Shown: positions 1 through 64,000 of the stretch, in pieces
Numbering within the stretch: the first letter of the stretch is position 1
Layout: every line of letters starts with the position of its first letter
Source of the DNA: Caenorhabditis elegans
Taxonomy: Eukaryota; Nematoda; Chromadorea; Rhabditida; Rhabditidae
Assembly: GCF_000002985.6 (NCBI RefSeq)
Contig: NC_003280.10
Location: 9,544,501-9,608,500, forward strand
DNA: 64,000 nt
Direction of reading: 5' to 3'
Position numbers and translations under genes: made by a program
The notes under the pieces: generated by a model
The model's input: only the letters and a program-made list of their open reading frames with translations
Database searches by the model: none
Told to the model about the DNA's origin: nothing

Positions 1-185
1 CCTTGTCATGACATGTGGTTAATTCTATGAAAGTTTGATAGAATTATGATATTCACATAAAACAAGGTTGTGATGTCTGGTGTTTCACAGTCCGTTGACT
101 TTTGATGCAATTCTTGGTAGACATCCTCCGACTATGTTTTAGATGTCATTTTCAAGTTTTGCAGTTTCTCGAAATATTAGAAGCC

Positions 186-1708
186 ATGTCTGCACCGAAC
201 TGCGCACGAAAATATGATATTGCTCGTCTTTCCAGCTTGAATTTTCAAATTTCCCAATATGTTTATCTTAGCTTGATAAGCTTAACTTTTATATTTTCTT
301 ATTTTGCTGTGAAAATTGTTCATCAAAAATCGATTTTCCAACTTTCCACTAAAATCTTATTATTTCACAATTTGGTTTCTGCGAATCTTCATCAACTTTT
401 ATACTTATTTTCCGCACTCCGAAGGCTCAACCTGGCATATTTCTATATTGACGAACCATGTGTTCCTCTAATATCGGAAGCTGACTGTCTACCTTACCTC
501 AAGGTTTTAGTAACTGGAATAAGTGGAATGATCTATGGCCAAACTGGTCTACTTTTGGAACGAGGTTGTGCAACTTTCATCAAAGATTATGATAAGAAGA
601 CAAGCATGTTTGTTGGGATAGCAATATCAATTGCCATTTTGTTTTTGAGCTTGATCACTGGAAAAATTATAATTTGGGATGACCCACTTCAAGGATATCT
701 TCTTTCGTGTGTTTCCTATCCAAGTCAAAGTGTTGAAAGATCAAGACTATTTGCAAGTATTTATACATTTATATCTTCATTCAATTTGGTTTTCTCAGTT
801 TTGTTAAGAAGATATAACAAAAAACTGGAATATTCGTAAGCTTTCTAAGTTGTTTGAAAAGTTTACTGTTCGTCAATTTCTGGAATTTTAGTTAAGAAAG
901 TCAGATGGCAAATCATGATGCCTTCATAAAATGAGTAAATAAACCTGATTAGTTTACTATTTTGTTCAAACTTCAATTTTGGAACGTATTGCGCTTAAAG
1001 GTACTGAAAACTAGTATGCACGAAAAACTTCTTACTGTCTACTAGATATCTTTAATTGCCTGAAACGCGGCAATATTTAGTGCAATTCAACTTCCAGACG
1101 TTTGACTCTTTGTAATTTACTTTTGCGTAATATCTGATCTCTGAAATTTCTGAATAGTATTTTTCTGATTAGCTTGTTTTTCTTCTCATTGTTTCCACTA
1201 CATTTGCTTCCAAACTTGGAAAACAAATTTTTGAATAAATCTAGAATATTCTAATCTGGTTTTTGATGTTTTAAAGTTCCATTAATGTTTTTTGAGCGTA
1301 AGAAATGTTTCAATTTTCCAGAACACCCTTTGTTGTTGGCCCGAGATTTCGGAAAAGAGAAGTGATTGACTCCACAAGTACAATATGCTTTTTGACATTT
1401 GTTCAATTCATATTCATGTTCATTTATTCATTCGGAATATTCACACTGAAAACTATTCGAAGCATGCTTACTTACAGACAGTACTATTTCATTGTTGTCT
1501 GGTTCTATGTAAGCACTTGAAATTTATTTTAAAAAGCTGAAAATTTTATTTCCAGACAATTCCATTCATTGCTGCGCTGTTTCCAATTCTACTAGTTTAC
1601 AGGATTCGTTCTTCACATGTTAGCCGAGTAACGATTATTAAAACATTTACAAAAACCAAGCAAACACAAGAAGAACACATTAAGCAATTGAAAAACGTTT
1701 GGAATTGA
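186..1708 (+). CDS. Serpentine chemoreceptor, class a (sra-like), intact
   Basis: Predicted seven-transmembrane nematode chemoreceptor of 329 aa, likely acting in sensory neuron membranes. Exons are 186-835, 1322-1508 and 1556-1708; donors are GTAAGC and acceptors TTCCAG. The start was chosen because an acceptor-like TTTTGCAG lies about 20 nt upstream and the methionine aligns with the starts of both sra neighbours (MSxxxCA). Family-like features are an early Cys, the block SGMIYGQTGLLLERG around residue 115, and a C-terminal QLKNVWN tail. Exon lengths (650/187/153 nt) and phases are identical to the gene at 4109-5198, so the two are recent paralogs. A possible AATAAA lies at 1769-1774. I assign Sra/Srab family from memory of the family pattern; the exact gene number is not recognised. 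Confidence 0.88.
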
Positions 1709-1937
1709 ACATAATGATTCCTATTTTATGAAATCTGAATTTTTGTAAATATGTGTATATTTTTTTGGAATAAATAATTGTCATTAGGAAAAAAATCGAG
1801 TGATCTTCTTTTCCGAATTTTCATTTTAATTTCGAGATAGTAAGAAAAGTTGCAAGTCATTTGAATTCAACGATTTTCCTTAATATTTCTGAATTTATTC
1901 TTCAAATGTATAATGTTTGAATGTTCCTCGTTTAAGT

Positions 1938-3147
1938 TCACTTCCACATATTTTTCATTTGATTGATATGACTTTCTTGTGACTGTTTCTCTAGTGTACA
2001 TCCAATCAATAATTGAACTCGATTCACGTGTGCCACGCGGATACGGTAGATCAGAAGCAGTGGGAGAAGCATTGCAATAAATGGAACTGTCTGAAAAATA
2101 TTGATATAGCTGGGTACAGGGACATAATTTCTTGATAAACATCCACTAACGCGTGTTTTAGTCGAAAAGAAAGCCCAGTTGTAGTAGTTTCTTGCTACTT
2201 TTTTTCTGACTTCTAAAGTTAAGATCTCAAAAAGTGTTTTCAAAAACTTACATAAATCCAAACTATATAAAAATAAAAATCCTTCGACTCAAGAGCATGG
2301 GTGTGCAATAAATGTCTCAAGACACTAACCCCAATGGAATAAATGAGCATGAGAACAAATAGGGAGAATGCTAAAAAACACACTGTTCCAGTGGAATCAA
2401 TAGCTTCTCGTTTACGAAATCGAGCAGTTATTTCGTATCGCGTTCTGGAAATGTTTTCCTTCATAGGAAACTGTTTCTGTTTTTGAAACTCACGAGAATT
2501 CAAATTTCTTGTTATAAATCTTCAATAAAATTGATATTGCAAAATTGAAAAGTATCAAAAATGTGCAAACGGAAAAATAGACAACAGAGTTAGCAGCACT
2601 TTGTTTTGGGAACATAAAACATCCGAGAACTGCTCCATCCAATGGGTCGTTCCACATTAGAAATGTTCCAGTACATACGCTACAAATGAATACAACAAGT
2701 GCAATTGAGAATCCGATAATTTTGCTTTTTCTTTTTTTATAACTGTTCAGGAATGTAGCACAAGTTCTTTCAACCATCAAACCAGTTTGTCCATAAATTA
2801 TTCCGCTCGTTGATCCCAAGAGAACTTGTAAGTATGGTGCACAATGAGCTTCTGTTTGTAGCAATTCGCAGGTTTCATGGCTCATAAAATAGTTTTAAGC
2901 TAAACAGTAGAACGGAGGCTTCAAGTCCGTATGCAAGTTGATATAAATTGGCATAGAATAGACTTTGAAGCAACAAAATTTTAGTTGACCATTGTAAAAT
3001 GGACTTTTTGAGCATTAATCGGACAGCTGAATATGTGAAGGACAATGTTACAACAGCGGCAGTCAATTCCACAAATTGAGAAATCACAAGGTTCAAACTT
3101 TCCAGACGGTTCCGGTCTTCCACTGACGCACATGTTAGGTTGGACAT
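1938..3147 (-). pseudogene. sra-like chemoreceptor with a frameshift in exon 1
   Basis: Third member of the local sra family, convergent with the gene ending at 1708. Exons read on the minus strand are 3147-2494, 2444-2252 and 2090-1938. The start methionine follows a TTTTTTCAG trans-splice-like acceptor. Exon 1 is 654 nt, whereas both paralogs have 650 nt; the exon 2 phase is conserved, so the reading frame does not join. The break sits at 2871-2877, where seven bases (GGTTTCA on the plus strand) interrupt the conserved E-P-C segment before the extracellular Cys. Everything on both sides of the break is still open and family-like. Either it is a young pseudogene, or the base count is wrong at this point. 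Translation from the internal ATG at 2885 would give only the C-terminal part. Confidence 0.75.
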
Positions 3148-4108
3148 AACTCTGAAAAAGGAACAAAGTGAAAAAAATAATTATAGCAAAGGGAAAACAA
3201 AGAATGAGTAAAAATTGGAAAAAATAATTATGGCTGTCTCGGAAAATTAAGAATGATCTAGAAATTGATATTTAAAATGTTCTTGTCAACCTCACGATCA
3301 CGTACTCTTCTTAACTGCCAAGTTGTCTCAGGAGGACTGGAAATTGATCTCATTTCACTAAAAACCAATAGTTTATTTCAGACGATTTTATAGTAGTTAT
3401 TATACGGTACTGCGTAACGTATGTAGTACAAATTCAATCCCAAAGAGGTTCTATTTAGAATTTTAGGCGCATGCACTGTTAGGTTGTATTTTTTTTACCT
3501 ATTTGGCGTTCTATTTCAAGAGATCTAACTCGATAGTATTTAAAATTAGTAACAATTTTAAAATCTGCTTGTGACGCCAAACTTATCAAAACAAACTGAA
3601 AGATGAAATTGTTAGCTCGTGCAGACGGTACATTCAAAATTAGTTTTTTTTCTAGCTAAGCTCTGTCTGCACGCATGATTAATCAGGCTTCTGCTACAAC
3701 CAAGTTTCTTCACAATAAGATTGTTAAATGTTTGTTATCAATGACAGAAAAACACTACAGGTTTCACTCTAACTCTGAAATTCTTGAGAATAATAAAAAA
3801 AAGTTAATTGAATTTGGAAGAACAAAATTCTGGATTTTTTCCTCATTTTTTGACAACAAAGCACCTGCTCATGAGTAATAATTATTTAATCTAAACGGTA
3901 CACATTTTCATTGTAAAATTTTTCATTAAAAACATTGGAGAATAAACTTTTTAGTTTGAAAAAGGTAATTAGAAAATGCTGACAATGTGTTGAAAACATT
4001 TGCATTATAATAATATTTTCTCCCAACTGTTCGTAACGAAACACGAATTTTCTCTTGCTGCTTCGTTTTTCCGGTATGTGAGATTAACTACAATAACAGA
4101 CTCATCAA
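3148..4108. other. Intergenic region between two sra genes
   Basis: About 960 bp upstream of the frameshifted receptor and downstream of the intact one. It is AT-rich. The only structure I see is a short inverted repeat, CGTGCAGAC at 3618-3626 against GTCTGCACG at 3665-3673. The open frame at 3675-3878 has no homology cue or splice support. Confidence 0.6.
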
Positions 4109-5198
4109 CTATGTCCACATAGCATTTATCTGTTTGATATGGTCATCTTGAGTCTGCTTTTCAGTAGTTATCCCTTTCATTTTCTCTGTCCGCCGAGCGC
4201 GGGTTTTGCGAATTCGGTAGATCAAGAGAACGGGGAACATGAGGGCAATAAATGGCATTGTCTGAAATCGATTTATTTTAAACATGCGCGAACTAATAGA
4301 TCATAAGAACTCACGTAGCACCAGGCAATCCAAAAATAAAATGTACTTGGCAGAATATCTTCCCTGATAATTCGCAGTATCAGAATTCCAAACGAGTACA
4401 TGAACATCCATAAAAATTGAGAAAGAGCCAGAAAGCAAATTGCTCCGGTTGATTCGATGAGTTCTTGTTTCTGGAATCGAGCTCCAACTTTGAAGCGTGT
4501 TCTGTAAAAAGTGGTCACTATTGCTAGTCGGGTTCACTTTAAACTTACTCAAATTCGAATCGCTTGTTATATCTCTGAATAAAAATTGAAACAATTAAAT
4601 TGAAAAGTGTTAATACAGTGGATAATATGGAAAATAAGTTGAATCGGGGAACAACACTCTTAGAAACTGCAAAACATCCAATAGTCCATCCTTCCAGCGG
4701 ATCATCCCAAAGAATGATAAATCCAGATGAAGTACTGCATACTAGAACTATTAATGATATACATACCCCTATATAAACACTCTTTTTAGTCTTATAAGTT
4801 GTTGCAAATGTTGCAAACGCTCTCTCAATAAGTAAACCAGTTTGTCCAAAAATCATTCCACTTGTTCCAATCATTAGAACTTTGAAATACGGCGCACATG
4901 AAGTCTCAGACTGTAATATACTGCATGGCTCACTGAGCATAAAGAATCCTCTGTAGAGCATCCCAATTGCCTCGATTCCATATGAGATTTGATAGAGATT
5001 TGTGTAGAATAAATTTTGGAGTAGAAGAATTTTTGTGGATAATTCGAAAAATGATTGATTAATTACTATTTTGATGGCAAAATATGAAGCGAAAAACGCT
5101 AGAATTATAGCTAAAAGATCCACAAATTGGGAAAGTTTCATGTTGAAACTATCCAATCGCTCGAGAACATCTGGAGCAGCACAACTTAAATTAGACAT
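4109..5198 (-). CDS. Serpentine chemoreceptor, class a (sra-like), intact
   Basis: Seven-transmembrane receptor of 329 aa. Exons on the minus strand are 5198-4549 (650 nt), 4501-4315 (187 nt) and 4261-4109 (153 nt), exactly matching the lengths and phases of the gene at 186-1708. The start at 5198 (MSNLSCA) is preferred over the upstream in-frame ATG at 5270 because TTATTTCAG lies just before it and the paralogs start at the same place. Conserved blocks include GTSGMIFGQTGLLIER and a charged cytoplasmic tail ending near HIKQINAMW. It lies head to tail with the frameshifted copy and opposite to the first gene, as expected for tandem duplication with inversion. Ligand and neuron are unknown. 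Confidence 0.88.
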
Positions 5199-7595
5199 GG
5201 CAAAATCTGAAATAATAAATATTAAATTCTGCGAGTGCAGTTTATTATGTGTGACAGAAAACATTATCAAAATTGATTTAATCTATAAAAAGTGTTTTGA
5301 TTTGCAGTATTTCAAACCAACTCTATTAAACCTGCAAATTTTCCAGAAAATACTTTACGGGAGTAACTAGGGAGAAATTATTAGCGAGGTTTTGAAAAAC
5401 AACAACACGTTTACAAATTCTAAAATGTGTTAAGCTCAACCACGTTTTCTCGGAAATTGAATAAAGACTTGATCAATTGGTTTTCTCTTCGGATAAATTT
5501 AGAATCTGAACTGCAGAATCAAAATTACTGAATCTTATGAAACTATAGTTTAAAGAGAAATGATATTTGAGTTCATCAAGAGCATAAAATGTTGGACAAA
5601 ATAAAACTCATACTTGTGAAAGTCTGACTTGACGTTAGCTAGAACTTCCATGAGAAGAAGATATGGATGATTAAAAACTGCGGTTTGTGTGAATAGTCTG
5701 ACTAGAAATATATTTGTAATTGATGAGTTCATAGAGACTATAAACACATTAAAGATCTTCTGTGATTTCCAAATTATCATTGAATTTGATGTGACACTTA
5801 AGATATTTGAAAATACAGAGAACCAAACTATAAGATAGCTGCACGCGGCTTTAATTTATTATTGCTGTTTTCGAAGGTGTGAAGATAGAAAACACTTTTA
5901 CATATGCACTTGTAAAAACTTGAAGTATAATTTTGAAAAGTTAAAACCGACTGTTGCATTGGTATTTGAATGAAGAATAAAACACGACCAAACTCGTGAA
6001 AGGAACAGTTTCATCCAATTTTCAAAAATTTTCCGCACTTCATGAAATTTCGTGTTATTACAAAACTTTCTCAATTTTTAGATAGCGAGTGAGTTATCCT
6101 TTCAAATAAAGCTTCAATCCAAAAAAAAATATTTTTTAAGTTTATTTGTGAGTTTACAACGCAGACGTACTCGCCTTGAAGGCCATGTTTTTTTTTAACG
6201 GAAACCTTTATAATTCTCTAAAATATCAAAAAAATTTAAAACCCAATAAATAAGGTGTCAAGGCGTGGGGTAAGGTGTGTGAGAGGAGCATCCATCTCGC
6301 ATCGGCCGAGTAAAACTTATAATTAAATGGGGACAGAAAACTGGCGTTTGATGCAAAAATGTCCTTACAATTAAATGAAACGATTATAAATGTGATATTT
6401 CATAGTGAACTATAGTTATAACTAAGCTGTACTATAAGTTATTGAATCAAAGACTAAACTAGAAATCCTCTTTAAGGAAATCGTCTGATCTTTTCTAAAT
6501 TCGAAAAAATGTAGAAAAATCACATTTGAGTATAAAATGAAATCGCTGAAATAAAAATTGGGTAAAGACTAAAACAAAACAGTCACCAATTTTTAGTCAT
6601 GTACTGGTTGATCAATTTGTAGACTAACTTTATTTCATTACTTAACGAGCACTTATTGCATTTATTTTATGCACGTTTACTCGATGTCTGCTTCTATTTT
6701 TCACTTATTTGAAAATTCGTCAGGTGTACTTTTATTGAAATTTCAAAGCCAATAAGGAAAACACTTTAAAAAATTATCTTCCAAATCGGAAGATAGTTCC
6801 GATGCTGTGAAATTGTCTCTTCCTTTACGCGTGAATCGAAAAATGCAATATTGAAAATAGCAATTAAAATTTTAGATTATTAGGTTCAGGAATCTCTCTG
6901 ACTTGCGTTTCAGTCATATTCAATTTCGAGAAAAACAAATTATGATATTAATAACTTTGTCACGTCTACTCTAACTATGAAATTATCCTAAACTCTTTGA
7001 AGCTTCCGTATGCGTAAGATTCCTTCAAAATTATAACTCTATCTATCTCAATCAACTCTGTGATCATTCAGTTCAAAAACTTTAGTGTTTCATTTTGACT
7101 GATTATCATATTGTAGCGGTTTTGGAATACGTAAGAGACCAGCTAACGTATGTCTTACAAACATCACCTGACATCCGAAATACAAACTTTTTGACAAGAT
7201 TTTCAGAGCACTGGAAATGTGAATTTATCACTTGACTGGAAATTGTTTAGAAAAGGCAAATCAGGAAATAATGGAATACTTTTGTGTTTGGCCTGCCGTT
7301 CTAAAAAAAGACAACTACTGTTACATGGAAAAATCATATTTCCTCTTCTGGTTTGGAACTCTTCTGACTTTCATTTGCATGGCAGGCAACAACAATTTTG
7401 AATGACAAACTTTAAAAACTACTCATCATATTCTCAATTCCCGTTTCTCATTTATATCATCTTATAAAAATTGGCACAATTTATTTGGATTAATAAAATT
7501 GTACTCTACTTGCGTCAGATATTATCAAACTCCTCCTTTTATAGACATGGCGAGGTGCAAAATTCAAAGTTTCAAATCTGAAGTGCCCCTCGCAA
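5199..7595. other. Intergenic region, AT-rich, one short open frame
   Basis: No supported gene. The first few hundred bases are likely the promoter of the receptor starting at 5198. A 44-codon frame at 7271-7405 on the plus strand encodes a short Cys- and Phe-rich, partly hydrophobic peptide beginning MEYFCVWP. It has no visible splice partner and is only noted. The rest shows no repeats or RNA genes that I can recognise. Confidence 0.5.
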
Positions 7596-7876
7596 ATGCA
7601 CCTCAGATTTGGTTTTTTCGCATGCTTTGTGATACTTTTTTTGATATCTGAAACATTTTCGTTTGACTTTTCTGGTTTATGGGGCACTCATAGAAATATG
7701 TTCTACAACACTAACTACATTGAGGTAAGATAACAACTCTAAAGTAAGCTTGAATCAATTAAATGCGTTTCAAAATACCAAAGGCCAAATTTAAGGTCGT
7801 CAATGCTCGAATCAGATTGGGATTGCACATGCCTTCTGAACACGATGATTTCAACACTTGGCTGAGAAAAAGATGA
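7596..7876 (+). CDS. Possible two-exon small secreted protein (tentative)
   Basis: Exon 1 (7596-7724) begins with a convincing signal peptide, MHLRFGFFACFVILFLISE, followed by a Phe- and Tyr-rich segment ending NTNYIE. It ends at a good donor, GTAAGA, in phase 0. A 59-nt intron would end at the weak acceptor ACCAAAG at 7783. Exon 2 (7784-7876) reads AKFKVVNARIRLGL and ends WLRKR with a stop, giving 73 aa. Intron length and phase fit nematode practice, but the acceptor lacks the usual TTTCAG, so this may be a decaying gene or chance. The mature part is basic and has no cysteine. I do not recognise a family. Confidence 0.35.
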
Positions 7877-8161
7877 TCTGCCAAATTATAAAATATACTT
7901 GGAAATAAGACCGGAGAGCAAAGCTTCGTGGATTTGAACAGCTTCATGCTTTAAACAACTTCAATTTGCTGAAGTTTGGTCACAGTTCAAACAGTACCAC
8001 TATTATTGTTCTCAAAAGTCTAAAAATAATGAGTATTTCTTACACTTAGATTCAATCCTTATAGTGCAGCATACTATCTAACATGTTTTAGACTTCATAT
8101 GATTTCTATTGTACATTGCATAAAAAGATACATTTCAATTTCGATTTATTATATCTAAAAG

Positions 8162-8751
8162 TTAATATTCTTTTTCCAACGTCCCACATTTGCTAATTTT
8201 TCCTCTTGTCAAAATGTAACGTTCGTCTTTACCGATCTGAAAAACCAAGTTTAGAAAACCTCTACCTTCTTCATGCTCACTTTTTTAGCTTCAAATTCCA
8301 AATCAGGATAGATTGCTAAGTGTTGATTGTAGTTGTGAATATTGAAATAAAGAGTATTGTCGTTGAAATGTGCATTTGTAACCTTCCACTGAAATTAAAA
8401 TACAAATGCCAAAGTTTAGAAAGATAGAAAGGTACATCAGTGGACATTGGTTGCATACCACCGTCTGGTCGAGATGAAAAGACTTTCAGATACTCCATAT
8501 ATTTATCTGTAATTGATTTCATTTTGAAAAAATCTAATAATCAGTTGTATACCTCTATTCCAAATTCCCTTGCAAGTATCATATGTGAAATCCCTCGATA
8601 CAAATCCTGGAAGAGCTTCAGTTTGGTCCATATCAATAGATTGTTTCAGAAGATTCATCAGTACATAAGCTTCTTCATCTGCATCGCGCTCGGCGCCAAA
8701 GCAAACGATAAACGTCAGAGTTAGGCACAGCAAATTGGAAAGATAACGCAT
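8162..8751 (-). CDS. Small secreted protein, NTF2-like fold suspected
   Basis: Four exons on the minus strand, 8751-8553, 8506-8436, 8388-8281 and 8236-8162, give 150 aa. The three introns are 46, 47 and 44 nt with good acceptors (TTACAG, TTTCAG, TTTCAG) and consistent phases. The N-terminus MRYLSNLLCLTLTFIVCFGAE is a clear signal peptide. The following ~130 residues have an acidic helix (LMNLLKQSIDMD), a Cys in FTYDTCKG and a second Cys near the end (SKCGTLEKEY). The pattern of an N-terminal helix, a GF-SRDF turn and alternating strands resembles worm secreted NTF2-like domain proteins. That is a fold guess, not a recognised family match. Function unknown. Confidence 0.72.
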
Positions 8752-11014
8752 GACGATTTCTTGAGAGAAAGAAGAATAAATTTATAAATTTTGGTGGAAC
8801 ACTGTATCAATTAATGTGTATTTAGGTTCACGTAAAAATAAAGCAACTTCTTTGACAGAATAATCTGGATGAGAACTGCCAGGTAGGCGAAGAATGTTTG
8901 CGTGCTTTTAAGGCAACCTGCACATGCCTCTACGACAAAAAATGCTGGCACGTAGGCACTGAAGGCGTACTCGTTTCCCATACAAAACCGCATGTGATCA
9001 CCGAAAGTTTAAATTAAATCGCAGGCATTAGTTTTCACTGTGAACGCAATTTTTCAAGCAAATAAACAGAACTTCCTTCCAATATTTTATCAAATCCATA
9101 AACTCATATATTTTTTCTGATATACTTTCCCCCTTCTTCACTCTCTAATTTAAAAATTACAATACAACCAAGGTCTCTCCTTCTTCTCAAATACTGACCA
9201 TGACAGAAAAAGAAAGGATCGATGTTCTGTTCCCGTCTCAACCTTTTGGTGTATACACAGATAGAATCTTTAATTTACGTCACATGTAAATGTTTTTCGT
9301 ACCTTTTCCTTTTAAGGTATACATAGTAAGGACAAAATACTTGTTGACCAGGGACAATTGGTTATTCAAAGTTAATGATCAGTATGTTCGTACTTATAAG
9401 GAAATGACGTTAAAATGTTTTAAATGTAGTGTATCCCGAGTGTGGATGTATTTTATTAATTTTTAAATTCTTTAATTTTGTTGTTTTTTTTTGTTGATGT
9501 AGTATATAACTTTTTGACAACAAATATACCTATTATAAAATTTTCAAAATTTGAAGAGCATATGATTTGTTTTGATCTTCGAAATAAACATTGAACTGTT
9601 TAATTTTTGTTCACTACCATGTCTTGCAAAAACCGATATGTCTCGGTGGACAACGTCACTTTCCATTAGGTCCACTTTTCTTCAATTGACCAAGGCCATT
9701 GTGTTTCCATTTATCATTTTTTCATCGGTTCTCATTTTATTTAAACAATTTTTTGAAACTTCACGGCAACTCGTGGGAACGGGAATCGCCATATTTTGAC
9801 TTTCCCAAAATTTGGGTAACAGATCAACTTTATATGGACAATATATACAGTCCAAGAAAGAAGTTTTTCCAAGTGTTTGCAATTTAATCGTTGTTCCGTT
9901 GAACTATCCCAATTACGTTTTGCCAACAAACTTCTTTTGACTGTCTACTTGAAACATTGATTTTTTTTAATTAAGAAATTAGGTTTCAGATCAAATAAAA
10001 ATACCGCTCATATGATTTTAATACCTAATTTTTCACATTAAAATTAGTTTGCCAAGACAGAAGAATAACTACCTGGCTGCCTTCCACGAAACATACGCCT
10101 ACCTCGACTTTTTCAGAAAAATTCTCAGCTAAACTAATTTATTTGAATTGAAAAGTGAGAAATGAAAATTCAACACCGTAAGAGCACCGAGCGCCCAGAT
10201 TAACGCCAATATAGAATTCAAAAATGGTGGGCAGGTAGGCAGGCGGGCTCGAAGCAGGTACGTCCCCTAAAGACGTACCTATCTGCCTAGCACGAAGGTC
10301 CTGAATTTCGAAAAAATTCGAAAAACTGTTTCTCCACTCTTGAAAATGGCGTGCTTCAAAGTTAAAGCACTTCCTTTACAGCTCCTATGTAGAGCTTTTC
10401 CTTCGAATTTTCATTAATTCCTTCAACTTCTCATCGGCTATATTCTGTGGAACGTGTTATTACAGTAGATTAAGACAAAATATGATGTATTGGTCGTTCA
10501 TCTCTCGACCCCTAAACACCCACCACCCGCTCACACACAACCAAATAAACTAGAAGAACCTGTTCTTTTTTCTGTATGTCGCCAATTTTTTGTTGATTAT
10601 TCTGCGTCTTCATCTTATTCTTACTACCGTCCCACCTGACATGAGTCTGGCTGGTCACAGTCGGTCCGATACGATATATTGTTATCGATTCGACTGAATC
10701 CTCCTCCCGACTGATCAATTTGTTCTCGATCAGATTATTTTTCTATCGGCGAGTTTTGTGGCTTGTGATTGGCGAATTGAACTTTTTTTTCCTTTTCACT
10801 TTCCCTAAACTTTGCAGAACTTGATCTTTATTCTTTCAAGCTTCAGGGAACTGTCTACAAATATTCAAACTTAGTTGTGAAAGAGTAAATCAAATAGTTA
10901 AAATCAAAATTCCCAATTTCTTTCTCCAATTATGAATTTCGAAGAGATTTCTTTGTCAATCCGTCATCATCTTTCCATAATCGTCTTAAATTGTGGAATT
11001 TCAGAGCTCATACC
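8752..11014. other. Intergenic region with dispersed GTAGGC-type repeat pieces
   Basis: No supported gene in 2.3 kb. Around 8868-8985 and 10075-10290 there are pieces rich in GTAGGCAGGC and TGCCTAC, a motif family seen again at 57.6 kb. The last few hundred bases are the likely promoter of the glycosyltransferase gene. ATTTCAG at 10999-11004 is an acceptor just before its ATG, consistent with SL1 trans-splicing. Confidence 0.55.
10257..10281. repeat. Short hairpin, AGGTACGTC arms
   Basis: AGGTACGTC and GACGTACCT face each other across a seven-base loop. The surrounding GTAGGCAG and CTGCCTAG extend the symmetry outward. It is probably part of the dispersed GTAGGC-rich repeat. Confidence 0.6.
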
Positions 11015-12892
11015 ATGGCGAACCACGATTTTTGCACAAAAACCATGTGGGCTCTTTCAGTTCCACTTGGTGTTTTACTAATATTGTTTATTGCACTGAC
11101 CGCTTATGCAACTTACAGGTTTGTCAAATATCAATATGCAATTTTTTTCACAAGACCAAAATTATTTCAGTTTTCACATATTTGTCCCAATTGCACCAAA
11201 CAATGAAATTGACTGTGCAATTATGTTCAACAAAAGTTCAGAAGATTATTTGACTTATATAGAGAATCGAACATTACTTGAGACTACGCATAATGATAGG
11301 AAGTATGTTTCTAAATTTGTTTCCCTTAGCATCTTAGAAATAATTTCCAGCTGCTTCCAAATTCGACGTCGTAGATATCTTCCTGCAGATCTTCCTAAAT
11401 CAATGTCGGGTTTTCATAATATGTTCTTTATTAGAGTTGTTTCAAAAGTATGTGCATTTGGGTATCCGTTGACATGAAACCTTATGATTTTAGGATTATG
11501 ATTTTGTGGAAGAAGTTCTGGCAATGATGCATTCTCCAATTCATTTCTTCTGTTTCGTATTGGACATAAATTCAGAGCCGTTATTCAAAGAGAGGATGTT
11601 CAGACTCGGTGATTGTATGGTGAATGTTCTTGTTCCACGTGAACTGTTCAACACCTCCACAGCTCACGGAACTCTGAATGCTCATAGAAGGTGTCTACGG
11701 GAAATTGATGAATTTGACTGGAAGCATGCAGTTATTACAGCTGTGGGTAACTGAGTGAAGGGAGATAATCTAAATTTTTATTTATAGGAGCATGACATCC
11801 CACTTCACAGTACTAAATTCTTATCGAGAAGGTCTAGACGATTAAGAGATATGGTTGAGATGAATGGGTAAGCAATCAGGAGAGGGGACTTGCATCGGAG
11901 AATCTCAATCTAGGGGAATGACCACTCCTTCGAAACTGTGCCACTTTGGCTGATGTTGCAAGCGGAAAACGGTTATCAGACTCGAATTAGCAGATTTTTG
12001 GATGAGATGATTACCGGGCAATTGAACCGTGCCCTGATAGCAAAATTTGCAATTTGCGCACAGTTTCGTAGGCATGAGCACCCCTTCGCAATCATCCTTG
12101 GGTCTCCAATATATACAGCCTCTGGAAATTTCAATTTTTTTCAGAATTCATTTCAAAGAAGAAACGTTAGCAAACGCAAATCCAAACGATACTTCTAGTC
12201 AATGTGAGATCTGAATTATGTATTTAAGATTATCAAAATGTCCATTTACAGTATTCCAAGTGTCTCGAAACTGGCTTCAACATCTCTGCTCAGTGGCAAC
12301 AATTTCCCACTCTCAACACAAAGTTTTATACGATTATCTTCTGAAAACTCCAGATTTCGATTTACCAAATGATCAGCATCGAGAAATTTCGGTTGTTGAA
12401 CAGAAATGTGATACGATGAAATATGATGTTGATGGATCTTGTCTGTACGCGATGGAGGATTTTTCTGCGATTAGGTTGGTTTACTTTTTTCTCAATAATA
12501 TTTTTAAATCCAAATTTTCCATATTTCCCTGATTACTTTTATTTTTTATTGTTTACAAACTACACAAAATCTAGAAAAAGTCCATAACAATAAGAAGTTG
12601 GGAAGTACAGTACAGTTTAAAGGTGCATACATCTTTACATTAAAAAAAAATCGACGCGTCGAGACCTAATTAAAATTTTTCAATTTATGTTCAACATTTT
12701 TAAACCTTTTATCATTTCAGAAACACTACCCGTCTCTTCATTCGCGCCGATCCCCACTACGACTTTGGTTTCGTACAATGTGTTCATGAAGTGGTCTTTG
12801 AACGAACCTTCTTCGACCCAATTTCGAATAAAAATGCTAATAATTATTTATATGGATCTAGAGTCAACTTGATTGATGATTACCGTAACTAG
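11015..12892 (+). CDS. GT14-like (core-2/I-branching type) glycosyltransferase
   Basis: Predicted Golgi type II membrane glycosyltransferase of 371 aa, related to N-acetylglucosaminyl/xylosyltransferases of family 14. Exons are 11015-11118, 11171-11302, 11351-11447, 11494-11742, 11788-11867, 12145-12203, 12252-12474 and 12721-12892. Residues 11-35 form the signal anchor (MWALSVPLGVLLILFIALTA). The family core follows: FFIRVVSKDYDFVEEVLAMM, HFFCFVLDINS, then LGDCMVNVLV, AHRRCL and EHDIPLHSTKFLS. The exon 4-5 join needs a poor donor, GCT|GTGGGT at 11743; the better-looking GTAACT at 11747 gives a stop. The larger intron 11868-12144 contains an open frame that is not coding. Substrate is not predictable; slow decay of the gene is possible. 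Confidence 0.78.
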
Positions 12893-13243
12893 ACTCGTTT
12901 TCACCTGAGAACTTTTTACTTTTACTCATAGAACGTTCGGGTTCTTTTTGTTTTTCTTGTATTTTAATGCGGGTTTCTGATGTTTTTTCGTGTATTTTAT
13001 GAATATGTTGCAATCAAATAAACATTTTAATGAAAATTCTGATTTAAGTCTCAAGAGCATCGATGCGCCATAATTAACTAGAGTGAGAGACGTAGGAATG
13101 GGAACGAAACTCCGATATAACGCACGCGCGCATTGTTTATCGTAAATTTACACCGCGATTTTTTCACATGATTTAATCAATTTTCAGAATTCTCTTTTTA
13201 AACCCCTGTTTCATCCCACTTGTAATGATTTTTTGTACAAAAA
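12893..13243. other. Short intergenic region before zfp-2
   Basis: Holds the 3' UTR of the upstream gene (AATAAA near 13017) and the zfp-2 promoter. A GC-richer patch with GCACGCGCGCATTG lies near 13121. Nothing else is seen. Confidence 0.6.
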
Positions 13244-14847
13244 ATGGAAGAAATGATGATGAATGACCCTTCTGCAATGGTTATATACGAAGAAGAAGTC
13301 ACGACAGCTCCAAGTAGGTTTAAACTAAAATTTTTCCAATAAAAACTTTTGAAAATATTCTTTTCGTACAGATTTGCCATGCAGTTTAATACAACAACGT
13401 TCTTGGGACGAGGAAAAACCGATAGGATATGAATTGACCAATACAAAGTGCTACAAGTAAGGGAAAACTGTGTTTCCACTGAAAATTATCTTATTTTCCA
13501 GAACACCCAATGGAGTACAGAAAACCGCTACAATCCAAAGGGAACAACTATCCACGAGTAAAGATTTTGGAGAGCAACAAATTGTTGAAATGGATGGAGA
13601 ATTTAGTATCGAAGGGACTGACATGCATGCTATTCCTTGTATGTTTTAATTTATTAATCAATCTTTATGGGCACTCGCATTAAATTATTTTGTTTATCAG
13701 GTACTTCCTCATCTATGCAACCTTCGACGTCATCAAATCCATCTTCTGGAGAACATCAACCAGTGCCTCTTCGTAGAATGGCAATTAAAATCGGACAACG
13801 AGTTCTTCGGTTTAAAGTTATCAGTGCAGAAGAAGCTCCAGAAGCTCCACTTGACACACAGGATTCATGGATTAACGATCCGAAGCCCGTTACAACGCCG
13901 AAAGCATTAGCTGGATTATATCGGTGTACTAACTGCAAAACGTATTTCGGAAATAAAGAAGTATATCAGAGACATATTCAGGTATGATTTTTCGAGAACC
14001 TGAAAAAAAACTGGAATTTTTCAGGAAGTTCACGGAGATGCTCGTCCATTCCGATGTTTCAATTGTGGAATGCGATTTGCAAATAAAACCTCGATGACAC
14101 ATCATTTAAAAGATCATTCGTTATTGAAACCAATGTTTTCGTGTGATTATTGTCCTCGGATCTTTTCGAAATTGGAAAGCAAAACTCGGCATCATAAAAT
14201 GCATTTCACGCGGAGCACTTGTCAGACTTGTATGCGATTTTTCACTACAGAAGATGCGCTGAGGCATCATCAGGTTAGAATTTAGGATTTTCTTCATTTA
14301 AAAAATAAATTTAAGAATATTGAAAATTTCAGTCCACCGCTCATCCAGCAACATTCGATTCTGGCCCACCACCTGAAGATCTTCTTCCAAATGGAAAATC
14401 AGCTCGATATAGTTGCAGTTACTGTAATCTTCGATTTCATTTCAAAAAAGACATGCTTGTTCACGAGCGAATTCATACTGGAGAGAAACCATACTCTTGT
14501 GGTTACTGTATGAAATCTTTTGCACAAAGCCAGGCGTTGACGGCTCATATTAGAACTCACACGAAAGAATTACCCTATGGATGTGGAAAATGTGATAAAC
14601 GGTTTAGAGATAAGTAAGTTGATATTTAAATGATTTTTTTTGTTTGAAATCCGATTTCAAATCTATCTTCAAACTTTTCAGTTCCTGCCTCCGGAAGCAT
14701 GAGCTTGCAGCGCACACAGATGAGCCGATCGTCCGTCCAATATCGGTCGCCTACAGTAATCAAGTACAAAAACAAATGCAACGTCAGCGGGAAAATCGAA
14801 GAAAACAAGAGCTTTTAATAGCCGAACGACATCCCTACAGAATATGA
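13244..14847 (+). CDS. zfp-2: C2H2 zinc-finger protein ZFP-2, seven fingers
   Basis: Nuclear C2H2 zinc-finger protein of 422 aa, presumably a DNA-binding regulator. In C. elegans zfp-2 is known for genetic redundancy with lin-35/Rb. Exons are 13244-13313, 13372-13456, 13502-13638, 13701-13981, 14025-14273, 14333-14613 and 14682-14847, all with standard sites. The N-terminal ~145 residues are acidic, then Ser/Pro-rich, without a recognised domain. Seven fingers follow: YRCTNC, FRCFNC, FSCDYC, STCQTC, YSCSYC, YSCGYC and YGCGKC. Only the linker between fingers 5 and 6 is the canonical HTGEKP. The C-terminus is basic with Gln/Arg repeats. The finger set is split unevenly across four exons. The symbol rests on the match of order and finger number to the known gene. 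Confidence 0.93.
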
Positions 14848-15032
14848 TTCCTTTCTTAAAAATTAATTTTTCTTGTGTAATCTATGCTCTATCGAAGATG
14901 TAGATTTTTTAATGTTCCATCACTTCTACCCACATTTATTCCTCTTTTCTTTTGTCACTTTTTCACCATTTCAACTTTCCAAAACAATCATTCAATACAG
15001 GTACTAATTCCGTTTTTTCAAGTTTTTTTTGT

Positions 15033-15439
15033 TCAGGCCTTTCCTTCATTATTAGCAACTAAGAAATTCTCATTGGATTTCTGCCTGGTGATCAAATCTT
15101 CCTGCTGACGTTTCATCATTTCAAAATGGCGACGATGGTGTTTTGTAACTGCGTCATCGTCTGTCTGGAATCATTCGATTTATGCAATAATATATTACAA
15201 GAATGCTGAGAAATTACCTTCATAAAGTTGTATTTTCTCATCAAATACGTCACTATTACGAACAAAACGATGTATCCGACTTCGATAAGGATGTAGACAT
15301 ATGGTGGCGTTGGGTTTGGACCATCCTGAAACCCCCAAGGATCAATAATTCGAAAAACTAGAAAATTTTCAACCTCAATATCTGATTCCGTAGTCGTTAA
15401 ACTTTTCACTGACATCATCGTTACATTGGTTGTTGCCAT
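15033..15439 (-). CDS. Small single-pass membrane protein
   Basis: Minus-strand exons 15439-15218 and 15164-15033 give 117 aa. The N-terminus (MATTNVTMMSVKSL) has an NVT glycosylation sequon and no signal peptide. One transmembrane segment (YVYILIEVGYIVLFVIVTYL) is followed by a basic stop-transfer MRKYNFMK and a charged cytoplasmic tail rich in His, Arg and Gln. Within exon 1 a 48-nt in-frame stretch, 15373-15326, begins GTTGAA and ends TTTCAG; it could be a short intron, giving a 101-aa form without the VENFLVFRIIDPWGFQ segment. The topology recalls MinK/KCNE-type channel subunits, but I see no diagnostic motif. It is convergent with zfp-2, with only 185 bp between the stops. Confidence 0.68.
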
Positions 15440-18000
15440 TTTTCCAGATTTTCAAGATGTTAGTTACGAATTTTTACGAAATCTTCGAGTAGAACGAGTA
15501 TCCGATAGGAAATAATTTTATTAAAAGAAAATTGAACTATGCAGTTTTCTTTGGAAAAAAAATAAGAACACGCTCTCGGAATAATTTTTTGAATTCTTTT
15601 CTACTGAAAAATTAATTAAAAACATGATAAATTAGAAAAAATAATTCGAGAACAACAGAGAGACGATGCACACAAGAAATATCAAATTTCAAACTTGACA
15701 AAACTTCTTCGATTTCGTCTTTTCTCCTCTTTCCTCTTGTACTTTTCCACTCATTTTTTCTACTTGAAACTTAATTTTCTATATTTTATAAACGAGATAC
15801 AATAATTTTTGCGTCAAAACTACGGTACCCGGTCTCGAAACGACAATTTTGTTAAATGCAAAAAGGTGTGCGCCTTTGAAGATTACTGTAACGCTAGAGT
15901 TTTTCTACAGAAAGATTTCACCGATTTTTCATAGTGTTTTTCTCTCGATCCGTGAGGAAATCCTTGAAAAATCGATGAAGTTTCCACAGCAACAAAAGTT
16001 TGGCACTACAGTACTCTTTAAAGACGCGCACGTTTTTTGTATTCAACAAAATATTTTCGTGTCGAGACCGGGTACCGTATTTTTGGCGCAAAATTTCGTG
16101 AAAGATTTAATTTTTTTTATTGAACATTAAGAACAAAGGTTCTGAAAATATATATGCTTTTCTGCTACCGTATACGAAAGTATTTCACAATTTCATCTGA
16201 TTTTTCTCTGATTATGCTGGAAAATCACGCTTTTCACAAGGTAGACAAAAAAATTTTGAAAAAATTTTCTGATAGTTTTTTTTTCAGTACTGACAAATTT
16301 AAAAATATAACCTTTTCCTAAAAAAACCTGCGATTTTCTTTAAAAACATTTTCTAAAAAATGTCGAAATACCTCGAGATGATTGTCCAAAAATAACTCAT
16401 AAAAATGTGACCAGCATTCTTTTTTTTTGAAGATTTTTCATTGCGGAAACAAGAAAAATAAAATGCGTAAAGAATCAGACTAACCGGTTATTCTGTCTAT
16501 GTCTCTTAAACATCAACCTATCTTTCTCTCGACATTGTTGAAATTGAGGTTTTGACTATACCTGCCGATCGCTCTTCGTTTTTTTCTATCTAAAACAACA
16601 TTGAAATTCTCATGTATTTTTTGTTTCCTTTCTATCTCTATTTCTCACTGTCCCATGTGATATTTCTCAAATTTGTGTCTCCAATTAGTAGTGAGAATAA
16701 CTACTACATTTCGGTCTTCCATTGGGTTTCGACAGTTTTTGGAGGACAAACTGCCCGAAATTAATTGGCATCTACTACTCACTTTTGACACTCAGTTTGC
16801 CACGCCGATCAAATCTGATGAAAAGGTTCACACCTAGTTTTTGGATTTGAATTCCAAACGGAGGTTTTGATAGTTTTTTCTTCAATATTTTCTAATGAAT
16901 CTAGTACTTTTTGTTCAGTGAGAATATTGTATAGAGCCATTCTTAAAGTGCTCAAATAATAAAATATCGTAGAAAATCTTTTCAAAAAGCTTTTGCAATT
17001 TTTACTTGCGTTTCGCCACTCTAAAACTTGGAAGTCGACTAAAAAGTTTTATACGAACTTTTTGATCCACAATTTGTATTTTAACAATGTCGATGTTCAG
17101 AGTCTGAACTTTAGAACTTCAGACATTACATTTGATATCACTCTAAATAATCAATTTCGTCTTGAATCGTTCCCTAATGACTTTGAATAAGTGAATCTCA
17201 CGCTACATTGACGTTTGATTCGGTGCTGTAAAATCGATTAAAAAAGTTAATTTAAAGTTAAATAGTTTGAACTTTTTTCCGAACATAGATCCATCTATTT
17301 AGATGCCTATCTCTTCTTTTCCTTCTTCTACTTTTCTTCATATTTCAGAGAAACTGAAAGTCGTTTAACTATGTCTACTTCCATTTCATATTCTGGCAGT
17401 ACTTTCTTCATCGTTTCAATGTTTCATAGCAGTCAATAGACAAATTTTTAATTCAAGTTTTCCAATCTGTTTCTTTGCTTTCCAAAATTATTCTTATGTT
17501 GCTCCCGACTGGAAGGACAGACCACTTTCACCACGAATCTCATTTTTTATCTGAAGATATCAATGTCCCTGATAACAGCTAGGATAATAGATAGGTGTCA
17601 AGAACCATCAATCTTCTCAAGCTTGGCTCAACAGAGCCAGTCGAAAAATGAAAAAGTGATATGGATGGGGGACAAAGTGACCGGAGGCGGGGAGGGGGGT
17701 TAAACAAGAAAAAAGAGTTCGGCAATGGCCAGCTGCTTGTGGTTCTGATGGTTCGACATCTCGTATTTATTCAAGGTTTTGATGTTTCTATTATTTGTGG
17801 AATAATTGATGAGTACTGTATTTAGTCATAGGCATTTTAAGTTTATTGACTCTGAAACCTTTTTTCCCAGGTGACTCCAAAGTTCTTGACTACATTTTAT
17901 CAATGCCTGCACGTTTTTTTTTCATGTGAAATCCAATAAAATCAAAGTATAGATAAGACGTACGAATATGATCATATGCAATATCCTGTTAAAATCTCTA
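15440..18000. other. Gene-free intergenic stretch
   Basis: No supported coding or RNA gene apart from the foldback repeat at 15804-16095. The sequence is AT-rich with scattered poly-T. A GC-rich patch (GACCGGAGGCGGGGAGGGGG) lies at about 17679. The frames at 15849-16130 and 16993-17190 lack splice or homology support; the first lies largely inside the repeat. Confidence 0.55.
15804..16095. repeat. Foldback repeat with GGTACCCGGTCTCG arms
   Basis: The left arm (about 15804-15895, containing TACGGTACCCGGTCTCG) is the approximate reverse complement of the right arm (about 16005-16095, containing CGAGACCGGGTACCGTA). The centre also folds (CGATTTTTCAT against TGAAAAATCGAT). This is a very common type of interspersed repeat in C. 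elegans introns and spacers. A stray arm fragment, GAGACCGGGTACCGTA, occurs at about 28837-28852. Confidence 0.85.
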
Positions 18001-19401
18001 AATTGCGCATCTTCAAACTATCGTAACTTAAAAACTACACGTCTTGAAAAGTAATGTTTAACTAACAAAATAATCAGAAATATGTTTTCTTTCTTTTGCA
18101 TTATTTTTCATTGCAAAATAACAATAATTTGTTGAGTTACACAGAGCCAAACCCATTTTGCCAAAATTCACCAAAATTTTTGAGAACTGTTCTGTTGTAC
18201 CTGTCATAACTCAACATCCATTGAATTTCCGAATGCAAATTTTATTGAATAATAATTCTAAGATATTTTGCTACATTTTATCAGTTTAAAGTTTTTTGAT
18301 ATTTTCATGTTCAGCCAAGTTACAGGCCATTTTTTGAAAAAATCCATTTTCGTCCATAAAACTCTTCATATCCAACGCATCGACTTGAAATTTTGAAAAA
18401 TGATCACTTTTTTGAGGTTTCTACAATGTCCTAAAAAATCTTTCAAAAATGTTGGCTCATCTCCAAAATCGTCCTCCGCTCCAAAATAAGAAATGGGACT
18501 TTTGCTTTTCGAAAAATGGGCGAAAAAATTAAATTGCGATTTTTGGGTCGAAAAATATATTTTTAGAAAGCTGAGAACACGCCATTTACGAATTTCATGT
18601 TTATTTTAGGTGATTTCTGCTCTGAAACGACCTAAAAATTAAACAAAAAGAACATATTTTTAATTCTCACGTGTAATTATTTGGTAATTTGCTCAGTATT
18701 TCAATTGTTTTAATGCAAATAAAAAATTAAACGTGAGAATTAAAATTATGTGCTTTTTGTTTAATTTTTAGGTCATTTCAGAAAAGAAATCACCTAAAAT
18801 GAACATGAAAATCGTAAATAACATGTTCTCAGCTTTCTAAAAATATATTTTTCGACCCAAAAATCGCAATTTCATTTTTTGGTCATTTTCCGAAAAGCAA
18901 AAGTCCCATTTCTTATTTTGGAGCGGAGGACGATTTTGGAGATGAGCCAACATTTTTGAAAGATTTTTTATGACATTGTAGAAACCTCAAAAAAGTGATC
19001 ATTTTTCAAAATTTCAAGTCGATACGTTGGATATGAAGAGTTTTATGGACGAAATTGGATTTTTTCAAAAAACGGCCTGTAACTTGGCTGAACATGAAAA
19101 TATCAAAAAACTTTAAACTGATAAAATGTAGCAAAATATCTTAGAATTATTATTAAATAAAATTTGCATTCGGAAATTCAATGGATGTTGAGTTATGACA
19201 GGTACAACAGAACAGTTCTGAAACATTTTTGTAAATTTTGAGAAAATGTGTTTGACTCTGTGCAACTCAAGAAATAATTGATATTTTGCAAAGAAAAATA
19301 ATGCAAAAGAAAGAAAAAATATTTCTGATTATTTTGTTAGTTGAACATTACTTTTCTAGACGTGCATTTTTTAAGATACATCAGTTTGAAGATACGCAGT
19401 T
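18001..19401. mobile_element. 1.4-kb palindromic element (MITE-like), TA-flanked
   Basis: Two arms of about 672 bp (18001-18672 and 18731-19401) are reverse complements with few mismatches, around a 58-bp spacer. The outer ends are AATTGCGCATCTTC and GAAGATACGCAGTT, each directly flanked by TA (17999-18000 and 19402-19403). That is compatible with a Tc1/mariner-type target duplication. No transposase-like frame is present. Transcription through it would give a hairpin of roughly 670 base pairs. Confidence 0.85.
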
Positions 19402-19404
19402 TAG

Positions 19405-21740
19405 TAAAATTGTACATTAAAGTAATCAAACTCTTAGTTTTTTGCGCTAATAAAGATGTCTCTGACCAAAGTTGCGGAGCCATTCAAAGGTGTCAAATTC
19501 CACTTGTAGTGATCCATTTTTCTCACTTAAAATACCTATAGTAATACAATGTCAGTGTGTCAACTTCTCGTCGCCATTCCATGTATTTCTATATATTTAT
19601 TCGCGTGTTTGTGTAACTGATCGGCATTTGCGGGGCGACGCCACATACACACATACTCCGGTGCGGCTCCTGAGTCCTTCCCTTTTTCATTCTAGATTCT
19701 CTGCGCACCCTCCAGGAATCAAACACTATTTTCGGGATCTTTTGTACCCGGGACAATGGGACAGTGCATGAATTTCATTTTTATGAATTTTACTGTTCAT
19801 GCGGGTGTATTCTTTTTGACTTGGAATTAAAGTTTTGCATGTTCTATTGAAAAATGTGAACATCTTTCCTCAACTCTGAGATTTTTCAAATTTTTTTCTG
19901 TACATAATTTCTTGCACAGTACCTTCCAATTTATATGACATTCCCAGTTTCCGGTCTATAGAATCAATGCAATGACACACCAAAAGCACACCGCCATGAA
20001 GCTTTGGTTCCATTCAATTAGGTTCTCCATTCATTGCAAAAGCTCACTTATTTCTCATGTGTCTGGTTTTCTGTTGGGAATCAATATAATTTTAACAAAT
20101 ATTTTAACAGTTGTTTTTGAATAACTGAAAGCTTCTTTTTAAGGAAAACTATGTCCAATTTTTATTTTAATCAGAGTTGGTCCATTTCAGCGGCTTAGTA
20201 GGCAAGGCTGCCTTACGTGCCCCTTTTCCGCCTTTTTGCCCTTTTCGTGCATTAACGGAGCCTCAATGTAATTGTGGACAATTCGCGCCCTTGTGTAGAT
20301 CCTAGTTAGGATATATGTACAAATCTATGCCAAAACTCACGTTTCAGCTACTAAAAACGTGCATACATGTTGTTTCAAAAGTCTTTTACTATTAAAATAA
20401 TGAGCACAACATTTCCTGTGCTTGTCCCCGATTAAATAAATGCCAGCATATTGGACCCAGCATATTGGACCCAATTTGGGTCTCACCACGAAATTTTGTA
20501 TACACCCACCCAGCACATCTTGTAGTTGAGAGTCAACATAAACAATTTCGACTCTTCGCTTCGTCTTCTAAAATATATATTAGTTCAATCAAAATTGTGC
20601 TGAGGAGTCAGCAGCCGCGGAGACACTAGACAATAGGCAGTCCAAAATTAAAAAAAATCATCTACAACTATATACATTTTAGTGCATTGGACTGTACACT
20701 TTTCCTATATGGATCATCAAATATAAGAAGCCAAAAGCCTATGTTTGAGCCTTCAAACGTTATTTTTTCTGATAAAAAAAGCTGACCTAGATAGTGAGTG
20801 ATAAAGCGATTGGTAGTGGTAGATCAGAAAACCGGTTGAATTGACCGCTTTTTTTGGAAAGAAAGATGTTTTCATTTTCTTCTTTTATCTCTTTAATGTC
20901 ACTCTTTTGTTGTCTCTGTTCCAACTGCTACTAAAGGAGGTAAAGATTCCCGGAATATTCTTACAAGTCTACCTATACCTTCAGAAGATTTTTGAATTAA
21001 AATGAGGAAATCAGATAATCCTGAAGAAGTGCCTACCTACCATGAAATCTCTTATTTGAGAATCCGTTTTGAACGTTTTTATGCATACATTTATGCACGT
21101 TGGTGTAGTTAACTCCTCAATTAGTTTTGCACCAGTTTGTTCAACTTTGGCAGCTCTTATCTCAGTTGTCGTCTGTTATATACAAAAATTGTCAACACAC
21201 TAAATATTTTTTAATTATTTTACTATCGGTTTGTAATTGGCAGATTATTGATATCTCCAATATAAACCGAGATATAGCCTTTCAAAGTGAAATAGCGGAT
21301 TGTGAGACTATTTGAAAAAATACGGCATTTTCAGTAAAGATAATTGAATAAACTGGACTTTTTAACTGATGAAATCTCCCTTAGACTTTAAAAAAAAACC
21401 ATTTCTTCTGAAACGTTCGATTTCCCTCTAATCCTAACCAATTTTTCCTTCAGTTCCATCAAGTATTTTCTTTTTTCCGTAAGTACCACACCCTCTTATT
21501 CGGTCACCACTTGTGAACAGGTTCTGTTGGTGATTTGAAAACCACTTCAAACCCACTTTTTTACCATTTCCCTATTCTCCACGTCATCGAATTATCTTGA
21601 AAACTTTACAAAAAGACACAGTTTATGGACTTTTTCAGTTTTAGTTTACTCATATTTCTTTCCTCTCTTCTTCCACCTCTTATGTCTCCCCCTCTTGTTA
21701 CTGCGAGACGTGTTTTCCGTCTCAACGTACTGGTTTTCAT
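19405..21740. other. Gene-free intergenic stretch
   Basis: No gene supported. A small tandem repeat of AGCATATTGGACCC occurs twice near 20442-20471. The region up to 21740 carries the upstream flank of the tRNA gene. Open frames around 19341-19771 have no splice or family cues. Confidence 0.55.
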
Positions 21741-21813
21741 GGCCGCGTGGCCTAATGGATAAGGCACCAGACTTCGAATCTGGGGATTGCAGGTTCGAGT
21801 CCTGCCGTGGTCG
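21741..21813 (+). tRNA. tRNA-Arg (anticodon UCG)
   Basis: A 73-nt intronless cloverleaf. The acceptor stem GGCCGCG pairs with CGTGGTC (two G-U pairs). The D arm is GGCCTAATGGATAAGGC. The anticodon arm is CCAGA-CTTCGAA-TCTGG, with anticodon TCG reading Arg CGA. The T arm is GCAGG-TTCGAGT-CCTGC and the discriminator is G. Internal A and B boxes are intact. A short TTTT at about 21819-21822 could end Pol III transcription. Confidence 0.96.
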
Positions 21814-22410
21814 AAATGTTTTGCATTTCAGCCAGCCCCAATTTTTAGCTTGAAATTGCCCAAATTTGTGTCCCACGCCAAATTGCCTTCATTGGAGAGA
21901 TGGAGAATGTTATGTTTGCCTTTTGTGTGCAGTTGTCGCCTATTCTCTTTTCCACTTTTTCTCTGTTGAAAGGGGGTGTGCGCTTTCGTGTATTGTATTG
22001 TGTTTTTTTTTCAGGCAAACACTCAGGGCATTTGCCAATTGATTTTCAATAGTTTAATTTCAAAATCTTATGTAGTAAGTCATTTCAACCATAATATATC
22101 AAAAAGAACTATAATATTTTTCCATCTAATTTCAATAATAAAAATAATTTCCGGAAAAACTACAATCAATAACCGTAAGCTTCTCAATTTTATATTTTAC
22201 AACAAGAAAATGAGTTGAACCCCGAACCTTTTTTTCTTTCTTCTACTCGTCTATATCTCTTCAGAGATTTCTGATCCTTACACTCCCGAGAGCAGTTTTT
22301 TCAGATTCGGAGGCTCTTCTAACGAAAGATGTTGTGATGTAAAATGTAAAATGCACCTGGCTCACGGGCTCACTCAATTCACACACTTTTAGTATTATTT
22401 CGATCACGTA
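21814..22410. other. Intergenic spacer between tRNA and foldback element
   Basis: Nothing recognised. It is pyrimidine-rich near 21900-22010 and AT-rich afterwards. Confidence 0.55.
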
Positions 22411-22419
22411 TACTTTATG
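22411..22419. repeat. Target-site duplication, left copy (TACTTTATG)
   Basis: The nine bases TACTTTATG directly precede the left terminus GGCAAATACTG and recur exactly at 24797-24805, directly after the right terminus. Confidence 0.85.
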
Positions 22420-24796
22420 GGCAAATACTGAAATACTACCTTGTGTTAATACTACTTTTGCTTGAATACTACTATTGCTAGAATACTACCTTTGCTAGAA
22501 TACTACCAAATTGCTAGAATACTACTATTGCTAGAATACTGCCATTGCTAAAATACTACTTTTGTTGCTTAAATACTACCTTTTCAGAAAATTTTATAAT
22601 TTTATTCATTTTTTCATTGGAATTCTTATTAAGTACTATTTCTGGTCAGATATTTTGAATAAGAAATAATTAACACAGCATTTTGTATTGTAGAAGTGGC
22701 TTGATCGGTTTTATTTAGGGATCAAATTCGAGAGTATTCATTTGTAGTGAAATTGATTTAAATTCAGCTGTAGACCGTTCTCAAAAAGTAACTCCGCTTT
22801 TAGTTGTTAGCTATTTTTGATTGAAATGGTTGTAAAACAACAATAAACTAATTGCAGAATTCAAATACTTCTTCCCAGAGTGAGGTTGTAAATACCCACA
22901 CTCGTTTATAGTTTTACGACTACATATCGTCTCCTTTTTGTTTTGATGACACACAATTATGGCTAACTGATTCAAACATATAGCTACTAAAGTATTTCAC
23001 TTTCAAACACTATATCTACAAGCAAACATATTTGCTTATCAATATCAGCCATATTGGACACCTTAAAAACATATCCCATCTTCAAACTCTCACGATGGCT
23101 GAAGAAAAAAAAATTTTTTTTAATTTTTCAATTTTTTTTTAAGTTTAGGTATTAATTTGCTTTGATGTGTCTAGATATTAAACAGCTATTTGATATTTTC
23201 ATACATTCTTGTTGTCGCATGTTGATGATGCTCAATCTCAAAAAAGGCTAGGAAAAGTTATTTTTAAATTTGACCGGCGCTCACTTAAGAAACTTAAAAG
23301 TTAGAAGAAATAAAACATTACAAAATCAATAAACATGTTAAAAGCTACATTTCTTCAGTTAACCATTTTCATGTATCTCTTTTCGTTGCTGAGCTACGTT
23401 GTGTTTATGTACTCAGACGCTGTTAAAATTTCACTTCATACTATTCCAAACTCTAGCCTGTAGCTCAAATTTCAGTTGTCTAATAAAAATGCTGTCAACT
23501 GACAAAACATTTTTCGCACTATTTGGCACATTTGGTTTACTGCGAATAATGTCAAATGGAGTATTCTTGCAGACTTATGTTCAATTTGAGACAAAAACAA
23601 CATAAATTGTAAAATTTCACTCTTTCAGATTTCTTCACGGAAACACAATGCGGATACGTAGAGAGTAGTTTTAATTGATTAATAGTAAGAAATAAAATTA
23701 TTTTCATATAAGTTTTTAATTGTTTCTTTAAAATTATGTTAACCATTTTCTCGCAAACTCATCTTGTTTTATGTTTAATTGAGCATACATAAGTCTGCAA
23801 GAATACACCATTTGACATTATTCGCAGTAAACCAAATGTGCCAAATAGTGCGACAAATGTTTTGTCAGTTGACAGCATTTTTATTAGACAACTGAAATTT
23901 GAGCTACAGGCTAGAGTTTGGAATAGTATGAAGTGAAATTTTAACAGCGTCTGAGTACATAAACACAACGTAGCTCAGCAACGAAAAGAGATACATGAAA
24001 ATGGTTAACTGAAGAAATGTAGCTTTTAACATGTTTATTGATTTTGAAAAAAAAAAAATTTTTTTTCTTCAGCCATCGTGAGAGTTTGAAGATGGGATAT
24101 GTTTTTAAGGTGTCTAATATGGCTGATATTGATAAGCAAATATGTTTGCTTGTAGATATAGTGTTTGAAAGTGAAATACTTTAGTAGCTATATGTTTGAA
24201 TCAGTATTTGTGTGTCATCATAATTGTCATAATCATAATCATAATCATCATAATCATAATTGTGTGTCATCAAAACAAAAAGGAGACGATATGTAGTCGT
24301 AAAACTATAAACGAGTGTGGGTAATTACAACCTCACTCTGGGAAGAAGTATTTGAATTCTGCAATTAGTTTATTGTTGTTTTACAACCATTTCAATCAAA
24401 AATAGCTAACAACTAAAAGCGGAGTTACTTTTTGAGAACGGTCTACAGCTGAATTTAAATCAATTTCACTACAAATGAATACTCTCGAATTTGATCCCTA
24501 AATAAAACCGATCAAGCCACTTCTACAATACAAAATGCTGTGTTAATTATTTCTTATTCAAAATATCTGACCAGAAATAGTACTTAATAAATATTCCAAT
24601 GAAAAAATGAATAAAATTATAAAATTTTCTGAAAAGGTAGTATTTAAGCAACAAAAGTAGTATTTTAGCAATGGCAGTATTCTAGCAATAGTAGTATTCT
24701 AGCAATTTGGTAGTATTCTAGCAAAGGTAGTATTCTAGCAATAGTAGTATTCAAGCAAAAGTAGTATTAACACAAGGTAGTATTTCAGTATTTGCC
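22420..24796. mobile_element. 2.4-kb foldback transposon, long inverted repeats, 9-bp TSD
   Basis: The arms 22420-23582 and 23787-24796 are reverse complements around a ~200-bp spacer. The termini are GGCAAATACTG and CAGTATTTGCC. Each end carries about ten subterminal direct repeats built on GCTAGAATACTAC (22430-22580 and mirrored at 24640-24790). The exact 9-bp flanking duplication suggests the Mutator (MULE) class, whose members make 8-11-bp duplications and include long-TIR foldback types. No transposase frame is present, so it is non-autonomous. The identical ORFs at 23399-23605 (+) and 23759-23968 (-) are arm copies, not genes. The left arm has about 190 extra bases near 23121-23320; the right arm has a microsatellite insertion. 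Confidence 0.88.
24217..24262. repeat. Microsatellite (CATAAT units) inside the right arm
   Basis: About seven imperfect CATAAT/CATCATAAT units interrupt the right arm of the foldback element. The matching place in the left arm (about 22948-22960) has none, so the expansion came after arm formation. Confidence 0.75.
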
Positions 24797-24805
24797 TACT
24801 TTATG
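24797..24805. repeat. Target-site duplication, right copy (TACTTTATG)
   Basis: Exact second copy of the nine bases at 22411-22419, abutting the right terminus. Confidence 0.85.
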
Positions 24806-27800
24806 TTCGATAAAATATGATCTCAACCTTTAAAAGAATCCGCTTCTAGTCTAAGATATATTATAATTTTTGGCACGTGGCATTATTATTCTTCAAGGTA
24901 CGGCCGCCCAGCGACCCCCATAAAAGGTCGAATCTCTCACGCACAATTGCACACAAATATTGATGGAGAAAGAATTTTTTCCTCCATTATTATTCGCTTT
25001 TTGGAAGTATTCTGCAATTTTCTTTTTTCGTTTGTTTTTTGAAGCAAGTCCAAAAGTTTCGATTTTGTTTCAATTTTTAACAAGATTACACACCAGATTT
25101 TTATCACTCTATTTAGTACCAGAAAATAGTACCTACATAAAAGTTGTTTTTATCGAGGTCAACAGACTTTTCAGTTGTTAAAAGTAGACTTTATTTTGTG
25201 AAGATTTCGTAAAGATTTCGCTTACTTGTTTCTACTTTTCCAAAGCTAAAAATTTGAACAAATACCACAAAATGGCAGGGCTTCATCACATACACTGTGA
25301 CAGTAGGCACTGGGCAGGCGTAAATCAGACATTTTTACAATAATTTTAATTCCAAAATCGAGGTCTTAAAATGGCATTCTTTAACTAACTCTGACAGGAA
25401 GTATACGTCTTATTTCTAAGAACCTAATCGTATGGATGAAAAGAGCTAGCGCAGTTAATTTTCAAGTGAGATTTGAAACAAACTGCCAACCCAGTATAGA
25501 GGTCATTTCAATAAAAACGAGTACTTGGCTCTGGTTTCCAACTATTTTTCCCCATTTCCTCTCGCATTCTTCTCACATTTCCCATAATGTTCTCCAACTC
25601 CAACAAGACAAGAATTTCCATTTTTTCCATCACATTCTCAATCTCTCCCGCCTGCCTTTCCAATATTTTTTCCCCCAATGGAGCACTACATTGGAAATGG
25701 ACACGGGGGGTGATGGGACACAGAGAGTGTATATAATTATGCAAATTATTCCTGTTTTGTGACACTCTATCTCTCATCTCTCCCTTAGTCTCTATATTTG
25801 TTGCAAAATGAATTGTCTTTTTGTTTCTCTGCGATTCTAGTATTTGAATACTATTTTTGGAATTTTCAATTTCGATTATTGCACATTTCTCTTCTGTTTC
25901 ATGTTTGGTACTGTATGCAAATTAGCAACGTTTTTCAAAATGTTGTACATCTTTTACTATGCTTATGGGTATAGTTTCGTAGATACCAGCTTTTTTTCTG
26001 AAAAATTTCAATTTGAAAATTATTGGAAACTTAAATATATTTCTAATAACTTTGATGGTATCCAAAAACAGATAAATGTTGTCTAACACCTTTATGAACT
26101 TGACATGTTGGTTGTCTAAACTTCGTTCTATACCCCTAGAATATACTACATCGTGGTACTTTTTTTTAGAATGAGTCTAGAAAATTATTTCTAATTTTAT
26201 AGTTTTATGAAAATAAAAAATGGTTTTTCTCCCAGACACAGTTAAAAATTTTTGAAAAAGTGTAATACTTTGAAAATTGCCAATTTACAACATTTTTTCC
26301 TAGTCCTTGCGAAATTTTTAGAATTTTGTTTTAAACCGAAACCTATTACGATTTCACCTTGAAATCCGGAGTGGTTGTCAAAAATATATCTCAATTATCC
26401 AACCACGCTACCGTTTTTGTTTATATTTATTTCTCTATTCCTTTGTTTAAAACTTCTTCTTTCTTACTAAAGTTCCCCTTTTCCAAGTTTGCTTCCAGTC
26501 TTCCTTTTTTTCCAATTTTTCGTAACTTTCAGTTTAACTGAAAACGATCAGATTTGCCTGAGACGGGTAATTCAAAGCATCTGTTCCTGCGGATCCGTAT
26601 ATAATACAGAATCTTGTAGAATTTCAGAACCCCTTCGCCTGATCCCACCGTTGGATAACAATAAGTTAATTAGTATGGGAAACCCCTGCTCTTCCTATTT
26701 GTCTAACTCTCGTTCACTTCCTTCCGGTGGTCCCACATCTTTTTGCTCGACGGCGGCGTCGTTGAGTAACACAAGAAGTCAAGTCAACCGAATAAGATGA
26801 GCAAAAGAGAGGCGAAAAAGGAAAACATCCTCCAGAGAGCAGTGAATAATGGATAAAGGGACAGGCACATACACAAAGAGAGAAAGAGAGGTCCCGTTAT
26901 CTGCAAGAAACTCACAAATTTTGCTCATTAGGCTTCTGGATGGCTAACATTGAAATTCTAATTGAGAATACTCATTCTTATGTTAAACTCAAAATTTCGA
27001 GTATAATCACCTTTGCAGTTCAAGTTTTAATCTTTTCGATCACATAGTGGAGATGGATTCACTTTTCCATTCATTACCACATTTATGACTGGTCATGGAA
27101 GTGGAAAACCAAACCGGAACAATTAGATACGCTACCTTTTAGAATTTAAGAAAAAAACACAATTTATCTCCCACCTCCTCCTCATATCTCGTTTTGAATG
27201 CCGAATCTCGTTGCGTACCTAGCTCTCGCTGATGTCTCACAAGACGCTTAAGTTCTTGATTAGCTGGGTTTCCCTGGGCTTTGATAAATTATCCGTTTTG
27301 CTAGGTTCACCGAATTCTCGGGTTTTCCGGGCACGTTCTAAACTGCTTTTCTGACTTTAAAAATGTCTCGCCTTTCTATAATAGCCCGAAAATTTAGATT
27401 TGGCTTGAAGCAAATATGTTTCTATTTTTCTACATTTATTTTAATTTCAAAAAGGGAGTTATCATTGCAGTTTTGTAGGTTTGCTGAGGAGATTCGCCGC
27501 CCACACCAACTTGGAATACCCTTCTCATGATGAATATGTCTGATGATTCTTGTGCCTTTAAAAGTCACCAATCATCTAGAAGTCCACCTGTTTTGCGCAC
27601 CGTATGCTCCCAAGAGTGAACACCTGTTGTTTCTGAATGAAAATGAATAGAATTGATGTGACCACCTCCTTCCACTACCACCACCACCCATCAAGGATAG
27701 CGTCTCCTTGAATTTTAACTCGGCTTCTTCTTCTTTTGCCTTTTTACACTCATACACACACGCATACACACTAAGACTCACTCACAGCCATTTCTTATTC

Positions 27801-30800
27801 CATTTTCGGGGTCCCCTTCTTGACATACTAATTGGTCTCTCTCTCCCTCTATCCCTCTCTATTTTCACCAACATCTTGTCTTGTTTATATGTCCATTTCG
27901 TTTTTGCTGGCGGTTCGCGCTTTTTGAAGCGTTCCGTATTGTATTGGGTTAGGAGGAAATACCAAGTTGCCTAGCTGATTACGGCAGATTTATCCACGGA
28001 AGTTTTCTAGGTGGTTATAACATTGGAGGTGCGAAGTTACTAGGTTTCTGGAATGTCTTTTCTAAAAATTTCTTCAAGTTTCTTTTTTGTTTAACAAGTT
28101 TTCCATGGCATAAATTCTCGTAGAACCCAATTTGTCTCTACCTAACTTTTCAGTGCAAACCTAGATCTCAAATATTTGTTACCTAGACCACCTGAATTCA
28201 TGTGTATTGCGCTCTGCGTCTCGTAACACTTGTTTCCATAGTGAACGTCTAGTTGACTTCTTCATTGTTGTTCACCTCTCCAATTCTTTAAAACAACTCT
28301 TGTTATAAACCGATACTTATGTTTTCTGGAGGGTTTCTTTCTTTATTCTACATGTTGCCTGGTGATGTCGCTAAGTGACTTTCTATCTCTTACACATCAA
28401 CTGAAATATTTCACACCAAGCGGATTTTTCCTAGAAAATCTCATTTTATCATTTTCATTACATTCTCATTCTCCTCCTCTTCTCATCTGCTCATTGTCGT
28501 GGGTTTCATTACTTTGATTTCAAAATTTTTTGTGTTCCTTGCCAACGATTTTTCCTTTCAATTCCACATGTGTCGATGAATGTGTATTAGTTTTGTCGTT
28601 CGTTTCCCCCACTCATTTTCCGTAATTTTTTTTATATTCTCGCCGACGTTACCACCGCCCGTTCTCGCCTCTTTGTCGAATTGTCAGTGTTGAATCATCT
28701 GCCAAACTGATTTTTACATTAATTCTTTAGTGTTAAATAACAGAAACTTGTTCCTAGAATTATGTCACAATACGTCAAAGAGTAACTTACTTTTAGTAAC
28801 TAAATTTGGGTATGATTTTTTTGGTATGAATTTCTGAGACCGGGTACCGTATCATTGAGACTAAAACCACGAGATCAGTTTATTTTGGCACATGTGCCAG
28901 TAAAACCAAGTCTATAAGTGTTTTTTCACCAGTTTCATTTTTTCAGACGCTAGATAATCCCACAGACTGTCATCCAATACATTATGTGTGTCATATAATC
29001 AACCATAATAACAACCGAAATTCGTCTCTTTTTCCCCTATTTCAAATCATGTGCGGGGGAATGTTGTGGTGTAGATGGATGGAAAAATCTAGTTTTGCAT
29101 TTCATTTCATTTCTATCATCATCATCATCATCCTCATTATCTTCTACTTTTCCGTGTGTGGTCACACACAGTTCTCACTGTCTTTCTCTCTCTACCTCTC
29201 TAATTCTCTCTGTCTCTCTCTCATAACCAATATCTATATGTTTTATATGAAATCCGTATGGTTGGTGGGAGGTAGATCAAAGTTTTTATGACGAGCGAAC
29301 GATATCCACCACTTATTCGCATTCGTTTATATTCACTTATACCCATTCCACTTATCCAACTTTTATTGTTTATTGGACCTTTGGAGGGGTAACAACTAGA
29401 TTGCTTATGATACAGAGTCGCTACTCAGTCAGTTTACATATAAGTTGGTTATAGATCATTTTTCCATGGTTGAATAGAACTTTTATCGTTTTTAGTAGTT
29501 TTACTTCCTCAGAAACCAATAAAAATATTTCAAAAAATGACCCTTTCCGGCGTTTGGGAGCAATTTTATATCTGTTTCTAATAACCTTGCCAGATTGACA
29601 GAAATTTGCTCCTAAATACCGTGTTGTCATGGAGATAAGGAACTATCCTACCCTTTATGTTTAAAATCATTATCATATGCATTTCATATTAAAAGTTCCT
29701 ACTGGCAATTTGTATCAGTTAAAAAATCTAAATCCGATCGTGATCTCCTTCTTCTAAAGTCAAGTTTTGCAGTAAACTTTCGAAAATATCCTCCATTGAC
29801 CGTGCTTTGAACTTTACAGTCTTTGAATCCGTGATTTGTGAAATCGAAAACCCCTAAATCCGAAATTCCCGAAAAGTCCAAAATCGCAAGGGTTAAATGT
29901 AGTTTGAAGTACTTAGTAGTCATTTATCTCAAACCAAAAGTCCAAATGGAAGGGCCATACCTAATTATTGGGAACGGATCGAAGGCATGAAATACTGTAT
30001 CCTGTAAAAGGGCCTGAGCAATTATGAATCTCGCCGACGCGGGGGTACGTACTCTCATCCGGCCGCCCTCTCCTCTGCACCACTTTTCACACAACAATAT
30101 GGGGGCCACCCCCCTCTACCTAACTAACACATAATTGAGTCCCCCTCTCTACCTATTCAGGTTTTGTTGTTCATTCAACTGTGCGTGTCGTGTGTATTTG
30201 TATGGGGTGGGACGAGAGGCGGTGAAGAAGAGGACTAATGGAAAACCACAATTGAAGAGTGCGTTTCATCGTCGATCACCGTTTCTATGGTAGTTATTTT
30301 GAGATGACAATGATGTCGATTTTTTTTATTGTTTCCTAGCATTCCATAGTGACCAATTGCCAAAGTTTTGTGCTTAGACAGGTTTTGGGATATTCTCAAG
30401 ATCAGCGGAATCCTTTTTTTTTGTTGCAAAATTGCAGAAGCATTTGGATATTTTCTTGACTAGATGGTGCAAACTTGCGATGGAGTGTTTCCAGTTCAAG
30501 AAAACTGGAATCGGAGCAAGTAACAGGGTTACTGTAGAATGGTTGATGGTATTCTATAGGTTTATTTAACTCGTTCTTTCGTAGCCCCTACGTTTCTTTA
30601 AAAATTCAAACTTCCCAGAGCCACAAAATTTCCACCGGGCTTCACGTATTCCCTCTTACCGAACACCTATTCAAATACGTGTCATCTTCAATCCTTTTCC
30701 CCTATATCCTTCACTAACCAGGTCAGTCATGTTTGATCAACCATTGTTTCCACACCTGCCCTCACAAAAATCCTCAATCATGATGCGCTCTTATTCTTTT

Positions 30801-31807
30801 TTCTATGATGTTGGAAATTATGAAATTCAGCTTTCACACTGTATTCTTGTAATGTCTGGACCCTCACTATACACTTATTCAAGCCGTAATTGGCGTGTAT
30901 ACGTATCCATATAATGTGTCAAGTTCACCTGTTTCCTTCATTTCCGTCTGAGCACATGATCCAAAATCTTATACAACTGAATTCCTTTATATAGATTGTG
31001 GAAAGTTTCCTGCAATTTCTAGTAGTTCTTGTTTCCTAGTCTTTCGGCTTCTTATCTGCCTTTTTAAAACTTTACCTACCTCATAATCCGTACAGTTCCC
31101 ATTTTACCTGTTACACACATACACAGGTATTTAGAAACTAAGCATCATACCAGCAATAATAAAAACAATAAATGTTCTTTTCATTGGCAATGAGATATAT
31201 TCATGCGTCTATGTAAACCAATAACAAAGCTAATTAGAATTGAAAACAACAGGGAATTGAGTGGCAGAGTATAGGTATGTCATGCTGTGCGCTGCCATAA
31301 TTCTGCAGCTTCAGTTGAGTGGAGTAGGATTGTGAAAAATCATGGTGTACAACTAGTTCTGTAAAGTTTCACTGATATTAAACGTTTTCCATTTACTTTT
31401 ATTTCACTTCTATTTTTCTTGCTCTCTGATATGTTTTTTTAAATTAATTATCAAACCTATGAAATTACAGATCCATCTCCCCTAGTCTCGGCCGGCCCAA
31501 AACGAACGGAGCATATACGGGGAGCCGCGGCACACAAACATACACAAAATATAAATAGGCCACGCCCATTTGTGCATATTTCTACATATATCCTCGCGAC
31601 GGGCCCCCCGCCCCCCTGAGCCCCTTTTCCTCTTCCTTCTCTTTGCTCTCACAACAACCGGAGCTCTTTCTTTTTGAAAAGAGCCCTCTTTTGTTTCCTG
31701 ACAGACCAAGTGGAAGAAGTGGTGGTGTGTCAACTTCAGAAGACAACGAACGACGCATTTTTGGATAGGAAATTCGAATTTTTGAATTCCAAAATTCGGT
31801 CTTCAAA
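24806..31807. other. Seven-kb gene-free region upstream of exc-7
   Basis: No protein or RNA gene could be supported. The plus strand is conspicuously pyrimidine-rich in many blocks (for example 27660-27860, 28440-28680, 29100-29230), with CT and CA microsatellite-like runs. The region abuts the exc-7 start codon and is the natural place for its promoter, distal enhancers and possibly 5' non-coding exons. A solo piece of the GGTACCCGGTCTCG repeat sits at about 28837-28852. Open frames here lack convincing splice partners. Confidence 0.5.
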
Positions 31808-36578
<4,771 letters not shown>

Positions 36579-37464
36579 ACTTTTTTGCAAAAATATTCTA
36601 ATTTCAATCATTCCAGTCACTTGTCTCCCATTCTCTTTTCATTTTCTTCTTCTTCCCCAACCAAAGAAATTGTGATTTTCCCCCTCTGAAATTCCAGTCA
36701 CTTTTTGTGTGCTACTAGTCACCCCCCCCCCCCCCCCATTGTGTTCCATCCCCTTTCATGAGCAACTGTGAGCAAAACCAATCGAATTCCGGTAACGAAA
36801 TAAGCCACGCCCCTTGAGAATAATGAGCTTCTGCCCACCCCTGTCCCAAAACCTTGAATCAGCTTTAACATCTTCAAAACTTTTATCAATTTTACCTAAA
36901 ATATGCCAAATCCTCCGTCACTTTTCAGTATTTCGTACAGTTTTCTGATTTTTATACTGGGTTCCTTGTTTTTCTTTTACAAAGATTTTTTGAAATATTA
37001 AAACTAAAATGTGTATAATAAAAATTGTATACCAATTTCAGTGATAAATAATTTATTTTATAGAAAAAAGAAGAACAAAGCTGATGATTAAAACTGAACT
37101 CGATTTTCTGATTGGAAGAACTTGTACCAATCGATGATATGAGATGTTAAAAACTGGAATTGATATTTAACCGATTGAACCTGAATGAAAAACAACGGAC
37201 CTGAAAATTAAATTATTATTTTAAATTGACATTTTGAAAATTTCCCCCGTAATTTTATTGCAATTTTAATTGAAAGTTTATTAATTGTGAAATGTGCTTT
37301 TTAAGATGTTGCAAACACCTAATTACTATTTTCACTTTTGAGATATGTTAATTTCTAAATAACTTTTTTTTAATTTCCTAATTTTAATTTTCAAAAGTCA
37401 AAATAACAAACGAATTTTATAAAAGAAAAAAGAGCAAACTTACCTGTTAACTTACATTCCCTTC
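36579..37464. other. Convergent 3' region between exc-7 and wee-1.1
   Basis: Holds the 3' UTRs of exc-7 (+) and wee-1.1 (-). It contains the C16 tract listed separately and several T-rich stretches after the exc-7 stop, but I see no gene. Confidence 0.6.
36722..36737. repeat. C16 homopolymer (G16 on the minus strand)
   Basis: Sixteen consecutive C residues, about 145 bp after the exc-7 stop and probably in its 3' UTR. The G-rich strand can form a G-quadruplex. Such tracts are known deletion hotspots in worms lacking the DOG-1/FANCJ helicase. Confidence 0.95.
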
Positions 37465-39048
37465 CTATTCATCAAATAAATTTTTCCGTTGGAATAACTT
37501 TTGAATCTTTCTGGGTGGACTGACTTCCGGCATTGTTTGTTGGTATCGCGATTTTTTGACAGGAGTTCTTGGTGGAGAGAAGACTTCATACTCGTCTTCA
37601 TCATCTTCTAGATCGAAATTCAGCTTACTCACAAATGGTGTCTTTTTTTCAGCATTTTCAAAATGGTCAAGAAAATCGATAGATGAGCAAGATGATTCCC
37701 GTGATCCTAATGGACTTTCTGTTGTGAGATAGGATATCGGTTGAAATTGCGACTCCTGTAAAGTAAGATGTAATATTTTATGGGATTAAATTTTGAAATA
37801 TACTAACCGAAGGAATATGTTCAACTTCTTGTTTCCTTATTCTTAGCTTCTCTTTCACTACATGATTCTTCATTAATTCAGAGCAAGTTGGTCTTCGTGT
37901 CGGGGCTTTGTCCATCATTTGTTTCACCAATTCTCGAAGTTCATCTGACATTGGTTCCAATATTTCTTCTGGAATTTCCCATTTTCTAATTGGTTCCCAT
38001 CCTGTCCCATAACTCGGTAGATGAATGTTGGTTCCTACTTCCAGAATCGATATTCCAAATGAAAATATATCACTGAAGATTGAGAGAGTACCATTGATTG
38101 CTTCTTTGGAACAGTACTTTCCATCGCCTTCTGATTGATAATGTTTATTTGAAGAATTATTGATTGGTTCCTGTAATATTTATGTGCATTTTTAAATTAT
38201 TTACAAAACATACCGATCTCATGTCCGAAATTAATCCGAAATCTCCGAGTTTACAAACTTTGTTCTTTGTCATAAATATATTGTCTGGTTTGATATCGTT
38301 GTGAAGCATGAAGTTATTATGTAAATGTCCCAATCCTTGTAAAATATCCAAGAACACATTCCAAAGCTCCTTGTCTTCCAGCCAATCAATTCCATGGCAA
38401 TATGCCGCCAAACTTTTATCGCACATTTCCAATTGAATATGAAGAATTTGTTTGTCTATCCATGCTTGGTGGAATCTCACAATATTTGGGTGACATGGAA
38501 TATTCATGTGTCCATATGCTTCGCGATATTGATCTTTTGAAAGTTTTGAAAATGGAATTTTTTTGATTGCAAACTTCTTTGAAGTTGAACGACATGTTGC
38601 TGCAACGACTTCTCCAAATGAGCCTTTCCCAAGATTTTTATCAAAATTGAATGCGTGGTCGAAAAATGAATCCGATTTTGATCGTTTATATAAGGGGCTC
38701 CCAATAATTTTACTTCCTGAAAACAAAAAAAATTTAGTAACATGCTAAAATTGTCAGCAAACAAACACTAAAATATTACAAAAAGATAAAATACTTACCA
38801 GTTGGTGTGATAATTTGGGCACTATCTTTATTTTCCTCAGCTCTTCTAAAAATACTTGGTAGACTTTTTCGAGCTTTATTTATAGGTGGCGGTCTTTTTT
38901 TATTGTTTGATTGATTCTTCTTCGTGGTGACTTCCAGTTTTCGGCTGGTATTTAGTTTGTTCGGCTCGTCTTTAGACTCAGCTACATATTCATTTCGTCG
39001 GAGAATGTATGTATCCAGTTTTTCGATGTTACTCAAAACTGAGTTCAT
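37465..39048 (-). CDS. wee-1.1: Wee1/Myt1-like protein kinase WEE-1.1
   Basis: Wee1/Myt1-family kinase of 468 aa, expected to phosphorylate CDK1 inhibitory sites. Exons on the minus strand are 39048-38799, 38716-38214, 38170-37808 and 37755-37465. The start follows TTTCAG by a few bases. The kinase domain spans about residues 105-355: glycine loop GKGSFGEV, AIKK lysine, catalytic HNDIKPDN (Asn where most kinases have Arg; Wee kinases vary here), GDFGL, and EGDGKYCSKEAI in place of an APE segment. The block FGISILEVGTNIHLP resembles Myt1. The N-terminal 90 residues are basic. The C-terminal tail is acidic with a possible phospho-rich FSPPRTP. No transmembrane segment is visible, unlike vertebrate Myt1. 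Known worm data place its expression in early embryonic E-lineage cells. Confidence 0.94.
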
Positions 39049-39235
39049 GTTAAACTGAAAAAGAAGTAAGCGATGGAAAATTTTAAATAAATAATGAAAG
39101 AAGAAAACGGAAACAGCAGTAAAATAGACACAAGTAACAAAAATAAAATGAAGAAATAATGAAAGAGTAAGCATGTGAGCTCAACGGGGGGCGGACGAGT
39201 TGGTTGTAAGTGGGTGGAGCCTCTCATCATTGGGA

Positions 39236-39390
39236 GGTGCCAAGTTTGTGAGCTGCCATAAATTGGAAGATGGGCCGGGTACCAAGTTTGCAAGGTCTTT
39301 GGCCCAGCCGGATAAAGAACACCGAAAACGTATACTTTAGACAAAATTACAGAAGTCGCCGACTGATTAAATCAAAAAGTATACTTTCAA
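39236..39390. repeat. Direct repeat, proximal copy
   Basis: About 155 bp that align to 39635-39786. Shared landmarks are two CCAAGTTT motifs (after 39236 and after 39279), a GAAAACGTATACT block, AGAAGTC-CCGAC and AAAAAGTATA. Confidence 0.8.
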
Positions 39391-39634
39391 TATTACGCTA
39401 GTTGTATGTATATTTTCTAGAAATATCTCTGATGGAAAAAATAAGAAAGAACACATTCAAATATTACGAAGAGTTTTGAACTTTATGAACTCACAATCAG
39501 TCAAAATGTTTCAAACAATTAGCAGAAATTAACTCTGTGCATTGTCAGTTTATTCTAAAGAAACTTGCCAAACCCTGCCAGCTCGTATTCACGATGCACT
39601 TGATGAAAATTTTATTTGTATAAAAAAATTTGAA

Positions 39635-39786
39635 GGTACCAAGTTTCTGATCTGATGTGAGCCGGAACATGCAATATGCACCAAGTTTGTGAATTCTTTG
39701 CGCCAACCGCAAACAGAACCATGAAAACGTATACTATAAATTATGTTCAAGAAGTCACCGACAAAACTGAAAAAGTATATTCTCTT
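39635..39786. repeat. Direct repeat, distal copy
   Basis: Second copy of the module at 39236-39390. It keeps the two CCAAGTTT motifs with the same 43-bp spacing, and GAAAACGTATACT, with scattered substitutions elsewhere. Confidence 0.8.
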
Positions 39787-39993
39787 TGTAGATACTACCC
39801 GCATCAATTTCTCCATAATGTGGCCACAATATGACTGATTTCTGCAGATCTTTTAAATGTGTAGTTTCAAAAAAATTGATCATCAGCAATTATGTATTTA
39901 TCACAGAGTTTATCAAATTTTGGAAAAAAACCCGTAGGTCGCCATAGAAATGCCTAGAAATCCTAATTAAAACGAAATGAATGAATGCATGAA

Positions 39994-42277
39994 TCAATTG
40001 TTTTTCTTTCCCCTTGAAACAATTTTAGGAACTCCCCGAACTCCGTTCACCACTGAACGAATCGTTCGGAAAACTGTCCGAATTGTGTAATAAATAATTG
40101 AAAGAGTACAGAAAATGACAAAGAAGAAGAAGGCAATGACATCAACGAGGAAATATTGAAGAAAATTCAAATGATCTGCTCCACTTCTAGCGTGTGGAAC
40201 TTCCTGGTGCCGTTCGATGAATTCAACCCAAAACGCAGCGTGATAAAGTTCAGTGTATGGAACATCGATGACCATATCTTGGAAGATTAACATTTCCTTC
40301 TTGTATCTGAAAACAATTATTTGAATTTGAACGTTCTGAATTTTCCGTTTTTGAAATCAAACTAAATGTACTCACTTCTCATTTTCAATCACTTCATTAA
40401 TAGCGGCAGTCAATATTTCCCCACTGAACTCCGATTTCTCCACCATGACTCCACTATCTCGTGCAGTGATTCTCAGTAAATTATCATAACCACGAGAAGT
40501 CAATGGTACTCCAACAACTGGAACTCCGTGATAAACTGATTCAATGACACTGTTCAATCCTCCATGTGACACGTGGCATCGGCACTTTTGATGACCTAGT
40601 AGGTCTTGAAGTGGAAGCCATGGCTTGACGAGTAGATTTGATGGCAAGTTTGAAGAATTTGGTAGACCAGTTTGCCAAATGAACAAGAGATTTGGAAGAT
40701 ACTTGAAGGTATCCAGATAGGCTTGACGAATGTGCTCCGGAGATTTGTTCCATTGAACAGTGAACCCAGTGGAGAGCACAACGAAACCGTCAGGATAGGC
40801 TGAGATCCAAGAGGTAAACTCCTGGAATTTAAGCAGATATTATAATTTTTTAAATAAGTTTTTAAAATTTGAAACCTTCGGAAGTTCTTTTGGTTTTCTG
40901 CATTGGATGGCTCCGATGAAATTTACACGTGGCATGTATGGTCTTGAGAAGTCAAAAATAGGAGGGGTATTCACGAAGTTTATAGATGCGTTGCGCTCAA
41001 TTTCGAAAGTAGACTCGACTCCTGGGTAGTATTTCTGAATTTCACTTTGTCTTAAGAGTTTGGAAGTATTAAAAAAGGTCTCACCTGGAAAACTGCATCA
41101 ATTCTTGGTTGCACAATATGTTGATGAATATACAGTTGTTTGAAATAGGATGCCACGTTGTAAAGACGTTGCGAGAAAGTTAAATCATCAGTGAGTCCAG
41201 TGCCGGCAACTGGGAGATAACTTGGAGGAGATGGAGACTGGTTGGCCCACGCGGATTCGGTGCGGAGACCAGTCATGGACCAATAGATGTAGACGGATTC
41301 TGAAAAAGTTTTCACTAGAATCTTTTAAATAACTTAAATTGGAATTGTGTAAGATTTATGAAAACTTAGTCAGTGAAGTCTCAAACTATTTAGAATATTT
41401 TCTTTAACTCACTTTTCAATCCTGCCATCAAAACTCCACATGAATTATATAAGTCGTCAACGATTACGGTAGAAAATCTTTAAAAAGTTCATTGACGGGA
41501 TTAACTTTTTTAATCACTTACTGTTTCTCAACCATTTTATCGAATTTACTCTTGCTCCGAGACAAAACCGAATCACAGAGACGAATTGATGCCAGCCAGC
41601 CAGTAGTTTGCTCATTTTCATTTGTATATTGTGGATTCCAAAGCTGAAATTCAATATGTAGAGTTTAAAAAATGATAGGTTCAAAAAAAATCTACCTCGG
41701 AATGTGACGTATGATTTTTGAATTGATAAATTTCCTGGAGAGTTCGATCTCCAAATTGTGCAGGCCAGAATTCGCGAGATACTTGCTGATGAAGTACGAT
41801 GTCGGACTGAAAAGGAATTGTTGAGGAAGTAAAAAAAAATAACTGAAGAAGGTGAAGCATGTTGCTCTTATGGTCTAGTTAGGGTGCTGAAATCACCAAA
41901 AAAATAAAGTGAAACTTTTCAAAAATAAAATATAAATTATTCGGCATTCGGTCAAAAAAGTCCACATTTTTCAAAAATTTGGTGATCTGCCAAAACTAAT
42001 CTTTTTTTAATTTCATATAACCCAAGTTAATAGAATCAATTTTTTTCCAATATCTACGCCAAACTTCTATAATGTTCTCATCTAAATAGTTATCCTGATT
42101 ACTTACCCTTTCTGGGCCAATTTCCAGCCATGTCACTTTGTGTCCTCGTTCAGCCAACTCTCTTGCAAGAACTGACATTGTCTGGGCATGGACTGGATAT
42201 AATGTACTTGGAATGAAAAGAACATCTCCAGCGGTTACCCAACCTATTGTTCCAAGCAATAGAAGCCAAGATTTCAT
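39994..42277 (-). CDS. ugt-58: UDP-glycosyltransferase UGT-58
   Basis: Family 1 UDP-glycosyltransferase of 533 aa, expected to conjugate sugars to small lipophilic substrates in the ER lumen. Minus-strand exons are 42277-42107, 41806-41696, 41643-41522, 41477-41413, 41299-41085, 41034-40876, 40821-40376 and 40306-39994. The N-terminal signal peptide is [17 protein letters not shown]. The donor-binding signature lies in exon 7: [15 protein letters not shown], then [20 protein letters not shown] and [13 protein letters not shown]-terminal transmembrane segment ([18 protein letters not shown]) is followed by a basic cytosolic tail ending SRGKKNN, typical of ER retention. The donor-site His-Gly-Gly is intact, so it is probably active. 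Substrate not predictable. Confidence 0.94.
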
Positions 42278-43857
42278 GGTTTGGCTGGAAATTTATTAAA
42301 TAAATAAAGAAAGGTATGTAGTGGCAACAACTGATAAGAGCAGATAATAATTTGTAGAAAATTGAAAATCTTAATAACAGTTCTTCAACGATTATAGAAA
42401 ATAAATGAAGTTAGACAATCGATAAGAACCGGCCGACAAAAAAGGTTAATGAAAGAATAAAAGAGAGAGAATGATAACTTGTAAGAAGAGACGCAGAGAA
42501 TAAAGAACTACAACATACAGTTGTATTCTATTCTATAGTTGCCTCAATCTCCCAGTGTATCTCTTGATAAGTGAATGATGATAATACAGAGTTGATATAT
42601 TAATAAGTAGATTTTAGTAGAAACTGGTTCTGTTAGGATCGTTTGATTTTCCAAGGTGGACCAAAGTTGTTTGCAAGACAGTTCTAACAATTTTATAGAA
42701 CGAACAGTTTGGAGATAATTGCAGATTTCATGAAAATTGTAGTAGAACTATTATCAACTGCAAAGAGCTTCATCATATTTTGCTAGGGAGCATCCAAGTT
42801 GTGAATTGTCGATAATTTTACTCTTAGAAAAGTTATACGTCGAACATTTCTAATATGGTTTCTAGAGAATATAAGGAATACACGAGGTACAAGACATGTT
42901 TTTAAGTTGTTCCAAAATGAGAGCTACAAGACCAGACTTTGCACATTTTAGTCGATTGGTTCTAAAGCGGGGTGAAAAATCGCACGATTTTTTCAGCCTT
43001 TTCCAGAATATTTTAATTATTCTGGATAGCACTCCCCATTGACCGTACTCGTTCTTCAAAATGTTCTTCAGATTTTGCACACATAAATAAGTTAGAGCGA
43101 CAGACACCTCCCAGGATTTTTTTTGAGATCTACAACACAAAAAACTTAGTTTCACAGCATGGCCACGGAAATTAAAAAATTCGGCCACTCTCAAAAATTT
43201 CAATTTTCATCCATTATAATAATAAAATTTCAATTTCAGAAAAAGAAGCATACAAACTGAAAAAATTAATACAATTTGAGGAGACAAAGAAATTCCAAAA
43301 AAAAAGAAAAGAAAACCTGATCTATTAACCGGTACATTCCATTTATTTTATCAGTAGTAGTCTGATATAGTGATAAAAACCAAGTGAAGAACAAACCTTG
43401 AACTTCTAAAAGTTCATAGACATGTGCCTTGCAAAAAATAGACCAAAATAAGGAAGAGTTTGTGAAAGTACTTGGGCTTCAGTTATTCATAGAAAGTTCG
43501 CTTTTCCTTTCCCTCTTCTACTTCTTTCTTTTCATCGTCTGACCTAGATTACCGTTCCATAATTGACAGTATAAGGAGTGAGAACTGCTGGATGGAGGGG
43601 GCTGCACATATAATTATGGTTATGATGCAGGAAAAATCTGAGATGGTTTAAATTTAAAAACTACAGTACTCAAGAAAGAACCATTAAATGCGTAAGTGTG
43701 TGTTTGCAATGTTTTTATCAAGTACGAAAACAATTCAAAAACACTTGGATATAGAAAAAAAAACTAGTTTAATTTAAAGTATACTGCAACTTCATAACAA
43801 TAACACTAACAAAGTACTAAAATCTAATACAAAAGAATAACAAACAAACAAAAAAGA
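42278..43857. other. Intergenic region with a dispersed repeat
   Basis: Promoter side of ugt-58 and 3' side of the Era GTPase gene. On the minus strand 43203-42862 carries a C. elegans-type interspersed repeat that includes GAGTGGCCGAATTTTTTAAT and TCCGTGGCCATG. A long open frame there (113 codons) is a by-product of the repeat. AT-rich otherwise. Confidence 0.55.
42862..43203. repeat. Interspersed repeat with TTCCGTGGCCATG core
   Basis: Recognised by the core GAGTGGCCGAATTTTTTAAT / TTTCCGTGGCCATG, common in C. elegans spacers. Boundaries are approximate. Confidence 0.5.
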
Positions 43858-45261
43858 TTATTTTGATTGGGTAATTAATTTCCCGTTATGGGTAACAATT
43901 AATCTTGCATATAGCTGTCTTTGGAATAATGAATGTAGATGCTCATTGACTCGCCGTCCGATCTCCGAAATCCGTTTTCCTCCCTTTCCAATTATCAAGG
44001 ATCCATCTCTTGGCTTTTGGCACCGTATTTCTCCAACAATTTGCAAAACTTCTCCCTGCTCTTCCCATTCTGAAATTCGAATTTGTACAGTGTACGCGAC
44101 ATCGGATGGAGTTGTGTCAAGCACTGCAGCACGGATCGAATCAATGCAAAGTTGTTGGGCAGACTGGAAAATTGATATTTATAAATATACACTTTTGGAG
44201 TTTTTTCTTCCAAATTTACCTCTCCAGTTGGCATTCCATCTTGCATTTTCCATTCTCCCTGTGGAGAGATGCTCATCAAATGATCTCTCAACTCATCAAT
44301 ACCCTCTCCGTTCAACGAAGAAACGAAGAAGACACGTTCGAATCCAGACCATCCACAAATCGTACGGAATAAGGAACGTGTCTCAGAATAACTGCATTTC
44401 CACGTGGGTTTCTGAATAAGCTCTCGAAATTGGCTCTGCCATTTCTCATCGGATGGTTTGAAGGAAGATGATGATTGAATATTTGTGGAGAGTGATTTTC
44501 CAAGTCGTCCAATTTGAGCAGGCTTTGTAGAAATTTGTTGATTGTCGGATAATTGACCATTAGTGAGAATCTGGAATAGTTTTTTGTAATTTAGAAGTTC
44601 AAAATTTTCTCCGAACTTACTTCAACTAAAGGTAATAAATCGGATCTTCTCATAACCAAGTCGATCTTGTTCATCACCAGAATACTTGGAACATGCGAAT
44701 ATCTGTGAAGCATATGAAGAACACGATGATGAATGTATGCTCCAGGTGCTGTCGAGTCTTGCACAACGAGCACGTGTTGAGCTCGTTGGAGGGCTCGCTC
44801 CGGATCCTGAAGCACACGATCTCCACTTGTTGCACTAGTTTTCTTCATGGTTTGGCGGACATGGGACGTACTAACAGCTCCAGGAGAATCGACAAACACG
44901 AGTTGAGTGGAGTCGCTGCAGATTGAAGCAGAGATGTTCTGAAAATAAATATTTTTATGAAGTTTGTACAAGAAATTTGAGAAATTAAAAATGAAAATCT
45001 TACCCTTGTCGTGGTGTCCATTTTACTGCTAACTGCTGATAAAGGACACCTGATTAGTGAATTCGTTAGAAGTGATTTTCCAACATTTGGAGCTCCGATA
45101 ACTGCAAGTTGAAGACATTTTGTTGCTGGTTGTATTGGGGTTTTCTGAAAAATAAAATAAAATTATCAATCTTAAAATAAGAAAAGTAATACCTCATAGC
45201 TCGTAGAAGTTGAAGCCGTCGAGAAAAGTCTACACGAAAAGTTTAGCCGTTTTATAATCAT
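43858..45261 (-). CDS. Era-like GTPase, mitochondrial (ERAL1 homolog)
   Basis: Era-family GTPase with KH domain, 394 aa. ERAL1 binds mitochondrial 12S rRNA and assists small mitoribosomal subunit assembly. Minus-strand exons are 45261-45193, 45144-45004, 44938-44621, 44570-44220 and 44163-43858. The first 25 residues (MIIKRLNFSCRLFSTAS) are a plausible mitochondrial presequence. G motifs are GAPNVGKS, TTTR, DSPG, NKID and SSLNGEG. The C-terminal KH domain contains GKGGKRISEIG. A lineage-specific Ser/Gln-rich insertion of about 70 residues lies between NKID and SSLNGEG. TTTCAG directly abuts the ATG, so the mature 5' UTR would be essentially the spliced leader. It lies 202 bp behind dimt-1 on the same strand, a typical downstream operon gene. 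Confidence 0.94.
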
Positions 45262-45463
45262 CTGAAACTTTTCTTGAGTGAATTGAATTTTTTACGGAAT
45301 TTTCAGTAACAAAAAAAATAAAAAGGTATGTCCAGCCTTAAAAGGTGTAATATAAACACAAGATATCAACGTATTTTTTTAATCAAAATTTTTGATGGCG
45401 CGAAATTCAACAAAACAAAGAACAAATGGATAACAGTAAAACAAATAAAGATGATTGTGATAT

Positions 45464-46905
<1,442 letters not shown>

Positions 46906-48354
46906 ATGGGGTCAAAAAGAGTATGCCCAGATGCAAATAATTCTGTAAAGTGTAAGTTTTAGGCCTGGGCTGAATATTAAATCTGAAAATAATACTTTTC
47001 AGCAAAAAAAGCAAAAACCCTGGATTTTCTCGCTCATCCTCGACGGAAGATTGCAATTCAGTTTTTCTATTTGGGCTGGGAGCATGATGGGCTTGTTCAA
47101 CAACCGCATACACAAAATACGGTGGAAAATGTAAGAATTCTAAAATACTTTATTTAAATAAATTAAAAATGTTTCAGCATATCATGCAGGCACTAATAAA
47201 AACTCATTTAATTGAGGACTGGACGAAATGTGATTTTTCGCGTTGTGGACGGACCGATAAAGGAGTTTCCGCATTTAAACAAACTGCTGCAATGGTTGTT
47301 AGGTTTAAAATTTTTTTACTGAACTCGTTCTCATTTCAATTTTCAGATCTCTGTGTCCCGGTGACTCAGGAGTGTTTTGGTCAGATTCTACGCAAGAGCA
47401 TCAAAAAGTGGACTATAAAGCTAGTGGAGAAGAGCTTCCCTATGTAAAAATGCTCAATGGAGTTCTTCCGAAAACCATCAGAGTCTTCGCCTGGGCTCCT
47501 GTCGCGCAAACGTTCAATGCCAGATTCGATTGTAATAGAAGAACATATAAATATTCTTTTGCTAAAGCTGACCTTAACTTAGAGGTTGGTGTATTTTCAT
47601 TATATTTTTATCTTCAAATTATTATTTATTTAGAAAATGCGTCAGGGCGCGGAGCTATTGGTCGGTGAGCACGATTTTTCGAATTTCTGCCAAATCGATA
47701 TGAACGAGAAAAGACTGCTGCAGTCTTATGTTAGAAAAGTCTATGAAGTCAAGGTAGAACAAGTATCGACTCATCCAGAAAATGGTATTGTTTATTTATT
47801 CAGAGAGTTTAGTTTTGACAAGTAAAACTTTAGATATGTATTCAATGGTGGAGCTCACTGTATCTGGAAGTGGTTTCCTTTGGCATATGATTCGATACAT
47901 AGTCACGATCCTTCAAGAAATTGGAAGAGAAAATGAACAACCATCATTAATCTCACAGCTTCTTGACCTGAAAAAATATCCGAGCCGGCCGCAGTACACC
48001 TTAGCCTCGGACACTCCTCTATGCTTATTCGATTGTGGATATAAATCTGAAGATGTTGAATGGAAAGTTCATGACTATACACTGAAAAGTACAGTGACCG
48101 GACTACAAAAAACCTGGGCGACGTATCAGGCGAGAAGTCGAATGATGGAAAATATGCTCGGAGAACTGACTGGAATGGCTGAATTCAGTTCAGGAGATGC
48201 CAATAAAGGACTTCACGAATTTGTACAAGATCGTCCGATACCTTCAAATTACATAAGGTTTGAGAATAGGAAAATGTGTGAAAGCCTGGAGAGCAAGAAA
48301 GAGAAAATGGCAGAAAAGAAGAAAAATGGAGAAGAATCTTCGGATAAACTATGA
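46906..48354 (+). CDS. tag-124: tRNA pseudouridine synthase (PUS3/DEG1 type)
   Basis: TruA-family synthase of 402 aa, closest in layout to PUS3/Deg1, which modifies tRNA positions 38/39. Exons are 46906-46951, 47003-47130, 47178-47302, 47347-47584, 47634-47784 and 47834-48354. The catalytic motif is CGRTDKGVSA, with the nucleophile Asp at about residue 85. Supporting blocks are RVFAWAPV, FNARFDCNRRTYKY, GEHDFSNFCQ and SGSGFLWHMIRYIV. The C-terminal ~100 residues are charged and Lys/Glu-rich (KKEKMAEKKKNGEE). First gene of the plus operon. Confidence 0.95.
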
Positions 48355-48546
48355 GAGTTTAATTGTTTTTTAAGTTATTAATACGGTTTTGTTGTTGATT
48401 TTTTTGTTTTTAAAAATATATGTTTCTGTTTTTTGATCAATTTTTTCCTTTTTGTTTGATTTATTGGTTTCTGAAATCCAAATTTATTTCTGAAAATTGT
48501 AAGAAGTTGTCTTTATAATCGAATTTCCATTTCCAGCTAGACAGAA

Positions 48547-50394
48547 ATGTCTATAATCAACGACGAAAATGGAAGAGGCTATAAAGTACATCTTTGCAAG
48601 ACGAATATTGCACAGAACAACAATAAATTTTACGATATGGAATTGTTGGATGAGGGAGGTGATTTCATTGTGAAGCTTATCAATGGACGTATTGGATATC
48701 GTGGTGTCACACAATTAAAAGATTTCGATGACCTCGACAGAGCCAAGAAGTTCTTCGAAAGCAAATTCTACGAGAAAACTCATCTTCATTGGGAAGAAAG
48801 AGACGATGAACCGGTTCCCAATAAATATGCAGTCGTTGAGTTGGCTACTAACGCAAGACAGACTGAAAAAGAAGTTAAAAAGGAGGAACCGGAACCTGAG
48901 CCGAAAGTTGATGAGAAAAATACACGTGGAAGGAAGAAAAGAGGAATTGTTAAAGAAAAGAAAGAAATCAAGAAAGAAGAGGAACCAGTTGAAGAAGTTA
49001 ATGAAAAGCTGAAGGAATTGATGAAATGCATCTGCGACGAAGATGTTCATCTGGGACTCTTGAAACAACTGAAATTTAACGAAGCTTTTGGAAGACCAAT
49101 TGGTGAGTTTTAAAAAATCGTATTAAAAAATTAGAGAAAAATTCAGATTGCCTCTCACTTGCCCAACTCACCACTGGATATGAAATTTTGAGTAAGATTG
49201 AGGAATCGATTGGAGGAAAATCAGGTATTTTATGAAATTTTGTAAATTTGAAGTTTTAAGTTGAAAAATCTAAATTTAGGCCATTATCTTCCCTGAAAAA
49301 TGGAAATTCTTTTAGCTCGAAGATCTACTCGTGGCCGGCCACGAGTAGCTGACCGTGTTCTTGCTGTTAAATCCGATGGTCCATCTCTTCACGACATCAA
49401 CAAATATTATTCTCTCATCCCTCATTCATTTGGTTTCTGTGTTCCTCCAAAAATTGATTCTCATGCTAAAATTCAAGCTGAACGAGAGCTTCTGGATGCA
49501 CTGAAAGGATCAATTGAAGCATCACTGGAACTGAAGGATTTGAAAAAGACAGCATCGTCGAAGGATATTTATCAAAGACTTTATGAGCGCCTCCCGTGCC
49601 ATTTGGAGCCAGTTTCGGAAGAAATTGCAGGAAAAATTGGAGACTGCTTGGCTATGCGTGGACCCACTCATTGTTACAAGCTTTCACTCATTGATGCATT
49701 CGAGTTAAAGGATCCAAATGAAATTCCAACTGAAGCTCCAGTTGAAGTTCAGGAAGTTCCGAAGAAGAGAGGACGAAAGAGCACAAAGACCGCTGCTCCA
49801 ACTGTTCCACCACCAACTACAAAACGCCTTCTTTGGCACGGTACTCGTGTGACAAATGTCTTCTCAATCCTCATGAATGGACTTCAGTTCCCAGTTGGAG
49901 ATCGCTGTGGTCTGATGTTCGGAAATGGAGTTTATTTCGCAAATGTTCCAACTAAATCCGCGAATTACTGTTGCCCAGAGGCTTCAAAGAGAGTTTTCAT
50001 GCTTCTTTGCGAGGTGAGAAATCCACTGAAAATTTCACAATTTTCAATTTTTTCTATTTCAGGTTGAAACTGCGAACCCATTAGTTCTCTACGAGTCAGA
50101 AATTGACGCGGATGAGAAAATGGAAAAAGCGAAAAAGACGTCGGTTTATGCAGCTGGAAAGCACACTCCAAGAGACACTGTTGAAATGTAAATTCTGATT
50201 TTTTTCAAAAAATTCTTATCCATGAAATTTTCAGCAATGGAATCCCGGCATTCAAGTCAAATCTTGAGACAATCGAAGAAGAAACTCGTCTTCTCTACGA
50301 TGAATATGTGATGTTCAACAAGGAACACTTCAAAATAAAATATGTTGTCGAAGTGAAAGTGGATCGTCTTACCGCTAAGGAAATGATGGCTTAA
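48547..50394 (+). CDS. parp-2: Poly(ADP-ribose) polymerase 2 (PARP-2/PME-2)
   Basis: DNA-damage-responsive nuclear poly(ADP-ribose) polymerase of 538 aa, also known as pme-2. Exons are 48547-49102, 49147-49224, 49316-50013, 50063-50187 and 50235-50394. Order: WGR domain (about 10-95), a charged Glu/Lys linker, regulatory helical domain (about 155-285, beginning NEKLKELMKCICD) and catalytic ART domain. The H-Y-E triad is visible as LLWHGTR, VYFANVPTKSANY and DEYVMFN. Two differences stand out: the name-giving Trp of the WGR motif is Asn here (NGRIGYRG, residue 46), and a basic insert with RGRPR and KKRGRKS, resembling AT-hooks, lies in the regulatory and catalytic parts. No zinc fingers, as expected for PARP2 rather than PARP1. 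Confidence 0.96.
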
Positions 50395-50726
50395 ATGCTA
50401 ATTTCTCATGTAATCTCTCACATTTTATCTGTTTCTACCTCTCCATTTAATTTTCTGATCTGAATTTGTCAAGCTTTTGTAACTTTTTTTAAACCTGTTA
50501 ATCCAATGATACTCCTCATTTTTTTAAAATCACATTCCTGGAATTTGTTTTTGCTCAAAATCTCATCTTTTTCGGTTTCACTTCATTCATTTTCTGCTCA
50601 TATCAAAAAACAAATGTATTTTTGAAGCAATTTAAATTTTTCTCTAAAATTCTGAAGGTGTTGCTAATCCTTTTTATATTTTTTGAAGCTGATTTTCACA
50701 AGCTTAATCAAAACGATTTTCAGAAA

Positions 50727-52027
50727 ATGTCCAGAAGAAAATTGAGAGCAGTGGAATACGATCGTGACTATATTAATTTCGATGGTAGTATTTCAGAAAT
50801 TGTTCTACAATAATTAACCAAATTCCAGACGATAATGAGATTCGCCGTCTAATCGTCACTGTCGAAGAAGCCCATCTGAAGTGTCGTGATCAAAATTGGT
50901 CTGCTCAGATGCTTGACGAGCAGGATGTAGCTAAATGGACTGTGGAGCTTGAAAAATATTTTACCGAGTTTGGTGCACCGTCTGGATGCTCCAGAGCGGC
51001 GGCGATTGACTATGTCTTGAACGCTGCTGTTCAAAAGATTTATGAACAGAAAGGTTTGCAAAATTAGGTGATACGTTTAAATACACGATATCTGTATTTC
51101 CAGGCGGTGACACTGAACTCTGCTCGAGTCGGCTCAGAGAACAAGCTGAAAAAGTGCTCGAAGCACATCGAGATTCCCAAAATCCACTTAACCGACTTGA
51201 TTGTGAGTCATAAATTCCTTTTTAAAAAATAAAATTTAATTATTCTCATTCTTAGATTCTTCACCAAATTTTGCTGAAAATGCACGTGCTCTGTGCTCAA
51301 TTCTCGGCATTTCTGCTCATCACCCCGATCCAAAAGTTCTAATGAAAGCTGCTTGTTTGTATATTGCTGAAAATTTGGGAGATGATGTGATTGCTGAAGA
51401 GACTGAAGAAGTATTGAAAAATAAGGTAACCGAGATTTTTTTCGAATGGTTTTTTAAAAATAAAATTTCTTTCAGAAAACTCTAAATATCAACGCGTTTC
51501 CAATTGGAATGCAAGCTCCAAAGAATGGAGCCGTACATTTTTCGGCTCGTCTTCTTCGTCTCATTTGTTTACGACAATTGCGAGTGGTCTCCAGAATGGT
51601 TAGTAAAATTTTTCAAAAATGTATTTTTATTAAGTGTTCTTTGGGAGGAAACCATATTTTCAAAAATCGAATGTGATTGATGTATGGCGGTGTCTAGCTG
51701 AAGCCTTTGAAGTTTTGAATTTTAAAAATATAAATGATGTTACTAAATTTTGAAAAAAATTCAAATTCAAGATAGTTGCTCTTTGCTCCCTACAAGAACA
51801 AATGATCATTCATATTTTACTTTTCTGTACGCTTATCAAAGGCATCCATGACAACCATAGATATGTGGCTCCGCCCCGGTCAACCCCTTTCCGACGGGCT
51901 CAGTCGCATATTTCAATTGTTTTCACTTACATGTTTTCAGATCAACGAAACTCTTGTGGAAATTCAAAACTTGACGATGGACATGTCAAAGCGAGCTGAC
52001 TTGAAGCAGGTTCAATACGGAAGATAA
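50727..52027 (+). CDS. RTRAF (hCLE/CGI-99) homolog
   Basis: Protein of 253 aa matching the RTRAF/hCLE family in length and block order. In animals this is a subunit of the RTCB-DDX1 tRNA-ligase complex that shuttles RNA between nucleus and cytoplasm. Exons are 50727-50784, 50829-51053, 51104-51202, 51256-51425, 51476-51598 and 51941-52027. Family-like features are the N-terminal SRRKLRAVEYD, the middle NWSAQMLDEQDVAKW and AAIDYVLNAAV, a central helix repeat (NARALCSILGI), LGMQAP-type linker text (FPIGMQAP) and a C-terminal coiled segment with LRQLRV and INETLVEIQ. The protein ends QVQYGR. The last intron (342 nt) is long for this cluster. Third gene of the operon. The assignment comes from recall of the family. 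Confidence 0.85.
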
Positions 52028-52183
52028 ATAAAATCTTTAATTTTGTTTTTTTTTTCGGGTCTCTGTAGCACGCTGTAAATTTATTAAAATATTAATTTAA
52101 TCTTAAAATTGTTTTCCTCCAGTTCTTGCTGTTTTACTCACAGCTTATCATATTTCACCACTCTCCTGTTTTCCAGATAAAAA

Positions 52184-52889
52184 ATGAATGAGTTTATCAG
52201 CATGGCAACACCGGAAACTCGTCGACGACCGAATATCCTGGTGACTGGATCACCCGGAACTGGAAAATCAACGCTCGGACAACAAGTTGCTGAGAAGCTT
52301 GGATTTGTATTTATTGAGGTGAAATTTTGAAATTTTAAGTAGTTAAAGATCCTATAATTCTTCCAGGTCAGCAAAGAAGTTCGAGAAAACAATTTGCAAG
52401 GAGATTTCGATGAGCAATACAACTGCCACGTTCTCGACGAGGATAAGCTTTTGGATCACATTTCAGATCGTTTGGACAGTGATGAAGGTGGTATCGTTGT
52501 CGATTATCACGGATGTGACCTTTTTCCAGAAAGGCGAGTTTCGAGGGTTCTACAGGAGTTTAATTGTTCGTGATTTCAGATGGTTCGACGTGGTCGTAGT
52601 TCTTCGATGCCCCACAGAAAAACTGTATGATCGTCTACAATCTCGTGGATATTCTGAATTCAAGATTAAAGAAAATGTAGAATGCGAGATTTTTGGAACT
52701 CTCTTGGAAGAAGCCAGAGAGTCGTATAGGTTGGTGTTTTCTTATTTACAGAAATTCAACAAAAATTATTTCAGTGAAGACATCGTCCATGAACTTCAAT
52801 CAGAAACAACTGAACAAATGGAGGAAAACTTGGAAAGAATCTGCGAACTTGCCGGAGAGTTCAAAAATGAGCACACCATGGAGCAGTGA
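52184..52889 (+). CDS. Adenylate kinase isoenzyme 6 (hCINAP/Fap7) homolog
   Basis: Nuclear adenylate kinase/ATPase of the hCINAP/Fap7 type, which helps small ribosomal subunit maturation. Exons are 52184-52318, 52367-52533, 52580-52729 and 52775-52889, giving 188 aa. An in-frame second Met at 52202 would give 182 aa and may be the real start. The P-loop is GSPGTGKST. The NMP-binding part includes FIEVSKEVRENN, and the conserved CDLFPERWFDVVVVLR block confirms the exon 2-3 junction. The LID is short, as in this family (SRGYSEFKIKENVECEIF). The intron at 52534-52579 begins with GC (AAG|GCGAGT) rather than GT. The family Cys-Glu-Ile-Phe segment and all phases are intact. Confidence 0.94.
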
Positions 52890-53124
52890 TTTCGGATTTT
52901 GAAATTCATTGTTTTCACTCTTTAATCTTACATTTTTTTGTTTTTGTTGTTGTTGTCGTCCTGTTTTTTTTTGAATTTCCATCATATTTCATTTTTTTCC
53001 CCTATCCAAATACATATATTTTTTGCACAATTAGTTTTCAATTATCAAATAATGGTCTATCAGCCAAGTTTTACCTTTCATATATTTTTTTAATGTACGA
53101 TTTTAATAACACGAGTTTCAGAAA

Positions 53125-53608
53125 ATGAGTCAACTTTGGTCAAAAATCAGATATGGAGTACGATGGAATCCTGCGGAGAGGCTGGCACTTGCTACAAGAG
53201 CGCTCAATTTGCAAAAGGTATACAGTTGCATTTTTATTGTAAAAAAAGTGACAATTTTATTTAGGTAAAATCAATCGATATCTCATTGGATCCACTTCAT
53301 CACGACAATCTATCAATTCGCACCTTTTGGCACTCGATAATGGCTCCAAAAGTGCGCCTAACCAACCCAAACGTTCGTGTCAAAACTGATATCCGGAATG
53401 ATCGACGAGCACCATTTTTTGTTGCGACTCTTGGTAAGTTATGGTAGTAATGGTCAATTAAATATATATTTAAAATTTAGACGACGGTCAAAAATTGCAC
53501 TTTTCAACTGAAAATATGACTGCAATGGATGTGATTATGAATTTCAATCGATTGACTGGACAACCAGAACTCGGAAAAGCTGGAACCCGCCCGAGAGCGA
53601 AGATTTAA
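53125..53608 (+). CDS. mrpl-53: Mitochondrial ribosomal protein L53
   Basis: Small mitoribosomal large-subunit protein of 129 aa, last gene of the plus operon. Exons are 53125-53217, 53265-53433 and 53481-53608. The start is set by GTTTCAG three bases upstream. Features typical of mL53 are a thioredoxin-like strand pattern beginning VKSIDISLDPL, the block SIRTFWHSIMAPKVRLTNP, and FFVATLDDGQKL. The protein is basic with an early Arg-rich segment usable as a mitochondrial presequence. Assignment rests on length, composition and its known place beside nhr-19. Confidence 0.88.
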
Positions 53609-53974
53609 ATGTTTTTTCTTCCTTGTTATCTTTTTATTGTTTTTTTTGTATCCTTTAGTAGTTATTTGACAGTTCGAAATAGATAAAATTCTTTCATTTT
53701 TTCTCTCAATTTAATTAGTTATTTAATTAACAATCAATATAACATTCGCTACCCGTAAAGAAAGAGTGACAAGTGATACGTAGGTGTGGTTGGTTGAGGG
53801 AGAGGAAATGTACAATTAAAAAATTCTTTTGGAAATCGAGGTATTTGAGTTGTGTGATCACGGAGCAAGAATCATTTTTGAGCAAGTTTGATATTTACAC
53901 TGGGATATTTGGGAGATAGAAAGAGGAAAATTTAACAAAACAAAAGCTATGAGAAGTCTAATTTTTAGACATTT

Positions 53975-56900
53975 TCAGATATTGAACAGAAGTTCCTGGG
54001 AAAGTGGATCGAATGGTGTGATTTTGAATAGACGCATCACCTGGAAATTTATATTACATTATTCTTTAATTTTCAAGAAATATATCTACATATTTCAATT
54101 GATATCTTTTTTTTTTGAATTTGATGAAAATTTGAAAAATCCGCGCCTCGCTTTAAAGAAGGCGGGCACTTTTTTTCCGGAAAATTGGTACATTTCTCAT
54201 TGTTTCAAGGCTAACTTTCTATACATGTTTTTACTGAAACATAATATTTTCTAAATTCATCGAAAACTCACTTGATAAGCCTCCAACATTGATGATGCCG
54301 CCGATGAAACTCCGGACAGCATCAGAACTAAATTCCCGAACCTTTCTGCATAGTTTTGCAGTCCAACACTTTCATAATAAGCGAATAATGCTGACACAAC
54401 TTTATTACGGAAAGTTAGCACAATGCGACGAGAAGCTTCGGTGATTTCAGAGTAATCTGGAAGAATTATTTTCAACTTTCTAGAAAATGTCTTGGAAATC
54501 TCACCAGAAGAGCATCCACAATTGAAGAGCACAATAATCTTGATGACAACAATCTCCTGTGGGCTCAATTTGAGATTTCTCAGTGGAGTGGCCACTTCAT
54601 CGATGCAACAATCAGTCATTTGTTTGTACAGCTTCTCTTGACGCCATCGACGATCAGCGGAGACGGAAATCTGAAAGAAAGGCAACTTATAAACTGGGGG
54701 AGATCCTTGTTAAAGGTATTTAATTTTCAGAATAATAATTGCATTAGTCACTAACTTTACATCCTTCCTCTAACTTCTCGACATTTCTCGGCATACAAGT
54801 TCCATTTGTGATGAGCCATACGTCATCAATATTTGCCTGTGCTGTGTAATAGCCATGCTCCAGAATCAAACAATGAACAGCAAATCGTTTAAGAATAACT
54901 GATCTATCTTGTACTGGTAAACTAGCAAAAACTGGCAGAGTTCTGGTCCATTCCAACATCATCAAAAGTTCGGATTGTGTGGATACAGAGATATCGGTTC
55001 CAAGCATCACCATCATTTTATGATCTCCTCCGTTTGGGGATGTTCCTCCTGGGACGTATCGAGATGTTGATGGTCCTGATGTGTCGGTAATCTGGAAATA
55101 TTAAAGTTCATACAACATACAATATACAGAGTGCTTGAAAAAGCTTTTTAGAAAATCCTCACACTCATGCATCCCTGCTTTGCCAGCACTGCGAGATCAA
55201 CTGCTGCTTGTCTAGAGGCGACCACTTCCAGTTTCTTTTTTCTATAATATTTTTTTAATGTAACTTGAGTAAAAAAAAAATTACAAAAACCTACCGTAAC
55301 CTATCATCAATAGTCGTGAGATTTTCCAAAAGTGTCAAATACTGTGACTTATCCTCGACTTGTGGTCTTGGAGGTGTTGGTGTGGATGTTGAGCAGCTTG
55401 GGCGGGAACGGATACGACGGCATCCGATGAGATCTCGACGGGGTTGAAGGGCTGGAATTAGGATGTTAATATGAAAAATCGTCAACGGTCTTGTTAAAAC
55501 ACTTTTGGAGTAATTTTACAGATCTCTAAAATAGTAAAAGTAAACCAAAAAATTTCAGATCTACTTTTTTCCTTCAAACAAAAAAAATCGAAAATTCTTA
55601 CCTTCCTTGCTCATTCCACTTTCTAAGCACTTCCTATATCGACAAGCTCTGCAAGCTTTTCTTGCCATTGTAGTGACGTCACATGGCTTTTCCCGTTTGC
55701 ACTCTGTATCCTGACGCTGGACAACTGCTCTGGAATATGTTGAGGTTATTGATGAGTTTTTTTGAACCTAGGGATCTTGTACCTTCGAAAAAACGTTTTG
55801 CATCCAAGGCACGCCACGATTCCATAATGTTTTCCAGTTGAAGGTTCTCCACATATTAAACATTGGCCAATTACACCTGAAATGTTTTTGGATATTTAGA
55901 TTGAATTTTAAATATTTCGGTTTCAAATAAGAACTCATTATTCATACATTTCACTTTTTTGGGTGATCTATGCTCAAAAACAGTAAACTTTTACTATCAG
56001 TTGTTGGAAGCAACTGTGTGCTTGAGCACATGGTTTCACTGATTTTATTGATAAACATTTTTGCTGAAACTGGCAAAAATAGTGAAAGCGGAAAGCAAAA
56101 GTTATAGAGTTGGGGATCAAAAAATTTTGATTACTGTAACTTGGCATTTGCTAGAAATTTTCGAACTCTTCTCTAGTGAGATCTTCTAGCATCTAGACCT
56201 GCAAACTGGCAAAATAAAAATTACAATATTTGGATTCGATATTTTTCGGTAAACTTAAATATGAGGTTTTTTGAAATGTTGCAATTTTTTAACAAAAGAA
56301 TCTCACCCTTTTCCGGCTTCACACTTGGCATTTGTGGTGCAATTGCGGCTATACTCGGTACACTTATCACTGATGTGAATGTGGGCATTTTTTGAAATGC
56401 CGTAGACATTGACTGGCGAGGCGCCGTTATTTCTGGAAATTTTGGAATTATAGAAAGAGTTTAGACAAAGTTGTTTCAAAATTGACGATATAACTTAACA
56501 GTTGAAAATTTCTAATAGAATTTCTAGTGTTATCCGAGGTTTCGGATATATGCTTAAATTTATAAAACAAGTATATTTATATCAAACAATTCAAATCTGA
56601 TATTCTAACCAGGATGTCCAAAATCAACGGATTACTTTATGGTAACAAGGATGGGAAAATGTTCAATTATCAGCGGTCACGAGGCGAGTGAAATGAAACG
56701 ACGTCGTTGATGAAAGGAGGAGGACGGAAAAAGATACAAAATGAAATGAATGATAGATAGTGAATTGAGAGAGAGATTCCAAGAAACAGAGAAATATCAT
56801 CGTGACAATCTCTGATACACATACACACACGCACGCCACAAACACGTTGGACGAAGGACGTACGGGAAGACGATAGGCGTGCGATGGCCGAGAGAGAGGT

Positions 56901-59900
56901 AAGCAAAAAATTAAATTGGAAAAATTACTGGAAGTATGGGAAAAATTCATCTGGTAGAGAACCATGATATTTTCAGACCAAGAAGTTTAGACTCAACTGT
57001 GAATGTTTCATGCCTATTTAGCACGCCTAACTCGCCTCAAAGGCATCCTACAACCGCTGTTTTGTGTATTTTAATTGACTTTAGTAATCATATTCATACC
57101 AATAAATGGGACGTTGTTTTAGACATTTTACGGTTACCGTGTAGGCGAGAAGTAAAGTATTTTATGCCTAATTGGAGGTCAGGATTCTGATCAAATCCTG
57201 TTAAACTCCCCCGATCACTCTACCTGAAAAATTTTTGCAACTACCACCACTAACACAAAATGTGATAATGTGTTTTGAAAATGTTGTTGAGAAGAAGTAG
57301 AAAATAGAAAAAAGTGTGTTGTCACGTGTGTGTGGTTCTCGCAGCAGGAAGGTTAGTTGACACCACCATCACCACGAGGAAGATCTTTGGGGTCTCTCAT
57401 GAGTGATCGGTGGAGATGGAATTGGGAGAAGCAATTTGAGGGAAAGTCAAATGAAAACATTTTTATTTTTGATTTACAGATAAGAAGACACTTTGAATAT
57501 GATTGTTGTAATTGATAAAGCTTCAGTAATTCAGGTTTGTTTTTTTTTCAACTAGTCTTAAGACGGAAGTTCAAAACTGTAGTTGAGTTTACTGGAAGGG
57601 AAACTGGAATATTATAGACGTTGACACAAAACCGCTTACCTGCCTACCTATAAGGCCTGAGTTCTGAATGGTGACCTATTGCATGTGAAGTTGGTCTACA
57701 TTGTACAAACGACAATACCGAAGCTAACCCTACAATGTTGGATGTAGGCGGTAGGTAGGCACTTAGGCAGGCAGGCTTGGTGACACTACTATTCCAAATG
57801 GAAGCTTTAGAGGATCATAGTAAAAAATAAATAAAGTCATTTATAATATGAAAAATGGAACCTGGGCATTATACATAAATTGAAATTCAGAGTTATATTA
57901 TTTTATGAAGGCAGGGCTAATTTTAATATTTTTTTTTTAATTTTAATATTTTCCATTCCAATTGTGTGAGATAGGATGCACTTAAATTGAGAACTAAAAT
58001 TTACCACCAATTTTCAATTTTTAGTAAATTTTTGGTGAGGTGAAGGATACGTTTAAAACTACATTCTCTTTTACTTGGAAAATGCCTATTTTGCAAAGCA
58101 GTCAGGAATAATTATCTCTCATTGGGATTTGAACAAAGTTTTAATTATTTTGCCAGACACCTAATCTCAAAGTTAAAACCGTGTTTCATGTTTTCTTGGT
58201 CAAAACGAGGACATCTCAGTCTTTTCTGTAAAATACCGCAAAAATGACATCACGAGGTCAGAGATTATGAAAGAGAAAAGTAATTGAGCGGGGGAAAGGG
58301 AATGAAACAAAAAGTTAACAAATATATATGACACCGAATTTCAGTTTTCAAGTTGCATTCCAGAAATTCATTGTTTATGGCAGATGCAACTTTTTTAAAA
58401 ATTTCAAAAAATATATTGTTTGAATTTTTGTTATGTTTGAATACCAACTACCTTCGAAGCAAAAAGAAAGACAGAAAAACAACATTTTCCGTGTTAAGGT
58501 AAAAGGGCACAAGTTTGTATCTTTGTAGTCCGCAAATTGTACTATGAAATGCCGAAAACGTGTTCAATTTTTAAAGCAGGAAGCAATCACTCTTCAAAGT
58601 TTATCTAGGTTCCCACGACCAAAAAGATCTGGTAAAAAATTATTGGCATCTGGTTTATTTTATAGTTTGAACTTTTGTTTCAATCAGAAAAAAACGGGGA
58701 AATGCTGTAACTCTATGTATAATTTCAAAGTACACAGTGGACTTCCAAATTTTTTTAATTATATATTGCAGGTTGCAAAAAGGTGTTTTTTCTTTACAAA
58801 ACTCACACGAGATAAAGAGTATTTTTTAACAAAAAGCTTTTTCAACCTTAAAAAAATATTAGAAAAAAAACAATAAATTTCCACGAACCCCCACATTAAA
58901 CAAAAAATTCAAAAAAAAAGTAAAATTGCACACGGGAATTGACATCAATCTCTGGTGTATTGTGTTGCTAGAGTTGCATCGCCATGGGGTAGAAAACGCA
59001 AAAAATGGAGGAGCGAATGGAAAGTAAGAGAGGAAGAGAGAAAGCACGCGCTTTCTATCTCACTCTCTGCGTTTCTCTTATTCCCCGTCACTATTTCATT
59101 TTTGAGAGAAAAGACAGTGTACTTGGAGTTGTAGGGCACTTGGTGACACATACGCAGACGACTAAAGGAAATAAACACATTGATATCACGTGGGGTTGAA
59201 GATCAGTCAACGTTTTTTATGAGGACGAATATTTACAACCTTACATGGATTTTGGCGGTTTTCGACCGCTTGTAAATTACGAATTTCACAATTTTTGGGA
59301 ACCGTTTTAGAGGGTTTTTATAGAAAATAGCATTTGAAAACAAAGTTGAAACTGAAGTTATATATGTTTTGTTTGTACCAATTTTGTATAAATTACAATT
59401 TTTGTAAAGTCTCGGAGCGCTTTCCAATATTTTTGTAGGAACCAAAACTGATGGAAATAGTCTAGTTTGTTCCGAATCACATTTCACTGCAAGTGGTTTG
59501 AATATCAAGAAATCAACGCAAACGAGGCTCAAAAATCTGCAAACCACCTCTATCCTTGTAGAATTTTATTTGTCGCTACACCGTTCTCCAAAAAAATTTG
59601 AACGAGGTATTTACGGTATTGAAATTTGTAGTTTCGCTGGAATTGAATTTTACAATTTATCAATTTTAATTTTCCCCCGGTTTCACATTTTATCGCCTCA
59701 TCACTTTATCATCCTAATAACCAAAGAACCGCCCATCTTCACTCTCAACTATTCGTGAGCTTTGGTTCTTCCTTGTGTCCCACCTCCCTCCTCACCAGCC
59801 AGCAACTTTAAATACACAACACAAAATATGACAGAGATCACTATGTATTACCATACGAAACCAAAAAACGTGTTCTTCGCATTGGTGTTTGGGCAGAAAA

Positions 59901-60742
59901 TGGAGATTATGGCTTGATGCGGTCTTGTCCCCGATTCTCAAGAATTCTCCTTACAATCGGAATACTAACTAGACTATGGTTCGGTAAAAAAAGAATCTGG
60001 TAATTTTCAAATATCTCTATCCGCGATCTTGAGAAAAACCATAAATAGAATATTTCCACAGAAGACCAGTCACACTTTTTTCATGAACACCAGGTTTTCT
60101 GAAAACATTAAAAATCATATAAAATGATAGAATGCCATGATAGAACATTACGAAAATTGCTGGAGTTTTGAAAACATGTCTGCCAAAATTTTGGCAAGTT
60201 GTCAAATTCTTGAATTCTGAATGAATCTACTTACATTAATTCAGAGCACAAAATTTAAAATATTACTGACTCAAAAGTCATCAAGCTTTCACTATTATCA
60301 GTTACAAGAAAAGGGAAAAGTGTGCTTGAGCACATGGTTTTTTTGGTTTTGATGATAAATAACTTGGGTTTGAAGCGGGAAAAATGGAAAGTTTGAATGT
60401 GTTTGTAGTTAGATTGGTCAGATTACGGTACTAGCAGTATATTTTTTTCATTGCAACATGGCCTCAAAAAGGAATCAAATTGGCAATCAGCAGCAACTTT
60501 TCAGTCAACTCAATTTATTTTAAAGTGTCAATTGGAAAAGTTGCCAATATTGGCAAAAAAGGTACAGAATATAAAGAAAAAGACACAAACAACGGTGCGA
60601 AATGCTTTAAACGACGCGGGAAATCATTGAAAATGGAAAACTCACCACTTTCCAGTTTTGGAAACTGTGATGTAGCTGCTCCAAAATTGGCAATATTGAG
60701 ACCTGCCAGAAAAGTTGGCATTGTTTGAAATACAGTAGTCAT
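53975..60742 (-). CDS. nhr-19: Nuclear hormone receptor NHR-19, two alternative first exons
   Basis: Nuclear receptor with C4 zinc-finger DNA-binding domain and ligand-binding-type domain. Shared minus-strand exons are 55876-55783, 55729-55602, 55451-55295, 55241-55163, 55091-54756, 54670-54505, 54456-54272 and 54040-53975. Either first coding exon, 60742-60646 or 56409-56307, joins in phase 1, giving 435 or 437 aa. The DBD has [17 protein letters not shown] (P-box Cys-Leu-Gly-Cys-Lys, diverged from the common CEGCKG) and C-x5-C-x9-C-x2-C in finger two. The hinge is Pro/Ser-rich. The last exon encodes [21 protein letters not shown], an amphipathic end without a classic AF-2. A 48-nt intron (54504-54457) is in frame, so a 16-residue longer form is possible. 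The gene runs opposite to the operon and ends 366 bp past mrpl-53. Confidence 0.94.
56017..56030. promoter_or_regulatory. Intronic palindrome, copy near internal exon
   Basis: TGTGCTTGAGCACA, a palindrome with a two-base centre, followed by TGGTTT. It is the same string as at 60321-60334. It lies 277 nt into the intron after the internal alternative exon of nhr-19. Confidence 0.7.
56307..56432 (-). other. nhr-19: nhr-19 internal alternative first exon
   Basis: Begins after acceptor TTTCCAG (56433-56435) with ATG at 56409-56407, and encodes [14 protein letters not shown]... up to PEKG at a GTGAGA donor (phase 1). It is similar in start, length and phase to the exon at 60742-60646. The frame is also open upstream of the ATG to the acceptor. 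Confidence 0.8.
57610..57790. repeat. Inverted repeat with CTGCCTACCT / AGGTAGGCA arms
   Basis: Within the long nhr-19 intron. ACCGCTTACCTGCCTACCTA (about 57629) is mirrored by TAGGCGGTAGGTAGGCA (about 57745), with further GGCAGGCAGG. It is the same GTAGGC-rich family as at 8.9 and 10.2 kb. Confidence 0.65.
60321..60334. promoter_or_regulatory. Intronic palindrome, copy near distal exon
   Basis: TGTGCTTGAGCACA followed by TGGTTT, identical to the copy at 56017-56030. It lies 312 nt into the intron after the distal first exon of nhr-19. Confidence 0.7.
60646..60742 (-). other. nhr-19: nhr-19 distal alternative first exon
   Basis: Follows acceptor TTTTCCAG and ATAATA, starts [14 protein letters not shown] and ends at KLESG with donor GTGAG in phase 1. 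It resembles the internal exon (M-T/S-T-x-F-Q-x-MPTF), so one arose from the other. Splicing 4.8 kb to the DNA-binding domain skips the internal exon. Confidence 0.85.
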
Positions 60743-63231
60743 TATTATCTGGAAAATGTTTTCAAGAAATTGGGTGAAGCATCTGGATGAAAAGGCGTTA
60801 GAGCAACAAAAAAAGACAATTTCAGGAAAAAGCTAACAATTCTAAACAGAGCATAATTGTTTCCAACTCCAGTTTCTAGGTTTTCCATATACATTTACTT
60901 CATCAACTAGAGCCTAGTAACCACACATTTCTCCTCAATCAAGTGTTTCATTGAATTTTTCACATCAAAACTCACAACTTCCCACGTTGTCGTACGTAAC
61001 TCAACTCAAGGTAAACACGCGTGGTTAAGGCAAACAAACAATTGTAATGAAGGGAGGAGATTGAGAGACAAAATTGATCTTTACCCGCCAAACAAAAAGA
61101 TACACTTATGTGTGTACTTTGGCACTCGACAAAATTCCATTCTATGTGAGGGGATCAATGTTTGCAACACAAAGGCCCGGTTGGACACCTCTCCTTATTG
61201 CATACCGCTACATTACTTTGAAAGGTTTTAACTCGGTTTATTTTGAATATACCAAAAAATGATCAACTGTAAAACAATAGAAAAATAAATAACAAATGTT
61301 TTGCCAGTTGACAACTTTTGGATAACTTAAACGACGGCTGAGATATTAGTTGTCAAAGTTGAACACCACTAGTAAAATAATTACGGTAAAGTGACACCAC
61401 ATTTCTTCTATACAATATTTTTAAATTTTTTGTTGTTGCACAATCAGATTAGCATTTCTATCTGATCAAACATTTCTAGCAACCTCTTTATTCTTAAATT
61501 TTACTTTATAATTTTATTTCGGTCTGCCCAAATGTCTGTATGCCTATTGCAAGAAAAAATATCGCAACAGCTACAAACAACGTGTTCTCATCTCCAAATG
61601 TGTTATCGTCATGATCTATAAGTAGAATACGATGGAGGATAATCAATCTTTTTAGCAAAAAAAAGAAAACTCTCCGCGTGACTATGAACCGATTGAACCA
61701 TTTATCTTGCAATCCATCTTCGCTACACTTATCAATTGATATCTGTTGGAATAAGAAACTGATGGTGACAATAAAAATTTCAAATTTCTAGAGGCAGGGA
61801 TTAGAGGAACAATTTTTTAATTTTTAAGGAGCTAGTTGTAAGCGAAATTGGCTTTATGAGAACTTGTCTTTTTTTAATGAAAAATGCCTCAATTTGTCGA
61901 AAACTTTGACTCAAGCAAGTTTTCTGTGCTATTTTTTAGGTTATTGAACAATTGGAAATACTGCAATATTTTCAGTTAATAAAGGCTCTAGCAGTACTTT
62001 TAAAAAGCGACGAAACAAGAATTCTAGACGATAACAGAAAAAAAAACTGGAAAGAACTACTACCACGAGAATTCTCCACGAGTGTTATCTATTTTCAGAA
62101 CATTTCGAAATGCAGTCTGCCAATCCCGCCTCCCGATTCAAAATTCTGTCACGTGTGTTTACAGAACGATTATTTACGGAAAAAGCGAGTAAAAACAAGG
62201 TTAGGTGTACTAATCCTCCTGAAAAAACCCACCAAAAAACTGAAAGTTGCAAAATGTATTCTAATTCTCGCAGTCTCTCTAGCTATTTTCAGTGGTTACG
62301 TGCAATTTTGCAATCTTTTTTTCGTTTGTTGTTGGGTTCCACTGTTCTTTTATTCTCTCGTTTTCTTCAGTTTTCAGCTTTTTTTGTGTTGTTTCTTTTT
62401 TTCAAAATGTGTGCTGACCACGTGACGTTGTTGGACATGAGGATTCTATAGACAAAGAACAAAAACAGTACGCACGAATGTAGGCGCACGATGAGTGTAG
62501 GCCGCCTTTCATTTTGCGCCTGACAATGCAAAAAGTAAGATTGAGCTCATTTTTAATTTAAATTCTTTCAGCATATCTTTTTTAAAATTGGGAAAATTAT
62601 GGAATACCTCATAATTGGAGGGACTTTTAACTGATACAAATATGTGGCTCTTTAATTAATTTGAATGTTTTTTATTTTATTTTAGTACTGAGTAATCTCC
62701 TCAAATTATACTCGAAAACTTGATGAAATTTCAAATTGCTCTCATAAAACATTCTGTAACAAAACATGAAAATCAGAATGGTCAGTTCTGCACCAGCTCC
62801 ACTCGATCAGTTATCTGTTTTTGATAAGCGGGTCAAGTTTTTGTGGCATCAAAGAAGCATCACAGATTATTGTTAAGACAACAGGAGAGAACTAGGCAAA
62901 GAAGAAAAAGTTAAAGGGTTTCAAGAAAACAAATAATTACTGAAAAATTTTTTGATTTGATTTGCCGAAAGTATTTGCAGCGGTAGTGTGTGTTGAATAC
63001 TGTGTATTTTTGTACAGTTTAGAACAAGTTTTGGATTTTATAAGCATTTATTGATTTTGATGAAAATAATAATGTAAAAAATATTGGCACACTACAATTA
63101 AATTTAGAACTCGGTTTTTTTCAATTACCAAAACCGTAACTTATTAGATCACTAGGCTGAAAAACAAAACAAATTAAGTTTACAGAGATCAATAAAACAA
63201 AATGAATTTTAAAAAATAAATAAAGAAATTC
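60743..63231. other. Intergenic region upstream of nhr-19
   Basis: Promoter side of nhr-19 and 3' side of the poly(A) polymerase gene. Overlapping open frames at 61952-62451 (plus) are long but have no family cue, and their Phe-rich ends fit T-rich DNA. A GC-richer patch with GTAGGCGCACGATG and GTAGGCCGCC lies at about 62479-62510. No RNA gene seen. Confidence 0.55.
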
Positions 63232-63999
63232 TTAAGCATGAGAAGTATTCTTCTTCAGAGTTGAGAGCAAGGAATCCACAGTTGACTTTTCCAAAACATC
63301 CAGCTTATGCTTCTTTTGAACAGTTGGAGCTTCATCGAGAATATGTCGCTTCAGGTTTCTGGAATCTTTGGTCACTGGAACAGAAACTTCCGTCTTCTTC
63401 ATGATTCTTTGACAACTGAGATCCTTCTTGGAGATGATATTGATTAAATTTGACCTCTTCTCGTATGTGAAATCCGTCTCCACTTGACAACCTGCTGCAA
63501 TCTCCTTCACAGACATTGATTGACGATCGATATTCATTTTGAACTGCTGGATATCACTAGTCAAATCAACGTTCTTCACATTTGCAACAAACTCCAATCC
63601 GATGAACCAAATCGACTTCTTCGGATCCTTCACATCCTTGAACTTTCTTGGATTGATTTGAGCCACTTGAATCACCTGGTTTTTCTCCAAAATTTGCACA
63701 AGTTGCCGGATTCTTGACTCGAAGAATCCACCGAATGCCAGCTCCTCCTTCACAGATTCAGCCTTCAATTTCAGTGCAATAAAATGATGATATTTACTGA
63801 AAAAGTTGATTTCTTCAAGCAAATCACGCCACTCCAATGTTCCTTCGTGGATCTTGTCGCAGATAATCAAAGCTTTCTTCATCTCATCTTGAATCACTTT
63901 CATACTTGATCTTGAGACATTGTGTGTGGAGTTTTGCTGTGGAAATGCAGGAGTAATAATTGGCATCAAATGGTATCGATCAGCATGGTTTCTTCTTGG
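63232..63999 (-). CDS. pap-2: Canonical poly(A) polymerase, C-terminal part (cut by window edge)
   Basis: 3' end of a nuclear-type poly(A) polymerase that adds poly(A) tails to mRNA. The single visible exon is open from the window edge to the stop at 63234-63232, and the catalytic N-terminal domain lies outside. The central-domain signature DRYHLMPIITPAFPQQNST is followed by NVSRSSMKVI. Then comes the RNA-binding domain: FFSKYHHFIALKLKA, ESRIRQLVQILEKN, INPRKF and SIWFIGLEF. The tail after this domain is short (about 100 residues), Lys-rich and lacks the long Ser/Thr-rich regulatory tail of vertebrate PAPs. The number pap-2 is inferred from the location next to nhr-19; the family call is firm. 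Confidence 0.85.
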   Translation of the reverse strand, partial: PRRNHADRYHLMPIITPAFPQQNSTHNVSRSSMKVIQDEMKKALIICDKIHEGTLEWRDLLEEINFFSKYHHFIALKLKAESVKEELAFGGFFESRIRQLVQILEKNQVIQVAQINPRKFKDVKDPKKSIWFIGLEFVANVKNVDLTSDIQQFKMNIDRQSMSVKEIAAGCQVETDFTYEKRSNLINIISKKDLSCQRIMKKTEVSVPVTKDSRNLKRHILDEAPTVQKKHKLDVLEKSTVDSLLSTLKKNTSHA

Positions 64000-64000
64000 A

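Follow-up and report, generated by a model that had tools for sequence, protein, structure and literature searches.

In the window, the whole 64-kb stretch of DNA analysed here, a nuclear receptor gene carries two copies of a short intronic block, one after each of two similar starting exons; the copies contain an identical 21-nt core, conserved flanks and GATA-type sequences. Comparison of the two regions supports a duplication of the first coding exon along with the intronic element downstream of it. We favor, with moderate confidence, the reading that this block of about 115 nt is a duplicated transcriptional control element serving two alternative promoters, both the binding of a protein at the core and the existence of two promoters being what we infer from these observations.

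Profile matches identify the gene as a nuclear receptor (PF00105, zf-C4, E 1.7e-25; PF00104, hormone-receptor/ligand-binding, E 5.9e-13 and 8.8e-08), which we take to be nhr-19. Exon A, the first coding exon (60646..60742, - strand; 97 nt, donor GTGAGT), and exon B, a candidate alternative first coding exon (56307..56409, - strand; 103 nt, donor GTGAGA), each exit in phase 1 through a GTGAG donor and keep the frame into a shared exon (55783..55876, - strand, beginning at 55876), with which the C4 zinc-finger domain begins. Their likeness was equalled by none of 2000 codon shuffles. The preliminary description had presented the two exons as twins in start, length and splice phase; the likeness of their starts and the common phase hold, but not the equal length (97 versus 103 nt). 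Measured from its TTTCCAG 3′ splice site, exon B spans 56307..56432 (- strand), 126 nt that are stop-free and in frame after exon A. With a 3′ splice site of its own, exon B could also be spliced in behind exon A as a cassette of 126 nt without loss of frame. The reading frame allows both exons together in one transcript, and the mutual exclusivity given in the preliminary description is not evident from the sequence. At exon A, a 3′ splice site, TTTTCCAG, sits 6 nt ahead of the ATG. A CpG-rich and GC-rich stretch 5′ of exon B (56701..56900, no strand assigned) is, by its composition, a candidate internal promoter, with 14 CpG, an observed/expected ratio of 1.49 and a GC content of 0.45 (exceeding 96% of 200-nt windows). 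The upstream flanks of exons A and B showed no clear likeness (score matched by 72 of 1000 shuffles), so that a shared promoter sequence was not seen, which counts against the control-element reading.

Block A lies in the intron after exon A (60270..60384, - strand, about 115 nt) and block B in the intron after exon B (55973..56078, - strand), and they are conserved with 69.6% identity (blastn E 3e-10). When the two gene regions were aligned with each other, the block pair and the exon pair (E 1e-4) were the best two matches, the third reaching 0.018. Both pairs stand in the same order, and this collinearity supports the claim that exon and downstream intronic element were duplicated together. 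On either side of the core, the flanks align above chance, with 0 of 300 shuffles as good upstream and 3 of 300 downstream. Masking the core left intron A (its first 746 nt) and intron B (430 nt) with an alignment no better than chance, the score being reached by 512 of 1000 shuffles. The preliminary description had placed the shared word, with a diverged flank, in otherwise diverged introns; the masked alignment agrees with such divergence, but the similarity spreads over the block of about 115 nt. Apart from these two, the window has no conspicuous copy of the block; the next-best profile match (E 0.19) coincides with block B, read on its opposite strand.

The word TGTGCTTGAGCACATGGTTT (+ strand) occurs at 56017-56036 and 60321-60340, and this 20-mer has only these two matches in 64 kb when up to three mismatches are allowed, against none in 100 shuffles; the string reported after each donor is thus present in exactly two copies. 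Exact identity runs over 21 nt and not 20, as core A (60320..60340, - strand), which holds a palindrome pairing at 12 of 14 positions, and core B (56016..56036, - strand). Between stretches of 746 and 430 bp drawn at random from the window, the longest common word was 17 nt, and 21 nt was reached in none of 1500 pairs. From the donor to the near edge of the shared word the distance is 306 nt in A and 271 nt in B, and the offsets of 312 and 277 nt given previously for the palindrome were both reproduced. In the first 11 codons of exons A and B, four of the six degenerate codons with a kept amino acid have changed silently, so the duplication looks old. Set against this wide silent-site divergence, the intact 21-mer suggests purifying selection, in agreement with the selection proposed in the preliminary description.

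GATA-type sites flank both cores: for core A, TGATAA at 60353..60358 (+ strand) on one side and ACTGATAA at 60295..60300 (- strand) on the other; for core B, TGATAA at 56049..56054 (+ strand) on one side and ACTGATAG at 55994..55999 (- strand) on the other. They occupy the same place and orientation in both copies and are oppositely oriented around the core. As background, for a test picked post hoc after the sites had been noticed, TGATAR was present within 45 bp on both sides at 187 of 53,225 AT-rich positions, and in opposite orientation at 113 (0.21%). At the sequence level, TGATAR is conserved between the copies, making these candidate GATA-factor targets; ACTGATAAGG is given as the ELT-2 motif in the available part of PMC2814864.

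Based on these features, an old duplication would have copied the first coding exon plus several hundred bases of the next intron, most of which would then have drifted past recognition while the block was retained at both places. At the centre of the block would be a 21-bp site, flanked by two oppositely oriented GATA-factor sites; being nearly palindromic, this site is probably recognised by a DNA-binding protein that acts as a dimer. One copy, about 0.4 kb 3′ of each start codon, may thus give a common input to both promoters. A nuclear receptor dimer is our guess for the binder. The core could be assigned to no known factor, which counts against the control-element reading. For the worm receptor motif group G(A/T)CACA (Narasimhan 2015, PMC4434323, as far as its available text goes), AGCACA on both strands of the core resembles the motif without matching it. 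For UNC-3 (COE), six sites within one mismatch of the consensus were found in the window, fewer than the shuffle mean of 8.57, all below 44.3 kb and none in the gene region. Within the accessible portion of PMC7529460, expression of an nhr-19 reporter is not unc-3 dependent, and a reporter driven by the fragment from +1,261 to +2,294 bp is expressed in neurons. If numbering starts at the ATG of exon A, this activity suggests that the intron holds enhancers, and the fragment so numbered excludes block A.

Pairing between the two RNA copies had been proposed in the preliminary description as an influence on exon choice, from a 14-base core taken to be fully self-complementary. Full self-complementarity proved incorrect, since only 12 of the 14 positions pair and the middle two do not. 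Inverted repeats (arm of at least 6, spacer of at most 4) occur in 450 of 21,327 sampled 21-mers of the window, so that palindromy alone is weak evidence. Pairing of the copies is possible, the core-core duplex reaching -18.0 kcal/mol over 12 pairs against -5.3 for each hairpin alone, but not exceptional: the core pair ranks 11 among 95,064 sampled pairs of 24-nt windows between the introns, 30 of which reach -18, and its complementarity therefore does not rise above background. The energy of the whole-intron duplex was uninformative (equalled by 65 of 200 shuffles). It is unlikely, in our estimate, that in transcripts from an upstream promoter the cores pair, exclude exon B with its splice sites and draw donor A near the shared acceptor, and that transcripts from an inner promoter, being without core A, use exon B. 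The duplex energy would suit such a loop-out, as would the position of exon B between the cores with a usable in-frame 3′ splice site, whose skipping may need enforcing; intron duplication with stem-loops has also been proposed to yield competing structures at exclusive exons (Ivanov and Pervouchine, PMC6071210, in the portion available). Beyond the ordinary rank of the duplex, the loop-out has to span 4.3 kb between the cores, pairing does not account for the 7 of 21 identical bases that lie outside the palindrome and has no need of the conserved flanking blocks, and the identity of the cores leaves no compensating changes to compare. We give the same low probability to a first-exon switch within one gene, in which the need for joint recognition would keep the copies identical, be it recognition by a dimer bridging A and B, perhaps the gene's own receptor or a sister receptor, or through RNA pairing that removes exon B. 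An RNA-binding protein that reads the core in the pre-mRNA and regulates the donor of each exon or the shared acceptor is improbable to a similar degree; the common strand, the similar donor distances and an identity that runs past the palindrome, as in a single-stranded site, are consistent with it, but the donors are a long way from the cores, about 4.4 kb separate core A from the shared acceptor (core B is 140 nt ahead of the shared exon), and the GATA-type flanking sites are left unexplained. The protein-binding site for two promoters, which the preliminary description had offered as the alternative to pairing, fits better owing to these flanking sites and to the reported link between intronic elements and alternative first exons (PMC1852409).

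Three further explanations appear more improbable still. A neutral origin, by recent gene conversion, chance preservation of a duplicated intron stretch or two insertions of one small repeat, is quite unlikely: a short conversion tract would leave exactly such an exact 21-mer, and the comparison is of two copies in one window, but conservation tapers off gradually in either flank of the core, blocks and duplicated exons are collinear, and no additional copy is conspicuous in the window. Very unlikely, in turn, is a structured RNA of the + strand, antisense to the gene, although a hairpin of about 65 nt forms in both copies on that strand only, with z-scores of -4.90 and -2.04 and equal folding in only 0.3% and 0.8% of GC-matched windows. 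Its consensus, drawn from two sequences only, has 17 pairs on the + strand, three of them changed on both sides, against a 5-pair core with none changed on the - strand. With the core held fixed, support for the extended hairpin is weak (p about 0.01-0.11): 60-nt flanks gave p 0.012 (A) and 0.015 (B), but flanks of 20-40 nt, each shuffled, gave p 0.039-0.114, and when the core was put at 3232 random AT-rich sites, 13.3% of them were as stable as A and 6.8% as stable as B. The terminal hairpin is conserved and the stem is not, unlike a microRNA. Rfam at gathering score yields only a tRNA in the window and nothing at the blocks, and its sub-threshold matches at E up to 10 in 55000-61500 overlap neither block. 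We attach the lowest probability to the core being the start of a small extra coding exon, beginning at AAACC-ATG. In each copy the frame that this ATG opens runs on for 26 codons, and GT occurs at homologous places in the phase required by the shared exon; residues past the core are more alike than in shuffles (p 0.015), and the frame scores 73, the top of six (next 69). Such openness is also seen at 19 of 67 intronic ATGs and is not distinctive, the GT sites, with ATA before GTGAAA or GTAAAA, are weak, a search ahead of copy A found nothing acceptor-like, and third codon positions of the core are unchanged, yet silent sites in the real exons diverged.

Duplicated CNEs, reportedly described by McEwen et al. 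in 2006, are said to have their copies beside paralogous genes. As in that case, a control element here would have been copied with the gene part it served and kept after duplication; unlike it, both copies stand in one gene, beside two first exons. An alternative first exon is present in 70% of the alternatively spliced genes that carry intronic conserved elements, and such elements are argued to be enhancers and not splicing elements (Vavouri 2007, PMC1852409, in the part available). The blocks resemble these wCNEs in being short, in AT-rich surroundings and in the intron of a transcription-factor gene with, here, a candidate alternative first exon. For the non-coding, non-repeat nature expected of such elements, a candidate property here, no further copy was seen in the window, and a small, non-distinctive open frame is present. 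The blocks differ in that wCNEs are defined, in the same available part, by C. elegans-C. briggsae identity, whereas the evidence here is a second copy within the same gene. Alternative first exons linked to wCNEs usually lie 3′ of the element; block A, upstream of exon B, fits this arrangement, but block B is 3′ of both exons. In Dscam-type docking and selector systems of mutually exclusive exons, as covered by the accessible text of PMC6071210, exon duplicates are likewise accompanied by duplicated intronic words that may pair, but here a palindrome would join one copy to the other in place of a selector and its docking site, the duplicates are first exons and the pairing strength is not exceptional. 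The two starting exons before a shared DNA-binding domain also recall transcription-factor genes of C. elegans in which alternative promoters go with unique starting exons (PMC3685541), although in the text available likeness between starting exons is described for none of those genes, and nhr-19 was not found there by name. In the available portions of the literature on nhr-19 / E02H1.7, no treatment of the first exons was found.

If the blocks are conserved and active, they would provide a compact natural test of how a promoter-proximal element behaves after being copied along with a first exon within a single gene. Either site, or both, could be deleted in the laboratory worm and, if the reading is true, effects on promoter choice and on splicing would be separable. 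The core would then also be a candidate protein-binding site kept exactly while nearby silent sites diverged.

Searches with the core reached beyond the window. Among the matches listed for core strings in literature full text, no title concerned nematode gene regulation. Viral contigs gave no match to the core word, and the eight stretches matched there by pattern as relatives of the receptor protein yielded none that was confirmed. In prokaryote genome contigs, a single exact match occurred, in Roseibium hamelinense, which we attribute to chance, since searching both strands of 257 Gb with a 20-mer should yield about 0.5 matches.

The − strand carries a nuclear receptor gene (54257-60742), which we take to be C. 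elegans nhr-19 (E02H1.7). Joining its outer first coding exon, exon A, to the zinc-finger exons gave a match to PF00105 (E 1.7e-25), and open frames further downstream in the gene matched the hormone-receptor ligand-binding domain, PF00104. PMC3086827 uses E02H1.7 and nhr-19 as paired names, and Lemieux et al. (PMC10760639) state that loss of nhr-19 blocks a steroid effect on learning.

Exon A (60742-60646, 97 nt) and a second candidate first coding exon, exon B (56409-56307, 103 nt), both on the − strand, each follow a TTTCCAG 3′ splice site, end at a GTGAG donor and exit in phase 1, in frame with the shared exon starting at 55876. The preliminary description was right on their equal splice phase but not on an equal length, and the common start pattern M-[T/S]-T-x-F-Q-x-M-P-T-F was recovered in both; none of 2000 codon-shuffled versions reached their similarity. 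From acceptor to donor, exon B spans 126 nt (56307-56432), a stop-free multiple of three, so that A, B and the shared exon joined together also read through and the mutual exclusivity assumed in the preliminary description is unproven. Use of exon B after exon A could give a longer receptor isoform that carries the two N-terminal pieces one behind the other, as far as the reading frame goes; since one third of such exons would keep the frame by chance, this is a possibility and not evidence of use. The 200 nt preceding each ATG are not convincingly similar to each other, their score being reached by 72 of 1000 shuffles. A candidate inner promoter is the CpG-rich stretch at 56701-56900 (14 CpG, observed/expected 1.49), which precedes the exon B ATG by about 300-490 nt.

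The 20-mer reported in two identical copies, at 56017 and 60321, was found again, the true identity being 21 nt (the core, 56016-56036 and 60320-60340); a search of the window at up to 3 mismatches returned no further site. When the opening 746 nt of intron A, which follows exon A, were aligned locally with intron B (430 nt), the score was 40.0, and none of 1000 shuffles exceeded 30.5. With the core masked, the score drops to the shuffle mean (reached by 512/1000), and flanks anchored on the core beat 300/300 shuffles upstream and 297/300 downstream. Comparison of 63999-59000 with 58999-55877 by blastn gave as best match the intronic block around each core (60384-60270 and 56078-55973; 115 columns, 69.6%, E 3e-10) and as second the exon (112 columns, 61.6%, E 1e-4; next E 0.018). 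The two are collinear in both regions, which bears out the proposal that exon and element were copied together, only these parts being still recognisable. We regard this as a genuine and old duplication, within the gene, of a first exon together with a constrained intronic element; to have both copies of the element inside one gene is unusual.

Selection on the exact match, as originally proposed, is also suggested by the silent changes in exons A and B: among their first 11 codons the amino acid is kept in 8, of which 6 are silently variable and 4 of these 6 have changed, while the 21-mer is intact and the longest word common to 1500 random pairs was 17 nt. This apparent constraint is read from two copies of the core, and a short, recent gene conversion between them could also have produced the identity.

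Other roles were weighed on the same blocks. The two core RNA copies may pair with each other, the predicted duplex (-18.0 kcal/mol) being stronger than either hairpin (-5.3); however, 30 of 95,064 sampled intron window pairs reach -18, and ten bind at least as strongly as the best core pair (-19.5), the best overall at -21.5. Folding weakly suggests a structured antisense RNA from the + strand of both blocks: z-scores are -4.90 and -2.04, only 0.3% and 0.8% of GC-matched windows are as stable, and the consensus holds 17 pairs, 3 of them changed on both sides, the − strand consensus having 5 pairs and none so changed. With the core fixed and flanks of 20, 25, 30, 40 and 60 nt shuffled, + strand p values were 0.039, 0.110, 0.046, 0.063 and 0.012 for the block after exon A, and 0.100, 0.055, 0.114, 0.084 and 0.015 for that after exon B; on the − strand the former was unremarkable and the latter gave 0.004 at 60 nt. 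Finally, the core ATG may open a small coding exon, as AAACC-ATG occurs in both cores, 26 codons are open (55958-56036 and 60263-60340), a phase-1 GT common to both copies agrees with the downstream exon, and the amino acid similarity between copies has p 0.015. Yet open stretches are common in the intron (19/67 ATGs; 24% of stretches 78 nt long and 5.5% of those 165 nt long), and a frame on the other strand scores nearly the same (69 vs 73).

The likeliest role, with slightly better than even confidence, would be that of a duplicated transcriptional control element providing GATA input to two first exons. TGATAR lies on either side of both cores, the two sites oppositely oriented (60353-60358 and 60295-60300 after exon A; 56049-56054 and 55994-55999 after exon B). 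Such sites within 45 bp on both flanks occur at 187 of 53,225 AT-rich positions (113 in opposite orientation), a count that includes positions inside both blocks and concerns a motif picked after being seen. The − strand sites read ACTGATAA and ACTGATAG; ACTGATAAGG is given for ELT-2 in PMC2814864. Vavouri et al. (PMC1852409) place 624 of the 2,084 conserved non-coding elements of worms in introns. Among alternatively spliced genes that carry such intronic elements, 70% have an alternative first exon, with 78% of those elements lying upstream of it, and the authors conclude that the elements are mostly enhancers, not splicing signals.

The core palindrome, TGTGCT-CA-AGCACA, pairs at 12 of 14 positions, so the self-complementarity first ascribed to it is extensive but not complete. 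Inverted repeats as good were present in 450 of 21,327 sampled 21-mers (2.1%), of which 38 contain ten or more G or C, and the palindrome is suggestive of a dimer site without being strong evidence. The receptor motifs described by Narasimhan et al. (PMC4434323) are diverse and include G(A/T)CACA, which AGCACA resembles but does not match; a receptor dimer at the core is therefore only a guess.

According to Li et al. (PMC7529460), nhr-19 +1,261 to +2,294 bp gives neuronal reporter expression; with zero assumed at the exon A ATG, this fragment is 59482-58449, in the intron after exon A and outside both blocks. On that same count, it contains a GA/CT-rich hairpin (59005-59085; MFE -30.3 on the + strand, -26.3 on the − strand), which belongs to the most stable 75-nt windows across the 64 kb and whose microRNA-family matches are weak and sub-threshold. 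Next to the receptor gene, + strand open frames at 47758-52889 match tRNA pseudouridine synthase, poly(ADP-ribose) polymerase and an AAA-type kinase-like domain, and a tRNA-Arg gene (anticodon TCG) lies on the + strand at 21740-21814.
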